Positions 1 through 64,000 of a DNA stretch of 64,000 nucleotides are shown one piece after another. The stretch is from Nocardia farcinica (GTDB taxonomy: Bacteria > Actinomycetota > Actinomycetes > Mycobacteriales > Mycobacteriaceae). The stretch is from assembly GCF_001182745.1 (NCBI RefSeq), contig NZ_LN868938.1, forward strand, positions 1,674,001 to 1,738,000, in the 5' to 3' direction. A model generated the notes under the pieces. The model did not search any database. It was given only the letters and a program-made list of their open reading frames with translations, and was not told where the DNA came from. Numbering within the stretch: position 1 is the stretch's first letter; the number at the start of each line of letters is the position of its first letter. The position numbers and the translations under genes were made by a program.

Positions 1-1014
1 TGGTCGAACCACGAGAACACCGCGGTCATCCGCTTCAACGCCGACATCACCCGCGAGGAGATCGACATCCAGCGCGCCATGCTGGTGAACACCGATCCGC
101 CCGCGCACGACAAGCTGCGCCGCATCATCTCCCGCGGCTTCACCCCGCGCGCGGTGCAGTCGCTGCGCGACGCCCTGCACGAGCGAGCCGAGCGGATCGT
201 GCACGAGGCCAAGAAGACCGGCGGCGGTGACTTCGTGCAGCAGGTGGCCTGTGAGCTGCCGTTGCAGGCGATCGCCGAACTGCTCGGCGTGCCGCAGGCC
301 GACCGCGGCAAGCTCTTCGACTGGTCGAACCAGATGATGGGCTACGACGATCCCGATTTCGACGGCAACCACAAGGTCGCCACCGCCGAGATCATGGGGT
401 ACTCCTGGAACCTGGCCGAGGAGCGGCGCAAGTGCCCGGCCGACGACATCGTCAGCCAGCTGGTCACCGCCGACATCGAGGGCGAGTCGCTGGGGTCGGA
501 CGAGTTCGCCTGGTTCGTCATCCTGCTGGCCGTGGCGGGCAACGAGACCACCCGCAACGCCACCACCCACGGCATGAAGGCCTTCGTCGACTTCCCCGAG
601 CAGTGGGAGCTGTACAAGGCCGAGCGCCCGCGCACCGCGCCCGACGAGATCGTGCGCTGGGCCACGCCGGTGGTCGCCTTCCAGCGCACCGCCCTGCAGG
701 ACACCGAACTCGGCGGACAGGCGATCAAGAAGGGCCAGCGGGTCGGCTTGTTCTACGCGTCGGCCAACTTCGACGAAGACCACTTCACCGACCCGTACAC
801 CTTCGACATCACCCGCAACCCGAACCCGCACGTCGGCTTCGGCGGCACCGGCACGCACTACTGCGTCGGCGCGAATCTGGCCCGGTTGCAGCTGGACCTG
901 ATCTTCAACGCGATCGCCGACGTGATGCCGAACCTGCGCCAGGTGAGCGAACCGGTGCGGCTGCGCTCGGGGTGGCTCAACGGCATCAAGAGCTGGCAGG
1001 TCGCCTACCAGTGA
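1..1014 (+). CDS. cyp125: Steroid C26-monooxygenase, cytochrome P450 CYP125 family (5' partial)
   Basis: The reading frame is open from base 1, so the N-terminus lies outside the window. The I-helix motif AGNETTRNATTHG and the haem-ligand loop FGGTGTHYCVGANLAR (Cys at about base 862) are intact. The C-terminus ends in LRSGWLNGIKSWQVAYQ, which from memory is close to the CYP125A1 C-terminus of Mycobacterium tuberculosis. CYP125 enzymes oxidise the terminal methyl of the cholesterol side chain to alcohol, aldehyde and acid, starting side-chain degradation in the cytoplasm. CYP124 and CYP142 are related alternatives, but the C-terminal third fits CYP125 best. A TetR gene begins 7 bp downstream. 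A FadD17-like ligase at 16-18 kb fits the same steroid theme. Confidence 0.85.
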   Translation, partial: WSNHENTAVIRFNADITREEIDIQRAMLVNTDPPAHDKLRRIISRGFTPRAVQSLRDALHERAERIVHEAKKTGGGDFVQQVACELPLQAIAELLGVPQADRGKLFDWSNQMMGYDDPDFDGNHKVATAEIMGYSWNLAEERRKCPADDIVSQLVTADIEGESLGSDEFAWFVILLAVAGNETTRNATTHGMKAFVDFPEQWELYKAERPRTAPDEIVRWATPVVAFQRTALQDTELGGQAIKKGQRVGLFYASANFDEDHFTDPYTFDITRNPNPHVGFGGTGTHYCVGANLARLQLDLIFNAIADVMPNLRQVSEPVRLRSGWLNGIKSWQVAYQ

Positions 1015-1021
1015 GCCGATC

Positions 1022-1732
1022 GTGACCGGGCGGCGCGGCCGGGTGCCCGCGGTGGCCGCCGCCGACATCCGGCGCGCGGCCAGGGCGCTGCTGGTGGCGC
1101 AGGGGCCGGAGGCGATGACGCTGCGGGCGATCGCCCGCGACCTCGGCGTCACCGCCCCCGCCCTCTACCGGCACTACGCCTCGCACGAGGAGCTCGCCGA
1201 CGCGCTGCGCGCGGACATCTGCCTCGACCTCGCCGACGAGCTGGCCGTCGAGGCGGCGGCGGCGACCGAGGACGGCCTGCTGCAACTGATCGCGATCTGC
1301 CGCGGTTTCCGGCGCTGGGCACTGGCGCACGCGCACGAGTTCACCCTGGTGTTCGCCTCGCCGAACCGGGTGCACACCGCGGGTCTGCGCCGGTTCGAGG
1401 AACCGTTCGGCCGGGTGTTCCTCGCCGCGGCGGGACGCCTGCTGACCACCTACGAGCTGGCGCTGCCGCCGACCGACACCATTCCGCCCGCGTTGCGCGC
1501 GGACCTGATCGGCTACCAGAACGACCTGCTGGCCATGCTCGCCGAAGCCGGTCAGAAGTTCCCGGCCGAGAAGCTGGATCTGGGCGTGACCTACCTGATG
1601 ATCACGCTGTGGGCGCGGCTGTACGGGCACGTCACCCTCGAGGTGTTCGGCAACTACCCGCTGCCGGTCCGCGACCCCGAAGCGCTGTTCGACACGGTGC
1701 TGGCGGAGCTGGCCCGCGGCATCGGCGTATGA
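1022..1732 (+). CDS. TetR/AcrR family transcriptional regulator with WHG-type C-terminal domain
   Basis: 236 aa from a GTG start that follows the P450 stop by 7 bp, so the two are probably cotranscribed. Residues 15-60 form a TetR helix-turn-helix (IARDLGVTAPALYRHYASHEEL). The C-terminal ligand domain, with RGFRRWALAHAHEFTLVF and a late LWARLYGHVTLEVFG segment, resembles the WHG/TetR_C_13 group. The ligand is unknown. Its position suggests control of the P450 or of genes upstream of the window. The TetR fold is clear; the target is inference. Confidence 0.8.
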   Translation: MTGRRGRVPAVAAADIRRAARALLVAQGPEAMTLRAIARDLGVTAPALYRHYASHEELADALRADICLDLADELAVEAAAATEDGLLQLIAICRGFRRWALAHAHEFTLVFASPNRVHTAGLRRFEEPFGRVFLAAAGRLLTTYELALPPTDTIPPALRADLIGYQNDLLAMLAEAGQKFPAEKLDLGVTYLMITLWARLYGHVTLEVFGNYPLPVRDPEALFDTVLAELARGIGV

Positions 1733-1754
1733 CCGGGCGATCGGCACCGGGCGC

Positions 1755-3572
1755 TCAGCGATCGAACGAGGCGACCCCGACCGGACCGACCCCGATGCAC
1801 AGGCCGAGCCCCGGTGTGAAGGCGCCGACCCGCAACGCGGTGCCGCCGCCGATCACCCGCACGTAGACGGTGTGCACCCCGGCGCGCACCGGGACCACGA
1901 CCGGCTCGCCGTCGCCGAGGGCGACGGTGATGCGGCCGTCGCGGTCGGCGAGGTAGTTGAGCTGGGCGGTCCACTTGTTCTCGATCATCGGACCGTCCAG
2001 CGGCAGATCCACCGGGGTCGGCCCGGCCACGCGGTGGTCGCAGCCCGGTTCGGGGCCGGGCAGGATGTGCCGGTTCCACCAGACCACCGCGTCGACGATG
2101 TGCCCGTCGTCGGTGATCATGCGCAGCCGCGGTGTCGAGTCGGCGAAGGCGTCCTCGCCTGCGATCGGCGCGAAGACCTGACCGGTGAGATTCTGCGGAT
2201 AGGCGACCGGCGCCAGCACCTCCCAGGGCACCTCCTGCTCGAGCAGCGGCGCGTCCTGCCGCGGTAGTTCGGCGGCCACGGTCGGCAGGTAGGTCCGGGT
2301 GCGGTTGGTCCACCACGAGTCCGCGTAGGTCAGCGTCGAGACCAGGCTGCCGGCCACGAACGCCGCGGTCAGCGCGAAGGCCGGACGGCGGAACGGGACC
2401 GGGCCGCCACGACGGGCGGGGGCACGGCACACCAGGGCCGCGGCGACGGTGAGCACCACGGCGACATCGGCGAGGTAGCGCAGCGACTGCATGATCTCGG
2501 TGGCGGTGTGCGGGCCGCTGCGCAGCAGGGCCAGCGGCAACTGTGCCAGCACCACGTAACCGATCGCCGCCGCCAGCACCGGCAGCACGTGCCTGCGCCG
2601 GGCGAGCACGAACGCCACCGCGAGACCGGCGAGCACCCAGCAGGCCGCGACCACCCAGCCGGGCGGCGCAGCCCACGGGGTGGCTGGCACCCAGCGCTCC
2701 CACCGCCACGGTCCGCCGAACAGCGCGGGCACCACGCCGCGACCGGTGGCGCTGCGCACCAATTCGCCGACGTCGTGCCGGTCGTGGGGTTCGCTCGTCA
2801 GGTCGACGACGCTCAGATACACCGCCGCCCAGCCGGCCAGCACCACCGCCGACCCCAGCCACAGCACCCGACCACGGCGCGCCACCGTGCGCACCGGCCG
2901 CGGGATCCCCCGCACGTGCAGCGCCAGCGCCGCCGCCGCGAACGCGGTGAACGGCACCACCACCGACTTCTCGAAGAACGACAGGGCCACGACGAGCACC
3001 GCGATCCCCGACCAGGCGAAGCGGATCCGCCCGGTGCGCACCAGCCGGACCGCGTCGGCGATCAGCCAGGCCAGCGCGATCTGCAGCGGCAACGCGTTGA
3101 GCGCGGCCGCCCACCACACGAACGCGGGCAGCGTGAGCGGGCAGAACAGGTAGAACGCCAACGGGATCAACACCACCGGCCGTCGGCCGAGCAACACCAG
3201 CAGCATGCGCAGCACGGCCAGCGAAGCCGCCAGTTGCAGCACCACCATCGTCAGCACCGGGCCCGCCCAGACCAGCGGCGCGGCGCGGGTGAGCACCCAG
3301 GCGGTGGCGAACGCCAGCGGCATGAAGTGACCGTCGTGGTCGTGCAGCAGCAGGTCCGCCGAGAACAGGTCGTAGCGGCCCGCGCGGCCGACCAGGATCA
3401 GGTCGTCCCAGTAGAAGTAGCCGCGCGCGGCGATCCAGCCGCGCAGCGCCAGTTGCGCCAGGATCAACGCCAGCGCCGTCAGCAGCACCGCCCGGCGCAG
3501 GGACCGGCGGCGCGGCGTGGGAGCGGGCGCGGCGGGCGCGGCACGGTCGAGCGTGCGGACGCCCTCGACCAT
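1755..3572 (-). CDS. Polytopic membrane protein, GT-C glycosyltransferase-like
   Basis: 605 aa. A short basic N-terminus (PRRRSLRR) precedes the first membrane helix (about residues 28-48). An extracytoplasmic loop with acidic and His residues follows (YFYWDDLILVGRAG, then LLLHDHDGHFMP). About ten further hydrophobic segments reach residue 420, then a soluble C-terminal domain of about 170 aa. An acidic motif in the first outer loop and many membrane spans is the layout of GT-C enzymes that use polyprenyl-phosphate sugars in actinobacterial envelope synthesis. No specific family is recognised, so substrate and reaction are unknown. It is convergent with the TetR gene. Confidence 0.6.
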   Translation of the reverse strand: MVEGVRTLDRAAPAAPAPTPRRRSLRRAVLLTALALILAQLALRGWIAARGYFYWDDLILVGRAGRYDLFSADLLLHDHDGHFMPLAFATAWVLTRAAPLVWAGPVLTMVVLQLAASLAVLRMLLVLLGRRPVVLIPLAFYLFCPLTLPAFVWWAAALNALPLQIALAWLIADAVRLVRTGRIRFAWSGIAVLVVALSFFEKSVVVPFTAFAAAALALHVRGIPRPVRTVARRGRVLWLGSAVVLAGWAAVYLSVVDLTSEPHDRHDVGELVRSATGRGVVPALFGGPWRWERWVPATPWAAPPGWVVAACWVLAGLAVAFVLARRRHVLPVLAAAIGYVVLAQLPLALLRSGPHTATEIMQSLRYLADVAVVLTVAAALVCRAPARRGGPVPFRRPAFALTAAFVAGSLVSTLTYADSWWTNRTRTYLPTVAAELPRQDAPLLEQEVPWEVLAPVAYPQNLTGQVFAPIAGEDAFADSTPRLRMITDDGHIVDAVVWWNRHILPGPEPGCDHRVAGPTPVDLPLDGPMIENKWTAQLNYLADRDGRITVALGDGEPVVVPVRAGVHTVYVRVIGGGTALRVGAFTPGLGLCIGVGPVGVASFDR

Positions 3573-3683
3573 GCCTGCTCCTCGCCGTTCCGCCGAACCT
3601 CTCCGATCGCCCGGCGGTCCACCGGACGATCCGCGTGCAGGTTCCCAGTCTGCCCGACCGTGCCGCGCACCCCCGGACGCCGG

Positions 3684-3706
3684 GGTGACCGCTGTAGCGG
3701 ATCACC
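3684..3706. promoter_or_regulatory. Imperfect inverted repeat upstream of the membrane-protein gene
   Basis: GGTGA-c-CGCT-gt-AGCG-ga-TCACC, an interrupted dyad in the 238-bp gap (3573-3810) between the membrane-protein gene and the decayed MFS gene. It could be an operator for the leftward gene. Nothing else recognisable was seen in this gap. Confidence 0.3.
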
Positions 3707-3810
3707 ACCCGCACCGATGCCCGATTGTCGGGTGTACCGTTGTCGGCCCTGGTCGAAGGGGCGGCGCACGGTAGGTTGGCCGAGCAGGCCAGTTCGGGGG
3801 AATCGAGAAC

Positions 3811-4710
3811 ATGATCCGGTCGCCGGCGATGATGCTCCTCGCCGAACAGGCCGACGACCACAGCACGAAGAACCCCGCCCGGGTGTACGCCACCCTCGAC
3901 GCCGCGCGCATGACCGGCATGCTCGCCGGCCCGGTGGTCGGCGGTGTCGCGGTCGGGTCGGTCGGCTTCGCGGCGACGATGGCGCTCGACGCGATGTCCA
4001 GCATCGTCCTGGTGGTGTCGATGGCCGCACTCGGCCTACGGCGCTTCCCGCCCGAGCATCCGGCGACGGGTCGACCCGGTTGGTGGCGGCACGTCGTGGA
4101 GGCGCCCGCCCTGCTGGCCGCGAATCGGGTCGTTCGGGCGGCGATGGGCGTCCTGGCCGCGGCGATCGTGTTCACCGCCGTCTTCACCGTGGCGGAAGTC
4201 TTCTACGTGCGCGCAACCCTGTCCGCGACACCGCTGGAATACGGGCTGGTGACGACCCCGTTCGTCGCCGGACGGCTGCTGACGTCGGTGTGGCCTGCGC
4301 CGAAGATCGCGCCGCAGCACCAACGCCGCACTCTGGTCGCGGCCGGACTGCTCATGGGCGCGGGCCTGGCCGGCGCCGGCCTGTCCGGATCGCTCCTCGG
4401 CGCGGCGATCGGGTTCGCCGCCGCGGGCGTGGCGAACTCGCTCCAGGTCTCGGCCATCACGGTGCTCATCGCGACGCACGTGCCGCCCGCGGTGAAAGGC
4501 CGCGCGTTCGCCGCGATGGGCTCGGTCAACAACGCGGCGACGATGCTCGGCACGCTGCTCGGCGCGCCGGCGGTCGCCGCCGTCGGTGCGGGTGGGGCAT
4601 TGGTCCTTGCCGGCGCAGGCACCGCGGCGGCGACGGCGGCGGCAGCTCCGGTGCTGCTGGTCCGCGGCCGCGAACAGCCCGAGGATGGCGTCGACAGGAC
4701 GCCGTCGACA
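3811..4710 (+). pseudogene. Decayed MFS transporter, N-terminus missing and original stop lost
   Basis: The frame opens with MIRSPAMMLLAEQADD and GMLAGPVVGGVAVG, which matches the loop and fifth helix of drug-exporter-type MFS proteins. The first four helices are therefore absent. About eight helices follow up to LLVRGREQPED near base 4690. The frame has no stop there. It runs on to 5181 through the antisense of the lipoprotein gene, giving low-complexity sequence unlike any MFS tail. Loss of both ends argues for a pseudogene. A four-helix-short carrier would not be expected to transport. Confidence 0.7.
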
Positions 4711-4773
4711 CGCCGGCCTGGGTGGGCGGGTGGGCCCCGGAACGGCGCCCCGCCGCCGAACTCGGCGGCGGTG

Positions 4774-5112
4774 TCAGCCTCCGGTCAGGCCGGTGTTGAC
4801 CTTCACGACGACCTGGTCGGCGGTCACCTCCTGCACCGCGACGTCGAGACCTTCGGCGGGGCGGGTCTCGCCCATCGGCACGGTCACCTGCTGACCGGCG
4901 ATCTTCAACGTGACCAGGTTGCCGTCGACGGCCACCAGTTGCGCGTCGACGCCCAGGACACTCACCTGGGCGTCGACCCCGCGGGTGAAGGTGATGGTGC
5001 AGCCGCCGACGTTGCAGTCGGCGGTGGAGCCCGGTCCCTCGGCGGTGCAGGCGGCACCGAGCGGGACGAGCAGGGCGAACAGGGACAGGGCGATCAGCCG
5101 GCGAGGACGCAC
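4774..5112 (-). CDS. Small secreted lipoprotein
   Basis: 112 aa. Signal peptide MRPRRLIALSLFALLVPLGAAC ends in a lipobox (LGAAC) with Cys22 as the predicted lipidated residue. The mature part has a Cys pair (ADCNVGGCTITF) and then beta-rich sequence with repeated valines. It should be anchored on the outer face of the cytoplasmic membrane. It is divergent from the M20 peptidase, with starts 65 bp apart. No family is recognised. Confidence 0.75.
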   Translation of the reverse strand: MRPRRLIALSLFALLVPLGAACTAEGPGSTADCNVGGCTITFTRGVDAQVSVLGVDAQLVAVDGNLVTLKIAGQQVTVPMGETRPAEGLDVAVQEVTADQVVVKVNTGLTGG

Positions 5113-5177
5113 TGCGCCAGTGTAGAAGGGATACGGACCTTTCGGACACCTCCCGGTGGAACTCCCCCGGACGTGGG

Positions 5178-6329
5178 ATGATCCGGAGCGTGGACGGCGA
5201 GCACGACACCCTCGTGCGGGCGGGCGAAGCCCTGCCGGACATGGTGGCGCGCCTGGCCGACCTCGTGGGCTGCGAATCCCCCTCGGACTCCCCCGCCGAC
5301 CTGCGCCGGTGCGCCGACCTCCTGGTGTCCTGGCTCGCGCCGTTGCTCCCGCACCGCGTCGAGGTGCTCGAACGCGACGGCCTGCCGCACGTCCTCGCCG
5401 CCGCCGCGCACCCGACCGTGCTGCTGCTCGGCCATTTCGACACCGTGTGGCCGCTGGGCACCCTCACCGACTGGCCGTTCACGGTGCGCGACGGAATCGC
5501 GCGCGGGCCGGGCGTTTTCGACATGAAGGCGGGCATCGTCCAGCTGGTCACCGCACTCGCCCTGCACGGCGACCCCGGCCGGGTGAGCGTGCTGCTCACC
5601 GGCGACGAGGAGATCGGCTCCCGCAGCGCGTGGACGCTCATCGAGGAGCAGTCCCGGCGCGCCGGGGCGGTCCTGGTCTGCGAACCCGCCGCCGACGGTG
5701 GGGCCGTGAAGGTCGGCCGCAAGGGAATCGCCAACTACGACATCGAGATCCGCGGCCGCGCCGCCCACGCGGGCCTGGAACCCGAACGCGGCATCAACGC
5801 CGGAGTCGAACTGGCGCACCAGATCCTGGCGCTCACGGCACTGGCGGACCGGGACACCACCGTGACCCCGACCGTGCTGTCGGCGGGCACCACCGGCAAC
5901 ACCGTGCCCGAACGCGCGCACTGCCACGTCGACGTGCGGTCCTGGACGACCGCCGCCATGGCAGACGTCGACCGCGCCCTCACCGGCCTGCGCCCCCGCC
6001 TGCCCGGCGCCGAGGTCGTCGTCACCGGCGGTATCGACCGGCTCCCGTTCGAGGAACGCGCGGCCGCGGGCCTCCTCGCCCACGCCGAGGCGGCCGCCGA
6101 CGAACTCGGGCTCGGCCCGCTCGCCACCGCCACCGCGGGCGGCGTCTCCGACGGCAACATCAGCGCCGCCGCCGGCGTCCCCACCCTCGACGGCCTCGGC
6201 GCGATCGGCGGCTACCCCCACGCCCGCGACGAACACGTGCAGGTGCCCACCATGCCCCGCCAAACGGCCCTGCTCACAGAGTTGCTGGCACGGTTGGCAC
6301 AGCGGCGCCCCGGTCGTCTCGAGCCGTAG
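5178..6329 (+). CDS. M20 family metallopeptidase, carboxypeptidase G2-like
   Basis: 383 aa, normal length for a two-domain M20 peptidase. Metal and catalytic motifs appear in order: GHFDTVWP (His and catalytic Asp), FDMKAG (bridging Asp), TGDEEIGS (general base Glu), CEPAADGG, then the lid-domain AAHAG and a late GGVSDGN. A closing His appears in GYPHARDEH. Family members cleave C-terminal glutamate or similar residues from peptides or N-acyl amino acids in the cytoplasm. The ATG at 5178 follows GTGGG. A GTG at 5190 is an alternative start. Substrate not predictable. Confidence 0.85.
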   Translation: MIRSVDGEHDTLVRAGEALPDMVARLADLVGCESPSDSPADLRRCADLLVSWLAPLLPHRVEVLERDGLPHVLAAAAHPTVLLLGHFDTVWPLGTLTDWPFTVRDGIARGPGVFDMKAGIVQLVTALALHGDPGRVSVLLTGDEEIGSRSAWTLIEEQSRRAGAVLVCEPAADGGAVKVGRKGIANYDIEIRGRAAHAGLEPERGINAGVELAHQILALTALADRDTTVTPTVLSAGTTGNTVPERAHCHVDVRSWTTAAMADVDRALTGLRPRLPGAEVVVTGGIDRLPFEERAAAGLLAHAEAAADELGLGPLATATAGGVSDGNISAAAGVPTLDGLGAIGGYPHARDEHVQVPTMPRQTALLTELLARLAQRRPGRLEP

Positions 6330-6466
6330 TGACAGCACCACCGCGGCCTCGCCGTCCACCGGACGAGCCCGCGACCGCACCGGCCGGGGTGCGCCGGGAC
6401 GGCGGCGGGATTCTCGACGGACGGGCGGTGGCGCCGGCGGTATTGTGCGGGTGGGAGGAGGTCGTC

Positions 6467-8068
6467 GTGCGGTTGCCGGGTGCTGGGGATGTCTTCGCCG
6501 GGTATCGGATCGTGCGTCGGCTCGGGGCGGGCGGGATGGGAACGGTGTATCTGGCCGAGCATCCTCGGCTGCCGCGGCGGGACGCGGTGAAGGTGCTGGA
6601 TCCGGAGTTGGCGGCCGATCCCGGGTATCGCGCGAGGTTCGAGCGGGAGGCCGAGCTGGCGGCGCGGCTGGAGCACCCCAACGTGGTGGCCGTCTACGAC
6701 CGGGGGCGCGAGGGCGAGTTCCTGTGGATCGCCATGCGTTATGTCGACGGGGTGGATGCGGGCGAGCTGGTCGCCGCCGAACCGGCCGGGTTGCCCGCCG
6801 AGCGGGCCGTGGGGATCGTCGCCGCGGCGGCACGCGGGCTCGACGCCGCGCACCGGCGCGGGTTGCTGCACCGTGACGTCAAACCCGCGAACATCCTCGT
6901 CTCCACCGACGACGACGGCGCGGACGTCGTGCGCCTCACCGATTTCGGCATCGCCCGATCGCTCGACGCCGCGGCGACCACCTCCGGCTCGGTACTGGCC
7001 AGCTTCGCCTACGCGGCGCCGGAGACGTTCGCCGGTGGCCCGCTCGACGCCCGCACCGACGTCTACGCGCTCGGTTGCACGCTCTACGAAATGCTCACCG
7101 GCGCTGTGCCGTTCGCGCGGCGCTCGCCCGCCGCCGCCATGCAGGCCCACCTGTACGAGCCGCCGCCACGCCCGTCGGCCACGCATCCGGCGCTCGCCGC
7201 GTTCGACCCGGTGATCGCCCGGGCGCTGGCGAAGGTACCGGCGCACCGGTACGGGAGTTGTGGCGAGCTCGCGCGGGCGGCGACGGCGGCGCTGGCGGCG
7301 AACACCCCGCACCGTTCGGCACCCCACCGGATGGCGCCTCCCCCGCCGTCGGCGACGACCGGACCGGCCGGCGGTCCCGGTGTCACCCCGGCGGACCTCT
7401 CCCCCGCCCCGCACCCCACCGCCTCGGCGCAACCTCGAACACCGTCGGAACCGGGCATTGCCGGGCCGGCCGGACCACCCCGTTCCGCTCGGCTGCTGCT
7501 GATCGCCACCACGGTGGCGGCGCTCGTCGTGGCCGCGGCGGTAGCGGCCGTCCTGGTCCGCGGGAACAGCACCGCAGGCACGCCGGTCGCGACCCCGTCA
7601 CCGGCGACCATCACGACGCCACCGACCACCACGACGCCGACCATCACCACCTCCGCGTGGGGTCCCGCCGCCTACATCGTGGCCGCGTTCCCCGATCTGC
7701 TGCCGTCCGAGCCGACGGGCACCGGCTACCAGGGCATGCGCTGCGCCCGCAACGACGACGAGGGTTCGTGGCTGCACTGCCCGGCCACCACCGACGACGG
7801 TATCAACGTCAACATCCGATGCGACCCGTCGCGGGCGCCGGTGACCTACCGCTCGGACACGCTCGGCCTCACCGACATCCACGAGGAACCCTGGACGCGG
7901 CCCTCCGGGAGCGGCACGATCCGGTGGGCGACCGACGACACCGCCGGGTTCGGACTGCTCGATGTGGCGTTCGACGACCCCGATCGCCACTTCTGCCTGG
8001 TCTCGGCCAGCGGCGGCAGCGGCGGGCAGGATGTGTACGACCGATGGTGGCGCTCGGCGCCGCTCTGA
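6467..8068 (+). CDS. Membrane serine/threonine protein kinase with C-terminal ectodomain (tandem copy 1)
   Basis: Start chosen at GTG 6467, 6 bp after GGAGGAG; the upstream part of the open frame is only the M20 gene read in another frame. 533 aa. PknB-type kinase domain residues 12-270: GAGGMGTVYLA loop, invariant Lys in AVKVL, HRDVKPANIL catalytic loop, DFGIARS. The APE segment is preceded by SVLASFAYA rather than the usual GTxxYMA. A Pro/Thr-rich linker leads to one membrane helix (about 345-367). The roughly 160-aa extracytoplasmic domain contains the motif GTGYQGMRC. It is probably a one-component signal receptor. The second copy starts 15 bp downstream. Confidence 0.88.
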   Translation: MRLPGAGDVFAGYRIVRRLGAGGMGTVYLAEHPRLPRRDAVKVLDPELAADPGYRARFEREAELAARLEHPNVVAVYDRGREGEFLWIAMRYVDGVDAGELVAAEPAGLPAERAVGIVAAAARGLDAAHRRGLLHRDVKPANILVSTDDDGADVVRLTDFGIARSLDAAATTSGSVLASFAYAAPETFAGGPLDARTDVYALGCTLYEMLTGAVPFARRSPAAAMQAHLYEPPPRPSATHPALAAFDPVIARALAKVPAHRYGSCGELARAATAALAANTPHRSAPHRMAPPPPSATTGPAGGPGVTPADLSPAPHPTASAQPRTPSEPGIAGPAGPPRSARLLLIATTVAALVVAAAVAAVLVRGNSTAGTPVATPSPATITTPPTTTTPTITTSAWGPAAYIVAAFPDLLPSEPTGTGYQGMRCARNDDEGSWLHCPATTDDGINVNIRCDPSRAPVTYRSDTLGLTDIHEEPWTRPSGSGTIRWATDDTAGFGLLDVAFDDPDRHFCLVSASGGSGGQDVYDRWWRSAPL

Positions 8069-8083
8069 GAAGGAGAGCCGGAC

Positions 8084-9721
8084 ATGGCGATGCCGCCGGG
8101 GACCGTGTTCGCCGGTTTCCGCATCGAGCGCACCCTCGGCTCGGGCGGGATGGGCACGGTGTATCTCGCCCGGCATCCCCGGCTGCCGCGCTCGGTGGCG
8201 CTGAAGGTGCTGGACGCGGCGGCGGGCGCCGACCCCGAGTTCCGCGCCCGGTTCGCCCGCGAGGCCGATATCGCGGTGCGGCTGGACCACCCGCACGTCG
8301 TGGAGATCTACGACCGCGGCGCCGAGGACGAGCGGCTCTGGATCTCCATGCGGTACGTCGCGGGCCCGGACGCGGCGCGGCTGATCCGGGAGCACGGGCG
8401 CCTACCCGCGCGGCGCGCGGTCGGCCTTGTCGCCCAGGCCGCCGCCGGATTGGACGCCGCCCACCGCCGCGGCCTGCTGCACCGCGACGTGAAGCCCGCC
8501 AATCTGCTGGTGGCCGCCGACGACGACGGCGGCGACCACGTCTTCGTCGCCGACTTCGGCATCGCCCGCAGCCGCGACGACGCCGTCCGCCTCACCGGCG
8601 CGGGCGCGCTGCCCGCCACCCTCGGCTATGTGGCCCCCGAGCAGATCGACGGGCGCGAGCCCGATCACCGCAGCGACCTCTACTCCCTCGGTGTCACCCT
8701 CTACCAGATGCTCACCGGCGCTTTGCCGTTCACCGGCACCACCCCCGCCGAACTCCTCCGCGCCCACCTGCTGGAACCACCACCCCCGGTGACCCGGCGC
8801 GCCCCGGACCTTCCGCGCGCCCTCGACGACGTCCTCGCCACCGCCCTGGCCAAGGATCCCGCCGAGCGTTATCCCGACTGCCGCGCCCTGGCGGTCGCCG
8901 CCGCGGCCGCGCTCGCCGACCACCCGCCCGGTCCGGAAGCTGCGGGGCCGGAACAGAACTCCGCCCGAGCAGACCGTCCGCACCAGCCCAGTCCGCACCG
9001 GGCGGGTCCGGCGCGGCACGCCCCGGCTGCCGCGCGCGCGACGGTCCGCCCGCTCCCGGACGGCAGCTCCGCTGCCGCGCCCGACAACCACCGGACCGCA
9101 CATCCTCCCGGTCGCCCCGCCGCCGTGTGGTGGGGTGCGGGGGTCGCGGTCGCCGGTGTCCTGGCGGTCGCCCTGGTGCTCGCGTTCGGCCGCACCGCCA
9201 CCACGGTCCCGGGCAGCGCCGTCGCCGGGCCCACGACGAGCCCACCGCCGGTCACCTCCGGCATCGCCACCACCACCGTCGCGACGAACCCCGCCTGGGG
9301 CCGCACCGGCGAACTCGCCGCCCTCCTCCCCGGCCTGATCCCCGACACCCCGGCCGCCACCGGCTACCAGGGCGCCCGCTGCACGCCGTTGGACGTGCTC
9401 GACAATGGCCGCGCCCCCGCGCTGGAATGCGTGCAGGACAACGGCATCCACTTCTACGCGTGGTCCTTCCGCCCGGGCGACCCACGCCGCGACGAGACCT
9501 TCCGCACGGCCGTCGCCGACGACACCACCCGCGAGGAAGTGTGGCAGCGCGATTCGGGGACCGGCCGGGTCCGCTGGACGCACTACGCCGGCGGTGACAC
9601 CGGCCTGCTCACGGTCACATTCGACGATCCCGCCCGCGCCTGGATCGTCCTCGACGTCTCCTGGGACCACCACACCGGCCGGGACCTCTACGACCACTGG
9701 TGGGCGACCGCACCGCTGTGA
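8084..9721 (+). CDS. Membrane serine/threonine protein kinase with C-terminal ectodomain (tandem copy 2)
   Basis: 545 aa; ATG behind GAAGGAGAG, 15 bp after copy 1, so one operon. Motifs: GSGGMGTVYLA, VALKVLD with the invariant Lys, HRDVKPANLL, DFGIARSRDD, TLGYVAPEQ. A long Pro/Ala-rich linker (about 290-350) precedes one membrane helix (VWWGAGVAVAGVLAVALVLA). The ectodomain shares AWG..., LLPGLIPDTPAATGYQGARC and the terminal DLYDHWWATAPL with copy 1 (DVYDRWWRSAPL). The pair arose by duplication and probably senses related signals. A perfect palindrome follows 95 bp downstream. Confidence 0.88.
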   Translation: MAMPPGTVFAGFRIERTLGSGGMGTVYLARHPRLPRSVALKVLDAAAGADPEFRARFAREADIAVRLDHPHVVEIYDRGAEDERLWISMRYVAGPDAARLIREHGRLPARRAVGLVAQAAAGLDAAHRRGLLHRDVKPANLLVAADDDGGDHVFVADFGIARSRDDAVRLTGAGALPATLGYVAPEQIDGREPDHRSDLYSLGVTLYQMLTGALPFTGTTPAELLRAHLLEPPPPVTRRAPDLPRALDDVLATALAKDPAERYPDCRALAVAAAAALADHPPGPEAAGPEQNSARADRPHQPSPHRAGPARHAPAAARATVRPLPDGSSAAAPDNHRTAHPPGRPAAVWWGAGVAVAGVLAVALVLAFGRTATTVPGSAVAGPTTSPPPVTSGIATTTVATNPAWGRTGELAALLPGLIPDTPAATGYQGARCTPLDVLDNGRAPALECVQDNGIHFYAWSFRPGDPRRDETFRTAVADDTTREEVWQRDSGTGRVRWTHYAGGDTGLLTVTFDDPARAWIVLDVSWDHHTGRDLYDHWWATAPL

Positions 9722-9815
9722 AAGCGCGGGGAGAACAGCGAACAACCACCAACATCGAGTCTCGGCACCGGAACACCTGCTGTCGGCACAGGCCGAAATC
9801 GCACGTCGCAGCGCA

Positions 9816-9838
9816 GGGGTGAACCGACGGTTCACCCC
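9816..9838. terminator. Perfect 23-bp palindrome between kinase 2 and the SDR gene
   Basis: GGGGTGAACCG, a single A, then CGGTTCACCCC: 11-bp arms with a one-base centre, followed by CTTT. It could terminate kinase transcription or act as an operator for the downstream dehydrogenase. The short centre fits a protein-binding dyad at least as well as an RNA hairpin. The rest of the 270-bp gap (9722-9991) shows nothing firm. Confidence 0.5.
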
Positions 9839-9991
9839 CTTTGAACAGCACACTTCCGAACAAGAGGGAGAACGCCGGTTTACTTCCTGGTGACGGCCTG
9901 GCTATCCTACGGACGCCGACAGCGCCGGTGTCGCGCGCGGCATGGGACGGATCCGGTCCAACGCGACCGGCGACGCAGAAGGGAATTCGAG

Positions 9992-10753
9992 ATGCAGATC
10001 GGCAACTCCGTCGCGGTGGTCACCGGCGGTGCCTCGGGCCTCGGCCTGGCCACGGTGAAGGAACTGCACCGCAACGGCGGCAAGGTGGTCATCATCGACC
10101 TGCCGTCCTCCGACGGCGAGAGCGTCGCCAAGGAACTCGGCGACGGAGTGGTCTTCGCCGCGGCCGACGTCACCAACGAGGAGCAGGTGAGCGCCGCCCT
10201 CGACGCCGCCCAGGAACTCGGCACGCTGCGCATCGCCGTCAACTGCGCCGGCATCGGCAACGCGATCAAGACCGTCGGCAAGAAGGGCGCGTTCCCGCTC
10301 GCCGACTTCACCAAGGTCGTCAACGTCAACCTGATCGGCACGTTCAACGTGATCCGCCTGGCCGCCGAGCGCATCGCCGCCACCGATCCGGAGGGCGAGG
10401 AGCGCGGCGTCATCATCAACACCGCATCCGTCGCCGCCTTCGACGGCCAGATCGGCCAGGCCGCCTACTCCGCCTCCAAGGGCGGCATCGTCGGCATGAC
10501 GCTGCCGATCGCGCGCGACCTGGCCGCGATCAAGATCCGGGTCGTCACCATCGCGCCCGGCCTGTTCCACACCCCGCTGTTCGCGACGCTGCCCGACGAG
10601 GCGATCGCCTCGCTCGGCGCGCAGGTCCCGCACCCGTCGCGGCTGGGCGATCCCGGCGAGTACGCGGCGCTGGCCCGGCACATCGTGGAGAACCCGATGC
10701 TCAACGGCGAGACGATCCGCCTCGACGGCGCGATCCGGATGGCGCCGCGCTAG
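9992..10753 (+). CDS. SDR family 3-hydroxyacyl-CoA / 17-beta-hydroxysteroid dehydrogenase, HSD10-like
   Basis: 253 aa from ATG 9992, preceded by GAAGGGAATTCGAG. The frame is open further upstream but without family similarity. Cofactor motif TGGASGLG (12-19), an Asp after beta-2 (IIDLPSS) favouring [11 protein letters not shown], catalytic Ser in [15 protein letters not shown] and YSASK. Length, the [17 protein letters not shown] core and the C-terminal [13 protein letters not shown] match type-2 3-hydroxyacyl-CoA dehydrogenases (HSD17B10 group), which oxidise short or branched 3-hydroxyacyl-CoAs and some hydroxysteroids. A lipid or steroid side-chain role would suit the window but is inference. 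Confidence 0.85.
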
Positions 10754-10758
10754 TCCCC

Positions 10759-10803
10759 GGGCCGATAAGTTCTGGGCCGATCAGTTCTGGGCAGAGGAGT
10801 TCG
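10759..10803. repeat. 15-bp tandem repeat, three units
   Basis: GGGCCGATAAGTTCT, GGGCCGATCAGTTCT and a diverged GGGCAGAGGAGTTCG follow one another. The array lies just after the SDR stop and covers the last codons and stop of the small leftward ORF. The 15-base period preserves reading frame, so copy-number change would shift where that ORF ends. Confidence 0.8.
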
Positions 10804-10933
10804 TCGGCCGCTGGGTGGTGCCGCTCGACATCACGTCGGCCCACCACCCGGCCAGCGGGCTCGGGTCGGGCCAGATCACGGGGTCGGTGTCCTGAGGCTC
10901 GCCGCTGCGCACGGGAGTGTTGTCCATCATCAC
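10781..10933 (-). CDS. Small hypothetical protein, 50 aa
   Basis: GTG start followed by two ATG codons (VMMDNTP), 7 bp after AAGGAA. It encodes a 50-aa polar peptide with a tryptophan-rich middle (DPVIWPDPSPLAGWWADVM) and a Ser/Thr/Asn-rich tail. No signal peptide or membrane helix. The longer open frame upstream lacks a ribosome site. The C-terminus lies inside a 15-bp tandem repeat. No homologue is recognised; reality as a gene rests on the ribosome site and non-random composition. Confidence 0.45.
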   Translation of the reverse strand: MMMDNTPVRSGEPQDTDPVIWPDPSPLAGWWADVMSSGTTQRPTNSSAQN

Positions 10934-11105
10934 GCTGCCATTCCTTGTGCGATACCTGTCGCGAGCGGCACCCGCTGCGGTCGGGCCGGACGGCTCGGCC
11001 GCAGCGGGAACCCTCACGTGATCTCGCCCCGGCACCATCGGCGGGGCCATACGCGGGGTGGGTACCACGGGGGCGCGGGGCCAAACCCGCCGGTTCGTTC
11101 CCCGC

Positions 11106-12437
11106 TCATCGGTGCGCGGGGATGCCCTCGCTCATGCCGAAGCTTGCCTCCTCGGGACTGACCAGGCCCAGCAGCGACAGCGGCCGCGGCGTGACGGCGT
11201 TGGTCAGGTAGGTGAGGGTGATCGCCCAGCGGTTGACCCCGCGCGGCACCGCATACGTGTGATAGGCGCGCGCGACCACCTTGGCGGGCAGTCCGGACAG
11301 TCGCACGCCGAGCGGATTCGCGACGGCGAAGCCGGGGCCGAGGTCGACCACCAACCCCATGTCCTTGTGCCGGTAGGGCGCCTCGCTGCCCGTGCCGAGA
11401 CTCGCCGCGACATTGCGGGCCAGCGCCTTGCCCTGCCTGCTCGCGTGCTGGGCGGTCGGTGGCGTGATCTTGCCCGGCGCGGTCAGGTCGGGCACCGCGG
11501 CGGCGTCGCCGCCGGCGAACACGTCCGGGTGGCCGGGGACCCGCAGGTATTCGTCGACCACCAGACGCCCCCGTTCCATCGGCAGCCCCAGCGTGGCCAG
11601 GATCGGCGCGCCGGTCACGCCGGTCACCCACGCGACGGTGTGGGTCGGCACCACCGTACCGTCGGTGAGCACCACGCGGTCGTCGTCGAGTTCGGCGAGC
11701 GTGGTCTGCAACCGGATGTCGATGCCGCGGCCGCGCAGCACCTCCAGCACCTTGTCGCCGAGGCGTTCGCCGACCTCGGGCATCACCCGCTCGGCGGTGT
11801 CGAGCAACAGGAACCGGATCTCCTCGCGGGCGAAGCCGCGGCGATCGGCGTAGGTGTCGGCGAGGGCCCGCAACTGGGCGACGAGTTCGGTGCCCGCGTA
11901 GGAGGCGCCGACCACCACGAACGTGCGGCGCGCCCGGCGCACCTCGGGGTCGTCCTCGTGGTCGGCCAGTTCGAGCTGGCGCAGCAGCTGCTCGCGCAGG
12001 TACAGCGCCTCGGCGACGGTCTTGAGCCCGCGGGCGTGCTCGGCCAGGCCGGGCACGTCGAACAGCCGGGTCACCGAGCCGGGTGTGAGCACCAGCCGGT
12101 CCCAGGACAGCTCGCGGGGTGCGTGGTGCGGGCTGGTGACGGTGATCGTCTTGTTCTCGAGGTCCACCGACTCCGCGGTCGCGACCACCAGCCGCACCCG
12201 GGGCAGCGAATCGGCCAACGAGATGACGACGAAGCGCGGATCGATCAGCCCGCCCGCCACGTCCGGCAAGAGCGGGGTGTACAGCATGTAGTCGTTGGGG
12301 GTGACGAGCACGATCTCCACATCGTCCTCGCCGGTCCAGGCCAGCGTGCGGCACAGGTGCTTGGCGCACGTGAACCCGGCGAATCCGCTGCCGACGATCA
12401 CCACTCGCCGCCGGCTCGCGGCCTGTGTCTGCGACAC
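11106..12437 (-). CDS. NAD(P)/FAD-dependent oxidoreductase, type II NADH dehydrogenase-like
   Basis: 443 aa from GTG 12437, 9 bp behind AAGGAGG; the 43 upstream codons in the open frame are not counted. FAD-binding VVIVGSGFAGFTCAK at about residues 11-25, a second Rossmann motif FVVVGASYAGTEL (about 170) for NADH, and the flavin-contacting FAGGDAAAVP (about 305). Overall layout is that of NDH-2, which passes electrons from NADH to the quinone pool at the inner membrane face. It lacks an obvious C-terminal hydrophobic anchor, so another quinone- or ferredoxin-type reductase is possible. Confidence 0.8.
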   Translation of the reverse strand: MSQTQAASRRRVVIVGSGFAGFTCAKHLCRTLAWTGEDDVEIVLVTPNDYMLYTPLLPDVAGGLIDPRFVVISLADSLPRVRLVVATAESVDLENKTITVTSPHHAPRELSWDRLVLTPGSVTRLFDVPGLAEHARGLKTVAEALYLREQLLRQLELADHEDDPEVRRARRTFVVVGASYAGTELVAQLRALADTYADRRGFAREEIRFLLLDTAERVMPEVGERLGDKVLEVLRGRGIDIRLQTTLAELDDDRVVLTDGTVVPTHTVAWVTGVTGAPILATLGLPMERGRLVVDEYLRVPGHPDVFAGGDAAAVPDLTAPGKITPPTAQHASRQGKALARNVAASLGTGSEAPYRHKDMGLVVDLGPGFAVANPLGVRLSGLPAKVVARAYHTYAVPRGVNRWAITLTYLTNAVTPRPLSLLGLVSPEEASFGMSEGIPAHR

Positions 12438-12700
12438 GATCGGCCACCTCCTTCGTTTCGGCTCTCCCCCGGCCATTCCCGGCCTGGTATTGCCGAAACG
12501 GGTTTTCGTCGGCCCCCCGAACGCGTGGTCAGCGCGGCCGAGCCGGACGGTGGCGGTCTCGCTCACCGCCGTGTTCGACGGGCTCGCGACCGGGCAGGCC
12601 GGCTTCGCGGTGTATCAGCGCGGCAACCTGCGCCGCACGCCCGAGCGGCCGACGACCGAACCGGAGGCGGAGGCGCACGCCGGATCGCGCACGCCCGGGA

Positions 12701-13309
12701 TCAGTGCGCGGCGGCCGGATCGGCGCGCAGTGCGGGCAGGAAGTATGTGCGCACCCAGCGCAGCACGGCCGCCGGGTCGTCGGGGTCGATGGTCTCCCCG
12801 GGCACGGTGCCGAGGCTGATGAGGACGCGGGCCAGCCATTCCGACACCTCGGCCAGGTCGTGGCCGGGGTGGATCTCGCCGCGGGCGGCGGCGGCTTCGA
12901 CGAACGGGCGCCAGAACGCGGCCAGGTCGGGCACCAGACCGGAGACACCGGCGCCCGCGCAGGCGGCGAACTCCTCCGGTTCGTCGGTGCGCAGCCGCAG
13001 CAGCAGGGCGCCGGGGTCGTCGTAGGCGCCGCGCCCGATCCGGACACCGGCGGCGATCTGTTCGGCGAAGGTGCCGATGCGCTCCAGCTCGGCGCCGGCG
13101 TCCTGCCAGAAGGTCTCGTTCAGGCGGACGATCGCCGCGCCGATCAACGCGGGTTTGTCGGGGAAATGGCGGTACAGCCAGGCGCGCGAGACGCCGGCCG
13201 CCTCCGCGACCTCGCTGACCGTGGTGGCGCGGATCCCCTTACTCGCCAGCAACTTTTCGGCGGCGTCGAGCAGCCGGTCCACCACCGAGACGGTCGGTGC
13301 CTCGCTCAC
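12701..13309 (-). CDS. TetR/AcrR family regulator of the adjacent monooxygenase cluster
   Basis: 202 aa from GTG 13309, just downstream of GCGAGG; the longer frame upstream runs through the divergent promoter and is rejected. HTH at residues 22-55: ATTVSEVAEAAGVSRAWLYRHFPDK. The ligand domain is of ordinary length. It is divergent from the flavin monooxygenase gene. The intergenic region holds a perfect inverted repeat (arms at 13404-13412 and 13421-13429) that is the likely operator. A diverged copy lies before the acyl-CoA ligase at 17.9 kb. It is therefore probably the local repressor of both ends of the 13.5-17.9 kb block. Confidence 0.8.
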   Translation of the reverse strand: MSEAPTVSVVDRLLDAAEKLLASKGIRATTVSEVAEAAGVSRAWLYRHFPDKPALIGAAIVRLNETFWQDAGAELERIGTFAEQIAAGVRIGRGAYDDPGALLLRLRTDEPEEFAACAGAGVSGLVPDLAAFWRPFVEAAAARGEIHPGHDLAEVSEWLARVLISLGTVPGETIDPDDPAAVLRWVRTYFLPALRADPAAAH

Positions 13310-13403
13310 GCGCCTCGCTTTCGCCTCGAGCCGCCACGGCAACGGCATCCGGTTTCGCGAAAACCCTAACAAAGGGTGGACAGATCTGAGAATGTGACTA
13401 CTT

Positions 13404-13429
13404 GTAGACAGAATCGTAAATCTGTCTAC
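13404..13429. promoter_or_regulatory. Probable TetR operator, perfect inverted repeat
   Basis: Arms GTAGACAGA and TCTGTCTAC are exact reverse complements separated by 8 bp. The element lies between the divergent TetR gene and the flavin monooxygenase gene, 46 bp before the latter. A 26-bp element matching 20 positions occurs at 17937-17962. Confidence 0.8.
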
Positions 13430-13475
13430 CCACCGCGTCCACCGACGCCGGGGCCCGGCGGAAAGGGATTCGACG

Positions 13476-14855
13476 ATGTATCTTCCGCGCACAGCGGTCA
13501 TCGGGGCGGGTATCAGCGGGTTGACGGCGGGCAAGATGCTCACCGACTACGGCGTGCCCTATGTCTGCTTCGAGTCCTCCGACCGGATCGGCGGCAACTG
13601 GGCCTTCGGCAATCCGAACGGCCACAGCAGCGCCTACCGTTCGCTGCACATCGATACCTCCAAGCACCAGTTGTCCTTCCGCGACTTCCCGATGCCCGCG
13701 GACTATCCGGACTTCCCGCACCACACCCAGATCAAGGCCTACCTCGACGACTACTGCGCGGCGTTCGGCCTGGCCGAGCACATCGAGTTCGGCAACGCCG
13801 TCGAACACGCCCGCAGGCTGCCCGGCGGTGGCTGGGAGCTCACCACCGGGCGCGGCGAGACCCGCCGCTTCGACCTGCTGGTCGTCGCCAACGGCCACCA
13901 CTGGGACCCGCGCTACCCGGACTTCCCCGGCGAGTTCGGCGGCACCGTGCTGCACGCGCACCACTACATCGACCCGTGGACGCCGCTGGACTTCACCGGC
14001 AAACGCATCCTGGTCGTCGGGCTGGGCAACAGCGCCGCCGACATCGCCGTGGAACTGTCCGCCAAGGCGCTGGGCAACACCCTCACCCTGTCCACCCGGT
14101 CCGGGGCGTGGATCGTGCCGAAGTACATCGCGGGCCGCCCGGCCGACAAGTACTACCGCACCAGCCCGTACCTGCCGCTGTCCTGGCAGCGCAAGATCGC
14201 GCAGTGGGGGCAGCCGCTCACCGCGGGCAGACCCGAGTCCTACGGGCTGCCCACCCCGAACCACAAGTTCTTCGAAGCACATCCGACGCAGTCGGTGGAG
14301 TTGCCGCTGCGCCTCGGCTCCGGCGACGTGGTCGCCAAACCCGATATCGCCCGGTTGGACGGGCACACGGTGCATTTCGTCGACGGCACCAGCGGCGAGT
14401 TCGACATCGTCGTCTACGCCACCGGGTACAACATCACCTTCCCGTTCTTCGACCCGGAGTTCATCAGCGCCCCCGACAACCGGATCGACCTCTACAAACG
14501 CATGTTCGCCCCCGGCGTCGAGGATCTGGTCTTCGCGGGTTTCGCCCAGGCCACGCCCACGCTGTTCCCGTTCGTGGAGGCGCAGGCCCGGCTGATCGGG
14601 GCCTACGCCGTCGGCCGCTACCGGCTGCCGTCCCCGGACCGGATGCGACGCGTGATCGCCGAGGACCAGCAGCGCTACACCGGGCACATGCTCGACCGTC
14701 CCCGGCACACCCAGCAGGTCGACTACTTCCTCTACGAACACGACCTGCGGGTGCGCGAACTCCCGGCCGGCGCCGACCGCGCCCGGCGCCAGGGTCCACC
14801 GCCCTGGGCGCGGGTGGCCGAGGACGACGCGGTGACCGCCGGCGGTGCCCGATGA
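13476..14855 (+). CDS. Flavin-containing monooxygenase (FMO / Baeyer-Villiger type)
   Basis: 459 aa. FAD-binding GAGISGLTAGK near the N-terminus, NADPH-binding GLGNSAADIA at about residue 184, the FMO signature region TVLHAHHYIDP just before it, and the C-terminal YATGYN motif. Such enzymes insert one oxygen atom from O2 into heteroatoms or ketones using NADPH. ATG follows GAAAGGGATTCGACG. Its stop overlaps the start of the hydrolase by 4 bp (ATGA). A ketone-to-ester step followed by hydrolysis is a natural reading of the pair, but the substrate is unknown. Confidence 0.85.
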   Translation: MYLPRTAVIGAGISGLTAGKMLTDYGVPYVCFESSDRIGGNWAFGNPNGHSSAYRSLHIDTSKHQLSFRDFPMPADYPDFPHHTQIKAYLDDYCAAFGLAEHIEFGNAVEHARRLPGGGWELTTGRGETRRFDLLVVANGHHWDPRYPDFPGEFGGTVLHAHHYIDPWTPLDFTGKRILVVGLGNSAADIAVELSAKALGNTLTLSTRSGAWIVPKYIAGRPADKYYRTSPYLPLSWQRKIAQWGQPLTAGRPESYGLPTPNHKFFEAHPTQSVELPLRLGSGDVVAKPDIARLDGHTVHFVDGTSGEFDIVVYATGYNITFPFFDPEFISAPDNRIDLYKRMFAPGVEDLVFAGFAQATPTLFPFVEAQARLIGAYAVGRYRLPSPDRMRRVIAEDQQRYTGHMLDRPRHTQQVDYFLYEHDLRVRELPAGADRARRQGPPPWARVAEDDAVTAGGAR

Positions 14856-15799
14856 GCACACGCACCGAGATGACTTTCGATTCGCACGGCACCACCTGCC
14901 ATGCCTGGTACTTCCACGGCGGCGACAGCCCCTTCGCGGGCGAGCGCGGCAGGCCGGTGGTGGTGATGGCGCACGGCTTCGGCGGCACGAAGGACTCCGG
15001 GCTCGAACCGTTCGCCCGCCGGCTCGCCGCCGCGGGGCTGGCCGTGTTCGCCTTCGACTATCGCGGCTTCGGCAGTTCGGAAGGGCAACCGCGGCAGCGG
15101 GTCTCGATGCGCGGGCAGGTCGAGGACTACCGTGCCGCGATCGCCGCGGCGGGGCGGGCCCCCGGCGCGGACCCCGCGCGGATCGTGCTGTGGGGCGTCT
15201 CGCAGTCGGGCGGGCACGCGCTCACCCTGGCCGCCGAGCGGGCCGACGTGTGCGCGGTGATCGCCCTGGTGCCGATGGTCAGCGGCCTGGCCGCGGGCAG
15301 GCACGCGTTCGCGCAGCGGGGCGCGGCGCCGATCGCCGCCGCCACGCTGGCCGGGTTGCGCAGCGCCGTGGCCACCCGGCTCGGCGCGGCCCCGACGATG
15401 ATGCCGCTGGTGGGCAGGCCGGGCGAGCGAGCCGCACTCACCGCTCCCGGCTACTACGAGAGCTATCGGGCGCTGGCCGGCCCGACCTGGCGCAACGAGG
15501 TCGACGCGGCGGTGGGCCTCGAGCTCGGCGGTTACCGCGCCGACCGGCACGCCGACCGCATCACCGCCCCGGTGCTGGTGCAGGTCGCCGACTTCGATCG
15601 CGCCGCACCGGCGCAGGCGGCGGCCAAGGCGGCCTTCGCCGCGCGCGCCGAGGTCAGGCACTACCCCTGCGACCACTTCGACGTGTTCGCCGGAAACCCG
15701 TGGTTCGATCCGGTGGTCGACCATCAATTGCGCTTTCTGACCAGGAAATTGGGCGCGGCCGGACAGCCCGCTCCGGCGACCGCGGAGCCGGCGGAATGA
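14852..15799 (+). CDS. Alpha/beta hydrolase
   Basis: 315 aa starting at the ATG that overlaps the monooxygenase stop. HGFGGTKDSGLEPFARRLA forms the oxyanion strand-helix, FDYRGFGSSEG follows, and the nucleophile Ser lies in WGVSQSGGHAL. The acid is likely in VQVADFDRAAP and the catalytic His in YPCDHFDVFAG. This is the cytoplasmic esterase/dienelactone-hydrolase-like group with no signal peptide. Its translational coupling to a monooxygenase suggests cleavage of that enzyme's ester product. Its stop overlaps the next start (ATGA). Confidence 0.85.
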   Translation: MSTRTEMTFDSHGTTCHAWYFHGGDSPFAGERGRPVVVMAHGFGGTKDSGLEPFARRLAAAGLAVFAFDYRGFGSSEGQPRQRVSMRGQVEDYRAAIAAAGRAPGADPARIVLWGVSQSGGHALTLAAERADVCAVIALVPMVSGLAAGRHAFAQRGAAPIAAATLAGLRSAVATRLGAAPTMMPLVGRPGERAALTAPGYYESYRALAGPTWRNEVDAAVGLELGGYRADRHADRITAPVLVQVADFDRAAPAQAAAKAAFAARAEVRHYPCDHFDVFAGNPWFDPVVDHQLRFLTRKLGAAGQPAPATAEPAE

Positions 15800-16282
15800 G
15801 CGACCACCACACCCCGGGCACGGCTCTCGTGATCGGCGGCGCATCCGGCATCGGGCTCGCCACCGCCCGCGCCTTCACCGCCGAGGGCTACCGCGTCGTC
15901 GCCGACATCGACGAAGACGCCGCCCGGAACTCGGCGCCACCGCGCTCGGCATGGACGTCACCGACGAAGAGTCCGTCGCCACGGGCATCGCGGGCATCGC
16001 GAGTCCGACCGCGGTGGTCGATCGCGCCGGACTGTCCATGCCCGGCCCGATCACCGAGCCGGCGCCGGCGCACTGGCAGACGACCGTCGACGTGTGCCTC
16101 ACCGGCAGCTTCCTGGTGATCAAGCATGCCGGACGGCACATCGCCGAGGGCGGCAGCATCACCTGCATCGCCTCGCTGAATGGCAGGCAGCCGGGCACCG
16201 GCATGGCGGCCTACTGCGCGGCCAAGGCGGGCGGGTGTTCCTCGCCTCCGCCAAGGCCCGGTGGATGACCGGCGGCGGGTGA
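15796..16282 (+). pseudogene. Short-chain dehydrogenase, frameshifted and internally deleted
   Basis: It begins coupled to the hydrolase with ALVIGGASGIGLATARAF, a normal SDR start. Near 15925 the frame breaks. GCC CGG AAC would read on as A-R-E-L-G-A-T-A-L-G-M-D-V-T-D with one extra G after CGG, so a single base is missing. The second frame carries DVCLTGSFLVIKHAG, SITCIASLNGR and AAYCAAKAG (catalytic Ser, Tyr, Lys). After the active-site helix it jumps into a third frame reading VFLASAKARWMTGGG, which matches an SDR C-terminus. Roughly 60-90 residues are gone between these. The gene cannot make an intact enzyme. Confidence 0.85.
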
Positions 16283-16297
16283 TCCCGGCCGCCGAAC

Positions 16298-17905
16298 TCA
16301 CGGGGCGCCCGCACCTTCCAGCGTGGCGGTGCCGGCCGGGGTGTAGGCGAACGAGCGTTCCGGGCGGACCCAGAGCGTGCCGCCCGCGGCGGTCACCCCT
16401 TGGGATTTCAGTTCGCGTTTGAGGATCTTGTTCGTCGCGGTGGCGGGCAGATCCCGGTTGAACCGGACATAGCGCGGCCATGCCTTCGGCGACAGGTCGG
16501 CCTGCGCGCGCAGGAAGTCGGCGAACTCCTCGGGGGTCAGGGAGGCGTTGTCCTGCAACACGATCGCCGCCATCACCGCATCGCCCACGTGCTCGTCGGG
16601 TACACCGTAGACGGCCACCCGGTTGAGCCCCGGCAGGCGCTGCAGCACGCGCTCGATGGGGCCGGCCGCCAGGTTCTCGCCGTCCACCCGCATCCAGTCG
16701 GCGGTGCGCCCGGCGAGGTAGATGAAGCCGTCGCTGTCCTTGTAGGCCAGGTCGCCGGACCAGTACATCCCGTCGCGCAGGCGTTCGGCGGTGGCGTCCT
16801 CGTCCTTGTAGTAGCCCACGAACAATCCGGCGCCCTGCGAGTTCACCAGTTCGCCGATCGCCTCGTCGGCATTGACCAGCGCGCCGTGCTCGTCGAACCG
16901 GGCGGGCGGGCATTCGGCCACCGTCTGCGGATCGTAGACCGCGACACCGGGGAAGCCCTTGCCGATCGAGCCCGGCGGAGTGTCCTCCTCACGGGTGATG
17001 ATGATGGCCAGTTCGGTGGAGCCGAAGCCGTCCCACACCGTGCAGCCGAACCGGCGGGAGAACTCGGCGATGTCGCGGTCGGTGGCCTCGTTGCCGAAGG
17101 CCACCCGCAGCGGATTGTCGGCGTCGTCGGGGCGTTCCTCGGTGGCCAGGATGTAGGCCAGCGGCTTGCCGACGTAGTTCATGTAGGTGGCGCCGTAGCG
17201 GCGGATGTCGGACAGGAACGTCGAGGCCGAGAACTTCGCGGGCACCATCGCCGCGCCGCTGCACAGCGCGACGCTCAGGCCACCGAGAATGGCCGCGGAG
17301 TGGAACAGCGGCATGGACAGGTAACAGATGTCGTCGGGACCGATGCCGAAGCGTCCGGTCAGCGGCGGACCCGCGAACGGAACCATCATGTGCGCCAAGC
17401 GGACCGGTTTGGGATTGCCGCTGGTGCCGGAGGTGAAGATGAGCATGAAGGTGTCCATCGCGCCGGGCACGCTCAGCGGTTCGAGTTCGCCCGCGTGCGC
17501 GACGGCCTCGGCCCATTCCGGCGCCGAGGTGTCGACGACCCGCACGCCGGGCAGCTCGAGTCCGTCGAGCAGGACGCGGTGGTCGGCATCGGTGAGCACG
17601 ATCTGCGCGTCCGCGCGGGCGATGTCGTCGGCGAGCGCGGCGCCGCGGCGGGTGTCGTTGAGCCCGACGGTGACATAGCCGCCGAGTGCGCCGGCGGCCA
17701 GCGCGAACAGCATCTCGGGGGTGTTGCCCAGCAGGGTGGCTACGTGCGGCGGCCGGTCCCGGTCGATCATCGCCAGCACGGCGGTGGCGCGGTGGCGCGC
17801 GCCGTCGACGTACTCGCGCCAGCTCCACCGCCGGTCGGCATAGCTGACGGCGAGATCGTCGTCCTCCGCGCGCGCCTGGAGGAGTGCGGTGACTGTGTCG
17901 GCCAT
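16298..17905 (-). CDS. Acyl-CoA synthetase, FadD17-like steroid side-chain CoA ligase
   Basis: 535 aa. AMP-binding P-loop LIFTSGTSGNPKPV, YVGKPLAYILAT, the A5 motif DGFGSTE, A7 SGDLAY, hinge DWMRVDGENL, and the C-terminal catalytic Lys region ATNKILKREL. The sequence, including FSASTFLSDIRRYGATYMNYVGKP, follows FadD17 of M. tuberculosis closely from memory. FadD17 activates a steroid side-chain carboxylate to its CoA thioester. A KstR-like palindrome lies 11 bp before the ATG and a copy of the local TetR operator just beyond it. Convergent with the broken SDR. Confidence 0.82.
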   Translation of the reverse strand: MADTVTALLQARAEDDDLAVSYADRRWSWREYVDGARHRATAVLAMIDRDRPPHVATLLGNTPEMLFALAAGALGGYVTVGLNDTRRGAALADDIARADAQIVLTDADHRVLLDGLELPGVRVVDTSAPEWAEAVAHAGELEPLSVPGAMDTFMLIFTSGTSGNPKPVRLAHMMVPFAGPPLTGRFGIGPDDICYLSMPLFHSAAILGGLSVALCSGAAMVPAKFSASTFLSDIRRYGATYMNYVGKPLAYILATEERPDDADNPLRVAFGNEATDRDIAEFSRRFGCTVWDGFGSTELAIIITREEDTPPGSIGKGFPGVAVYDPQTVAECPPARFDEHGALVNADEAIGELVNSQGAGLFVGYYKDEDATAERLRDGMYWSGDLAYKDSDGFIYLAGRTADWMRVDGENLAAGPIERVLQRLPGLNRVAVYGVPDEHVGDAVMAAIVLQDNASLTPEEFADFLRAQADLSPKAWPRYVRFNRDLPATATNKILKRELKSQGVTAAGGTLWVRPERSFAYTPAGTATLEGAGAP

Positions 17906-17915
17906 GTCCCGAATC

Positions 17916-17929
17916 TAGAACGCGTTCTC
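17916..17929. promoter_or_regulatory. KstR-like operator
   Basis: TAGAACGCGTTCTC contains the perfect 12-bp palindrome AGAACGCGTTCT. It fits the KstR motif known from mycobacteria (TnnAACnnGTTnnA) at all positions but the last. It lies 11 bp before the ATG of the FadD17-like gene, as expected for repression of steroid catabolism. Confidence 0.6.
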
Positions 17930-17936
17930 ACACCGC

Positions 17937-17962
17937 GTATACAGATTCGGGAAATTGTCTAC
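17937..17962. promoter_or_regulatory. Second copy of the local TetR operator (diverged)
   Basis: A 26-bp element with arms GTATACAG and TTGTCTAC matches the perfect operator at 13404-13429 in 20 of 26 positions, with the same length and arm spacing. It lies 32 bp before the FadD17-like ATG. It suggests that the TetR protein encoded at 12701-13309 also controls this gene. Confidence 0.55.
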
Positions 17963-17982
17963 TACCCGGCGCGGGAAGCGGT

Positions 17983-18327
17983 TCAGCCGTGCGGGTTCGC
18001 CTTGTGGTAGGCCTCCACCACCGCGGCCGAGACCCGCCCGCGGCTGGAGACCTGCATGCCGTTCTCCTGCGCCCACCGGCGGATGGCCAGCGTCTGGTCC
18101 TGCTCGGTGGCGCGGCGCGACCGGGGCGCCCGCGTGCCGCCCGCGGCCTTGCCCACCCGGCGCGCGAACGGCGTCCACTGCGCGAACAGGGCTCGCAACT
18201 GCTCGGCGTTCGCGGTGCACAGGTCGAGCTCGTAATGCACACCGTCGAGCGCGAACGACACCGTCTCGTCCGCCACGGATTTCCCGTCGACGTCATCGAC
18301 CAGCAGCACGGTCACCTTGCGAGCCAT
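17983..18327 (-). CDS. lsr2: Lsr2 family nucleoid-associated protein
   Basis: 114 aa from ATG 18327, preceded by GAGGGGAATTG. N-terminal dimerisation half MARKVTVLLVDDVDGKSVADETVSF, a basic Ala/Arg linker, and a C-terminal DNA-binding half with AIRRWAQENGMQVSSRGRVSAAV. The RGR is the AT-hook-like minor-groove contact. Lsr2 bridges DNA and silences AT-rich acquired genes in actinobacteria, functionally like H-NS. Nocardia-type genomes can hold more than one copy, so this could be a paralogue rather than the housekeeping gene. Confidence 0.92.
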   Translation of the reverse strand: MARKVTVLLVDDVDGKSVADETVSFALDGVHYELDLCTANAEQLRALFAQWTPFARRVGKAAGGTRAPRSRRATEQDQTLAIRRWAQENGMQVSSRGRVSAAVVEAYHKANPHG

Positions 18328-18386
18328 CAATTCCCCTCACATCACATGAATGAGCAAAGGACACAAGCGTAGCCACTCGCCCGAGC

Positions 18387-18406
18387 CCGCTTCCAATCGG
18401 AAGCGG
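18387..18406. terminator. Hairpin between the epimerase-like gene and lsr2
   Basis: CCGCTTCC-AATC-GGAAGCGG: perfect 8-bp arms with a 4-base loop, 36 bp past the stop of the leftward epimerase-like gene and upstream of lsr2. No T-run follows. It is best read as a terminator or RNA-stabilising hairpin. Confidence 0.5.
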
Positions 18407-18441
18407 CGCGGCGCGCGCGGACCGTGGACCGGCGGCGGAAC

Positions 18442-19437
18442 TCAGGCGTCCGCGGCGGTTTCGGTGGCGCGCACCGCATCGACGATCGATGCGCGGATCG
18501 GTCGCCAGCGCACCCCCAACTCGGCGAGGGTGCGCGAGTCGTCGGTGGGCGTGGCGGCCGTCAGCAACCACGCGGCCTCGTAGCTCAGCCCGGCACTGAT
18601 CGGCATCACGCGCGAGAGCAGATCGGTCGCGCGGCCGATGCCGCGAAACAGCGCGGGAGAGAGCGGCACCCGCCGGATCCGCCGTCCGCTCGCCTCTTCG
18701 AGCAGATCGACGATCTCGTCGAAGGTCAGCAGATGGCCGCCGCACAGGTACCGCCGCGGCCCGCGCCCCGGGCGCATGAGCGCCGCGTGCACCGCGGCCA
18801 CGTCCCGCACGTCGACCATCTGCATGCCCCCGCGCACACTGGGCGCCCAGCCGCTGCGCAGCATCACCGCCCAGCCCTCGGCGGTGATACCCGCCTGCGG
18901 GCCGAGCGCGGGGCCCACCACGGACGAGGGATAAGTGATCACCAGCGGCGCGCCCGCCGCTTGCAGGGCACGGGCGATCCGGTCCGCGGTGGATTTGGTG
19001 CGGCCGTAGGCGCTGCGGCCCGCCGCGGTGGGACTGTCGGGCGTGATCACCGGGTCCGGGCACGGGAACAGCGCGCTGTAGCTGGCGACGTGCACGATGG
19101 GATCGAGTCCGCGCGCGGTCGCCTCGGCCAGGATGCGCCCGGTCGCCTCGACGTTGACCTCCCACATCAGCGCCTCGCGCCTGCTGTCGGTGCCCACCAC
19201 GCCCGCCGCGTGCAGCAGCGCGTCGCACCCGTCGAGCAGCGTGGCGACCACCGCGCGGTCGCGGATGTCGCCCGCGACGGTGGTGAGACGATCGGCGCCC
19301 ACCCCGAACAGGGCCGTCACCTCGGCGGGCTTCTCGGCCGGGTGGACGAGCAGGCGCACCTCGTGCCCGTCGGCGAGCAGGGCGGCGACGGTGTGCGCGC
19401 CGAGGTAACCGGTGCCGCCGGTGACCGCGATCAGCAC
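18442..19437 (-). CDS. NAD-dependent epimerase/dehydratase-like extended SDR
   Basis: 331 aa from GTG 19437, which follows GGAAGGGCGCC; an ATG at 19470 adds 11 residues but lacks a ribosome site. VLIAVTGGTGYLGAHT Rossmann motif, HAAGVVG, Ser in HVASYSALFP, and YGRTK catalytic pair. The C-terminal half resembles dihydroflavonol-reductase or 3-beta-hydroxysteroid-dehydrogenase-type SDRs more than sugar epimerases. Divergent from a TetR gene across a 180-bp gap with an imperfect dyad. Substrate unknown. Confidence 0.8.
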   Translation of the reverse strand: MLIAVTGGTGYLGAHTVAALLADGHEVRLLVHPAEKPAEVTALFGVGADRLTTVAGDIRDRAVVATLLDGCDALLHAAGVVGTDSRREALMWEVNVEATGRILAEATARGLDPIVHVASYSALFPCPDPVITPDSPTAAGRSAYGRTKSTADRIARALQAAGAPLVITYPSSVVGPALGPQAGITAEGWAVMLRSGWAPSVRGGMQMVDVRDVAAVHAALMRPGRGPRRYLCGGHLLTFDEIVDLLEEASGRRIRRVPLSPALFRGIGRATDLLSRVMPISAGLSYEAAWLLTAATPTDDSRTLAELGVRWRPIRASIVDAVRATETAADA

Positions 19438-19579
19438 GGCGCCCTTCCCGTCGGTCGGCGCCCGCCGCATGGCTCGGCCACGGTCCGCTGCATCCTCGAC
19501 CTCATCTCTCTCCGGTCCCGGGTACCGAGACGCGCGCCCGCACGGCACAATCGGCGGGAGCTCTGCCCGAAACCATAAT

Positions 19580-19596
19580 CGATACCACTGGCATCG
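19580..19596. promoter_or_regulatory. Candidate operator in a divergent TetR/SDR gap
   Basis: CGATACC-act-GGCATCG, an inverted repeat with one mismatch in 7, 22 bp before the ATG of the TetR gene and within the divergent promoter region. Likely autoregulatory operator; inference from position. Confidence 0.4.
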
Positions 19597-19617
19597 TAAT
19601 AGCGATCTGGGAGTCGC

Positions 19618-20262
19618 ATGACGACATCGGCAGCCGCACCCACCGACCCGCCCTCGCGTGGCGCGGGCAGGCCCCGTGACGAGACGATCGAGCACCGCGT
19701 GCTCCCGGTGGTGCGGGCGATGCTGATCGAGACCGGCTACGACGAGCTCAGCGTGCGTGGCGTGGCCGCGCGCGCCGGCGTGGGCCGGGCCAGCATCCTG
19801 CGCCGCTGGGCCAGCAAACCGGAGCTGGTGCTGCACGCGGTGCTCGGCGAGGTTCCCGACCTCACGCCGTTCGCGGGCACGGACCGGCGCGGCTGGGTGG
19901 AGTGGGTGCTTCGCGGCAGCCGGGAACTGTTCGCCCGGCCCGAGGTCCGTGCCGCGGTGCCCGGGCTGCTGACCGCGCTCGACCGCGACCCCGACCTCAA
20001 GCACCGGCTGTGGTCCGGATTCAGCGGCCCGGCGGCGGCCCTGCTCGCCCCCGCCGACGCCGACCCCGAGCGGGCGGCACTGCATGCCCGCGCGCTCATC
20101 GCGCTGGCGGCCGGGTCGGCGCTGTTCCTGGAGCTGGTCGCCGAGGACGACACCGGCGCGATCCACGAGCACATCACCCGGCTGATCCTCGACGCGACGG
20201 TGCCCGACCCGAAGGGCGCGGCACCGCGGGGTGATTCGATCGCCGACGACGAGAGGCCCTGA
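19618..20262 (+). CDS. TetR/AcrR family transcriptional regulator
   Basis: 214 aa. A disordered N-terminal tail of about 20 residues, then helix-turn-helix LSVRGVAARAGVGRASILRRWASKPEL (residues 41-67), followed by an alpha-helical ligand domain with a TetR_C-type FLELVAEDD helix. The recognition helix reads ILRRW where most members have LYRHF or IYRRW. Divergent from the SDR at 18442-19437, which is the probable target. It is convergent with the next SDR gene. Confidence 0.8.
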   Translation: MTTSAAAPTDPPSRGAGRPRDETIEHRVLPVVRAMLIETGYDELSVRGVAARAGVGRASILRRWASKPELVLHAVLGEVPDLTPFAGTDRRGWVEWVLRGSRELFARPEVRAAVPGLLTALDRDPDLKHRLWSGFSGPAAALLAPADADPERAALHARALIALAAGSALFLELVAEDDTGAIHEHITRLILDATVPDPKGAAPRGDSIADDERP

Positions 20263-20316
20263 ATCCGGGCGGCGGCGGGCACCCGGCCGCGACCGGACTC
20301 CGGCGCGCCGGACGCC

Positions 20317-21384
20317 TCAGGCGCCGAACCGGTCGACGCTGTCGCGTCCGCCCACACCGGAGGCGAATTCCCGGACCCGCCACGGCCCGCCCGCGTCGGC
20401 GGCCAGCGGCGGCGTCGCCCCGCCCGCGCCGTCGTGCAGCCCGGTCAGCATCTCGCGCAGCGCCTCGACCGCGGAATGCCGTGGGGTCCAGTTCAATTCG
20501 TCGTGCGCGCGGGTGGTGTCCAGGATCGGCAGGCGCAGGACGGTGTCGAACAGCCCGGGTGTCGCGGGCACCAGCCGCAGCCGCCAGCCCACCGACAACG
20601 CCCCGCGCACCAACCCCGCGGGCACGTCCACCGGGCGGGCGCCGAACAGTTCGGCCAGCCGATCGCGATCGAGCACCGGCGGCGCGGCCAGGTTGAACGC
20701 ACCGCGCACCGGCAGCACGACGGCGTGGGCGAAGGCGCGGCCCGCGTCGGCACTGTGGACGGCCTGGAACCGCAGTCCCTTCGGCACCGGAAGAATCGGA
20801 AGTCCCGGCCGCACCAGCGCATTGGGCACCAGCGGCCCGGCGAACAACCGGCGCTGCTGGCTGGCCGAGGACCGTTGGAAGACGAACGACGGCCGCATCC
20901 GCACCACCCGCATCTCCAGGTGGGCGCGCTCGAACGCGTCGAGCACCCGCTCCACGTACGCCTTCTCGCGCGGGTAGGCCGCCAGCGGCCAGCCGTCGGT
21001 AGGCCAGGTCTCGCGCACCGGCTCGTCGTCGCGCGCCGGGGAATACGCGGCCACCGAGGAGGCGCACACCAGCGTGCGCACCCCCGCCGCCGACGCGGCG
21101 GCCAGCACCCGCTCGGCCCCGATCACGTTGTTGTCCCAGGTGTCGGCGGGGCGATGGGTGGGCTGGAACAGCCACGCCAGGTGCACCACGGCGTCGGCGC
21201 CGCGGAAGGCCGCCACGAGGTCGTCGGTGCGGATGTCGGCGCGGTGGAACTCGACCCCCGGCGGCAGTTCGCCGGGACCGCGCCGGGCGACCCCGACGAT
21301 CGAGTCGACCTCGGGTTCCCCGCGCAGGGCATCGACAACCGCCGTGCCGATGTTGCCCGTCGCCCCCACCACCACTACGCGCAT
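20317..21384 (-). CDS. NAD(P)-dependent extended SDR / sugar epimerase-like
   Basis: 355 aa from ATG 21384, preceded by GGGAAGGAGCGCGGC. MRVVVVGATGNIGTAVVDAL nucleotide-binding start, VVHLAWLFQPTH, CASSVAAYSP with the catalytic Ser, and YPREK with the Tyr/Lys pair. This is a common actinobacterial SDR of the NAD-dependent epimerase group. The real substrate is not apparent. It lies 76 bp upstream of nothing but a DUF2795 gene on the opposite side of its promoter. Confidence 0.8.
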   Translation of the reverse strand: MRVVVVGATGNIGTAVVDALRGEPEVDSIVGVARRGPGELPPGVEFHRADIRTDDLVAAFRGADAVVHLAWLFQPTHRPADTWDNNVIGAERVLAAASAAGVRTLVCASSVAAYSPARDDEPVRETWPTDGWPLAAYPREKAYVERVLDAFERAHLEMRVVRMRPSFVFQRSSASQQRRLFAGPLVPNALVRPGLPILPVPKGLRFQAVHSADAGRAFAHAVVLPVRGAFNLAAPPVLDRDRLAELFGARPVDVPAGLVRGALSVGWRLRLVPATPGLFDTVLRLPILDTTRAHDELNWTPRHSAVEALREMLTGLHDGAGGATPPLAADAGGPWRVREFASGVGGRDSVDRFGA

Positions 21385-21460
21385 GCCGCGCTCCTTCCCG
21401 GTTGACGCCGACGGCGCCGGGCCCCCGGGGTGCGCGGGCCCGGCGTCGCTGGGAGACCGC

Positions 21461-21649
21461 TCAGGACACGGCCTGGCTGACGGCGTTCGGGCCGTCGTAG
21501 GTGCGGTCGGGGATCTGCTCCAGCGCGCGGACGATGTCGTCGTCGGCGCCGTTGCTCTTGGCCGCGGAGACGATGCCCTCGCGGTCGCACGGGTAGTCCA
21601 CACCCGACAAGAACTTCTGCACCTGGATGGGGTTCACCTGCTGACCCAT
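21461..21649 (-). CDS. DUF2795 domain protein
   Basis: 62 aa from ATG 21649, 8 bp behind AAAGGAG. Sequence VNPIQVQKFLSGVDYPCDREGI and the closing LEQIPDRTYDGPNAVSQAV are typical of the DUF2795 family, small helical proteins of unknown function common in actinobacteria. It is the first gene left of the divergent hldE-like gene. No membrane segment. Confidence 0.8.
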   Translation of the reverse strand: MGQQVNPIQVQKFLSGVDYPCDREGIVSAAKSNGADDDIVRALEQIPDRTYDGPNAVSQAVS

Positions 21650-21796
21650 GTGATCTGCTCCTTTCCCCTCGAGGTCGATCGATGTCGGACGTGGGCCGCA
21701 GTACCACGCGGGGTGGATGTCAAACCGGCGCCGGTTTAACCACACCGGTTCGTGGAACAGCGACAGCGACTGTCCGAGGCGAACGGGAGGCTTGGC

Positions 21797-23317
21797 ATGC
21801 GGGTCGACGGCGGCACGGAGGAGACGGGTACCGACAGCAGTCTGGGGCCGGAGGCGGCCGAGCGGATCACCGGCGGCGAGGCGACCGTGGTCGTGCTCGG
21901 CGACGCCGTGCTCGACGTCTGGAAGTGGGGCCGCTGCGAACGCCTGTGCCGTGAGGCCCCGGTGCCGGTGGTGGACGTGCACCGCGACTCCGCGGTCCCC
22001 GGCGGTGCCGGCAACACCGCCGCCAACCTGGCCGCGCTCGGTGCGCGCACCCGCCTGGTCGGCCTGGTCGGCGCGGACGCCGAGGGCGCGGCGCTGCGGG
22101 CGGCCCTGGAACGCGACGGCGTGGACGCGAGCAGGCTGCACGCGGTGCCCGGCCGTGCCACACCCGCCAAGATCCGCATCCTGGCCGACGACCAGATCCT
22201 CCTCCGCTACGACGAAGGCGACACCGGGCGGGCCACCCCCACCGACCTGGACGCGGTGGCCGAACTGCTCGACGAGGCACTGGTCGACGCCGACGCGCTG
22301 GTGGTGTGTGACTACGACGGCGCTCTCGGTGACGCGTTGTGCCCGGTACTGGCGCGCCGGCGGGCATCGCTGCCCCTGGTGGTGCTCGACACCCACCACC
22401 CCGACCGGTGGCGCGACCTGCACCCCGACGTGATCACCCCCAACGCCGACGAGGCCGCCGCGGTACTCGGGCTTGCCCGCGCCGACACCGGCCGCGACGT
22501 CGACGACCGGGTGCGGCTGTTCGACGAGCACCGCGAGGAATTGTTCGCCGCCACCGGCACCAGGGCCGCGGTGGTCACCCTCGACCGGGACGGCAGCGTG
22601 CTGCTGACCGGTGACCGGCCCGCGCACCGCACCTGGGCGCAGCCGGTGCCCGACAGCCAGTCCGCGGGCGGGGGCGACACCTTCGTGGCGGCGCTGACGC
22701 TGGCACTGCTCGGCGGCCTGCCGCTCACCGCGGCGGTCGAACTCGCCCAGGCCGCCGCCGACGTGGTCGTGCACCGGCCCGGTACGTCGGTGTGCACGCA
22801 AACCCAGTTGCGCGAACGGCTCGACCGCGCGGGCGGCGCGGTGCTGTCCCGAGCCGCGTTCGTCGAGGTGGTCCGCCGCCACCGCGCCGAAGGCAGGCGG
22901 GTGGTGTTCACCAACGGCTGCTTCGACGTCCTGCACGCGGGCCACATCGCCTACCTCAACGAGGCCAAACGACTGGGCGACGTGCTGGTCGTCGCGGTCA
23001 ACTCCGACAGCAGCGTGCGCGCGCTCAAGGGCCCGGATCGGCCGGTGAATCCCGACCACGACCGCTGCGCGGTGCTGGCGGCGCTCAGCTGCGTGGACCA
23101 TGTGACCGTCTTCGAGGAGGACACTCCGGTGGAACTGTTGCGCGCCACCGAACCGGATCTCTACGTCAAGGGCGGCGACTATCGCCCGGAGATGCTGCCG
23201 GAGACCCCGGTGGTGCGCGAGTACGGCGGCGAGGTGCGGGTGCTGACCTACCTCGCCGACCACTCCACCTCCGCGGTCATCGAACGCATCCGGTCGCGCG
23301 TCACGGCGGGCAGGTGA
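21797..23317 (+). CDS. hldE: Bifunctional heptose-7-phosphate kinase / heptose-1-phosphate adenylyltransferase
   Basis: 506 aa from ATG 21797, 6 bp after GGAGG. Residues 1-345 are a PfkB sugar kinase (PGGAGNTAANLAALGA, TPNADEAAAVL, and SAGGGDTFVA where most relatives have GAGD). Residues 355-506 are a cytidylyltransferase-like domain with NGCFDVLHAGHIAYL (HxGH), YVKGGDY and the closing STSAVIERI. This is the full HldE layout. It phosphorylates D-glycero-D-manno-heptose 7-phosphate at C1 and, after GmhB, adenylates the 1-phosphate to ADP-heptose. GmhA and GmhB homologues are at 41 kb. It overlaps the next gene by 4 bp. Confidence 0.88.
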   Translation: MRVDGGTEETGTDSSLGPEAAERITGGEATVVVLGDAVLDVWKWGRCERLCREAPVPVVDVHRDSAVPGGAGNTAANLAALGARTRLVGLVGADAEGAALRAALERDGVDASRLHAVPGRATPAKIRILADDQILLRYDEGDTGRATPTDLDAVAELLDEALVDADALVVCDYDGALGDALCPVLARRRASLPLVVLDTHHPDRWRDLHPDVITPNADEAAAVLGLARADTGRDVDDRVRLFDEHREELFAATGTRAAVVTLDRDGSVLLTGDRPAHRTWAQPVPDSQSAGGGDTFVAALTLALLGGLPLTAAVELAQAAADVVVHRPGTSVCTQTQLRERLDRAGGAVLSRAAFVEVVRRHRAEGRRVVFTNGCFDVLHAGHIAYLNEAKRLGDVLVVAVNSDSSVRALKGPDRPVNPDHDRCAVLAALSCVDHVTVFEEDTPVELLRATEPDLYVKGGDYRPEMLPETPVVREYGGEVRVLTYLADHSTSAVIERIRSRVTAGR

Positions 23318-24180
23318 CCCCGGCGGTGATGGAGATCGATGTTCTCGTCCCGACCCGCAATCGCCCGACCGAGCTCGCCACGACCCTGTCCGGCCTTGCC
23401 GCCCAGGATTTTCCGGATTTCGGCGTGATCGTCAGCGACCAGTCCGACGACGCGCCCAGCTACGACACGCCCGCGGCCCGGACGATGGCCCGGGTGCTGC
23501 GCAGGCACGGACACCCGGTGCGGTTCGGCAGCCACTGCCCACCGCGCGGCATGGCCGAGCATCGCGCCCACCTGCTGGCGCAGTCGCGGGCGCGGTATGT
23601 GCTGTTCCTCGACGACGACGTGTGGCTCGAACCCGACACGGTGCGCCGGATGCACGCGTCCATCACCGAATGGGGGTGCGGCCTGGTCGGCTGCGCGGTG
23701 CAGGGTTTGTCCTACCTGTCGGATTTCCGCCCGCACGAACTGGAGCCGTTCGAACGGTGGCGCGGGCGGCCCGAACCCGAGCACATCGTGCGCGGCGAAC
23801 CTGCCTGGGAGCGCTGGCGACTGCACAACGCCGCCAACCCCACGCACCTGGGCGAGGCGGTGGCCACCGAGCCGGGCGCCCGGGTGCCCTACAAGATCGC
23901 CTGGGTGGGCGGCTGCGTGCTCTACGACCGCGCGGCGCTGGTGGAGACCGGCGGGTTCGACTTCTGGACCGAGTTGCCCCCGCAGCACAGCGGCGAGGAC
24001 GTGCTCGCCCAGCTGCGGGTGCTGGCCCGCTACGGCGGCGCCGGGATCCTGCCCAGCGGCGCCGTGCATCTGGAGTCCCCGACCACGGTGCGCGAGCGCC
24101 CGGTCGAGGCCTACGAGATCGTGCCGCCGGACTTCTGGCCGGAGCGGGCGGTGCGCGGCGGGCGCTCGGCGCGCCCGTGA
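23314..24180 (+). CDS. Family 2 glycosyltransferase
   Basis: 288 aa from the GTG that overlaps the hldE stop; GTG 23326 and ATG 23329 are alternatives. GT-A fold start IDVLVPTRNRPTELATTLSGL and the metal-binding FLDDDVWLE motif near residue 105. A later GGCVLYDRAALVETGGFDFW segment and GEDV are typical of GT2 acceptor regions. No membrane helix. Translational coupling to HldE suggests transfer of a heptose or another sugar to an envelope glycan; the donor is inference. Confidence 0.8.
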   Translation: MTPAVMEIDVLVPTRNRPTELATTLSGLAAQDFPDFGVIVSDQSDDAPSYDTPAARTMARVLRRHGHPVRFGSHCPPRGMAEHRAHLLAQSRARYVLFLDDDVWLEPDTVRRMHASITEWGCGLVGCAVQGLSYLSDFRPHELEPFERWRGRPEPEHIVRGEPAWERWRLHNAANPTHLGEAVATEPGARVPYKIAWVGGCVLYDRAALVETGGFDFWTELPPQHSGEDVLAQLRVLARYGGAGILPSGAVHLESPTTVRERPVEAYEIVPPDFWPERAVRGGRSARP

Positions 24181-24204
24181 CGAGCCGACACGAAAGGGGA
24201 AACC

Positions 24205-24342
24205 ATGTCCCAGCCATCGGGCGAGCACGCCGGCTACGACCCCGACCGCGACCCGGACGCCGACCCGGAGATGCTGCAACCGGAACGCGTGCGCCCGCAA
24301 CCGGATCAGGCCGAGGGCGAGGACGACGACGAGGCCGGTTGA
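24205..24342 (+). CDS. Small acidic, Asp/Pro-rich protein, 45 aa
   Basis: ATG behind AAAGGGGAAACC. The peptide has about 17 Asp/Glu residues (YDPDRDPDADPEM, then EGEDDDEAG at the end) and no hydrophobic stretch, so it is probably disordered. It follows the GT2 by 24 bp and is followed by a strong hairpin. No homologue recognised. The ribosome site and position make it a likely gene. Confidence 0.55.
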   Translation: MSQPSGEHAGYDPDRDPDADPEMLQPERVRPQPDQAEGEDDDEAG

Positions 24343-24376
24343 CCCCCGGCCGCACCCGATTCCGTCCGCACACGAC

Positions 24377-24412
24377 ACGGTCACCGCGATCCCGGAGGTT
24401 CGCGGTGACCGT
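24377..24412. terminator. Bidirectional hairpin terminator
   Basis: ACGGTCACCGCGA and TCGCGGTGACCGT are perfect 13-bp arms around a 10-base loop, placed between the convergent small acidic gene and the GlsB-type gene. It would serve both strands. Confidence 0.75.
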
Positions 24413-24436
24413 CGTTCGTGGATCCGGGCCGTCCGG

Positions 24437-24712
24437 TCAGCGCATGGCGCCGCGTCGGCCGGTGACGAGGCCGACCAGGAACAGCAGGATCACCGCACCG
24501 CCCAGGCAGGTGAAGAAGCTGAACCACAGGCCGCCGCCCTCCACGTCGACGCCCAGCAGCTTCAGCAGGAAACCACCGAGCAGACCGCCGATGACGCCGA
24601 CCACGATGTTGAGCAGGATGCCCTGCTGAGCGTCGGTCTTCATGATCTTGCTGGCGATCCAGCCCGCCAGACCGCCGATGATGATCCACCCGATGATTCC
24701 GAGACCGAGCAT
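24437..24712 (-). CDS. GlsB/YeaQ/YmgE family stress-response membrane protein
   Basis: 91 aa from ATG 24712, preceded by GGGAGAAGATC. Three hydrophobic, Gly-rich segments: GIIGWIIIGGLAGWIA, ILLNIVVGVIGGLLGG and FSFFTCLGGAVILLFLVGLV, with the K-I-M-K-T and G-R-R-G turns typical of transglycosylase-associated (GlsB/YeaQ/YmgE) proteins. These are small inner-membrane proteins induced by envelope or acid stress. The exact function is unknown. Confidence 0.85.
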   Translation of the reverse strand: MLGLGIIGWIIIGGLAGWIASKIMKTDAQQGILLNIVVGVIGGLLGGFLLKLLGVDVEGGGLWFSFFTCLGGAVILLFLVGLVTGRRGAMR

Positions 24713-24831
24713 GATCTTCTCCCATCCTCGTTGGTACAACCGCACGCCGTTCGACGTGCGCTGCGCAGGAGATACCCCGCATCGCCCGAACCAACCGAGC
24801 ACCGGAGGGTCATCCCCCGATTTTCCGCCGC

Positions 24832-25722
24832 CTATTGCGGCATGTGCTGTTCGTGGGTGAACGGCTTGCTGCCGTGCACCGCCGGCTCACCCTGCGGGTT
24901 GTCCTGGGGGCCGCGGTTCGCCCGCTCGTCGCTGCCCAGCCACTGCCCCGCCGGGTCCTCGATGTAGCGCCACTGCATGCCTTCCGGCCACGGTCCGCGG
25001 CCCTCGTTCCAGGGCCCGCGCGCACTGGCCGACCCGTTGGACATGTTGAAGGCCAGGTTCTGGAACCGGTCGTCGCCGGGCAGCTGTCCGGGCGGGAAGT
25101 TCACCGGCAGTTCGTTCAGCGCGGCGGTGAACTGCTGGAAGTGCGCCACCTCCCGGGTCATCAGGAACGACAGCGTGTCCTGCACGCCGGGATCGTCGGT
25201 GAACTGCTTGAGATATTCGTAGACGATCTTCGCCCGGGATTCGGCCGCGAGATTGCTGCGCAGATCGACCGACGGTTCCCCGTTGGAATTCACATAGGAA
25301 CCCGACCACGGCACGCCCGCCGAATTGCCCACATCGGGGCCACCACCACGCAGGGCGAAGAACAGCGGATCGGCGGCGACCTGGTGGATCGCCTCGTCCC
25401 GTCCGTCCGAACCGGCCACCGTTGGCATCCAGTCACAGCGCTCGTTGGCCTGCTTCAGATCGTCGTTGAGCCCGTCGAGCAGCATGGTGATCATGGATCC
25501 GACGATCTCGAGGTGACTGAACTCCTCGGTCGCGATGTCCATGAACAGGTCGTACATCTTCGGGTGTTTGCGCCGCAGCACGAACGCCTGGCTGAAATAC
25601 TGCATGGCGGCTTTCAATTCCCCGTTCGCGCCGCCGAACTGCTCCTGCAACAGTGTCGCGAACCGCGGATCCGGCCGGTCCACGCGCACCTCGAACTGTA
25701 GGTCTTTGTTGTGGATGAACAT
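24832..25722 (-). CDS. Manganese (non-haem) catalase
   Basis: 296 aa, preceded by GAGGAGAACG. Ferritin-like dimanganese core: QEQFGGANGELKAAMQYFSQ with the first Glu ligands, IATEEFSHLEIVGSMI (Glu and His), ESRAKIVYEYLKQ and REVAHFQQF (second Glu-x-x-His pair). C-terminal tail rich in Pro/Gly/Gln. Mn-catalases convert hydrogen peroxide to water and oxygen in the cytoplasm and are often tied to stationary-phase or desiccation stress. A TetR gene lies 107 bp upstream on the same strand. Confidence 0.9.
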   Translation of the reverse strand: MFIHNKDLQFEVRVDRPDPRFATLLQEQFGGANGELKAAMQYFSQAFVLRRKHPKMYDLFMDIATEEFSHLEIVGSMITMLLDGLNDDLKQANERCDWMPTVAGSDGRDEAIHQVAADPLFFALRGGGPDVGNSAGVPWSGSYVNSNGEPSVDLRSNLAAESRAKIVYEYLKQFTDDPGVQDTLSFLMTREVAHFQQFTAALNELPVNFPPGQLPGDDRFQNLAFNMSNGSASARGPWNEGRGPWPEGMQWRYIEDPAGQWLGSDERANRGPQDNPQGEPAVHGSKPFTHEQHMPQ

Positions 25723-25829
25723 CGTTCTCCTCACCGAGCCGTCGGGGTGGATACGACGCGCGCCTACCCGGCGCGTACCGGCGGAAACACCGCGGTTGCC
25801 CGGCGATATCCGATCGAAATCCGGCCCGT

Positions 25830-26498
25830 TCAGCGGGCGGCGGCGCCGGTACCCCATACGTCGGCCGAGCGGGCCTCGGGTTCGCTGTCGAGGCGACGGG
25901 TGTCCTGCAGGTAATCCACCCCGTCGAGTTCGCCGGGGTCCACCGCGACCAATCGGCAGGCGGACCGGACGAAATACCGCTGGACGTCCACCAGCGCGAG
26001 ACGGCCGCCGGGCCGGTACCAGTGGGCCACCCCGGTGCACATCTCGAGAATGGCCAGCCGGCACATCGCCGGGTCGTCGATGTCGAACAGGCCGACCCGC
26101 GCGCCGCGTTCGAGCACCTGGCCGAAGAGCATTTCGTATTCGTCGCGCATCCGTTGCAGCTCGCCGCGATTGGCATCGGTGAGCGCGCGCATCTCGTATT
26201 CGGCCACCCGCGCGGTCAGTTGATTCACCGCGGTGATGCCGACATGTGCGGCGACCAGGCCGGCCAGTTGCGCCACCGGATCGGCGCTGCGGCGCAGGGC
26301 GCGGGTGCCCGCCTCCATGAGTTCGTCCAGGCAGGACCGGATGATCATGGCCAGCAGCGCTTCCTTGCTGCCGACGTAGTGGTACAGCGTCGCCGAGTTG
26401 ATCCCCGCCTCGGCACCGAGTTCGCGGATTCCGGTCGCGGCGAACCCCTTGGTGGCGAAGAGCGTCACCGCCGCTTGCTGCACACGCCGCAGGTCCAT
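25830..26498 (-). CDS. TetR/AcrR family regulator of the MHS-MaoC-ligase operon
   Basis: 222 aa. HTH at about residues 22-48: ATGIRELGAEAGINSATLYHYVGSKEALL, the form common in regulators of acyl-CoA and phenylacetate-type pathways. The ligand domain carries FDIDDPAMCRLAILEMCTGVAHWYRPGG. Divergent from the transporter gene, with two copies of CAATCGATTGATTG in the gap, the likely binding sites. The ligand is probably the acid or acyl-CoA handled by the divergent operon; that is inference. Confidence 0.82.
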   Translation of the reverse strand: MDLRRVQQAAVTLFATKGFAATGIRELGAEAGINSATLYHYVGSKEALLAMIIRSCLDELMEAGTRALRRSADPVAQLAGLVAAHVGITAVNQLTARVAEYEMRALTDANRGELQRMRDEYEMLFGQVLERGARVGLFDIDDPAMCRLAILEMCTGVAHWYRPGGRLALVDVQRYFVRSACRLVAVDPGELDGVDYLQDTRRLDSEPEARSADVWGTGAAAR

Positions 26499-26558
26499 GG
26501 CCCTCTTTCGGTCGTCTCCCGATCATGCTAGCACCCGGCCACCCGGCCGACCGATAGC

Positions 26559-26572
26559 CAATCGATTGATTG
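26559..26572. promoter_or_regulatory. TetR operator, copy 1
   Basis: CAATCGATTGATTG, containing the palindrome CAATCGATTG, 60 bp before the TetR gene. An identical 14-mer lies at 26612-26625. Confidence 0.7.
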
Positions 26573-26611
26573 GGAACCGTGTTTGGCCTGCACTTATCTT
26601 CTGTTCGCTAT

Positions 26612-26625
26612 CAATCGATTGATTG
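26612..26625. promoter_or_regulatory. TetR operator, copy 2
   Basis: Second CAATCGATTGATTG, extended here to the 14-bp perfect palindrome ATCAATCGATTGAT. It ends 8 bp before the -35 element of the transporter promoter. The two copies are 53 bp apart, about five helical turns, which would allow same-face binding. Confidence 0.72.
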
Positions 26626-26633
26626 ACAAGGTC

Positions 26634-26663
26634 TTGACTGTGTCCTGAGTCACTGCCTACCCT
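26634..26663 (+). promoter_or_regulatory. Candidate promoter of the transporter operon
   Basis: TTGACT at 26634-26639 and TACCCT at 26658-26663 with an 18-bp spacer, 54 bp before the ATG. It sits directly downstream of operator copy 2. Confidence 0.5.
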
Positions 26664-26717
26664 GCTGCCCAGGCCCGGTTCGTCGACCGGGATCTCAGCT
26701 ACCGCAGGAGCACTGTC

Positions 26718-28067
26718 ATGCAGGTCGAACTGTCTGCACCGCCGGCCACCGTCGATCGGCCCGCGCTTCGGCGCGTGGCCGGATCGGTGCTCGTCGGCAC
26801 CACCATCGAGTGGTACGACTTCCAGATCTACGGCGCGTCCGCCGCCGTGGTGTTCGCGCCCTTGTTCTTCTCCGGCGTCGAGCCCTGGCTGGCCACCATC
26901 CTGTCGTTCGCCACCTTCGCGGTGGGTTTCGTGGCCCGGCCGCTCGGCGGCATCGTCATGGGACATTTCGGTGACCGGATCGGCCGCAAGAAGATGCTGG
27001 TGGTGGCGCTGCTGCTGATGGGCGCCGCAACCTTCGCGGTCGGCCTGCTGCCCACCTCCCAGCAGATCGGCATGTGGGCGCCGGTGTTGCTGGTGGTGCT
27101 GCGGCTGATCCAGGGATTCGGGGTCGGCGGCGAGTGGGGCGGCGCGGTGCTCACCGCGGTCGAGTACGCCCCGAAGAACCGCCGCGGCTTCTACGGTTCC
27201 ATGCCGCAGGTCGGCGTGCCCGCCGGACTGCTGCTGGCCACCGGCGTCATGTTCGGCACGCGCGCGGTGACCGGCGACCAGTTCCTGGTGTGGGGATGGC
27301 GGATTCCGTTCCTGCTCAGCATCGTGCTGGTGGCGCTCGGCCTCTACATCCGCGTCGCGCTCGCCGAGACCCCGTCGTTCACGCGGGTGAAGCAGACCGG
27401 CGCCGAGGTCGAGGTTCCGCTGGCGGATGCCTTCCGCACCTACCCCCGCCAGATCGTGCTCGCCGCCGGGTCGATGATCAGCACCGGCGCCTACTTCTAC
27501 ATTCTCAACACCTACAGCCTCACCTACGCCGACCAATTCGATCTGCTCTCCGGCAATCTCATGCTGGTCGCCGTCATGGTGTCGGCGGCGGTGGCGGTGA
27601 TCTTCATTCCCGTCTTCGGCCAGATCTCCGAGCGCTACGGCCGTCGCCGGATCCTGATGGTGGGTATCGGCGGCATGGGCGTGTGGATCTTCGCCGCCTT
27701 CGCCGCGATCGATACCGGCAACTTCGCGCTGACCACCGGCGCGCTCGCGGTCGGCGCACTCATGCTCAGCATCTCCTACGGTCCGCAGGCCACCTTCATC
27801 GCCGAATTGTTCGACGCCAGGGTCCGCTACAGCGCGTCCTCGATCAGCTTCCAGATCGGGGTGCTGCTCGGCGGCGCGATCGCGCCGATGGTGGCGGCCA
27901 CGCTCGTCGCCAAGACCGGCACGTCGTTCACCGTGGCGCTGTATATCGCGGTGCTGTCGGCGATTTCGCTGGCGAGTGTCTACTTCGTCCGGGAATCGGA
28001 TCTGCGCAGGGGCAGCACGGACATGTTCATCGACGACGACGGCGTGTACCGCCCCGTCGCGCAGTGA
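26718..28067 (+). CDS. MFS transporter, metabolite:H+ symporter (MHS) family
   Basis: 449 aa with 12 predicted membrane helices. The family start GTTIEWYDFQIYGASAAVVF and the loop GHFGDRIGRKKMLV are diagnostic of the MHS group (ShiA, ProP, KgtP relatives). FGVGGEWGGAVLTAVEYAP between helices 4 and 5 supports this. MHS carriers import carboxylates, betaines or amino acids with protons. With a downstream MaoC hydratase and acyl-CoA ligase it most likely brings in an organic acid that is then activated and degraded. Confidence 0.88.
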   Translation: MQVELSAPPATVDRPALRRVAGSVLVGTTIEWYDFQIYGASAAVVFAPLFFSGVEPWLATILSFATFAVGFVARPLGGIVMGHFGDRIGRKKMLVVALLLMGAATFAVGLLPTSQQIGMWAPVLLVVLRLIQGFGVGGEWGGAVLTAVEYAPKNRRGFYGSMPQVGVPAGLLLATGVMFGTRAVTGDQFLVWGWRIPFLLSIVLVALGLYIRVALAETPSFTRVKQTGAEVEVPLADAFRTYPRQIVLAAGSMISTGAYFYILNTYSLTYADQFDLLSGNLMLVAVMVSAAVAVIFIPVFGQISERYGRRRILMVGIGGMGVWIFAAFAAIDTGNFALTTGALAVGALMLSISYGPQATFIAELFDARVRYSASSISFQIGVLLGGAIAPMVAATLVAKTGTSFTVALYIAVLSAISLASVYFVRESDLRRGSTDMFIDDDGVYRPVAQ

Positions 28068-28099
28068 TTTCCGCTCGTTCCACGACGTAAGGACGTTCG

Positions 28100-28567
28100 T
28101 TGATTTCCAAGCCCTTCGAGGATATTCGCGTCGGTGACACCGAGACCACCGCGTGGCGCACGGTGACCGAGGAATATGTCCGCGATTTCGCCGAGTTGAC
28201 CTGGGATCGGCACCCGCTGCACCTGGATCCGGAGTACGCGCGGCGGACCCGGTTCGGGGAACGGATCGCCCACGGCGCGTTGATGATCGCCACCCTGCTC
28301 GGCCTGGTGGAATTGCATCCGGCCTATCTGCAGTGCTTCTACGGCCTCGACGAGGTGCGCTTCCTCGCCCCGACCCGCCTGGGCGACCGCGTGCACGTCG
28401 TCTCGGAGGTGGTCGGCATCCGGCCCCGCCCGGACGGCGAAGCCGCCGTGGTCACCTGCCGTGGCTCGCTGATCAACCAGGACGGCACGACGGTGTTCAC
28501 CGGCCTGTTCTCGCTGCTGGTCGCCGGACGCGCGCACGCCATCGAGCGACAGGAGGTGGCCCGGTGA
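28100..28567 (+). CDS. MaoC family (R)-hydratase / acyl-CoA dehydratase
   Basis: 155 aa from TTG 28100, 7 bp after TAAGG. Single hot-dog domain with the catalytic segment DRHPLHLDPEYARRTRFGE and RIAHGALMIATLLG (Asp/His dyad). These enzymes add water to a 2-enoyl-CoA or remove it from a 3-hydroxyacyl-CoA. Many stand-alone MaoC proteins handle methyl-branched acids such as mesaconyl- or methylmalyl-type CoAs. Its stop overlaps the ligase start by 4 bp, so hydration and activation are likely coupled. Confidence 0.85.
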   Translation: MISKPFEDIRVGDTETTAWRTVTEEYVRDFAELTWDRHPLHLDPEYARRTRFGERIAHGALMIATLLGLVELHPAYLQCFYGLDEVRFLAPTRLGDRVHVVSEVVGIRPRPDGEAAVVTCRGSLINQDGTTVFTGLFSLLVAGRAHAIERQEVAR

Positions 28568-30195
28568 ACGCCGCACCGCGCCATCGGTGGTGGCAGGACC
28601 TCGACGCCGAACCGTTCACCTGGCACGTGCCCGACGAGTTCAACATCGCCCACGCCTGCCTGGATGTCCAGCGGCCGGACGACACCGCCCTGATCGTCGA
28701 CACCGGCGACACCAGCACCCGGCACAGCTTCGGTGAGGTGGCCGCGCTCAGCCGCCGGTTCGCCGCCGCCCTGCGCGAGTTCGGCCTGGCCGCCGGCGAC
28801 CGGATCGGCGTCATGGTGCCGCAGGGCCTCGAGGTGCTCACCGCACATCTGGGTGCGTTCCGGGCCGGGATGGTCACCGTGCCGCTGTCGGTGAAGTTCG
28901 GCGGCGACGCGGTCGCCCATCGGCTGCGCGATTCGGGCGCGCGCGTGCTCGTCGTCGACGCCGACTGCTTCGCCCGCGTCCGCGACGGCCTCACCGACGT
29001 CCCGTCGCTCGCCGCGGTCCTGGTCGTCGGCGACGTCCCGGCCGGGCAGGCGATGGTGCGGTCGTTCGCCGAAACACTCACGGCCGCTACCGAAGACACC
29101 CACACCGCGGCGACCGGCCCGGACACCCCGGCGATCATCATCTACACCTCGGGCACCACCGGACGCCCCAAGGGCGCCCTGCACGGGCACCGCGTCCTGC
29201 TCGCCCACATGCCGGGCGTGCGCACCGCTTTCGAGAACGCGCCGCAGCCCGGCGACGTGTTCTGGACACCGGCGGACTGGGCGTGGATCGGTGGGCTGTT
29301 CGACGTCCTGTTCCCCGCCCTGGCCCTGGGCTGCCCCGTGGTCGCCACCCCCGGCGCCTTCACCCCCGACCGCGCCCTCGCGGTCATGCGCGCCCATCGC
29401 ATCACCGCCGCGTTCCTCCCGCCGACGGCGCTCAAGCAGATGCGCAGCGCCGGTGTCGACCGCGCCGCCGCCACCGGCACGCACCTGCGGGCGCTGGCCA
29501 GCGGCGGCGAATCCCTCGGCCAGGCACTGCAACACTGGGTGCACGACACCTTCGGCGCACCCGTCAACGAGTTCTACGGCCAGACCGAGATGAACCTCAC
29601 CGTCGGCACCGCCCGCACCCGGTGGAGCGCCGAACCCGGCTCGATGGGACGCGCGTTCCCCGGTTTCACCGTGACCGTCCTCGACGACACCGGCGCCCCG
29701 GCGCCACCCGGCGAGACCGGCGAAATCTGTGTGGCCGCGGGCAATCCGGGGCAGTTCCTCGGCTATTGGAACCAACCCGGCACGACCGCCGAGAAGGTCC
29801 ACGACGGCTGGATCCACACCGGCGACCTCGGGCGCGCCGACACCGCGGGCAACCTCTGGTATCAGGGCCGCCTCGACGATGTGATCTCCTCCGCCGGTTA
29901 CCGCATCGGGCCGGGCGAGATCGAGGAATGCCTGCTCACCCACCCCGCCGTGGCGATGGCGGCCGTCATCGGCGTCCCCGATGATCTGCGCGGTGAAGCC
30001 GTGCATGCCTTCGTCGTCCCCACCGACGGCGTCACCGGCACCGACGACCTGCGCCGCGCACTCCAGGACCACGTCAAATCCCGGCTTGCCTTCTACCAGT
30101 ATCCGCGCCGGATCACCTTCCTCGACGAACTGCCGATGACCACCACCGGGAAGATCCTCCGCCGCGAACTACGGCACCTGGCGGCCGACGGGTGA
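28564..30195 (+). CDS. Acyl-CoA synthetase (AMP-forming), medium-chain/acetyl-CoA-synthetase-like
   Basis: 543 aa from the GTG overlapping the MaoC stop. P-loop IIYTSGTTGRPKGALHGH, FWTPADWAWIGGLFD, NEFYGQTEMNL (A5), HTGDLGRAD (A7), ISSAGYRIGPGEIE hinge and TTTGKILRREL with the catalytic Lys. The ADWAWIGG and GQTEMNL segments mark the ACSM/medium-chain type ligases. It should activate the acid imported by the MHS carrier to a CoA thioester. Confidence 0.87.
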   Translation: MNAAPRHRWWQDLDAEPFTWHVPDEFNIAHACLDVQRPDDTALIVDTGDTSTRHSFGEVAALSRRFAAALREFGLAAGDRIGVMVPQGLEVLTAHLGAFRAGMVTVPLSVKFGGDAVAHRLRDSGARVLVVDADCFARVRDGLTDVPSLAAVLVVGDVPAGQAMVRSFAETLTAATEDTHTAATGPDTPAIIIYTSGTTGRPKGALHGHRVLLAHMPGVRTAFENAPQPGDVFWTPADWAWIGGLFDVLFPALALGCPVVATPGAFTPDRALAVMRAHRITAAFLPPTALKQMRSAGVDRAAATGTHLRALASGGESLGQALQHWVHDTFGAPVNEFYGQTEMNLTVGTARTRWSAEPGSMGRAFPGFTVTVLDDTGAPAPPGETGEICVAAGNPGQFLGYWNQPGTTAEKVHDGWIHTGDLGRADTAGNLWYQGRLDDVISSAGYRIGPGEIEECLLTHPAVAMAAVIGVPDDLRGEAVHAFVVPTDGVTGTDDLRRALQDHVKSRLAFYQYPRRITFLDELPMTTTGKILRRELRHLAADG

Positions 30196-30211
30196 GCGCG
30201 GGCGGCGGCGG

Positions 30212-31027
30212 TCAGCCCGCGACGGCACGGCTGAGGTGCTCCCACTCGCGGTAGCCGGCCGCCCGGTCCCGCAGGTTCTGCTGGACCAGGTCGAAGGAAT
30301 CGGACCCGACGATCAGCCGCCGCGGCGGATTCGGCAGGTCCACCAGCCGCAGCAGGACGGGTGCGGCGGTCTCCGGCGCGGGGCCGGCGTCGTCGCCCCA
30401 CATCTCGGTGAGTTCGTCGCGCAGCCGCTGATACCGCGGGTCGGGGGTGGTGGCGGTGGTGCCCAGGGTGAACAGGCCGGTGTCGTAGCCGCCCATCTGG
30501 ACGATGGTGACCTGCACGCCGAACTGTTCGGCCTCCATCGCCACGGCCTCGCTCACCGAGTCCAGCGCCGACTTACCGGCCGCGTACAGCCCGACCATCG
30601 GGAAACCGCCGCCGGTGCCCATCGTGGTGATCTGCAGCAGCCGCCCGCCGCCCTGGTTCCGCAGGTGGGGCAGCACCGCCTGGGTCACCCAGAGCGCCCC
30701 GAACAGGTTGACGTCGAAGTGGGCCCTGATCTGTTCCTCCGTCGCCTCCTCCACCATGCCCAGCAGCATGGCCCCGGCGTTGTTGACCACGATGTCGAGC
30801 CGTCCGACGCGTGCGACGGTCCGCTCGACCGCCGCGAAGACGGCCGCGCGGTCGGTGACGTCGAGCGCGAGCGGGACCAGCCGGTCGGGATACTCCGCGG
30901 CGAGATCGGCGAGCGGTGCGACATCGCGCGCCGCGCCGACCACCCGATCACCCGCCCGCAGCGCCGCTTCCGTGAACGCCCGGCCCAGGCCTCGCGACGC
31001 GCCCGTGATGAACCAGATGCGGCTCAT
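30212..31027 (-). CDS. SDR family oxidoreductase
   Basis: 271 aa from ATG 31027, 7 bp behind AAGGAGG. TGASRGLG cofactor loop, NNAGAMLLG, Ser in LLQITTMGTGGGFP, and YAAGK catalytic pair. The layout is that of classical SDRs close to retinol-dehydrogenase or YusZ-type proteins, often of broad specificity. Divergent from a TetR gene with two operator-like dyads between; probably repressed by it until a substrate is present. Confidence 0.85.
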   Translation of the reverse strand: MSRIWFITGASRGLGRAFTEAALRAGDRVVGAARDVAPLADLAAEYPDRLVPLALDVTDRAAVFAAVERTVARVGRLDIVVNNAGAMLLGMVEEATEEQIRAHFDVNLFGALWVTQAVLPHLRNQGGGRLLQITTMGTGGGFPMVGLYAAGKSALDSVSEAVAMEAEQFGVQVTIVQMGGYDTGLFTLGTTATTPDPRYQRLRDELTEMWGDDAGPAPETAAPVLLRLVDLPNPPRRLIVGSDSFDLVQQNLRDRAAGYREWEHLSRAVAG

Positions 31028-31059
31028 GGCCCCACCTCCTTCTACTCGCTTCCGGTAAC

Positions 31060-31084
31060 GAGACAAGACGTTACGTCTCGTCTC
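31060..31084. promoter_or_regulatory. Probable TetR operator in the SDR/TetR divergent gap
   Basis: GAGACAAGACG-TTA-CGTCTCGTCTC: 11-bp arms with one mismatch around a 3-base centre, 33 bp before the SDR start. Confidence 0.7.
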
Positions 31085-31095
31085 GCTGGAAGTCA

Positions 31096-31113
31096 AGACG
31101 GACCGTGCCGTCT
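31096..31113. promoter_or_regulatory. Second inverted repeat in the same gap
   Basis: AGACGG-accgtg-CCGTCT, perfect 6-bp arms sharing the GACG/CGTC core with the operator at 31060-31084, 23 bp before the TetR start. Likely an autoregulatory half of the same control region. Confidence 0.45.
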
Positions 31114-31136
31114 CGCCCGACGGGTACGATGCAGGC

Positions 31137-31739
31137 ATGGTCAAACAGCCCGATCCCACCCGCCGCAGCGAGCGGTCCCGGCAGGCGATCCTCACCGCGG
31201 CGCGCGAACTCGTCGCCGAGACGGGATACGCCAAACTCTCCATCGAGGCCATCGCCGCACGCGCCGGGGTCGGCAAACAGACGATCTACCGCTGGTGGCC
31301 CTCGAAGGGCGCGGTGGTCCTGGACGCCGTGCTGGCGTTGAGCCGCAGCGGTCCCGAGCAGAGCATGGCGCTGCCCGACACCGGCGATCTGGCGGCCGAC
31401 CTCAGAACGGTCATGCGGGCCACGGTGGCCGAATTCGCCGATCCGGCCTTCGAGAAGCCGATCCGGGCGCTCAACCGCGAGATCATCGACGACCCCGACC
31501 TCGCCGCCCGCTACCGCGAGACATTGGCGGACCCGGTGGACGAGGCCAAGAAGGCCCGGCTGCGCAGCGCCCAGCGCGCCGGTCAGCTCGCCGCCGACGT
31601 CGACCTCGACCTGGCCCTGGAACTGCTCTACGCGCCGCTGTATCAGCGCTGGCTGCTGCGCACAGGCCCGCTCACCCCGGACTACGCCGACGCCCTGGTG
31701 GACGCCTTTCTCAAAGCCATGCGCCCGGACGCCGGCTGA
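31137..31739 (+). CDS. TetR/AcrR family transcriptional regulator
   Basis: 200 aa. HTH LSIEAIAARAGVGKQTIYRWWPSKGAV at about residues 33-60, a form common in repressors of efflux and oxidoreductase genes. The C-terminal domain matches the TetR_C_16/AcrR-type helical bundle (ALELLYAPLYQRWLLRTGPL). Divergent from the SDR, which is the probable target. It is convergent with the lipase, 6 bp apart. Confidence 0.83.
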   Translation: MVKQPDPTRRSERSRQAILTAARELVAETGYAKLSIEAIAARAGVGKQTIYRWWPSKGAVVLDAVLALSRSGPEQSMALPDTGDLAADLRTVMRATVAEFADPAFEKPIRALNREIIDDPDLAARYRETLADPVDEAKKARLRSAQRAGQLAADVDLDLALELLYAPLYQRWLLRTGPLTPDYADALVDAFLKAMRPDAG

Positions 31740-31745
31740 CGAGGG

Positions 31746-33134
31746 TCAGAACCCGAGCAGCTGGCGCATCGACCCGGCGATGATCCCGGACCCGAGCGCG
31801 TCGAGCGCCTCGGGCGCCAGCAGCGTGGCGGGGACGGCCCGGATGTCGCACCCGCTCGGCACCGCGGAGTCGTGCGCGCGCTGTTCCAGCCAGGCGAGCG
31901 CACCCGGTGCGCCCAGCCCCCATTCGACCGTGTGCGCCGACACCGGCATCGGCAGTTGCTCCTGGCGGAAGGTGACGGCGGTGCCCGCGCGGCAGTAGGC
32001 GTCGACCAGCGCGCCCACCCCGTCGATGGTGCTGATGTCGTCGCCGACGGCGTTGTAGACATACAGCGGCGCGGTGGGCGCCGCCGACCCGAGTTCGGCG
32101 GCGTCGACGGCGGCGCTGATCACCGGATCGGCGAAGACCTCGGCCAGTGGCACCGTGAGGTGCGCGGACGCGTCGAAGCCGAGATTGGCGAGCAGGTTCT
32201 GCGGTGTGCAGTGGGCCGCGGCGGCGCGCACCTTCTCCTGCCCCGCGGGCGTGAGATACCGGTTCAGCGCGGCGGCGAACTCGGCCGAACCCTCGGCCAT
32301 GCCCATCAACGCGACGGGCAACAGCGCGCCGTCGACGGGTTTGCCGTTCGCCGTGGCGATCCCGGCGCGGAAGTCGCCGACCGGTGCGCCCAGCGCCGCA
32401 CCGGCCAGGGTCAGCTCCGGTGCGTAGCCCGGCTGCTCCTGCGCCGCCCATCCGGTGGCGATGCCGCCGCCGGAGTATCCCCACAGCAGCGCGCGGGTGT
32501 CGGGGCCGGGCAGGCCCGTCGGACCGAACGCGGCGGTGGCGCGGATGCCGTCGAGAACGACATAGCCGGGTTCGCGCGCGGCGAGGAAGTGGTTGTCCAC
32601 ACCGCCGTAGTCGGGCACCGACACCACCCAGCCGCGCGCGAGCGCCGCGGCCACCAACGGCGTCTCCGCCGCCATCGTGGTGAGCGTGACCGGCCCCGGC
32701 CGGCCCGGATCGAGCCACGGCACCGCGCCCCGCTGCAGGGCCTGCGACGGCACGCAGTGCGGCGCAACGGCATCGGTCATGTTCTGGAACGACAGCAGCG
32801 CGGCCGGGGGTCCCCCGTGCCGGGGTTTCAGCACCGTCGTGACCGCGCTGTACGGGCTGCCGTCGGCCCGCGTCGTCCGGTACAGCACCTGCCACCCGTC
32901 GACCTGCATCGCGACGGCCTGGAAGAACCCGACATCGATCGCGCGGGTCCGCAGAATCGTGCCCGGCGCCGTCGCCTCGTACCCCGGCGGCGGGGCGTAG
33001 AAGGGATCCGCGAGATTCGGCGCGGCCCCCGCCGACACCGGGAACACCGTGCACACCAGGGCGATCGCCGCGGCGACCAGCACGGTCGAGCGCACCAGGT
33101 ACGCGGGGCGGCGGCGACCGAGACGTGCGGGCAT
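31746..33134 (-). CDS. Secreted lipase, LIP family
   Basis: 462 aa from ATG 33134, preceded by GAAGGGAA; a much longer frame upstream is an artefact of the next gene. Signal peptide with basic start and hydrophobic core VLVAAAIALVCTVFPVSA cut near AGA. Nucleophile motif LLWGYSGGGIATGWAA (Ser in GYSGG), YNAVGDDISTID as the acid region and SAHTVEWGLG with the catalytic His. Matches the secretory lipase family (PF03583) common in Nocardia and related genera. Would hydrolyse host or environmental triacylglycerols outside the cell. Confidence 0.88.
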   Translation of the reverse strand: MPARLGRRRPAYLVRSTVLVAAAIALVCTVFPVSAGAAPNLADPFYAPPPGYEATAPGTILRTRAIDVGFFQAVAMQVDGWQVLYRTTRADGSPYSAVTTVLKPRHGGPPAALLSFQNMTDAVAPHCVPSQALQRGAVPWLDPGRPGPVTLTTMAAETPLVAAALARGWVVSVPDYGGVDNHFLAAREPGYVVLDGIRATAAFGPTGLPGPDTRALLWGYSGGGIATGWAAQEQPGYAPELTLAGAALGAPVGDFRAGIATANGKPVDGALLPVALMGMAEGSAEFAAALNRYLTPAGQEKVRAAAAHCTPQNLLANLGFDASAHLTVPLAEVFADPVISAAVDAAELGSAAPTAPLYVYNAVGDDISTIDGVGALVDAYCRAGTAVTFRQEQLPMPVSAHTVEWGLGAPGALAWLEQRAHDSAVPSGCDIRAVPATLLAPEALDALGSGIIAGSMRQLLGF

Positions 33135-33241
33135 ACGCGATTCCCTTCGAGCGGCGACGAGGGAACTATAACAAGTTCCAATTCCGCGGCCTGGCTTTTG
33201 CTTCCCTCGCGGAATCGCGGTTTTTCCTGGGCCGGAGGAAT

Positions 33242-34531
33242 TCACACCACCGGTCGGGAGCGGGGTGGGCGGGCGAGGACGGACACGCCCGCGGCGAGGA
33301 CGCAGAGGGCGGCGCCGGCCAGCCAGGCGTAGGTGTAGCTGCCGAAGCGATCGCGGATCACGCCCGCGCCGAACGCGGCTGCGGCGGCGCCGAGTTGGTG
33401 CGAGGCGAAGACCCAGCCGAAGACGATGGTGCCGCGGTCGCCGAAGATGTCGCGGCACAGGGCCGCGGTGGGCGGCACGGTGGCGACCCAGTCGAGGCCG
33501 TAGAGGACGACGAACAGGATCATGCTGGGGTGCACGTGCTGGGCGAGCAACAGCGGCAGCACGAGCAGGCCGAGGCCGCGGAAGCCGTAGTAGCCCACCA
33601 GGAGTGCGCGCGGGTCGAACTTGTCGGTGAGCCAGCCGGAGGCGATGGTGCCCGCGATGTCGAACACCCCGACGGCGGCGAGCAACCCGGCGGCGGTGGT
33701 GGCGGGCATGCCGTGGTCGTGGGCCGACGGGATGAAGTGGATGCCGACCAGACCGTTGGTGGTCGCGCCGCAGATCGCGAACGCGAGGGCCAGTGCCCAG
33801 AAGGCGCGGTGCCGGGCGGCGAAGACCAAGCCGTCGATCGCCCGCCGGACCGCGCCGCCGCCGGTGCGGGGCGCGGCGACGTGGGTGCCCGGATCGGCGC
33901 CGTAGGGTGCGACGCCACGGTCGTCGGGGTGATCGCGCAGCACCCACCACACGAGCGGGGCGACGACCAGCGCCGCGCCACCGATCACCAGCGAGGCCGG
34001 CCGCCAGCCGACACGATCGGCGAGCGCGGCGACGGGCGGCAGGATGACCAGCTGGCCGGTGGCGGCGCCCGCGGTGAGCACGCCCATGACCAGCCCGCGG
34101 CGGCGCACGAACCAGCGGTTGGCGATGGTCGCGGCGAACACCAGCGCCATCGCGCCGGTGCCGGTGCCGATCAGCAGCCCCCAGCACACCAGCAGCTGCC
34201 AGGAGGCGGTCATGAACACGCTGCCGCCCGCGCCGAGCGCCACCAGCAGCAGCGCCGCCGAGACGACCTGCCGGATGCCGAACCGGTCCATCAACGCCGC
34301 GGCGAACGGGGCGACCAGCCCGTAGAGCACCAGGTTGATGCTCACCGCCAGCGACATCACGCTCATCGACCAGCCGAATTCGTGATGCAACGGCACCATC
34401 AGCGCGCCGGGTGCGCCGCGGAACCCCGCCGCGCCGAGCAGCGCGAGGAACGCGACGGCGGCCACCCACCAGGCCGGGTGGACCCGTGGGCGGCGGGGCG
34501 CGCCGACGGGCGCGGAAGTACGCAGCGACAT
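33242..34531 (-). CDS. MFS transporter
   Basis: 429 aa from ATG 34531; a GTG 9 bp upstream is an alternative. Twelve hydrophobic segments. The first reads WWVAAVAFLALLGAAGF. The loop LMDRFGIRQVV stands between helices 2 and 3, and a central cytoplasmic loop of about 40 residues (DRGVAPYGADPGTH) separates the halves. It resembles the oxalate/formate and monocarboxylate-type MFS carriers (EFGWSMSVMSLAVSINLVLYG at helix 2). Substrate unknown. Confidence 0.8.
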   Translation of the reverse strand: MSLRTSAPVGAPRRPRVHPAWWVAAVAFLALLGAAGFRGAPGALMVPLHHEFGWSMSVMSLAVSINLVLYGLVAPFAAALMDRFGIRQVVSAALLLVALGAGGSVFMTASWQLLVCWGLLIGTGTGAMALVFAATIANRWFVRRRGLVMGVLTAGAATGQLVILPPVAALADRVGWRPASLVIGGAALVVAPLVWWVLRDHPDDRGVAPYGADPGTHVAAPRTGGGAVRRAIDGLVFAARHRAFWALALAFAICGATTNGLVGIHFIPSAHDHGMPATTAAGLLAAVGVFDIAGTIASGWLTDKFDPRALLVGYYGFRGLGLLVLPLLLAQHVHPSMILFVVLYGLDWVATVPPTAALCRDIFGDRGTIVFGWVFASHQLGAAAAAFGAGVIRDRFGSYTYAWLAGAALCVLAAGVSVLARPPRSRPVV

Positions 34532-34710
34532 CCCGGTGACTCTCTGGACGAAGATGGCTTTCTCGAAAGAAGTTATCGCGACGTGATCGGCGTCTTCGGA
34601 GGCGGTGTGCCGACGGCTCACGACCCGGGGCGAACGGCACAGCCACCGACGTGCCGGGTCCCCGGGGAGTGCCGGCCCGGCGCCGCGCACGCCCGGCGCA
34701 TACTCGGGAC

Positions 34711-35427
34711 GTGCTGAACGACCAGAGCCGCAGAACAGCGGTGTACCCGGACACCGCGCTCGACGATCCGGTGGGCGCATCCCTGCGCGGGCGGCACGCG
34801 CACCTGGCCCGGCGGTGCGGAGGTGCGCTCACCTACCGGGCGGAGGTGGCGACCTTCGCCAGCGTCGGCCTCGACCCCGACCCGGGGCGATGGGACGAGC
34901 TGGCGCGGCTGCTGGGCCGCGGCGAGCTCGCGGACATGTTCAGCTGCCCGGCCCTGCCGCCCGACGGCTGGGACCCGGTCTTCACGCTCGACGGACGTCA
35001 GATGGTTCACGCCGGTGGCCGGGAGACCGGTCCGCCCCCCGCCGGGATGGTCGAGCTGGGCGCCGCCGACGTGCCCGAGATGCTCGACCTCGTCGCGCGC
35101 ACGCAACCGGGCCCGTTCCGCCCGCGCACCCACGAACTCGGCACCTACCTCGGTGTGCGCGTCGACGGCGAGCTGGTGGCGATGGCCGGGGAACGCCTGC
35201 GACCGCCGGGGTGGACCGAGATCAGCGCGGTCTGCACCGCACCCCGGGCGCGCGGGCGCGGGTACGCCGCCGGGCTGGTGCGGGCACTCGTCGCGCGGAT
35301 CGAGGCGCGCGGGGACCGGCCGTTCCTGCACGTCGCCGAGTCGAACACCGGCGCGATCGCCCACTACGAACGGCTCGGTTTCCGTACCCGGCGGCGCCTG
35401 ACCTTCCGCGGCTTCCGCGTCCCATAA
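34711..35427 (+). CDS. GNAT family N-acetyltransferase
   Basis: 238 aa from GTG 34711; the open frame extends upstream without homology. The N-terminal 100 residues are a variable domain. The C-terminal GNAT fold has EISAVCTAPRARGRGYAAGLV (acetyl-CoA pyrophosphate loop R-x-x-G-x-G/A) and AESNTGAIAHYERLGF. This split layout is common in actinobacterial FR47-like acetyltransferases of unknown substrate. Convergent with the first heptosyltransferase gene. Confidence 0.8.
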   Translation: MLNDQSRRTAVYPDTALDDPVGASLRGRHAHLARRCGGALTYRAEVATFASVGLDPDPGRWDELARLLGRGELADMFSCPALPPDGWDPVFTLDGRQMVHAGGRETGPPPAGMVELGAADVPEMLDLVARTQPGPFRPRTHELGTYLGVRVDGELVAMAGERLRPPGWTEISAVCTAPRARGRGYAAGLVRALVARIEARGDRPFLHVAESNTGAIAHYERLGFRTRRRLTFRGFRVP

Positions 35428-35444
35428 CGGCCCGGCCCCGCGGC

Positions 35445-36536
35445 TCAACCCTGTGCCGCGAGCAGGTCGTCCACCTCGGCGCAGACCTGCTCGGTCCGCA
35501 CCGTGGTGACCACGGAGTCGTCGTGCGGGCAGCGCGGCAGGGTCTCGTCGGTCAGGTCGGCGTGACAGACCGGGCAGTTCGTCATCCAGGAGGCCAGCAC
35601 GCGGTCCCGGGCGCGGACCAGCGGACCCGCGTTGACGACATTGCCGATCCAGTAGATGCCGACCGTCGGTGTGCCGACCGCGCGGGCCAGGTGGCGCGGA
35701 CCGCTGTCGTTGCCGAGGAACAGGGTGCTGCGCGCCAGCACCCCGCACAGCGCCGACATCGAGGCGCCGACCATCGAGCGCACCGCCTCCGGCTGCGGGG
35801 CGCGGCGCCGGGCGAGCAGGCAGACCTCCTCCACGAGCGGGCGCTCCGACTCCGCGCCGAGCACCAGGACCACCGCACCGCGCCCGACGCAGTAGGCCGC
35901 CACGTCGGCGAACCGGTCCGGCGGCCAGCGGCGGCGCGGGTCGGTGGCGCCCGGGTGCAGGGCGACGACCGGTCCGGCGGCCTCCTGCAGCACCGCCTCG
36001 GAGGCGAGCAGGTCGGCGCCGGTCACCTCGAGTTCCGGTTCCAGGACCACCGGCGCGGCCCCGGCCAGCCCGGCCACTTCCAGCCAGCGCAGCATCTCGT
36101 GCTGGTAGTAGCGGAACGGCAGGGTGCGGGTGAGCGGACCGGCGTCGGCGGCCCGTGGCCCGACGGTCCAGCGCGGCCCGAGCCCGGTCAGAAAGGGATT
36201 CGACCACGCGCCGCCACCGTGCAGCTGCACGCCGAGGTCGGGGCGGCGGCGCGCGAAATCGCGGCTGAACGCCGCTTCGTGCTCGGCCGCCGGGAGCGGG
36301 ATCACCTCGGCCACCGGACCGGGCCGCTCCCCCAGCAGTTCGGCGTGCACGGGCGCGCCCAGCAGGGTGATCTGCGCATCCGGGTAGGTGGCGGCCAGCG
36401 CGTGCACCGCGGGCATGGCGAAGAGCAGATCGCCGAGGCCGCCGCCGCGCAGCACGACGATGCTGCGCACGTCGGGGAACGGCTCGGCCAGCGGGCCGAG
36501 AACCGAGCGCCGGGACACCTGTTCACGAGTCGTCAC
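35445..36536 (-). CDS. Family 9 glycosyltransferase (heptosyltransferase-like)
   Basis: 363 aa from GTG 36536 behind AGGAG. GT-B fold: VLRGGGLGDLLFAMPAVHALA (the hallmark G-x-G-D-x-L near the N-terminus), VALHPGATDPRRRWPPDRFADVA at the start of the donor domain, and FLGNDSGPRHLARAVGTPTVGIY (D/N-S/T-G-P-x-H). These are the signatures of ADP-heptose:LPS heptosyltransferases. A late CPVCHADLTDE...CPHD contains four Cys/His residues, possibly a small metal site. Divergent from the glycan operon and probably part of it. Confidence 0.85.
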   Translation of the reverse strand: MTTREQVSRRSVLGPLAEPFPDVRSIVVLRGGGLGDLLFAMPAVHALAATYPDAQITLLGAPVHAELLGERPGPVAEVIPLPAAEHEAAFSRDFARRRPDLGVQLHGGGAWSNPFLTGLGPRWTVGPRAADAGPLTRTLPFRYYQHEMLRWLEVAGLAGAAPVVLEPELEVTGADLLASEAVLQEAAGPVVALHPGATDPRRRWPPDRFADVAAYCVGRGAVVLVLGAESERPLVEEVCLLARRRAPQPEAVRSMVGASMSALCGVLARSTLFLGNDSGPRHLARAVGTPTVGIYWIGNVVNAGPLVRARDRVLASWMTNCPVCHADLTDETLPRCPHDDSVVTTVRTEQVCAEVDDLLAAQG

Positions 36537-36720
36537 GCCGAACTCCTGTCACGAGGTGGATCACACGTCCTGGCCGTTCTACCCCGGCATTCTCCGGGCA
36601 AACCGGGCGCGTCCTCACCAGGCCCATCAACCCCGTTTGTTTCACCGGAGAAGTGCGGGGTAGTCGCCGGGCACCGCGGCAGTTGCGCGTCGCGGGACAA
36701 CCCGGCACAACGACGACCAG

Positions 36721-36754
36721 GACCGATTCGCCCGAAATGACCGGCGAATCGGTC
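36721..36754. promoter_or_regulatory. Perfect inverted repeat before the glycan operon
   Basis: GACCGATTCGCC and GGCGAATCGGTC, 12-bp arms around a 10-base loop, ending 30 bp before the GTG of the first operon gene. It could be a leader hairpin/attenuator or an operator. The rest of the 248-bp divergent gap (36537-36784) shows nothing firm. Confidence 0.6.
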
Positions 36755-36784
36755 TCCGTGTCGCCTCGACGAACGGAGCACGCG

Positions 36785-38002
36785 GTGAGAATTGCGATGG
36801 TTTCCGAGCACGCCAGCCCGCTGGCCCCTTTGGGCGGCACCGATGCGGGGGGCCAGAACGTCCACGTCGCCGAGCTCTCCGCGGCGCTGGCGCGCCGAGG
36901 TCACGAGGTCACCGTCTATACCCGTCACGACGGTTCCTGCGCGGAGCCGGAGGTGTTGACCGGTGCGGGATATCGCGTCGTCCATGTGCCTGCGGGCCCG
37001 CCGCATCCCATCCCGAAGGACGACATCCTGCCGTTTCTCAGCCAATTCGCCCGGTTTCTGCGCGAACGCTGGGCAATCGAGCGGCCGGAGGTCGTCCACG
37101 CGCATTTCTGGATGTCGGGTGTCGCCGCCGAACTCGCGGCCCGCAAATTCGATGTGCCGGTGGTGCTGACCTTTCACGCGCTCGGCACCGTCAAACGCCG
37201 CTACCAGGGCGCCGACGACACCAGCCCGCCGACCCGGCTGCGGCTGGAACGCCAGATCGCCAACCGCGCCACCCATGTGATCGCCACCTGCTCCGACGAG
37301 GTCGCCGAACTGGGCGAGATGGGGGTGCCGCGCAACCGGACCACGGTGGTGCCGTGCGGGGTGGACCTCGAGCAGTTCACCCCGGACGGGCCCACCGACC
37401 CGAAGACCTACCCGCACCGGCTGGTCACGGTCGGACGGATGGTGCGGCGCAAGGGATTCGACACCGCCATCGGCGCGCTCGCCGACCTGCCCGACACCGA
37501 GCTGGTGATCGCGGGCGGCGCACCGGGTTCCGATGCCGAGGCCGACCCGGAGATGAACCGGTTGCGCGAACTCGCCGCCGATTACGGCGTCGCCGACCGG
37601 GTCCGGCTGGCCGGGCAGGTGCCGCGCGCGGCGATGCCTGCGCTGCTGCGCTCGGCCGACGTGGTGGTGTGCACGCCGTGGTACGAGCCGTTCGGCATCG
37701 TGCCGCTGGAAGCGATGGCGTGCGCGAAACCCGTGGTGGCCAGCGCAGTCGGCGGCATGCTCGACACCGTCCACGACGGCGTGACCGGTCGCCTGGTCAT
37801 GCCGGTCACGTCGCGGGCGGTCGCGGAGGTCGTGCGGCCGCTACTGGCCGATCCCGACCTGCGGCTGGCCTTCGGCACCGCCGGTTACCGCCGCGCCCAC
37901 AGCACCTACTCGTGGGACCGCGTCGCCGAACGCACCCTGACCACCTATCAGCGCATCACCTCCGCCACCAACGCCGGCGCGACCACCGCGTCGGCGGGCT
38001 GA
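36785..38002 (+). CDS. Family 4 glycosyltransferase
   Basis: 405 aa from GTG 36785, 7 bp after GGAG. RIAMVSEHASPLAPLGGTDAGGQNVHVAELS is the N-terminal GT4 signature, HAHFWMSGVAAELAA follows. The donor-binding E-x7-E motif appears as PWYEPFGIVPLEAMACAKPVV. First gene of a compact rightward operon with heptose-synthesis genes. It resembles retaining mannosyl- or heptosyl-transferases of GT4. It probably adds a sugar to the envelope glycan made here. Confidence 0.87.
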   Translation: MRIAMVSEHASPLAPLGGTDAGGQNVHVAELSAALARRGHEVTVYTRHDGSCAEPEVLTGAGYRVVHVPAGPPHPIPKDDILPFLSQFARFLRERWAIERPEVVHAHFWMSGVAAELAARKFDVPVVLTFHALGTVKRRYQGADDTSPPTRLRLERQIANRATHVIATCSDEVAELGEMGVPRNRTTVVPCGVDLEQFTPDGPTDPKTYPHRLVTVGRMVRRKGFDTAIGALADLPDTELVIAGGAPGSDAEADPEMNRLRELAADYGVADRVRLAGQVPRAAMPALLRSADVVVCTPWYEPFGIVPLEAMACAKPVVASAVGGMLDTVHDGVTGRLVMPVTSRAVAEVVRPLLADPDLRLAFGTAGYRRAHSTYSWDRVAERTLTTYQRITSATNAGATTASAG

Positions 38003-38030
38003 GCCACCACCTCCGGCCGAAAGGAGCACA

Positions 38031-38735
38031 GTGAGCCGACCAGGAGCACGCGAGCTCGGGAACATCCTGATCACCGGTGGCGCGTCCGGTCTCGGCGCCG
38101 CCACCGCCGCCGCCGTCCGCGCCGCGGGCGGCACTCCGCTGGTCATCGACCGCGACAAGCCGGACCCCGAATTGGCCTGGGAGTACGCCGATCTCGCGGA
38201 CTCGCAGGACGCCGAGGAAGCCGTCGCGCGGCTGCTCAGCCGGGTGGACGGGCGCCTGGACGGGGTTTTCACCGCGGCGGGCACCGATGTCTGCGGTCCG
38301 CTGGACGGGGTGTCGACCGCCGACTGGGAACGGGTCGTGCGGGTCAACCTGTTCGGCACCGCGGCGGTGGTGCGGGCCGCGCTGCCCGCGCTGCGCGCCT
38401 CGCACGGCACGGTGGTGACCGTCGCCTCGACCCTGGGCATCAAGGCGGTCGGTGACGCGACCGCCTACTGCGCCTCGAAGTTCGGCGTCGTCGGTTTCAC
38501 CCGCGCGCTGGCCGCGGAGACCCGCGGCGAGGTGGGTGTCACGCTGCTCGTCCCGGGCGGCATGCACACCGCCTTCTTCGACGGCCGCCCCGAGCAGTAC
38601 GCGCCGCCGCCGGATGTCACCCTGAACCAGCCCGAGGATGTCGCCCAGACCGTGCTCTTCGCGCTGACCCGCCCGCCGGGCTGCGAGGTGCGCGAGCTGG
38701 TGGTGTGTCACTCCACCGAGGGATCGTGGCCGTGA
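38031..38735 (+). CDS. SDR family oxidoreductase of the glycan operon
   Basis: 234 aa from GTG 38031 behind [25 protein letters not shown] cofactor motif, IDRDKPDP after beta-2 (an acidic residue favouring NAD), TVASTLGIKAVGDATAYCASK active site. A classical SDR, so not the extended-SDR HldD epimerase. Its place between glycosyltransferases suggests oxidation or reduction of a nucleotide sugar or glycan precursor. The stop overlaps the next start. Confidence 0.82.
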   Translation: MSRPGARELGNILITGGASGLGAATAAAVRAAGGTPLVIDRDKPDPELAWEYADLADSQDAEEAVARLLSRVDGRLDGVFTAAGTDVCGPLDGVSTADWERVVRVNLFGTAAVVRAALPALRASHGTVVTVASTLGIKAVGDATAYCASKFGVVGFTRALAAETRGEVGVTLLVPGGMHTAFFDGRPEQYAPPPDVTLNQPEDVAQTVLFALTRPPGCEVRELVVCHSTEGSWP

Positions 38736-39733
38736 CGGGGCGACGGTTGACCATCCTGGCCTGGCACGTGCACGGGTCGTGGATGACCTCGTTCGTGCAG
38801 GGCGGGCATCGGTATCTGATCCCCGCCGACGGGCACCAGGGCGAGTGGGCGCGCGGCCGCTGCGGGCGGCCGTGGCCGGAGTCCGCGCAGGAGATCGCGC
38901 CCGCCGCGCTGGCCGACGCCGAGATCGACGTGGTGGTGGTGCAGCGACCACGCGAGCTCGACCTCACGCTCGAGTGGACCGGCAGGCGGCCGGGCATCGA
39001 TGTGCCCGCGCTCTACGTCGAGCACAACACCCCGAACCAGCACGCCGCGCTGACCCGGCATCCGCTGGCCGACCGGCCGGAGATCCCGATCGTGCACGTC
39101 ACCGATTTCAACCGGCTGATGTGGGACAACGGGCGCAACCCCGCCACGGTGGTGCCGCACGGCGTGCTCGACCCCGGCTACCGCTATACCGGCGAAATGG
39201 CCAGGGCCGCAACGATCATCAACGAGCCGGTGCGGCGGGGACGGGTCACCGGCACCGATCTGCTGGTGCCGCTCTCGGCGGCGGCGCCGATCGACGTGTT
39301 CGGCATGGGCACCGACGATCTGCACGAGGCACTGGAGGTCGGCGACGACCGGGTGCACGGCGCGGGCGACCACACCCAGGACCGCCTGCACGCCGAACTC
39401 GGGCGTCGACGGGTGTTCCTGCACCTGCCGCGCTGGACCTCGCTCGGCCTGTCGCTGCTCGAGGCGATGTATCTCGGGATGCCGGTGGTCGCCGTCGGCA
39501 GCACCGAGGCGGGCGCGTCGATCCCACCGGAGGCGGGCACCGTGTCGACCGACCCGGCCGTGCTCGCCGACGCGGTGCGCGGCTATCTCGCCGAGCCGAT
39601 GCTCGCCGAGGTCGCGGGCAAGGCCGGCCGGCAGTGGGCGCACGCGCATTTCGGCATCGACGCCTTCGTCGAGCGCTGGGATGCCCTGCTGGCGCGCACG
39701 ATCGCCGAGCATCCGGCGGGGCGGCCGTCATGA
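38732..39733 (+). CDS. GT4/GT-B-type glycosyltransferase
   Basis: 333 aa from the GTG that overlaps the SDR stop; GTG 38726 is an alternative. N-terminal half RLTILAWHVHGSWMTSFVQGGH and VVQRPRELDL, middle VEHNTPNQHAAL and VVPHGVLDPG. The C-terminal donor half has FLHLPRWTSLGLSLLEAMYLGMPVVAV in place of the usual E-x7-E. A GT-B enzyme common in actinobacterial glycan loci. The donor sugar is unknown. Its stop overlaps the GT9 start (ATGA). Confidence 0.8.
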   Translation: MTGRRLTILAWHVHGSWMTSFVQGGHRYLIPADGHQGEWARGRCGRPWPESAQEIAPAALADAEIDVVVVQRPRELDLTLEWTGRRPGIDVPALYVEHNTPNQHAALTRHPLADRPEIPIVHVTDFNRLMWDNGRNPATVVPHGVLDPGYRYTGEMARAATIINEPVRRGRVTGTDLLVPLSAAAPIDVFGMGTDDLHEALEVGDDRVHGAGDHTQDRLHAELGRRRVFLHLPRWTSLGLSLLEAMYLGMPVVAVGSTEAGASIPPEAGTVSTDPAVLADAVRGYLAEPMLAEVAGKAGRQWAHAHFGIDAFVERWDALLARTIAEHPAGRPS

Positions 39734-40848
39734 CCTCGCCACCGCCGCCCGCCCCGCACGTCCTGGCCGCGCGGCTCGACAGCGCCGGGGACGTGCTGCT
39801 CATGGGTCCGGCCGTGCGGGCCGTCGCCGCCGGGGCGGGCCGGGTGACCTTCCTGGCCGGTCCGCGCGGGGTGGCCGCGGCGCGACTGCTGCCCGGCATC
39901 GACGAGATCGTCGAATATCACGCGGGCTGGGTCGATTTCGACTCCCCGCCGGTCACCGCGGCGGGCATCGACGCGTTCGTCACCGACCTGCGCGCGCGCC
40001 GGATCGACGAGGCGGTGATCTTCACCTCCTTCCATCAGTCGCCGCTGCCGCTGGCGCTGCTGCTGCGCATGGCCGGGGTGCCGCGGATCTCGGCGATCAG
40101 CCCCGACTATCCGGGTTCGCTGCTCGACGTGCGCCACCGCGTCGACGACGACGTACCGGAACCGGAGCGGGCGCTCTCGCTCGCCGAAGCCGCGGGCTAC
40201 CGGGGCGACGGCGGCGGGTTGCGAGTGCGGGCCGACCTCCCCGACGTCGGACATCTCACCGGCGCACCGGGTTACGTCGTGGTGCATCCCGGGGCCGCGG
40301 TGCCCGCGCGGCGCCCCTCGGCCGAACGCTGCCGGTCCTATGTGGCCGCACTGACCGCCGCCGGGCATCGGGTGCTGGTCACCGGCGGGCCCGACGAACG
40401 GGAACTCACCGCCGCCGTCGCGGCCGGACTCGCTCCCGATCTGGGCGGCGCCACCGATCTCGCGGGGCTGGCGGCGATCCTGCGGGACGCGGCGGTGGTC
40501 GTCGCCCCGAACACCGGGCCCGCGCACCTGGCCGCGGCGGTCGGCACGCCGATCGTGTCGCTGTTCGCCCCGGTGGTGCCCGCGATCCGCTGGGCGCCCT
40601 ACGGGGTGCCCACCGTGCTGCTCGGCGATCAGCGGGCGGCGTGCGCGGGCAGCAGGGCGCGGGAATGTCCGGTTCCCGGGCATCCGTGCCTGGACGGGAT
40701 CACCGCGCAGGAGGTGGTGGCCGCGGTGGTGACGCTGCTGGACGGGCGCGACGCGCCGACCCGGCTGCGGCCGCGCCGTTTCGACCGCGCGCGGCGGGGA
40801 ATCAGCGAGGCAGACGTGGTCGGCGCGGCCGACCAGGGGCAGGCGTGA
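39730..40848 (+). CDS. Family 9 glycosyltransferase (heptosyltransferase-like)
   Basis: 372 aa. AARLDSAGDVLLMGPAVRAVA is the GT9 N-terminal G-D-x-L motif, VVHPGAAVPARRPSAERC opens the donor domain, and VAPNTGPAHLAAAVGTPIVSLF is the acceptor/donor signature. Similar in layout to the other two GT9 enzymes of this region but clearly diverged. GT9 enzymes of Gram-negatives transfer L,D- or D,D-heptose from ADP-heptose. Here the acceptor must be another envelope glycan or lipid. Confidence 0.87.
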   Translation: MTSPPPPAPHVLAARLDSAGDVLLMGPAVRAVAAGAGRVTFLAGPRGVAAARLLPGIDEIVEYHAGWVDFDSPPVTAAGIDAFVTDLRARRIDEAVIFTSFHQSPLPLALLLRMAGVPRISAISPDYPGSLLDVRHRVDDDVPEPERALSLAEAAGYRGDGGGLRVRADLPDVGHLTGAPGYVVVHPGAAVPARRPSAERCRSYVAALTAAGHRVLVTGGPDERELTAAVAAGLAPDLGGATDLAGLAAILRDAAVVVAPNTGPAHLAAAVGTPIVSLFAPVVPAIRWAPYGVPTVLLGDQRAACAGSRARECPVPGHPCLDGITAQEVVAAVVTLLDGRDAPTRLRPRRFDRARRGISEADVVGAADQGQA

Positions 40849-40858
40849 GGAGGTCCGG

Positions 40859-41437
40859 GTGGACACGATCGACGACACGGTGGCCGCGGCGGCGCCGTGC
40901 GCGGTGCTCTTCGACCGCGACGACACCCTCATCGTCGACGTCCCCTATCTCGCCGACCCCGCCGGGGTGCGTCCGGTGCCCGGCGCGGCCGAGCAACTGA
41001 ACCGCCTGCGGGCGGCCGGAATCCGGGTCGGGGTGGTCAGCAACCAGTCCGGCGTCGCCGCCGGGCTGATCAGTCCCGCGCAGCTGGCGGCGGTCAATGC
41101 CAGGGTCGAGGAACTGCTCGGACCGTTCGACACCTGGCAGGTGTGCACGCACGGACGCGACGACGGATGCCGGTGCCGCAAGCCCGAACCGGGGCTGGTG
41201 ATCGACGCCGCCGCCGCGCTGGGCACGGTGCCCGCCGACTGTGTGCTGATCGGCGACATCGGCTCGGACGTGGCCGCCGCCGTCGCGGCGGGCGCGCGCG
41301 CCGTATTGGTTCCCACCGCCAAGACCCGCCCCGAGGAGATCGCCTACGCCCGGGAGGTGGCACTGGTCGCGCCGGATCTGGCCGACGCGGTGACGCTTGC
41401 CCTGTCGGGCACGTCGAGAAAGGACGTACTGTCGTGA
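40859..41437 (+). CDS. gmhB: HAD-IIIA phosphatase, D-glycero-D-manno-heptose-1,7-bisphosphate 7-phosphatase
   Basis: 192 aa from GTG 40859, 6 bp after GGAGG. HAD motif I is FDRDDTLIVDVPYL (nucleophile and acid Asp). Motif II is VVSNQSGV. The zinc loop CTHGRDDGCRCRKPEPGL has the Cys/His pattern of GmhB, and GDIGSDVAAA is motif IV. GmhB removes the 7-phosphate from heptose 1,7-bisphosphate to yield the 1-phosphate used by HldE. Histidinol-phosphate phosphatase is the main alternative, made unlikely by the adjacent gmhA. Confidence 0.88.
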   Translation: MDTIDDTVAAAAPCAVLFDRDDTLIVDVPYLADPAGVRPVPGAAEQLNRLRAAGIRVGVVSNQSGVAAGLISPAQLAAVNARVEELLGPFDTWQVCTHGRDDGCRCRKPEPGLVIDAAAALGTVPADCVLIGDIGSDVAAAVAAGARAVLVPTAKTRPEEIAYAREVALVAPDLADAVTLALSGTSRKDVLS

Positions 41438-42051
41438 CCAGCTCGAAGGTGCAATCCACCCGTCATCTCGTCCCCGGTACCGGGGCCGAGCTCGAGCGCC
41501 ACTTCGACGCGCTCTCGAACGCGCTGCGGCGCAATCTGTCTCCCGCCGTCGCGCACATCTGGACCTGGGGCGAGGAACTGGCCCGCGTCTATCAGCGCGG
41601 CGGGCGGCTGTTCACCTGCGGCAACGGCGGCAGCGCGGCCGAGGCCCAGCACCTGTCCGCCGAGCTGACCGGCCGGTTCCGCGGCGAACGGCAGCCGTTG
41701 TCGGCGATCGCGTTGCATTGCGACACGTCGAGCACCACCGCGATCGTCAACGACTACGGCATCGACGAGATGTTCGCCCGCCAGCTGCGCGCGCACGGCC
41801 GTCCCGGCGACGTGCTGGTGGTGTTGTCCACCAGCGGCTCGAGTCCCAACGTGGTCGCCGCCGCCAAGGCCGCGCACGACATCGGCATGGCGACACGGGC
41901 GATGACCGGTCCCCCGCCGAATCCCCTTGCCGCCCTGTGCGACGACGCCGTCGCCATCGAAGCCGACACCGTCGCCACCGTCCAGGAGATGCACCTGGTG
42001 CTGGTGCACGCGCTGTGCACCGCGCTCGAGGCCGCGCTGGAGGTGCGCTGA
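41434..42051 (+). CDS. gmhA: Sedoheptulose-7-phosphate isomerase
   Basis: 205 aa from the GTG overlapping the gmhB stop. SIS fold with TCGNGGSAAEAQHLSAELTG, RPGDVLVVLSTSGSSPNVV and VQEMHLVLVHAL (the C-terminal Glu/His of GmhA). It converts sedoheptulose 7-phosphate from the pentose pathway to D-glycero-D-manno-heptose 7-phosphate, the entry step of ADP- or GDP-heptose synthesis. Followed by a kinase gene after one base. Confidence 0.9.
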   Translation: MTSSKVQSTRHLVPGTGAELERHFDALSNALRRNLSPAVAHIWTWGEELARVYQRGGRLFTCGNGGSAAEAQHLSAELTGRFRGERQPLSAIALHCDTSSTTAIVNDYGIDEMFARQLRAHGRPGDVLVVLSTSGSSPNVVAAAKAAHDIGMATRAMTGPPPNPLAALCDDAVAIEADTVATVQEMHLVLVHALCTALEAALEVR

Positions 42052-42052
42052 C

Positions 42053-43027
42053 ATGGCGGCCACGGGGCCGCTGGTCGTGGTGGGCGACATCCTGCTGGAC
42101 GTGGACGTCGAGGGTACGGCGGATCGGCGCAGCCCGGACGCTCCGGTGCCGGTCGTCGATGTCACCGGCCGCACCTATCGTCCCGGCGGCGCGGGCCTGG
42201 CGGCCCGGCTGGCCGCCGACGACAGCGCCGAGGTGGTGCTGATCGCCGGCTTCGCCCCCGACGAGGCGAGCGAGCGGTTGCGCGCGCTGCTCGGTCCGCG
42301 GGTGCGCGTGGTCGCCCTGCCGCTGCACGGCGCGACCGTCCGCAAGGAGCGGGTACTCGCCACCGGGCCGTGGGCCCGGCCCGGCGCGCGCGGCGACCAG
42401 CGCGGCCGCCGGGCCCTGATCACCCGCATCGACTACGGCGACGGCCGGATCGGCACCGACCCGCTCCCGGACGACGCGCTCGACGCGCTCGCCGCCGCGC
42501 GCGGTGTGCTGGTGTCGGATTACGGGCGCGGCGCGAGCGCGCACCCGCACCTGCGGGCGGTCCTGAAGAACGCCGCGGCGCCGGTGGTGTGGGATCCGCA
42601 TCCGCGCGGCGCGGCGCCCGTGCCGGGCATGACGCTGGTGACACCGAATCGCGGCGAGGCGCTGGACCAGCTGGCCGCCCCGCCCACCACGGACACCGAC
42701 CTGTGCGCGCTGACCCGGCGGTGGGGCGTTCGGGCGGTGGCGGTCACCCTCGGGTCGGAGGGCGCGCTGGTGTGCGGGCGGCACGAGTGCACCCGGATCG
42801 CCCTGCCCGCCGAGCGACGCGGCCCGGACGGGTGCGACACCTGCGGCGCGGGCGACCGTTTCGCCACCGCCGCGACGGCCGCCCTGGCCGACGGCCACGA
42901 CCTCGAGCAGGCGGTGCGGCGCGCGGTGTACGCCGCGGCCGATTTCGTGGCCCGCGGCGCGGCGGGCACCGTCTCGGTCACGGAATCGGCGGTGCCCGAA
43001 CCGGTCTCGGTGACGTCGTGGGCGTGA
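42053..43027 (+). CDS. PfkB family sugar kinase, HldE kinase-domain-like
   Basis: 324 aa, ATG right after the gmhA stop. VVGDILLDVDVEG opens the fold, RSPDAPVPVVDV resembles the REAPVPVVDV of HldE, and the C-terminal DTCGAGDRFATAA is the PfkB anion-hole and catalytic Asp. The RPGGAGLAARLAA segment replaces the Asn found in HldE (PGGAGNTAANLAA). It is a stand-alone kinase domain without a nucleotidyltransferase. It may phosphorylate heptose 7-phosphate at C1 in parallel with HldE, or another sugar. Confidence 0.82.
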   Translation: MAATGPLVVVGDILLDVDVEGTADRRSPDAPVPVVDVTGRTYRPGGAGLAARLAADDSAEVVLIAGFAPDEASERLRALLGPRVRVVALPLHGATVRKERVLATGPWARPGARGDQRGRRALITRIDYGDGRIGTDPLPDDALDALAAARGVLVSDYGRGASAHPHLRAVLKNAAAPVVWDPHPRGAAPVPGMTLVTPNRGEALDQLAAPPTTDTDLCALTRRWGVRAVAVTLGSEGALVCGRHECTRIALPAERRGPDGCDTCGAGDRFATAATAALADGHDLEQAVRRAVYAAADFVARGAAGTVSVTESAVPEPVSVTSWA

Positions 43028-43980
43028 CGCTGGCGCTGCGCGCGCTCGGGCTCGGCGATCTGCTCACCGCGCTGCCCGCCCTGCGCGCCCTGCGCGCGGC
43101 CCGCCCCGACGACCGGCTCGTCCTCGCCGCCCCCGGCTGGCTGCGCCCGATCGTCGACCTGGCCTGCTGTGTGGACGAACTGCACGAGACACCCGGCCTC
43201 GGCCGACTGCACTGGACCGGCCCGCCGCCCGACCTGGCGGTGAATCTGCACGGACGCGGACCCCAGAGCATCGCCGACCTGCTCGCCACGGGCGCGACGC
43301 GGCTGATCACCCACGCGCACCCGGATTTTCCGATCCCGGGCCCGTCGTGGTCGCCGACCGCCCACGAGGTGCGGCGCTGGTGCGATCTGCTCGCGGGGGC
43401 CGGCATTCCCGCCGATCCGGCCCGCCTCGACCTGGCTCCCCCGCCCGAGGGCACCCCGCACACGGGCGCGGTGGTGGTACATCCGGGCGGCAGTTCGGCC
43501 GCGCGGCGCTGGCCCGCCGACCGGTTCGCCGAGGTCGCCGCCTACCTGCGCGGCCGCGCCGACCGCGTGCTCGTCACCGGCGACGCCGCCGAACGGCCGC
43601 TGGCCGAATCCGTCGCCGCCCGTGCGGGTCTCGGCCCGGACGCGGTGCTGGCGGGCGAACTCGACCTGCGTGAACTCGCCGCCACGGTGGACGGCGCGGC
43701 CCTGGTGGTCTGCTCGGACACCGGCGTCGGTCACCTCGCGACCGCCTTCGGCACGCCCTCGGTGGTGCTGTTCGGCCCCAACCCGCCCGCCTGGTGGGGT
43801 CCGCCTCCGCAGCGCCGCCGCCACGTCGCGTTGTGGGCCGGGCACATCGGCGACCCGCACGGCGACACCGTCGATCCGGGCCTGCTCGCCCTCGGCACCG
43901 ACGAGGTGATCGCCGCCGTCCGCGCCCAGCTCACCCGGTGGCCGCCCCGCGCGCGCCAGGACAGCCCGGCGCCCTCCTGA
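43024..43980 (+). CDS. Family 9 glycosyltransferase (heptosyltransferase-like)
   Basis: 318 aa from the GTG overlapping the kinase stop; GTG 43018 is an alternative. LALRALGLGDLLTALPALRALRA, VVVHPGGSSAARRWPADRFAEVA and VVCSDTGVGHLATAFGTPSVVLF are the three GT9 blocks, and FGPNPPAWWGPPP follows. Last gene of the operon; a hairpin follows 10 bp after the stop. Third heptosyltransferase candidate of the region. Confidence 0.87.
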   Translation: MTLALRALGLGDLLTALPALRALRAARPDDRLVLAAPGWLRPIVDLACCVDELHETPGLGRLHWTGPPPDLAVNLHGRGPQSIADLLATGATRLITHAHPDFPIPGPSWSPTAHEVRRWCDLLAGAGIPADPARLDLAPPPEGTPHTGAVVVHPGGSSAARRWPADRFAEVAAYLRGRADRVLVTGDAAERPLAESVAARAGLGPDAVLAGELDLRELAATVDGAALVVCSDTGVGHLATAFGTPSVVLFGPNPPAWWGPPPQRRRHVALWAGHIGDPHGDTVDPGLLALGTDEVIAAVRAQLTRWPPRARQDSPAPS

Positions 43981-43990
43981 CACCGGCACC

Positions 43991-44016
43991 GTAGCGCCCT
44001 CGACGAGGCGCGCTAC
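43991..44016. terminator. Bidirectional hairpin terminator
   Basis: GTAGCGC-CCTCG and CGAGG-C-GCGCTAC pair over 12 bases with a single bulged C, between the convergent GT9 and the membrane-protein gene of the type VII trio. It overlaps the stop codon of the leftward gene. Confidence 0.7.
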
Positions 44017-45011
44017 CCCATCGCGATCGAGGCGATCAGTGTGCGCCCGGCCTGGGTGCGGGTGGCGATGACCTGGGTGAAGGTCTTGGGCTGTTCGTTC
44101 GGGTACTGCTGGGTCAACCGCACCTCCCAGCGGGCCAGCCCGTCGAGCGCGGGCGCCGCCGTCGCCTTGCCGATCCGCACGCAGTAGCGGGTGCCGACCG
44201 GCACCTGATCGATACCGCGCTGGATCTGGTCGGCGGGTGGGACGGCGGCGTCGGGGGTGACGACCGCGCGGGCGGCGGCGCCGGAACGCAGCACGTAGTA
44301 GGCGTGCTCGAAGGCCAGGATCGCGGACGGTCCGTCGGTGGTGCCGCCGGGGCCGGTGCCCGAGACGATGTCACCGGAGTTGCGTTGCTCGCAGCCGGGG
44401 GTCGCCACCGGGGGCGCGACCGTGGTCGGTGCGACGGCCGGGGGCGGGGCCGCCACCGAGGTCGGCGCGCTCGACGGCTCGGCACCGGGCAGCACCGCCC
44501 ACAGGATCGAGCCGACCGCGACCAGCACCCCGACGACGACCAGCACCGCCAGCACCCGGTCGCCGCCGGAGCGGCCGTCCTCGCGCTGGGGACGCGGTCT
44601 GCGCAGCGCTGGGCCCGGATTGCCGCCGGTGCGGTCGACGAGCGAGGGCAACAGCCGTGGCGCCTCCTCCGCGGCCGGTTCCTCCGGCTCCGGCGCGGGC
44701 TCGTCGAGTGGAGCGCGCGGCAGCGGCGGCTCGCCCGGACGGGCCCGCGACGGCGACGGCTGGAGCCATTCGGACCAGTCGCCGCTGGGGCGCGACTGAT
44801 CGGGCACCGGAAGCGGCGGGATCGGTTCGCCGGTGCTGTGCGCGTCGATCACTCCCGGCTCCGGGCGCGGCGGGCGACCGCGCTCGGCGGCCGGTGGCCG
44901 CTTGCGTTTGCGCCTGCCCTTGGGCGGTTCGGGCAGCCGCAGCATGGGCAGGCCGGTGTCGAACGGGTTCGGGTTCGGAGGTGTGCGCGGGTCTCGGTCA
45001 GAGGGCGTCAT
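44013..45011 (-). CDS. Membrane-anchored protein of a type VII secretion-like operon
   Basis: 332 aa from ATG 45011, overlapping the preceding gene by 14 bp. A long proline/acid-rich cytoplasmic region (1-150) precedes one membrane helix VLAVLVVVGVLVAVGSILWAV (about 153-173) and a Pro/Ala/Thr linker. A compact extracytoplasmic domain with two Cys follows (GCEQRNSGDIVSG and TRYCVRIG), including ILAFEHAYYVLRSG. It resembles proteins often found beside Nocardia and Mycobacterium ESX substrates. Its role is unknown. Confidence 0.7.
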   Translation of the reverse strand: MTPSDRDPRTPPNPNPFDTGLPMLRLPEPPKGRRKRKRPPAAERGRPPRPEPGVIDAHSTGEPIPPLPVPDQSRPSGDWSEWLQPSPSRARPGEPPLPRAPLDEPAPEPEEPAAEEAPRLLPSLVDRTGGNPGPALRRPRPQREDGRSGGDRVLAVLVVVGVLVAVGSILWAVLPGAEPSSAPTSVAAPPPAVAPTTVAPPVATPGCEQRNSGDIVSGTGPGGTTDGPSAILAFEHAYYVLRSGAAARAVVTPDAAVPPADQIQRGIDQVPVGTRYCVRIGKATAAPALDGLARWEVRLTQQYPNEQPKTFTQVIATRTQAGRTLIASIAMG

Positions 45012-46359
45012 CACCGAAGTCGCCGATCACGGCGGCGGGCACCGTCACCGTCTCGGGCAGGATCTCCGACGCGGGCACCGTCACCCCGAGCTGACCGTCC
45101 CGCGGCCTGCGGTCCTGATCGCCGCCGACCGCGGGCGGCATCGCCATCCCGCCCGTCGTGCCCGGCTGGTGGGTGGGCGGCTCCGGCGCCGGCTCGGCCG
45201 CGAACGGCGCCTGGGCCAGCGGCGTCTCGGGTTCGGGGGCCGGGACCGATTCGCCCGCGGGCGGCTCCGGTTCGGGTTCCTCGGCGGGTGGCGGGTCGGT
45301 CTTCGGTGCGGGCGCGGCGGTGCCCGGTGCGGCCATGAGCGGTGCGGAACTCGACGGGCCGGTGCCACCGCCGAAGTCGATGAGTTTGGACGGCGCGCCA
45401 CCGGACTGGCCGCCCGCGCCGTTGTTCGTGGTGCTGCCCGGGTTCAGCAGTTCGGGGATGGCCTTGTCGATCGCCTTGTCCGCCGAGGCGGCGACGGTGT
45501 CCATCGCGTGCGTGCCGACCTCGACGATCTTGTCGATGAGGTGGGTGCCGATGTCGACGCCGGCGGTGATCGCCGCCGTGCCCAGCTGCACGCCCGCCGA
45601 CACGAGCTGCTGCTGCAACTGCAACTGCGCGATCAGCGCGGGGTCGAGCGGTTGGCCGTCGGCGGTGGTGGTCGGATATCCGGTGCTCGGCGTGTTGGCG
45701 AAGTAGGTGACCGGCGTGGACGTACCGCCGATACCGCCCTGCCCGGTGACCCCGGCGGGCGTGGTGACGGTGAGCGGGCCCATCGCGTCCAGGCGCCCGG
45801 TGTGCCCGTCCATCTCGGTCCGGGCCGCGGTGACCGTGGTGATGGCCTCGCGCAGCGCGGTGGCGGCACGGTCGATCACCGCGTCGGTCTCCGGCGCGGA
45901 CCCGGCGTTGGCCAGGATCACCCGCGCGTCGGCGCGGAAGTCGGCGATGATCTGGTCCACCTTGCGGGCCGCGCGGGCACTGGTCGCCTGCGCGTCGGCC
46001 AGCACCGACAGGTAGGCCGGGCCACGATCGGAGATCTCCCCGAGCTGGGTCTGCGTGGTGCGCAGCGCGGGCACGGCGGCGTCGGCGCCGGTGGAGGTCC
46101 AGGTCGATTCGAGGGCGTGCAGGCCGTCGCGGTGCGGCGCCTCGGAATCGGCCGCCCGGTTCGCCGCCGCCGACAGCGCGGTGGTGATCCCGCGATCGGG
46201 CAGGGTGGCGCCGGAACCGAGCGAGGCGCGCAATGCCAGCATCGGCTGCACGAGCGCGGCGATCATCGGCGGGTCGGCCGCCGGATCGGGGGTGACGGAA
46301 ACGGTGTCGTTCGCGGCGTTTTCGGGGCGGCGCCTGCGTAATCCGGTGAGCGTCCTCAT
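44998..46359 (-). CDS. ESX-associated secreted-protein-like, helical with proline-rich tail
   Basis: 453 aa, start overlapping the stop of the EspC-like gene (ATGA). Residues 30-180 are long alpha-helices with heptad character (ALRASLGSGATLPDRGITTALSAA, then AARKVDQIIADFRADARVIL). Residues 180-260 contain a Gly/Thr-rich stretch and ALIAQLQLQQQLVSAGVQLG. The last 150 residues are Pro/Glu/Ala-rich and disordered. No signal peptide. The order small EspC-like, large helical, membrane protein recalls EspA/EspC-type T7SS cargo pairs. Not firmly assigned. Confidence 0.65.
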   Translation of the reverse strand: MRTLTGLRRRRPENAANDTVSVTPDPAADPPMIAALVQPMLALRASLGSGATLPDRGITTALSAAANRAADSEAPHRDGLHALESTWTSTGADAAVPALRTTQTQLGEISDRGPAYLSVLADAQATSARAARKVDQIIADFRADARVILANAGSAPETDAVIDRAATALREAITTVTAARTEMDGHTGRLDAMGPLTVTTPAGVTGQGGIGGTSTPVTYFANTPSTGYPTTTADGQPLDPALIAQLQLQQQLVSAGVQLGTAAITAGVDIGTHLIDKIVEVGTHAMDTVAASADKAIDKAIPELLNPGSTTNNGAGGQSGGAPSKLIDFGGGTGPSSSAPLMAAPGTAAPAPKTDPPPAEEPEPEPPAGESVPAPEPETPLAQAPFAAEPAPEPPTHQPGTTGGMAMPPAVGGDQDRRPRDGQLGVTVPASEILPETVTVPAAVIGDFGDDAL

Positions 46360-46679
46360 GCCAGCTCCTCCCCCGCCTTGTCCAGCGCGGCGGCCGTCTC
46401 GGCGTCGCCGGTCCGCATCGCGCTGTCGTAGTCGCGCAGCACCCGGCCGTAGGCGGCGACCAACTGGCCCGCCGTGGTGAGGGCCTGGGTGTGTTCGGCG
46501 ACCGCGGCGGTGAACCGGGCCGCGAATCCCGCACCGAGCAACCCGAGATCGGCTTCGAGCCGCGCCTGATCGACCGCCCCGGCGCTGGCCGCCGCCGCGT
46601 CGGCGAGTTGTTCGGAGACGGTGTCCGCTATCGCGGTGTACGCGGCGATCGCCGCCGGATCGAGCTTCAGCGTGTCCAT
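46356..46679 (-). CDS. EspC-like type VII secretion target
   Basis: 107 aa, all helical, no signal peptide, no Cys. LDPAAIAAYTAIADTVSEQLADA at the start and LLGAGFAARFTAAVAEHTQALT in the middle, with RVLRDYDSAMRTGDAETA near the end, match the ESX-secretion EspC/WXG-like fold (PF10824). It lacks a textbook WXG turn and an exact YxxxD/E signal in the expected spot. First gene of a three-gene minus-strand operon. No EccC or EccD core is in the window. Confidence 0.65.
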   Translation of the reverse strand: MDTLKLDPAAIAAYTAIADTVSEQLADAAAASAGAVDQARLEADLGLLGAGFAARFTAAVAEHTQALTTAGQLVAAYGRVLRDYDSAMRTGDAETAAALDKAGEELA

Positions 46680-46761
46680 CGTTCCCCCTTCACGGAAACC
46701 AAACTGATCGCTGCCGCATCACGCCCCACCATCCTCGCATGCCGGGCAGTGGAATAACCCC

Positions 46762-46791
46762 TGGCAGCCCGAAAGTTGGTGCCGGTATACA
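46762..46791 (+). promoter_or_regulatory. Candidate promoter of the MFS exporter
   Basis: TGGCAG at 46762-46767 and TATACA at 46786-46791 with an 18-bp spacer, 51 bp before the GTG start. It lies in the 163-bp divergent gap before the T7SS trio. Confidence 0.35.
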
Positions 46792-46842
46792 GAACGCGGG
46801 CACGCGCTGCCCGAATCCGACCCACCCGAGGAGATCCGCGCA

Positions 46843-48258
46843 GTGGCGACCGAGACGACATCAGCAGGCATCGGCTTACGTTCCGACCGTGGTCCGATCC
46901 TCGCCGCGCTGATGTTGTCCACCGGGCTGGTCGCCCTCGATTCCACGATCATCGCGACCGCGGTGCTCTCGATCACCCGGTCTCTCGGCGGATTCGCGCA
47001 GTTCCCGTGGTTGTTCTCGATCTACCTGCTGGCGCAGGCGGTCACGGTGCCGATCTACGGCAAGCTCGCCGACACGCTGGGCCGCAAACCGGTGATCCTG
47101 TTCGGCATCGGCATGTTCGCGGTGGGTTCGCTGCTGTGCGGACTCGCGACGAGCATGCCCGCGCTGATCGTGTTCCGCGCCCTGCAGGGTGTGGGCGCGG
47201 GCGCGATCCAGCCGATGACGATGGTGATCGCGGGCGATCTCTACACCCTCACCGAGCGGGCCAAGGTGCAGGGCTATCTGGCCAGCGTGTGGGCGATGTC
47301 CTCGGTGGCGGGTCCGCTGCTGGGCGGGGTGTTCGCCGACTTCGTCAGCTGGCGCTGGATCTTCCTGATCAACCTGCCGCTGGCCGCGGTGGCCGCGTGG
47401 ACGCTGGTGCGCAGCTTCCACGAGCACCCGCAACGGCGCGATCAACGCATCGACTACCTCGGCGCGGCCCTGCTGACCGTGGGCGCGGGCGCGGTGATCC
47501 TCGGCCTGCTCGAGGGCGGGCAGGCGTGGGCGTGGTCCTCGCCGGTGAGCATCGGCGTCTTCGGCGGCGGCGCGCTGGCGCTGGTGCTGTTCGTGCTGGT
47601 GGAACGGCGTGCGGGCAACGCGATCCTGCCGCTGTGGGTGTTCACCCGGCGGGTGGTGGTGGCCAGCAGCCTGATGTCGGTGCTGATCGGCGCGCTGCTG
47701 CTCGGGCTCACCTCCTACGTGCCGACCTTCACCCAGGGTGTGCTCGGCACCGGCGCGCTGGTCGCCGGTCTCACCGTCGGCGCGTTGACGCTGGGCTGGC
47801 CGCTGGCCGCCTCGCAGGCCGGGCGGGTGTACCTGCGCATCGGCTTCCGCGGCAGCGCGCTGATCGGCAGCGGCCTGGCCGTGCTCGGTGCGGCGTCGAC
47901 CTTGCTGATCGACCAGGACTCGACGCTGTGGCAGGTGTCGCTGTCGTGTTTCGTGATCGGCGCGGGCATGGGCCTGGTCGCCACGCCCAGCCTGATCGCG
48001 GCGCAGACCAGCGCGGAATGGTCCGAGCGGGGCGTGGTGACCTCGGCGAACATGTTCGCGCGCTCGCTGGGCAGCGCGGTGGGGGTGGCCGTGTTCGGCG
48101 CGATCGTCAACGCCCGCGTCGGCGGTGCCGAACACCCGGCGCCGGCGGTGCTCGCCGACGCGGTGCACCTGGTGTTCGTCGCGGTCGTCGTGTCGGCGGT
48201 GGTGTTGCTGGCCGCCTCGGCCATGCTGCCGGGCCGGGCGGTCGACGGCACCGGGTAG
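46843..48258 (+). CDS. MFS drug exporter, DHA2 (EmrB/QacA) family
   Basis: 471 aa from GTG 46843 behind GAGGAG. About 14 membrane segments. VALDSTIIATAVLSI is the DHA2 motif D1 region, YGKLADTLGRKPVILFG motif A, and VWAMSSVAGPLLGGVFADFVSWRWIF motif C. These antiporters expel hydrophobic drugs in exchange for protons. No adjacent regulator. Divergent from the T7SS trio. Confidence 0.87.
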   Translation: MATETTSAGIGLRSDRGPILAALMLSTGLVALDSTIIATAVLSITRSLGGFAQFPWLFSIYLLAQAVTVPIYGKLADTLGRKPVILFGIGMFAVGSLLCGLATSMPALIVFRALQGVGAGAIQPMTMVIAGDLYTLTERAKVQGYLASVWAMSSVAGPLLGGVFADFVSWRWIFLINLPLAAVAAWTLVRSFHEHPQRRDQRIDYLGAALLTVGAGAVILGLLEGGQAWAWSSPVSIGVFGGGALALVLFVLVERRAGNAILPLWVFTRRVVVASSLMSVLIGALLLGLTSYVPTFTQGVLGTGALVAGLTVGALTLGWPLAASQAGRVYLRIGFRGSALIGSGLAVLGAASTLLIDQDSTLWQVSLSCFVIGAGMGLVATPSLIAAQTSAEWSERGVVTSANMFARSLGSAVGVAVFGAIVNARVGGAEHPAPAVLADAVHLVFVAVVVSAVVLLAASAMLPGRAVDGTG

Positions 48259-48322
48259 CCCGGGATTACCGGCCCGGCGCGGGACGTTGTCCTGACCAGA
48301 CATCCGTTCGCGAAGGAGCCCC

Positions 48323-49315
<993 letters not shown>

Positions 49316-49334
49316 TCCCCCGGCTCGGGGCGGG

Positions 49335-50171
49335 TCACCGCAGGGGGAAGCCCTGGTTGTGCAGGGCGGTGCGGAGGCGGTCGCGGCCGGCGAGGCTGCG
49401 GGCGGAGGCGAGACGGGCCAGCACCCGCTCGGTCCAGGAGTGCGCGAGATCCTGCTCGCCGTAGAACTCGGCGATGCGGCGCTCGTAGGTGGCGACGTGC
49501 GAGCGCTGCTCGGGGAGCCGGTAGGTTTCCCGGTGCAGTACCGCCTGCTGTGGCAGGCGCGGCTTGACCTGGGCGCGCTCGGCCGGGTCGGGATGGCCGA
49601 CCACCAGGCCGAAGGTCGCGAAAACCCCTGGCGGGAGCTGGAGTTCGGTCGCGACCGCCTCCGGATGATTGCGCAACGCCCCGATGTAGACCGTGCCGAG
49701 GCCGAGGGATTCGGCGGCCACCACCGCGTTCTGCGCCGCCAGCGCCGCGTCGATGAAGCCGACGTAGCTGGACTCGAGATAGTCGGCTCCGGCCAGCGGG
49801 GCGTCGTGGTCGGCGGCGAGCTGGCGCAACCGCGCGAAATCGGCCGTCCACACCAGCAGCAGCGGCGCCCGCACCACGTGCGCCTGGTCACCGGCCAGGG
49901 CCGCCAGCCGGGCCTTGCGATCGGGGTCGCGGACCGCGACCACACTCCACACCTGCAGGTTGGACGAGGTCGGCGCCGACTGCGCGGCCGAGATCAGCAG
50001 TCGCAACGTGTCGTCGGACACCGGGTCGGGCAGGTAGCGGCGCACCGAACGGTGCTCGTGCAGCACCGCCAGTGTGGCGTTCCACACGGCGGGCTCGGGC
50101 ACCTGCGCGTCCCGGTACCGGGTGCGCACGGTCTCGGCCGGAGAGGGGGCGATCTGCGTCATGGCGGTCAT
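49335..50171 (-). CDS. Nitroreductase family NAD(P)H-dependent flavin oxidoreductase, NfsA-like
   Basis: 278 aa from ATG 50171; a second in-frame ATG at 50162 is possible. EHRSVRRYLPDPVSDDTL is the FMN-contacting Arg-Ser-x-Arg motif, AAQSAPTSSNLQVWSVVAV follows, and FGLVVGHPDPAERAQVKPRLP is the NfsA-type tail. It reduces nitroaromatics or quinones, or related electron acceptors, with NAD(P)H. Convergent with the LLM oxidoreductase. Confidence 0.85.
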   Translation of the reverse strand: MTAMTQIAPSPAETVRTRYRDAQVPEPAVWNATLAVLHEHRSVRRYLPDPVSDDTLRLLISAAQSAPTSSNLQVWSVVAVRDPDRKARLAALAGDQAHVVRAPLLLVWTADFARLRQLAADHDAPLAGADYLESSYVGFIDAALAAQNAVVAAESLGLGTVYIGALRNHPEAVATELQLPPGVFATFGLVVGHPDPAERAQVKPRLPQQAVLHRETYRLPEQRSHVATYERRIAEFYGEQDLAHSWTERVLARLASARSLAGRDRLRTALHNQGFPLR

Positions 50172-50232
50172 GATGGTCGCCGCGGGCCACCCCGTCTCCG
50201 GTAACCCTCACCCTGAACCGAAAGCGCGGGGC

Positions 50233-51099
50233 TCAGTTGCGGGCGAGGCGCCCGGTGGCGGCGGTGACGGCGGCGGCGAGGACGGCGCGGACGGCCAGGC
50301 CCGCGGCGACCAGCGGGGCGGCGAGGATCCAGGGGGTGCCGCGGTGGTAGTCGCAGTAGAAGCGCAGCGCCGAGCGGTGGTGCGCGCGGACCTTGCGGAA
50401 GGGCGCCGAGCGCATGCTGCCGCCCTCGCGGTGCCGGATCTCGACGGTGGGGTCGAGGACGACGCGCCAGCCCGCCCGGTGCATGTTCAGCGCCATCTGC
50501 ACTTCCTCGAAGTAGAGGAAGTAGCGCTCGTCGAAGCCGCCGACCTGGTCGAAGGCGGCGCGACGGAACAGCATGCAGCAGCCGGAGATCCAGTCCACGT
50601 CGCCGGGGCCGGTCAGCTGGGGGCCGAAGTAGCGGCGGGTGGCCGGGTTGCCGGGCCACACCCCGCCCAGCAGGGCGTGCGCGACACCGACGAGCAGCGA
50701 CGGGAAGCGGCGGCCGGACGGGTACGGGGTGCCGTCCAAGCGCAGGATCTTCGGGCCGATCATGCCGATGCGGTCGTCGGCGCGCGCGGTCTCGACCAGT
50801 CCGGCGACGGCACCGGGCGCGAGCTGGGTGTCCGGATTGGCGACCAGCAGCCATTCGGCGTCGGTCTGCGCCGCGGCCTGATTGATCGCGCGCGAGAGGC
50901 CGACGTTGCGGGTGTTGCGGATGACGCGGCCGCCGTAGTCGGCGACGAGGTCGGGACCGTTGTCGGTGCTGGTGTTGTCCACACACACCACGTCCACCGC
51001 CAGCGGCTCCACCGCGGGACCGAGCGAATCCAGGAAACGGGGCAGATCCTCGGCGCTCTGGTAGGTCACCAGCAGCACCCCGACCGTCTTGTCACGCAT
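50233..51099 (-). CDS. Family 2 glycosyltransferase, WbbL-like rhamnosyltransferase
   Basis: 288 aa. GVLLVTYQSAEDLPRFLDSL opens the GT-A fold, VCVDNTSTDNG and VANPDTQLAPGAV (the D-x-D equivalent) follow. DWISGCCMLFRRAAFDQVGGFDERYFLYFEE is the conserved acceptor block shared with mycobacterial WbbL. WbbL adds rhamnose to the GlcNAc-PP-decaprenyl linker that joins arabinogalactan to peptidoglycan. Whether this is that enzyme or a relative cannot be settled here. A basic, Ala-rich amphipathic tail may bind membrane. Confidence 0.75.
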   Translation of the reverse strand: MRDKTVGVLLVTYQSAEDLPRFLDSLGPAVEPLAVDVVCVDNTSTDNGPDLVADYGGRVIRNTRNVGLSRAINQAAAQTDAEWLLVANPDTQLAPGAVAGLVETARADDRIGMIGPKILRLDGTPYPSGRRFPSLLVGVAHALLGGVWPGNPATRRYFGPQLTGPGDVDWISGCCMLFRRAAFDQVGGFDERYFLYFEEVQMALNMHRAGWRVVLDPTVEIRHREGGSMRSAPFRKVRAHHRSALRFYCDYHRGTPWILAAPLVAAGLAVRAVLAAAVTAATGRLARN

Positions 51100-51165
51100 G
51101 GGCCGCGAACCTACCAGCGCGCGGCGTTCGGTGCGAAGTCGAGCCGCGGCCCGCGGCCGACGGGC

Positions 51166-51936
51166 TCAGCGGACTCCGAGCGCCGATCTCTCGATCACCC
51201 CGGCCAATCCGCTGCGGACCGCCGCCTCGTCGCCGGTGTCGAGGCCGTGCAGCACCTCGTGCCAGGGTCCGAGCCGATGCCAGAGCAGCGCCCGCCGCCG
51301 GAGGTCGTCGGTGGGTTCGTAGGCGGCGGCGACGGCGGCGGCGAACTCGGCGGGCGCACCGTACAGGGGCCAGGCCAGATCGTTGGCCGCGTCGCCGAGG
51401 TGGAGGTCACCGAAATCGATGACGCCGCTGACCCGATCGTCCGCCACCAGGATGTGCTCCGGGCCGAGATCGCCGTGGACCACGGTGTCGGCCGGGAGCT
51501 CGCACGCGTCCGCGAGCACGGCATCGGCGCAATCACGATGCGACGCGGGCACTCTGGGAACGACCTGCGCGCGGAATCGGCCGACGATGGCCGCGCGGTC
51601 GCGGTGCGTGGCCGCCGCGGGCGCGAGACCGTGCCGGACCGCCGCCGACGCCGAACTCCCGTGCAGCGCGCGCAGGAAGCCGCCGAGGACGCGACCGTGG
51701 TCGGCCCGCGGCGTGGTCAGGGGCTCTCCGGGCACGAGCGCATGACGCACGACGAGCGGGTCGGCCTCGACCACCACGGGAACCGGAACCGGCAGCGGCA
51801 GTAGCGGAGCCAGCCACGGCATCACCCGCGTCTCGCGCAGCAACTGTTCAGCCACCTCGGGCCGCCGCGGCCGCCGCTCGACCCACCGACCCTCGACCAA
51901 CGTCGCGACACTGTCCCATCCACCGGAGAACTCCAC
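51166..51936 (-). CDS. Aminoglycoside phosphotransferase (APH)-type kinase
   Basis: 256 aa. Catalytic loop VVHGDLGPEHILVADDRVSGVIDFGDLHLGDAANDLAWPLYG holds the Asp of HGDL and the metal-binding Asp of IDFGD. The N-terminal lobe is short and Val/Pro-rich. The family phosphorylates aminoglycosides, macrolides, homoserine, choline or other small molecules. No resistance class can be assigned. Same strand as the WbbL-like gene. Confidence 0.8.
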   Translation of the reverse strand: MEFSGGWDSVATLVEGRWVERRPRRPEVAEQLLRETRVMPWLAPLLPLPVPVPVVVEADPLVVRHALVPGEPLTTPRADHGRVLGGFLRALHGSSASAAVRHGLAPAAATHRDRAAIVGRFRAQVVPRVPASHRDCADAVLADACELPADTVVHGDLGPEHILVADDRVSGVIDFGDLHLGDAANDLAWPLYGAPAEFAAAVAAAYEPTDDLRRRALLWHRLGPWHEVLHGLDTGDEAAVRSGLAGVIERSALGVR

Positions 51937-52001
51937 GCCTCACGGTATTACCCCTGCTCCCCCGCCCGCCGCCGGGCACGGTGGGACGGTCGCCCGCCGT
52001 C

Positions 52002-52472
52002 CTACCGGTCGCCGTGCGCACACAGTTCGCCGGGGGCGATCGTCGCGCCGGTGGTGCGGATCAACCCACACCGGCGGCGACCCGACCAGCCGCGGCACGA
52101 GCAGATGGAACCCGCAGCTCGCCCTTGCACGAACTCGTGGCCCGCCAGCCGGCCTTGGACGACATCGGCGACCCACACGGCGGCCGCGCCGTATCCGGCG
52201 TCCATCGTCAAACCCGTGCCCGATCCCGAACTCGCCGATCCCGCGCCCGCGCTCCACCCGACGACGTCGTACTCGCCGGTGATCACCAGGCTCCACACCA
52301 GCCGATCGACCGCCGCATCCGCCCGTGGCGTGCGGGCGACCGCGGCCGGCGCCCGCATCCACGCCGCGTGCGGGCGATGCGGGGATCGGCCGGCGGCGCC
52401 GGGGCGTCCGCGCGCATCGGGAGGCGCCCGACGAGGCGATCGTCGTCCCCGGGGGGCGGAAAGGGCACGGCG
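52002..52472 (-). pseudogene. Degenerate hypothetical gene with several frame changes
   Basis: A GGAGGG site at about 52480 precedes a start. In one frame VPFPPPGDDDRLVGRLPMRAD looks protein-like up to about 52370. A second frame continues with VDRLVWSLVITGEYDVVGWS to LAGHEFVQGRA. A third gives GFHLLVPRLVGSPPVWVDP, and the second returns with TGATIAPGELCAHGDR and a stop. The pieces join into one plausible protein of about 155 aa with three frame changes. Sequencing error is an alternative to true decay. Function unknown. Confidence 0.4.
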
Positions 52473-52506
52473 TCATCGTCCCTCCGCGCGGTCGTGGCCC
52501 GGGCGA

Positions 52507-54396
52507 TCAGCCGGCGCGGGTCTGCGTGTCGAATGCCACCTCCGGCCCGCCGAGCTCGTCGGGCGGCAACCGGCGCACACCGCCCTTGTCGGCGGATTGC
52601 GCGAGCAGCGCGTAGGCGCGCAGGGCGGTGCTCAGCGGACGGTGGCGGCTGCGCGGGCGGTAGCCGGTGCGGCGTCGGTGGGCCAGGCGGCGGGCGATTT
52701 CGGCGTCGTCGACCTCGAGCCGGAGGGTCCGGGACGGGATGTCGATGGTGATCCGATCGCCGTCGGCGACCGCGGCGATGGTGCCGCCCGCCGCGGCTTC
52801 CGGGGAGACGTGGCCGATCGACAGACCGGAACTCCCGCCGGAGAACCGCCCGTCGGTGACCACCGCGACCGACCCCGCCAGCCCACGGCCCTTCAGATAG
52901 GCCGTGGGATACAGCATTTCCTGCATGCCCGGCCCGCCGCGCGGTCCCTCGTACCGGATCACCAGTACCGTGCCCGGCCGCACCCGGCCGGAGAGGACCG
53001 CCGTCACCGCCTCCTCCTGCGATTCGGCGACCACCGCCTCGCCGGTGAAGACGTGCAGGTCGGCGGGAACACCGGCGGACTTCACCACGGCTCCGTCGAC
53101 GGCGAGATTGCCGCGCAGCACCGCCAGTCCACCGTCCTCGGAGTAGGCGTGCGCCACGTCGCGGATGCACCCCGATTCGGCATCGAGGTCCAGTGACGCC
53201 CACCGCGCCGATTGCGAGAACGCCGTCGCCGAACGCACCCCGCCGGGCGCGGCGTGGAACAGGTCGACCGCCGCCTGCGCCGGATTCGCCCCGCGCACAT
53301 CCCATTCGGCGAGCCACCCGTCCAGCGACTCGCTGTGGACCGCCCGCACCGTCGTATGCAGGTGCCCGCCCCGGCGCAATTCACCGAGGATCGCCGGAAT
53401 CCCGCCCGCGCGGTGCACATCCTCCATCAGATGGCTGCCGTTGGGCGCCACCTTGCACAGACAGGGCACCGCACGGGACCGTTTCTCGATGTCGGCCAGG
53501 GTGTAGTCGAGCCCGGCCTCGTGCGCGGCGGCCAGCAGATGCAGCACGGTGTTGGTGGACCCGCCCATCGCCAGGTCCAGCGCCATCGCGTTGTCGAACG
53601 CCGCTCGTGAGGCGATCGCGCGCGGCAGGACGGTGGCGTCGTCGCGGTCGTAGTAGCGGCGGGTGATCGCCATGATCGTTTCCCCGGCCGCCTCGTACAG
53701 GTCGCGTCGGGCGGTGTGGGTGGCCAGCGTCGTGCCGTTGCCCGGCAGCGCCAAGCCCAGCGCCTCCACCAGGCAGTTCATCGAGTTCGCGGTGAACATC
53801 CCCGCGCACGAGCCGCAGGTGGGGCAGGCGTTCTCCTCGATGGTGGCCAGGTCGGCGTCGGAGGTGGCGTCGTTGACGGCCTCGCTCATGGCGGTGATCA
53901 GGTCGAGCCGGCGCACCGTGCCGTCGGCGAGCGTGGCGCGCCCGCCCTCCATCGGCCCGCCCGAGACGAACACGGTCGGGATGTCCAACCGCATCGCCGC
54001 CAGCAGCATCCCCGGGGTGATCTTGTCGCAGTTGGAGATACACACCAGCGCGTCGGCGCAGTGCGCCTGGACCATGTATTCGATCGAATCGGCGATGAGG
54101 TCGCGCGAGGGCAGCGAGTACAACATGCCCTGATGCCCCATCGCGATACCGTCGTCGACGGCGATGGTGTTGAACTCGCGCGGAATGCCGCCCGCCCGGC
54201 GGATCGCGTCGCCGACGATGCGCCCGACCGGTTGCAGATGGGTGTGGCCGGGAACGAACTCGGTGAAACTGTTGGCGACGGCGACGACCGGTTTGGCGCC
54301 GATGTCGGCGGCGGGCACGCCGGAAGCGCGCATCAATGCCCGCGCACCGGCCATGTTCCGCCCGTGGGTGACCGTCCTGGAACGAAGTTCTGGCAT
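52507..54396 (-). CDS. ilvD: Dihydroxy-acid dehydratase
   Basis: 629 aa, the length of the E. coli-type enzyme. [20 protein letters not shown] and [17 protein letters not shown] carry the Fe-S cluster cysteines. The C-terminal [21 protein letters not shown] is the conserved Ser-containing active-site block. It dehydrates 2,3-dihydroxy-isovalerate and 2,3-dihydroxy-methylvalerate, the third step of valine and isoleucine synthesis. It stands alone, without other ilv genes, divergent from an XRE/MmyB regulator. Confidence 0.93.
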
Positions 54397-54443
54397 GTCC
54401 CGAGCCTGCCGCGACGGCCGCCACCTGCGAAGACGCCCGTAAT

Positions 54444-54471
54444 ACCAGTAGTAGGACCACCAGTTCTAGGA
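54444..54471. promoter_or_regulatory. Direct-repeat operator between ilvD and the XRE/MmyB gene
   Basis: ACCAGTAGTAGGA and ACCAGTTCTAGGA, 11 of 13 identical, spaced by 2 bp (15-bp period), ending 8 bp before the regulator ATG. Direct repeats suit a regulator binding as head-to-tail copies. Confidence 0.55.
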
Positions 54472-54479
54472 TTGCTCGG

Positions 54480-55277
54480 ATGAGCACCACAGCCCAGCGG
54501 CGGGCCGAGCTCGCCAGCTTCCTGCGCGCCCGCCGCGCCCGGCTGGACCCGGTCACCGTCGGCCTGCCGCCCGCGGGGCCACGACGGCGCGCCGGGCTGC
54601 GCCGCGAGGAGGTCGCCACGCTCTCCGGGGTCAGTGCCACCTGGTATACCTGGCTCGAGCAGGGCCGCGACATCCAGCCGTCCCGCCAGGTGCTCGACGC
54701 GCTGGCCGCGACCCTGCGCCTGACCCCCACCGAGCACCACTACCTGCTGTCTCTCGCCGGTTACGCGCCGCTGCCCGCGGCCGACGAGCCCGCGAACCAC
54801 CGTGCGCCCGAGCACATCCAGCACCTGCTCGACGCCGTGCCGTTTCCGGCGTACGCGATCGCGCCCGACTGGCAGATCTCCGGCTGGAACGCGGCGTACC
54901 TCGAGCTCTACCCGAATGTCGCCGCCGTCGCCCCCGCCGACCGCAACCTGCTGTGGCTGGTGTTCACCGACCCCTACGTGCGCGACCTGCTGCCCGACTG
55001 GGAGATCACCAGCCGCCGCTTCCTCGCCGAATTCCGCGCCGAGGCCGGGCCCCGCCTCGGCGATCTGGCCCGGTCACCGGCCATCCGCCGGCTCCTCGAC
55101 GACAACGCGACCTTCCGGCAGGCCTGGCGCAGCCATCACATCGAGGGATTCGCCTCCCGGGAACGGGTCTTCCACCATCCCGTGCGCGGCGAGCTGCGCT
55201 ACGAGCACCACCGCCTCGCACCGGCCGACCACCCCGACCTGCACCTGGTCATGTACACCCCCGTCGGACCCGGATGA
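54480..55277 (+). CDS. XRE family regulator with MmyB-like ligand domain
   Basis: 265 aa. Helix-turn-helix LRREEVATLSGVSATWYTWLEQGRDIQPSRQVLDALA (about residues 38-75) includes the GLRREEVA signature. The rest is a PAS-like MmyB ligand-binding domain (PF17765) with AYAIAPDWQISGWNAAYLELYP and HHPVRGELRYEHHRLAPADHPDLHLVMYTP. This family is very common in actinobacteria. The MmyB domain may bind fatty-acid-like ligands. Divergent from ilvD; the usual target is a neighbouring gene. Confidence 0.87.
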   Translation: MSTTAQRRAELASFLRARRARLDPVTVGLPPAGPRRRAGLRREEVATLSGVSATWYTWLEQGRDIQPSRQVLDALAATLRLTPTEHHYLLSLAGYAPLPAADEPANHRAPEHIQHLLDAVPFPAYAIAPDWQISGWNAAYLELYPNVAAVAPADRNLLWLVFTDPYVRDLLPDWEITSRRFLAEFRAEAGPRLGDLARSPAIRRLLDDNATFRQAWRSHHIEGFASRERVFHHPVRGELRYEHHRLAPADHPDLHLVMYTPVGPG

Positions 55278-55303
55278 CCGGTGCGGCGGCCGGCCGTCGG
55301 CGG

Positions 55304-56698
55304 TCACCCCGCCCGGTCACCGCTGTCGACCAGCAGGTCTCGCAGGGTGGCGAACGCTGCGCGCAGCAGGTCACCGTAATGCCGCGGGTCCGGCATCGCC
55401 GTCTCGTCGGTGCTGAACGAGATGACGACTTCCTCGCCCTGCGAGGTGACCAGGTGGCGCAGGCAGTCGCCGTCCATGGTGGGCAGGACGCCGAAGATCC
55501 TCGTCACCGGCCTGCCGAGGAAGGCGAGGTCGGTGGCGACCGGGGGGACGTTGCTGACGGTGGTGTTCATCAGCGGCACGGTCTCCACGGTGCGGTAGTC
55601 GCGCCGGGCGCGGGCCCAGCCCGCCAGCCGCAACAGCCAGGCCGGTGCGGTCTCCACCCGGGATTCGGCCCGCAGCACGTCCGGATGGACGTTGCGCTCC
55701 TTCTCCCGGGCGGCGGACCGGTGCACGGCGGCCAGCCGGACGAGGGGGTCCGGGACGTCGGTGTGCAGGTCGACATACCGCTGGCACAGCTGGTTCGCCG
55801 AGGTCCAGCCGATACCGCGCACCGACATCGGCACCATCGCGGCCAGGGAACCGGCGGGCAGCTCCCCGCGCTCGGCCAGGTAGTCGCCCAGTGCCAGGGA
55901 GACCGTGGTCAGCAGGAGGTCGTTGAGGGTGACCGGGGTGTCCGAGGCGGCCCTGGCGCGGCGGATGTCGGCGAGCGGGAGCGTGACCAGGTCGAAGACG
56001 AGCGGGCGGTGGACGGGGCGATTGAACCGCGTGGCGGGCCGGGTCGGCAGCGGCGGGGGCAGGCCGGCGGGCTCGGTGGTACGGGTGCGCCGCAGGCCCG
56101 CGGCGAAGCGGGCGGTGCCGACGGTGAGGGCGCTCGCGGTGCGCAGCGCGGCGGACGGAAGCCACGGGGTGCGGTCGAAGGTGGGCGGCGGCGGGAGCGG
56201 GTCCGGGCCGAAGAGCTTCAGTTCCAGTTCCCGGGTGGCGACGCCGTCGGCGGCACCGTGGTGGAACTTCAGGACGACCACGGTGGTCTCGCCCGGCAGG
56301 CCGGGCACGTCGGAGATCAGGTCGAGCACGTGGATCTCCCACGGCGGGCGGGCGAGGTCCATCGGGGTCGCGGCCAGCTCGGCGATCACCCGGCGCGCGT
56401 CGTCCCACGTGCCGCCGGTGCGCAGCGAAACATGCGCGCGCAGATCCGGATCCGGGTGGGGCACCCAGTAGGGCAGGTCCAGGTCGAGCGGGACGCGCCG
56501 AAGGCGGCGATGGAACAGCGGTGCCAGACCGAGGCGGTCGCGCACCCAGTCCAGCACCGCGGCCTCGGTCAGCGGGGTGGTCGCGGTGCAGGCGTAGCAG
56601 CCGACGACGGTGGACGGGTGGGTGTCGGTCTCGTCGTAGACGAACACGGCGTCGCGCGGGTGCAGCCGCTGCGCCGACACACGGGCGGCGTGGCTCAT
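55304..56698 (-). CDS. WS/DGAT family O-acyltransferase
   Basis: 464 aa, start overlapping the esterase stop (ATGA). VVVLKFHHGAADGVATREL holds the HHxxxDG catalytic motif, and NVPPVATDLAFLGRPVT and the C-terminal VVISFSTDETAMPDPRHYG are the conserved late blocks. It transfers acyl groups from acyl-CoA to long-chain alcohols or diacylglycerol, giving wax esters or triacylglycerol. Encoded in tandem with a mycoloyltransferase-like esterase, so it may instead acylate envelope lipid. Confidence 0.88.
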   Translation of the reverse strand: MSHAARVSAQRLHPRDAVFVYDETDTHPSTVVGCYACTATTPLTEAAVLDWVRDRLGLAPLFHRRLRRVPLDLDLPYWVPHPDPDLRAHVSLRTGGTWDDARRVIAELAATPMDLARPPWEIHVLDLISDVPGLPGETTVVVLKFHHGAADGVATRELELKLFGPDPLPPPPTFDRTPWLPSAALRTASALTVGTARFAAGLRRTRTTEPAGLPPPLPTRPATRFNRPVHRPLVFDLVTLPLADIRRARAASDTPVTLNDLLLTTVSLALGDYLAERGELPAGSLAAMVPMSVRGIGWTSANQLCQRYVDLHTDVPDPLVRLAAVHRSAAREKERNVHPDVLRAESRVETAPAWLLRLAGWARARRDYRTVETVPLMNTTVSNVPPVATDLAFLGRPVTRIFGVLPTMDGDCLRHLVTSQGEEVVISFSTDETAMPDPRHYGDLLRAAFATLRDLLVDSGDRAG

Positions 56699-57720
56699 TC
56701 GGCGCCGATCGACCGGGCGATCATCGGCCAGGAGTCGCGCAGGTCGTCCTGCCAGTACCCCCACGAATGGGTGCCGGGGCGCCGGATGTTGTAGGTGATG
56801 TCGGTGCGGCCGAGTTCGGCGGTGCGCTGGGCCAGCCGGGTCGTGCACAGGTTCGTCACCGATTCGATGGCGCCGCCGACCAGTGTCTGGTTGAGCAGCT
56901 GCCGATCGTCGTTGTGCAGCCGCGGGTTGGCGAGGGTGTCGTGCGGGCCGGGCAGGCCGCTGCCGCTGGAGATGTACATCGGTATCGGCGGCAACCGGTG
57001 CGCCTGCAGGTACGGGTCGTGTTCGCGCCAGCCGTCGCCGCCGGTGGGCCCCCACATGTTCTCCGGGTCGCCGCCGCCGAGGCTGATCACCACGGTGACG
57101 AACATCCGGCCGAGCGGGTCGCTGGTCATCGCGCAGCCGCTGTAGGCCGCGACGCTGCGGTAGCGGGTCGGGGCCTGAATGGTGAGGTCGAGCACCGAGC
57201 TGCCCGCCATCGAGATGCCGGCCAGCGCGTTCGCGCCGGTCGCGCCGAAGGTCGCATCGATGACCGGCGGCAGTTCCTCGGTGAGGAAGGTGGTCCACAT
57301 GTTGCGGCCGTTGTTGCCCAGCGTCTCGGCCAGGCCCTCGTCGGCCCGCTCCCAGTCGGTGTAGTAGCTGAACGCGCCCTCCATCGGGATGACGACGTTG
57401 ACGTGTTTGTCGGCGAAGAAGTCCACCGCGTCGGTCTGGCCGAACCAGTTGGCCGCGTCCTCGCCGCCACCGGCCCCGTTGAGCAGGTACAGCGTCGGCG
57501 CGGGGCGGGTGGTGTCGGCGGGCCGCAGCACCTTCACCGCGATCGAGCGCTGCATGGCGGGGGAATACACGGCGAGGTCGACGAGCCGGGCGTCGGCGGG
57601 CGTCGCCGTCACCGCGGGGGCGTCCGGCGTCGCGGTCGCCACGGCACCGGTCAGGGGTGTGCAGGCGAGCGCGAGAACGGTTGCGGCGCAGGCCAGTGCA
57701 CGGTTTCTGCGGGGATCCAT
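56695..57720 (-). CDS. Secreted alpha/beta esterase, antigen 85 / mycoloyltransferase-like
   Basis: 341 aa. Signal peptide (MDPRRNRALACAATVLALAC, cut near AVA-TATP). Mature enzyme: PTLYLLNGAGGGEDAANWF, VVIPMEGAFSYYTDWERADEG, the nucleophile in LAGISMAGSSVLDLTI (Gly-x-Ser-x-Gly), and THSWGYWQDDL with the catalytic His. This is the esterase-D/Ag85 fold. Ag85 enzymes move mycolic acid from trehalose monomycolate to arabinogalactan, trehalose or proteins in the envelope. Lacks the fibronectin-binding part of mycobacterial Ag85. Located after the small peptide genes. Confidence 0.8.
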   Translation of the reverse strand: MDPRRNRALACAATVLALACTPLTGAVATATPDAPAVTATPADARLVDLAVYSPAMQRSIAVKVLRPADTTRPAPTLYLLNGAGGGEDAANWFGQTDAVDFFADKHVNVVIPMEGAFSYYTDWERADEGLAETLGNNGRNMWTTFLTEELPPVIDATFGATGANALAGISMAGSSVLDLTIQAPTRYRSVAAYSGCAMTSDPLGRMFVTVVISLGGGDPENMWGPTGGDGWREHDPYLQAHRLPPIPMYISSGSGLPGPHDTLANPRLHNDDRQLLNQTLVGGAIESVTNLCTTRLAQRTAELGRTDITYNIRRPGTHSWGYWQDDLRDSWPMIARSIGAE

Positions 57721-57746
57721 CGTTCGATCAACCTTCGACCGGAACA

Positions 57747-57778
57747 GTGGAGACGCCCGGCATCGCGGGCGTCTCCAC
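57747..57778 (-). terminator. Strong hairpin between the small peptide genes and the esterase
   Basis: GTGGAGACGCCCG and CGGGCGTCTCCAC are perfect 13-bp arms with a 6-base loop, 13 bp past the stop of the 38-aa peptide gene and 26 bp before the esterase start. A weak T-rich stretch follows. It would favour high peptide expression and limited read-through into the enzyme genes. Confidence 0.75.
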
Positions 57779-57791
57779 GGGTCCTGCGCGC

Positions 57792-57908
57792 CTACTTGCC
57801 CGCTCCCGGCGTGCCGCCGCTCAGGCTGATCAGCGCGTTCACGATCCTGGTGCCGGTCTCGCCGAGGCTGGCGGTGCCCATGCCGAGGATGTCGATCAAA
57901 GATCCCAT
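57792..57908 (-). CDS. 38-aa small peptide, PorA/PorH-like candidate (second of pair)
   Basis: ATG 57908 behind AAGGAGAGAACA. MGSLIDILGMGTASLGETG, then TRIVNALISLSGGTPGAGK. No signal peptide, no Cys, two acidic and two basic residues; the first 30 residues can form an amphipathic helix. Shares MGSLxDxLG with the 40-aa peptide 78 bp upstream. Small signal-less peptides of 40-60 aa that insert in the mycolate outer membrane (PorA/PorH of Corynebacterium) are a precedent. Both are Ser-containing, as O-mycoloylated peptides require. Homology is not shown. Confidence 0.6.
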   Translation of the reverse strand: MGSLIDILGMGTASLGETGTRIVNALISLSGGTPGAGK

Positions 57909-57986
57909 TGTTCTCTCCTTGCGTTGCTGGTTTCAGGAGCCGGCGGACGCCGGACTCGGAGGTCGGATCGCGGAGCCGGCCGGCAC

Positions 57987-58109
57987 TCAGCCGGCGAAGC
58001 CCGTGATGCCCTCGAGCGAGCCGAGGAACACATCCCACAACCCGTCGCCGGCCACGGCGGACCCGAGGGCGGGAATCAAAGCGCCGAGCAGGTCGCTGAG
58101 CGAACCCAT
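57987..58109 (-). CDS. 40-aa small peptide, PorA/PorH-like candidate (first of pair)
   Basis: ATG 58109 behind GAAGGAG. MGSLSDLLGALIPALGSAVA, then GDGLWDVFLGSLEGITGFAG. Four acidic and no basic residues; strongly amphipathic and hydrophobic, with Ser at positions 3, 5, 17 and 31. It has no cleavable signal. Follows a promoter with 17-bp spacing and a nested-hairpin leader. The pair is upstream of a mycoloyltransferase-like esterase, the enzyme class that modifies PorA/PorH. A toxin or signalling peptide is the main alternative. Confidence 0.6.
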   Translation of the reverse strand: MGSLSDLLGALIPALGSAVAGDGLWDVFLGSLEGITGFAG

Positions 58110-58132
58110 AGCGAATCTCCTTCGTCCGTGGT

Positions 58133-58185
58133 ATGCACCAGACCTCACAGCCATCGAGGGGTCGGCTGTGGCGCAATCGGTGCAT
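58133..58185 (-). promoter_or_regulatory. Nested-hairpin 5' leader of the small-peptide operon
   Basis: Outer arms ATGCACC (58133-58139) and GGTGCAT (58179-58185) enclose inner arms CACAGCC (58146-58152) and GGCTGTG (58164-58170). Both pairs are exact 7-base complements. The outer arm extends to about 10 bases with one mismatch. The structure lies between the predicted start site and the first ribosome site. It could stabilise the mRNA or act as a control element. Confidence 0.6.
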
Positions 58186-58206
58186 GCCATCTCGTGTGAC
58201 CGGGGC

Positions 58207-58235
58207 AACATATCAAGCGATCAGTTGGCTGACAA
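58207..58235 (-). promoter_or_regulatory. Promoter of the small-peptide operon
   Basis: On the minus strand TTGTCA (-35) and TATGTT (-10) are separated by exactly 17 bp. Transcription would start near 58200, giving a leader of about 90 nt before ATG 58109. The 475-bp stretch 58110-58584 otherwise holds the leader hairpins, lower-GC sequence and no supported gene. Confidence 0.6.
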
Positions 58236-58584
58236 GGCATGTTTCACATTTTCCCGCATTCATGGGATGTAATGCCTGGTCAGGGCACTTTTCGCAGGTC
58301 ATGCCCACGAAACTCGGGGCACGGCGATACACCGGACGATCTCGGGTTGCGCGAGCAAATTTCCAGAGGGAAACGACTGATCGAGCGGTTCGCAGCCACG
58401 GAAAGCGACAGCAGGGCGGGCGACGCTGTGCGGTGTCCCAGGGACCGCAGCGCGCCTCGGCACCGCCTCCGGCAGATAGCAATTATCTGGCGAATAGGCT
58501 CGCCACCGCATACGTCGCGCCGGTTTCGCCGCGGACGTCGCGGGTAGGCGGGAGGGAAGCGACGTCTGGATCGGAGGTATGGCG

Positions 58585-58920
58585 ATGAGCGGCGACACGG
58601 ATCTCCCGCTGCCCGACTACGACCAGCTCGAGGTCGGTTCCATCGAGCACCGCATCAGGGCACTCGACCTCGACGCCGTCCGGCGGCTGCTCGACCACGA
58701 GCGCGGCGCCGCGCACCGCCCGCGGGTGGTCGCGATCCTGTCCGCGCGGATCGACCAGCTCGAGGCGGGCGCCCAACCCTCCGGCGGCGACCCCGGCAAC
58801 GCCCCGCCGGTACACGGCGAACCCGGCGGCTCCCCGGTACACCCCGCCCACTCCCCCGCCGACAACACCCCCCTGCGCCACGGCGTCGCCGGCCAAACCC
58901 CCGCCCGCGGCAAACCCTGA
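58585..58920 (+). CDS. Small conserved actinobacterial protein, DUF8129-like
   Basis: 111 aa from ATG 58585, 7 bp behind CGGAGG; ATG 58579 is too close to the ribosome site. DLPLPDYDQLEVGSIEHRIRAL and LLDHERGAAHRPRVVAILSARIDQLEAGAQPS are recognisable from mycobacterial and nocardial small proteins that I recall as DUF8129 or lipid-droplet associated. The last 50 residues are Pro/Gly/His-rich and disordered. Divergent from the small-peptide operon. Function not established. Confidence 0.75.
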   Translation: MSGDTDLPLPDYDQLEVGSIEHRIRALDLDAVRRLLDHERGAAHRPRVVAILSARIDQLEAGAQPSGGDPGNAPPVHGEPGGSPVHPAHSPADNTPLRHGVAGQTPARGKP

Positions 58921-58959
58921 CCCGGACGGGGATGAACCGGTCACCTCACCGCGACGAAC

Positions 58960-59298
58960 ACCTAGGGGCGCCTTGCCCTGCGGATCGGTGCCGGTGTAGG
59001 TGATGGTCACATCGGCCAGCAGATACTGTGAACCGGCCGGAGGCGCATCGTTGAACGGGTTCTCCTCTGCCACAGCGTCATTCGCATTGGGCGCGGCGCT
59101 GTTGACGGTGACCCGCCAGTCGCCGTCGGCGATCACCGATCCCAGCGGATACGGATCCGCGCGGGTTCCTCGACTCCCTGGCGTGTCTCGAGCGGCCGCG
59201 TCGGAGTCGGTCGCCTGGCCGGGAGCGGCCGGAGTGACAACCGAAGCGTCGCTGCTGAATGCCTCGTCGAAGCGTGCGCCCGGCGTCGCGAGCCCGGG
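58960..59298 (-). pseudogene. Remnant of a DUF4352-like secreted protein
   Basis: In one minus frame DPYPLGSVIADGDWRVTVNS, NPFNDAPPAGSQYLLADVTI and TYTGTDPQGKAPLGVR read like the N-terminal half of the telobox/DUF4352 immunoglobulin-like domain found in secreted actinobacterial proteins. No signal peptide precedes it; the open frame starts inside the antitoxin gene. The C-terminal half is missing and the frame runs into the antisense of the DUF8129-like gene. Probably a gene trimmed at both ends. The remainder of 58921-59328 holds nothing else. Confidence 0.6.
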
Positions 59299-59309
59299 GT
59301 CGGGTGCCC

Positions 59310-59326
59310 TACGTGTTACCATACGT
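59310..59326. promoter_or_regulatory. TACGT direct repeats before the antitoxin gene
   Basis: TACGTG-TTACCA-TACGTT places two TACGT units 12 bp apart, immediately before the GTG of the RHH antitoxin. No ribosome site is seen, so the message may be leaderless. RHH antitoxins typically bind such short repeats in their own promoter. Confidence 0.4.
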
Positions 59327-59328
59327 TT

Positions 59329-59559
59329 GTGAAGATCAAGACCAGCGTGTACCTCGATCAAGAGCAGGTCGAGCGTCTCAAGCGCGCCGCGGAGGCCGCT
59401 GGTCGTTCGGAAGCCGACCTGATTCGGGAAGGCGTGGACCTGGTCCTGCTACGAACCCCGCGGGCACCGCGAACCCGCGAGTGGCCCTCGTTCGACTCGG
59501 GTGACCCGCGGTTCGCCGTCGACGCCGAGGAACACCTTCGCTCGGCATACGAGCGGTGA
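59329..59559 (+). CDS. Ribbon-helix-helix antitoxin (VapB-like)
   Basis: 76 aa from GTG 59329. KIKTSVYLDQEQVERLKRAAEAAGRSEADLIREGVDL is a ribbon-helix-helix DNA-binding fold. The C-terminal RTREWPSFDSGDPRFAVDAEEHLRSAYER is the toxin-binding tail. No Shine-Dalgarno precedes the start. The stop overlaps the PIN toxin start by 4 bp (GTGA). It neutralises the toxin and represses the operon. Confidence 0.87.
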   Translation: MKIKTSVYLDQEQVERLKRAAEAAGRSEADLIREGVDLVLLRTPRAPRTREWPSFDSGDPRFAVDAEEHLRSAYER

Positions 59560-60008
59560 GCTTCTTCATCGCCGACACCTCCGCGCTGATCGCCGCGTAC
59601 GACAATGCGGCAGCGCAGCAGGAAAAGGTGCAAACTCTACTCGCGAGCTCGGTCGCCGTCGTCTCCCCGCTGGTCCTGGACGAGGTCGATCACTTGCTCG
59701 TCGCCCGCTTCGGAAAGGACCGGCGCGTCGCCGATCTCGTCCTGGACGATCTGCTCACCTCGGCCGAGGAAGGGGCGATCCTCGTCCCTCCCGTCGACCA
59801 CCACGACCTGCGGGTGGCTCAGCGACTCATCCACCAGTTCGGCGGTCTACGCCTCGACCTGGCCGATGCTGTGAACGTGGTGCTCGCTGAACGTTATCTG
59901 ACGAATGCCATCGTGACGCTCGACGAACGTGACTTCCGCGCACTGACCCCGCTCACCCCATCCTTCGCCGCTTTCCACCTGCCCATCCAGGACGGCGAAT
60001 CAGAGTAG
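59556..60008 (+). CDS. PIN domain ribonuclease toxin (VapC-like)
   Basis: 150 aa from the GTG overlapping the antitoxin stop. Metal-binding acids in order: FIADTSALIAAYD (Asp), DEVDHLLVAR (Glu), LDLADAVNVVLA (Asp), VTLDERDFRALTP (Asp). PIN toxins of this type cut tRNA or rRNA and slow growth when freed from the antitoxin. Lies next to a truncated gene, a usual sign of module acquisition. Confidence 0.87.
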   Translation: MSFFIADTSALIAAYDNAAAQQEKVQTLLASSVAVVSPLVLDEVDHLLVARFGKDRRVADLVLDDLLTSAEEGAILVPPVDHHDLRVAQRLIHQFGGLRLDLADAVNVVLAERYLTNAIVTLDERDFRALTPLTPSFAAFHLPIQDGESE

Positions 60009-60029
60009 GCGTTGCCGGGAGGAGTCGGG

Positions 60030-60401
60030 ATGAGTGTGCTGGTGCGGGTCGGGCTGCTGGAGTTGGCGTTCGGGGCGATGTTCGGGTGGGTGATCGCGGG
60101 TAGCCACGCCGCGCCGCGGCTGTTCGAGCGGTGGGGGGTGGTGAGTCCGCGCAGGCTGCTGCAGGCGCACCTGGACTACATCATCATGGGGGTCATCCTG
60201 ATCGCGGTCGGGGTGGCGGTGCCCGACCTCGCGGGGTGGATCGTCGCACTGGTGATCCTGGGCACCCTGCTCAATCCGACCTTGTTCCTGCCGTTGGCGT
60301 TTCGCGAGGAGTTGACCGGCCACCTCGCCTATCGCGCGGTGAGTGTGCTGTCGTTCCTGGCCACCAGCGTCGGGCTGGTCGCGGCGGCGTTCAGCTACTG
60401 A
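60030..60401 (+). CDS. Small four-helix membrane protein
   Basis: 123 aa from ATG 60030 behind GGGAGGAG. Four hydrophobic segments: LLELAFGAMFGWVIAGSH, YIIMGVILIAVGVAVPDLAG, WIVALVILGTLLNPTLFLPLA and AVSVLSFLATSVGLVAAAF. RRLLQAHLDYIIMG has the HxxH-less helix typical of HabA/hydroxylaminobenzene-mutase-like relatives, a weak resemblance. Function unknown. Followed by an IdeR-like box and the SIP gene. Confidence 0.65.
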   Translation: MSVLVRVGLLELAFGAMFGWVIAGSHAAPRLFERWGVVSPRRLLQAHLDYIIMGVILIAVGVAVPDLAGWIVALVILGTLLNPTLFLPLAFREELTGHLAYRAVSVLSFLATSVGLVAAAFSY

Positions 60402-60419
60402 CAGCCGGAAGCGGGTACG

Positions 60420-60438
60420 GTTGGTTAGGCAACCCTTA
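60420..60438. promoter_or_regulatory. IdeR-like iron box
   Basis: GTTGGTTAGGCAACCCTTA matches the IdeR/DtxR consensus TTAGGTTAGGCTAACCTAA in 14 of 19 positions, with the GGTTAGGC core intact. It lies 23 bp before the TTG start of the siderophore-interacting protein, where repression by iron-loaded IdeR would act. Confidence 0.55.
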
Positions 60439-60460
60439 TTCGCTATTGCCGGAGGTTCTC

Positions 60461-61222
60461 TTGGCCCGCCCACGTACCACCCTCACCGTGCTGCGCACCG
60501 AGCAGCTCACCCCGCACCTGATCCGCGTCCACTTCGGCGGCCCCGGGTTCGCCGCGTTCCGGCCGAGTGAGTTCAGCGATTCCTACATCAAGCTGATCTT
60601 CCCGCGCGCGGACGGCGAGGTGCTGCGGACCTACACCGTGCGCCGGGTCGACGCCGCGGCCGCGGAGCTGGCGGTCGATTTCGTGTACCACGGTGACGAG
60701 GGCGTCGCCGGCCCGTGGGCCGCCTCGGTGCAGCCGGGCGAGACCATCGACGTGTACGGGCCGGGCGGGGCGTATTCGCCGCGCCAGGACGCCGACTGGC
60801 ATCTGCTCGCCGGGGACGAGGCCGCGCTGCCCGCCATCGCCGCCGCCCTCGAGACGATGGACCCGGGCGCGTCCGGGCTGGCCTTCGTCGAGGTACCCGG
60901 CCCCGCGGACGAACTGCCGCTGGCCACCCCGGCGGGCATCGAACTGACCTGGCTGCACCGGGGCGACCGCCCGGCGGGCGAACTGCTGGCCGAGACGGTG
61001 CGGGCCGCGCAGTGGCGGCCCGGCCGGGTACAGATCTTCATCCACGGCGAAGCGCACGCGGTGATGCAGGACCTGCGCCGGTACATCCGCCGCGAACGCG
61101 AGGTGCCCGCGGAGTGGGCATCCTCGATCTCGGGCTACTGGCGGCGCGGCCGCACCGAGGAGGGCTTCCGCCAGTGGAAGGCCGACCTGGCGGCGAAGGA
61201 GTCAGCGCCCGCCGCGAGTTGA
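60461..61222 (+). CDS. Siderophore-interacting protein (SIP), flavin ferric reductase
   Basis: 253 aa from TTG 60461, 5 bp behind GGAGG; the frame is open upstream but without homology. LTPHLIRVHFGGPGFAAFRP and DSYIKLIFPRADGEVLRTYTVRR are the FAD-binding SIP start (R-x-Y-T). VYGPGGAYSPRQDADWHLLAGDEAALPAIAAAL carries the conserved G-D-E-T/A-A-L-P motif, and a C-terminal WKADLAAKES ends it. SIP reductases free iron from ferric siderophores in the cytoplasm using NAD(P)H or ferredoxin. Likely iron-repressed via the box above. Confidence 0.87.
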   Translation: MARPRTTLTVLRTEQLTPHLIRVHFGGPGFAAFRPSEFSDSYIKLIFPRADGEVLRTYTVRRVDAAAAELAVDFVYHGDEGVAGPWAASVQPGETIDVYGPGGAYSPRQDADWHLLAGDEAALPAIAAALETMDPGASGLAFVEVPGPADELPLATPAGIELTWLHRGDRPAGELLAETVRAAQWRPGRVQIFIHGEAHAVMQDLRRYIRREREVPAEWASSISGYWRRGRTEEGFRQWKADLAAKESAPAAS

Positions 61223-61226
61223 GCGG

Positions 61227-61973
61227 TCAGTCCCGCCACCCGCTCGAGGCCAGGATCATGTCCCAGGTGAGGTAGGGCAGGTGCGGGTGGCGCTGGTGCA
61301 CGATCTCGCCGGGCAGGGTGGCCGGTGGCGCCTTGCGCGGGTCGGCGAGCGCCTGCCGTTCGATCGCCTCGGTGAGCGCGCGGCTGCCGCCCAGCCGCGG
61401 ATACCGCTCGTGCACCCGGTCGGCCAGGCCGGGCGGCAGGTCCGCCGGGCCGCCGGCCACATCGATGCCGATGCCCTCCACCGTGATCCACATCTCCGGA
61501 CGGCGCCTGCGCCGATAGACCGGGGAGTCGCCGAAGCCCGTGGTGTGCCAGGCGATGGCGTCCCACACCACGTCCACCCGCTCGTCGGTGACGCCGTTGC
61601 GCTCCAGGAACTCCGCGGCGTAATCGGCGCCGTCGAACTCGAAACGTTGGCTGCCGTTGGCGATCTCGGCCAGGCCGATGTCGTGCAGGGCGCTGATGAG
61701 GTACATCAGCTCCTCGTCGTAGTCGTGGCCGGGCCGCATGCCGCGTGTGGCGGCCACCGCTCGGGCGAAGAGGAATCCGCGCACGCTGTGGTTCCGCAGA
61801 TGCGCGGGGAGTTCGGCGTCGATCAGTTCGGTGGCGCGGCGGGCCAGCGGGGTGGTCGGCACCGCGAGCGGATCGTCCGGTGCGACAGGCTGATGCGCGT
61901 CGGCGGCCGCGACCGCGGCGGAGGCGAGGACGGCGGCGGACGCACCGAGGGCGGCACGGCGGGACAGGGACAT
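61227..61973 (-). CDS. Tat-exported HD-domain protein
   Basis: 248 aa. Twin-arginine signal SRRAALGASAAVLASAAVAAADA. HD metal sites: NHSVRGFLFA (first His), ISALHDIGLAE (His-Asp pair), WDAIAWHTTGFGD (later His). Resembles cyanamide-hydratase-like HD hydrolases rather than nucleotide phosphohydrolases. Extracytoplasmic location is implied by the signal. Substrate unknown. Convergent with the SIP gene. Confidence 0.8.
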   Translation of the reverse strand: MSLSRRAALGASAAVLASAAVAAADAHQPVAPDDPLAVPTTPLARRATELIDAELPAHLRNHSVRGFLFARAVAATRGMRPGHDYDEELMYLISALHDIGLAEIANGSQRFEFDGADYAAEFLERNGVTDERVDVVWDAIAWHTTGFGDSPVYRRRRRPEMWITVEGIGIDVAGGPADLPPGLADRVHERYPRLGGSRALTEAIERQALADPRKAPPATLPGEIVHQRHPHLPYLTWDMILASSGWRD

Positions 61974-62004
61974 GGGTCACCCCTCTGTTCGAGAACGGAT
62001 CGGA

Positions 62005-62949
62005 TCAGTGCGCGCGAAAGCGCGCCCGGTAGTCGCTGGGCGTGACGCCGAGCACCTTGACGAAGGTGCGGCGCAGTGTTTCCTCGGAGCCGAGCCCGCA
62101 GCGGCGCGCCACCACGGGAATCGGATCGGTGCTCGCCTCCAGCAGGTGCTGCGCGGCTTCCACCCTGGCCCGTTCGACGAACCGGCCCGGCGTCGTCCCG
62201 AGTTCCCTGCGGAACAGGCGGCTCAGATGCCGTTCGCTCATGGCGGCGCGGGCCGCCAGCGCGGGCAGGCTGTGATCGCCTGCGGGATCGGCGATCACGG
62301 CATCGACGACGGCACGCACGCCGTCGGCGCGCGGGCCCGCGATCTGCGCGCGCACGCTGAACTGGGACTGGCCGCCCGGCCGGCGCAGGAACACGACCAG
62401 CTGTTTGGCGACGGTGCGGGCCAGCTCCTGGCCCTGATCCTCCTCCACCAGCGCCAGTGCCATGTCGATGCCCGCGGTGACCCCGGCCGAGGTGACGACG
62501 CCGCCGTCGCGCACGTAGATGGCGTCGGGCTGCACGGTGACGCGCGGAAAGCGCCGGGCCAGTTCGCCGCAACCCATCCAGTGCGTGGTGGCCCGGCGCC
62601 CGTCGAGCAGCCCGGCTTCGGCGAGGACGAAAGCGCCGGTGCAGACCGCGGCGACCCGGCGCGCCCGCCCGGCCAGCGCGCCGACGGCGGCGACCAGGCG
62701 CGAGTCCGGCCGGTCGTCGGGCGCGAAGCCCGGGACGAGCAGCGTGTCGATCCGCGCGGCCACCTCCGCGAACGCGCAATCCGCGCCGAGCGGTGCGCCC
62801 ACGTCGGTGCGCACCGGGCCGCCGTCGAGGGAGGCGAATCGCACCCGCCGCCGCGCCCAGTGCAGCACCTGGACCGGACCGGCGACATCCAGCAGCAGCA
62901 CCCCGTCGGCCAGGGCGACCACCACGTCGTCGCGGTCCGTCGATTCCAT
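62005..62949 (-). CDS. GlxA-type AraC family regulator
   Basis: 314 aa from ATG 62949. N-terminal DJ-1/PfpI domain with VVVALADGVLLLDVAGPVQVL and the nucleophile-elbow Cys in VAAVCTGAFVLAEAGLL. C-terminal double helix-turn-helix RHLSRLFRRELGTTPGRFVERARV and CGLGSEETLRRTFVKVLGVTPSDYRARF. GlxA-like regulators activate catabolic or detoxification genes after ligand binding. Divergent from the Gfo/Idh/MocA gene, a possible target. Confidence 0.87.
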   Translation of the reverse strand: MESTDRDDVVVALADGVLLLDVAGPVQVLHWARRRVRFASLDGGPVRTDVGAPLGADCAFAEVAARIDTLLVPGFAPDDRPDSRLVAAVGALAGRARRVAAVCTGAFVLAEAGLLDGRRATTHWMGCGELARRFPRVTVQPDAIYVRDGGVVTSAGVTAGIDMALALVEEDQGQELARTVAKQLVVFLRRPGGQSQFSVRAQIAGPRADGVRAVVDAVIADPAGDHSLPALAARAAMSERHLSRLFRRELGTTPGRFVERARVEAAQHLLEASTDPIPVVARRCGLGSEETLRRTFVKVLGVTPSDYRARFRAH

Positions 62950-63079
62950 GCGTTCAGTCTCTCGACCGCGACGGCATGTCCACAAGGACACGTCACCCAC
63001 AGATCCGGACACGGTCGGGGCGTCCGGTCCCGGCGGCGCATGCCGCGACCGGCCCGGTGCGGGCGGTAGCGTCGGGAGC

Positions 63080-64000
63080 ATGAGCAGCCTCGACGTGGCG
63101 GTGATCGGATACGGCTTGGCGGGTGCAGTCTTCCACGCACCCTTGATCGCGGCGCATCCGCGGATGCGGGTGGCGGCGGTGGTGACGGGTTCGGCCGAGC
63201 GCGCCGAACAGGCCCGGCGCGAGCACCCCGGGGTGCGGGTGCTGCCCGACGCCGACGCGCTCTTCGCCGATCCGGGCGACGTCGGCCTCGTCGTCGTGGC
63301 CACCCCGAACCGGACCCACGCGCCGTTGGCGTTGCGTGCCGTCGCGGCCGGGCTGGCCGTGGTGGTGGACAAGCCGTTCGCGGTGTCCGCGGCCGAGGCC
63401 GCGGAGGTGGTGGCGGCCGCGCAACGGGCGAACGTGGCGCTCTCGGTGTTCCAGAACCGGCGCTGGGACGGCGATTTCCGCACGGTGTGCCGGCTCGTCG
63501 AGACCGGGGAACTGGGCGAGGTGCGCCGGTTCGAGTCGCGGTTCGAGCGGTGGCGGCCGGTGTCCAAGGGCGGCTGGCGCGAGGTCGGCACCGCCGCCGA
63601 CGGCGCGGGCCTGCTCTACGACCTCGGCTCGCACCTGGTCGACCAGGCGCTCACGCTGTTCGGACCGGTGCGGTCGGTGTTCTGCGAACTCGACAACCGG
63701 CGCCCGGAGGTGCGCACCGACGACGATGTGTTCCTCGCGCTGACCCACCACAGCGGCGTGCGGGCGCACCTGTGGGCGAGCGCGGTCGCGCCGCGGCTCG
63801 GGCCCCGGTTCCGCGTGCTGGGGGCGCGGGCGGGCTATGTCACGTTCGGGCTCGACCCGCAGGAGGACGCGCTGCGGGCGGGCCGCCGTCCCGGTGCAAG
63901 CGACTGGGGCACAACCCCTCCCGAGGCGTGGGGCACTCTCGGCGCGGAGCCCGACAGCGCGCCGTACCCGACGCTGCCCGGCGACTACCCGGCCTTCTAC
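63080..64000 (+). CDS. Gfo/Idh/MocA family oxidoreductase (3' partial)
   Basis: 307 codons to the window edge without a stop; ATG 63080 behind CGGGAGC. Rossmann start DVAVIGYGLAGAVFHAPLI, VVVATPNRTHAPLALRA, the family EKP-type motif VVDKPFAVSAAEA (catalytic Lys), and GLLYDLGSHLVDQALTLFG with the conserved Asp/His. Members oxidise sugars or related alcohols with NAD(P). The C-terminus and substrate are unseen. It is divergent from the GlxA-type regulator. Confidence 0.85.
   Translation, partial: MSSLDVAVIGYGLAGAVFHAPLIAAHPRMRVAAVVTGSAERAEQARREHPGVRVLPDADALFADPGDVGLVVVATPNRTHAPLALRAVAAGLAVVVDKPFAVSAAEAAEVVAAAQRANVALSVFQNRRWDGDFRTVCRLVETGELGEVRRFESRFERWRPVSKGGWREVGTAADGAGLLYDLGSHLVDQALTLFGPVRSVFCELDNRRPEVRTDDDVFLALTHHSGVRAHLWASAVAPRLGPRFRVLGARAGYVTFGLDPQEDALRAGRRPGASDWGTTPPEAWGTLGAEPDSAPYPTLPGDYPAFY

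Follow-up and report, generated by a model that had tools for sequence, protein, structure and literature searches.

Protein O-mycoloylation has been described for Corynebacterium; that it is conserved elsewhere in the order "is not demonstrated" (PMC5310785); mycobacteria are named as a group without shown protein mycoloylation (PMC11066868). In the parts of the literature covered by our search, neither a report of protein mycoloylation outside Corynebacterium nor a named natural substrate of the MytC orthologues reported in Nocardia and Rhodococcus was found. A locus of Nocardia farcinica raises the question whether candidate substrates are encoded directly beside an enzyme of this type. In the window, i.e. 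the whole stretch of 64,000 nucleotides that was analysed, two very short reading frames, p1 and p2, precede a mycoloyltransferase-type gene and an acyltransferase gene. The features are given below with the evidence on which each assignment rests.

58230..58235, minus strand: TTGTCA, -35-like hexamer, part of the promoter-like element TTGTCA-17 nt-TATGTT (sequence)
58207..58212, minus strand: TATGTT, -10-like hexamer, 97 nt between the end of the hexamer and the p1 start (sequence)
58117..58122, minus strand: AAGGAG, ribosome site of p1 (sequence)
57987..58109, minus strand: p1, signal-less peptide of 40 aa, predicted helical, MGSLSDLLG... (frame, cross-genome conservation, dN/dS, alignment, structure prediction)
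57913..57920, minus strand: AAGGAGAG, ribosome site of p2 (sequence)
57792..57908, minus strand: p2, signal-less peptide of 38 aa, MGSLIDILG... (frame, cross-genome conservation, dN/dS, alignment)
56695..57720, minus strand: putative MytC-type mycoloyltransferase (PF00756), 341 aa (Pfam, structure matches, triad, loop, tree)
55304..56698, minus strand: divergent WS/DGAT-like acyltransferase, 464 aa, HHGAADG at residue 146 (both domains, motif)

An earlier note on this DNA had described two signal-less peptides with MGSLxDxLG starts and a strong ribosome site for each. Both frames are present as described, and AAGGAG lies shortly 5' of either ATG. An AGGAG-like site is also found 5' of the p1 frames from other genomes at the loci compared. 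Upstream of p1 the looser pattern CTTGnn-N15-20-TAYGTT occurs in 31 of the 51 regions from which the consensus was built, so that the promoter-like element is a recurring one. At the other end of the set, the stop of the mycoloyltransferase gene and the start of the WS/DGAT-like gene overlap as ATGA in the window. The description of the locus as one operon stands in part: p1, p2 and the mycoloyltransferase share one strand in 52/52 Nocardia loci, with order and key residues kept, whereas the WS/DGAT-like gene is co-directional with the peptides in only 19 of 50 loci and opposite in 31. A common transcript for the cassette is presumed.

Median dN/dS was 0.202 and 0.090 in the two groups of p1 sequences and 0.197 and 0.144 in the two groups of p2 sequences, and in the larger groups third codon positions account for 61% (p1) and 58% (p2) of substitutions. 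Since purifying selection coincides with ribosome sites and a recurring promoter-like element, p1 and p2 are real genes. A longer start for p1, giving a frame of 74 aa, was ruled out, as the conserved part starts at MGS, which has a ribosome site to itself. Ser3, Ser17 and Ser31 of p1 are invariant in a cross-genus alignment of 19 rows, as are Ser3 and Ser30 (within LSGGT) of p2 in one of 17 rows, and Ser and Gly are the main invariant polar residues of both peptides. Two helices are predicted for p1. Both peptides lack Cys, a signal peptide (judged by eye from the sequence, with no basic n-region) and any Pfam match at E 1. They fall into the size class of PorA and PorH (tandem, about 40-60 aa, signal-less), and the tandem is found in 52/52 loci, 12 of which carry an extra peptide copy. 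A search of 5.8 billion proteins with p1 returned 18 clusters, a few already named "hypothetical protein" in Nocardia; the supposition that the peptides are too short for normal gene calling is right in part.

Among 148 Nocardia genomes searched, 55 carry an ortholog of the mycoloyltransferase, and in 52 of them the pair lies directly upstream on the same strand; of the 93 ortholog-less genomes, one has a lone p1-like frame (Fisher 4e-35, over genomes that are related to each other). In the named set both peptides adjoin 45/47 of the best enzyme matches and 0/32 of the others, and of the 14 esterase-family genes of this genome only one has the peptides beside it. Tandem pairs beside mycoloyltransferase genes also occur in Prescottella, the Rhodococcus erythropolis group, R. 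oryzae/spelaei and Speluncibacter; in 20 of the 21 pair loci of other genera a mycoloyltransferase is next on the same strand. In R. erythropolis a second mycoloyltransferase (42% type) lies close by. Conservation beyond close strains, on which the earlier note had made its proposal depend, is found in 52/148 Nocardia genomes and in further genera, in the same order and on the same strand, and the link to the enzyme is tight. Several observations count against the lipopeptide cassette proposed below: three Nocardia genomes hold the enzyme without the peptides, the ortholog is missing from 93/148 genomes, close enzyme relatives (L231-L233, 59-62%) have no peptides upstream, and in 9 of the 21 non-Nocardia loci no closer mycoloyltransferase adjoins the pair than one of 37-43%, which is placed elsewhere in the tree.

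These counts rest on the following thresholds. The p1 search matched 74 genomes, 52 of them with E no higher than 1.8e-5. The remaining 22 lie between E 0.028 and 1; one of these (G114) was retained on the strength of its locus, and 21 were regarded as noise, as were six of the 58 genomes matched with p2 (E 0.02-0.1). Nine matches in a Corynebacterium genome (G421), fragmentary at 17-22 residues, were discarded. Searches scored a capped number of candidates per genome (14 for the enzyme, 19 for other genera, 11 for WS/DGAT), so that very weak relatives may be missed. The lone p1-like frame (G001, locus L118), whose ribosome site is poor and which has no enzyme gene in the stretch read, was counted as a peptide without enzyme and is probably a relic. 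One weak MGS peptide without partners (L148) was left out of the counts. Beside the mytC-like genes of three Corynebacterium loci (L171-L173) no convincing MGS peptide was found; L172 shows one GTG frame of 60 aa, MGSLERF..., absent from L171.

The enzyme matches PF00756 at E 1.8e-32, with the Ser/Glu/His triad columns kept. Its closest solved structure is Corynebacterium Cmt1/MytC (E 2e-69, compared with 2e-39 for MytA and 3e-25 for Ag85A), and in the tree its group is sister to the MytC-containing group with support 96/86. The MytC-containing group also includes a second Corynebacterium paralog, and the placement is not a strict one-to-one ortholog test. An extended loop has been described as a mark of MytC (PMC5310785). 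The corresponding segment, which we picked from the mobile 271-311 region in PMC11927696 and whose equivalence to the MytC-marking loop is our own reading, comprises 38 residues here, 43 in MytC, 30 in MytA and 23 in M. tuberculosis Ag85C. Antigen 85 and MytA, whose known acceptors are sugars, share fold family, PF00756 and triad with the window enzyme and differ from it in their shorter loop segments and the lack of a Cys pair. A 38-residue segment is not peculiar to the window enzyme, being found in four further paralogs of this genome, so other enzymes could do the same job. The sequence points to a MytC-type mycoloyltransferase, and transfer of mycolate to peptides is predicted for it.

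We consider it somewhat more probable than its negation (about 0.55) that the locus encodes a lipopeptide cassette, an analogue of the Corynebacterium system, in which invariant serines of the two signal-less helical peptides are mycoloylated by an enzyme of MytC type. Expression from a promoter 5' of p1 would yield the two peptides, small, helical, rich in Ser and Gly and devoid of a signal peptide; an exported MytC-type mycoloyltransferase would be made after them, with the divergent WS/DGAT-like enzyme adjacent as a dedicated part of the cassette. The peptides would cross the inner membrane signal-less, as PorA, PorH and ProtX do, and the linked enzyme would move the mycoloyl group from trehalose monomycolate to the invariant serines, our guess being Ser30 in p2 and either Ser17 or Ser31 in p1. 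In the mycomembrane p1 and p2 would assemble into a complex of two components that might act as a small channel. This proposal is favoured by the linkage of pair and enzyme (52/55, 52/52), the proximity of the enzyme to MytC, the invariant Ser and Gly residues and the two helices of p1. It is further favoured by reports that MytC by itself suffices for mycoloylation of PorA in vitro (PMC11927696) and that some MytC orthologues from other genera function in C. glutamicum, though "not all active" (PMC5310785). It is weakened by the lack of detectable homology to known mycoloylated peptides. A more speculative and rather unlikely version is double acylation: the WS/DGAT-like enzyme would O-acylate one invariant Ser in the cytoplasm from acyl-CoA, which would help the signal-less peptide into the membrane, and the MytC-type enzyme would add mycolate to another Ser outside. 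If true, the locus would hold a full set of genes for lipidating and exporting a peptide, with an evolutionary origin separate from PorA/PorH, and the WS/DGAT fold would have a new use, on a peptide.

The WS/DGAT-like protein has both domains (PF03007/PF06974, TIGR02946) above the curated cut-off and the HHxxxDG motif, as known WS/DGAT enzymes do; it differs from them in its divergent sequence (102 bits to PF03007 vs 258-293 for the four other members of this genome) and its link to the peptides. Its ortholog occurs in 49/148 Nocardia genomes, all peptide-bearing, and is absent from the three peptide-less genomes that carry the mycoloyltransferase, and the gene thus tracks the peptides across genomes. 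The same distribution would fit p1 and p2 as cytoplasmic lipid-surface or inner-membrane helices serving this enzyme, the mycoloyltransferase having a separate envelope role. The lack of a signal peptide agrees with this, as do three loci (L156-L158) at which a WS/DGAT of this type is accompanied by other MGS peptides, with no mycoloyltransferase directly beside them. It is with the mycoloyltransferase, however, that the peptides keep strand and order (52/52), and not with the WS/DGAT-like gene (19/50); the 8 loci of the R. erythropolis group lack a close WS/DGAT relative and have just one of 27-28% at 3-4.5 kb, and G114 has none at its locus. We regard a helper role as improbable, if less so than what follows.

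Could p1 and p2 instead be distant homologs of PorA and PorH, changed past recognition, in a system inherited from a common ancestor? C. glutamicum PorA and PorH have 45 and 57 aa, and with ProtX and MytC (Cmt1) they resemble the present set in being tandem tiny signal-less helical peptides and in having a MytC-type enzyme (PMC11927696, PMC12632848). Signal peptide and Cys are absent from both, and porH-porA tandems with similar spacing occur in 7/10 Corynebacterium loci. The PorA and PorH sequences compared are consistent with the published site numbering, and PorA matches Corynebacterium genomes. Profile comparison (hhalign) gave E 0.25 for p2/PorA and 0.13 for p1/PorH, with only an LSG triplet aligned, and the homology that the earlier note had offered as inference is not borne out. 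With the p2 profile, 8/10 PorA-like sequences each outscore 89% or more of 200 shuffled versions, which does not amount to eight independent tests because these sequences are related. C. glutamicum PorA itself is beaten by 21 of 200 shuffles, and a resemblance seen by eye between the PorA N-terminus and Prescottella p2 (MGSVYDALG) was dropped on that result. Moreover, porA and porH are located between groEL2 and ppk2 (PMC3792995), whereas here peptide and enzyme genes are adjacent, amid a transcription regulator and enzyme genes and not in the groEL2/ppk2 setting. A WS/DGAT-like gene belongs to the set here and was not found for C. glutamicum, one of 14 control genomes. Distant homology thus appears quite doubtful. 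MspA-type channels (NfpA/NfpB of Nocardia; Rhodococcus) are likewise cell wall channels of these genera, some of them paired, but are proteins of about 20 kDa with signal peptides and beta structure (PMC9233653), properties not shared by peptides of 38-40 aa.

Less probable again are secreted bioactive peptides (bacteriocins, cytolysin-like) or a small membrane toxin modified by the acyltransferases: small hydrophobic helices and the extra copies in 12/52 loci would suit such a role, the strong conservation, and a spread that looks vertical and goes with one enzyme, would not, and an unsystematic reading of parts of the loci showed no partner gene for immunity, transport or antisense control. 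Regulatory leader or chance frames, suggested by shortness and position near the 5' end of the unit, are rejected because of the low dN/dS, and conserved lengths and C-termini and several tandem pairs agree.

The proposed lipopeptide cassette sets two candidate substrates beside a MytC-type enzyme, in organisms including R. erythropolis, and mycoloylation outside Corynebacterium thereby becomes directly testable. The locus bears on the route by which signal-less peptides leave the cell, and a divergent WS/DGAT group gains a possible peptide-linked role. With a conserved set in Nocardia and some relatives that pairs tiny helical peptides with a mycoloyltransferase-type enzyme, lipid-tagged peptides of the outer membrane may not be confined to Corynebacterium.

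Both peptides described in the earlier note (40 and 38 aa, each with its own ribosome site) are present in the window, AAGGAG standing ahead of the ATG of p1 as well as that of p2. The cassette and its upstream region comprise the following features.

58235-58207, minus strand: promoter-like element TTGTCA-17 nt-TATGTT, upstream of p1
57987-58109, minus strand: p1, 40 aa, first gene of the cassette, read in sequence
57792-57908, minus strand: p2, 38 aa, second gene, read in sequence
56695-57720, minus strand: esterase-family gene (the enzyme), 341 aa, third gene
55304-56698, minus strand: WS/DGAT gene, fourth gene

Gaps of 78 nt (p1-p2) and 71 nt (p2-enzyme) separate the first three genes, and the enzyme stop and WS/DGAT start overlap as ATGA. 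A looser promoter-like pattern, CTTGnn-N15-20-TAYGTT, was found in 31 of 51 p1-upstream regions, against a total of 43 occurrences on both strands of the same loci (1.23 Mb). Behind the -10-like box, the aligned p1 leaders carry conserved GTCAC and GTGAC blocks in inverted orientation (about 58130-58205, minus strand), which are less clear in the window itself and could possibly be an operator or an RNA hairpin. Two overlapping small genes on the plus strand (59329-59559 and 59556-60008) resemble by eye a VapBC-type antitoxin and a PIN-domain toxin.

The p1/p2 pair is real and conserved. Among 148 Nocardia genomes, p1 matched in 52 (E 1.8e-5 or better) and p2 in 51 (E 2.1e-4 or better); weaker matches to both in a further genome, G114, were confirmed by reading the locus. 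Both peptides are present in 52 of the 148, and the named p1 homologs are from Nocardia. Conservation of the pair, raised in the earlier note together with synonymous-site bias, thus covers these 52 genomes and four other genera, and the bias is likewise evident: median dN/dS is 0.202 and 0.090 in two p1 groups and 0.197 and 0.144 in two p2 groups, with 61% (p1) and 58% (p2) of substitutions in the larger groups at third codon positions. p1 and p2 are real genes. At least one of them has an extra copy in 12/52 loci, with a maximum of three pairs. Genome G001 has a p1-like frame alone (locus L118); its ribosome site is poor, the enzyme was not found nearby, and the frame is possibly a relic.

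The peptides are closely linked to the mycoloyltransferase. The enzyme search in the 148 genomes gave 55 matches at E 7.6e-140 or better, set off by a sharp gap from paralogs starting at 1.7e-103. Peptides occur in 52 of these 55 genomes, and a p1 frame in 1 of the 93 lacking the ortholog (G001; Fisher 4e-35, kinship ignored, so that the counts of these related genomes are not independent events). Three genomes keep the enzyme without peptides (G045, probably N. alba NBRC 108234; G113; G128). Among 79 loci from named genomes, drawn from the best 80 of the enzyme matches listed, both peptides lie at most 1.9 kb upstream in 45 of the 47 best (L185-L230, L234), the exceptions being L225, without peptides, and L203 (Prescottella defluvii), with a broken p1 frame. 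MGS frames were found upstream in none of the remaining 32, even the close enzyme relatives L231-L233 (59-62%). In this genome the peptides precede one of 14 esterase-family genes.

Profiles of p1 and p2 run over 401 genomes of the family at a cut-off of E 0.05 matched 54 genomes from 8 genera and 56 genomes from 9 genera, respectively, out of 31 genera in all, chance matches included. Tandem matches outside Nocardia fell into Prescottella (g10), Rhodococcus oryzae/spelaei (g22), the R. erythropolis group (g23) and Speluncibacter (g25). The pair is present in 21 of 28 non-Nocardia loci fetched (L133-L147, L149-L154): both frames were read in 17, L133, L135 and L142 have a p2 frame plus a p1 profile match, and L150 profile matches only. 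Twenty of the 21 pairs are followed, in the same orientation, by a mycoloyltransferase gene, the exception being L147, whose contig ends first; nine loci have the window's type of enzyme (57-62%), two have pieces of that type (L141, L145), and the other nine have solely a more distant one (37-43%). Most p1 peptides of Prescottella measure 63-65 aa. The remaining seven loci contain either weak matches or MGS peptides of other kinds. In further genera (L155-L160), other MGS-type peptides of 42-63 aa adjoin WS/DGAT or mycoloyltransferase genes, with 63-aa pairs beside WS/DGAT at L157 (probably R. globerulus) and L158, which suggests a wider peptide family across genera. By eye, the Prescottella loci L142 and L148 share flanking genes for a prenyl diphosphate synthase, a thioredoxin-domain protein and a mycothiol conjugate amidase; since L148 has a single weak MGS peptide and no enzyme, the cassette looks to have been lost there.

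The single operon proposed earlier holds for p1, p2 and the enzyme, which share one strand in 52/52 Nocardia loci, but less so for WS/DGAT, which runs in their direction in only 19 of 50 loci and against it in the other 31. Its ortholog (E 1e-100 or better) is found in 49/148 genomes, all 49 with peptides, and at the peptide locus in 48; in G130 it lies on a separate contig, since the one with the peptides breaks off at that point. It is absent from the three enzyme-only genomes and from G114, which has peptides; G015 and G028 carry no more than fragments of it, at the ends of contigs. The cassette WS/DGAT is divergent by sequence (PF03007 score 102 bits vs 258-293 for four others of this genome), and in a tree of 34 sequences those of several genera stand apart from ordinary ones, its rooting being unsafe because of long branches. 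Outside Nocardia, a 41-48% relative occurs in 12 of the 21 pair loci, whereas the eight R. erythropolis-group loci have only a 27-28% relative, 3-4.5 kb off; L136 has none. The family was found in 0/14 control genomes, C. glutamicum included.

The best solved-structure match of the enzyme is Cmt1 (E 2e-69), followed by PS1/MytA (2e-39) and Ag85A (3e-25). Cmt1 is described as the C. glutamicum protein O-mycoloyltransferase (PMC11066868), and 4H18 as apo MytC (PMC11927696). A tree built from 68 sequences places the enzyme group as sister to the MytC-containing group (96/86), with three further enzymes from this genome branching next (94/83). The catalytic triad and two cysteines are kept, and a loop segment has 38 residues as compared to 43 in MytC, 30 in MytA and 23 in Ag85C. 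The enzyme is thus MytC-type, yet it is not the sole candidate, since four other paralogs of this genome share the 38-residue segment.

Profile comparisons with gathered PorA and PorH sequences found no homology to p1 or p2, so that the relationship offered as inference in the earlier note is not borne out and membership of either family by sequence is rejected. porA/porH are placed between groEL2 and ppk2 (PMC3792995), and the channels already known from Nocardia and Rhodococcus are given as MspA-type (PMC9233653). In the literature covered, neither these peptides nor mycoloylated proteins outside Corynebacterium were found; subscription literature fell mostly outside the scope, and absence from print is unproven.

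Cross-genus alignments keep M1, G2, S3, S17, D22, L24, F28, G30 and S31 in p1 (19 rows) and M1, G2, S3, L26, S30, G31, G32 and T33 in p2 (17 rows). Mapped mycoloylation sites of C. glutamicum are Ser, less often Thr, amid Ser/Gly/Ala, with no strict motif (PMC11066868); by analogy, the LSGG motif of p2 and the GS motifs of p1 would suit this site context. p1 is predicted to form helices 3-22 and 25-39 (pLDDT 80, pTM 0.44); PorA Ser15 is reported in a linker joining two modelled helices (PMC11927696). The cassette may work like the PorA/PorH-MytC system, and p1 and p2 are, by this analogy, good candidates for PorA/PorH-like lipidated peptides outside Corynebacterium. Genes for putative substrates and for the enzyme adjoin in the cassette, peptide lipidation being the predicted step.
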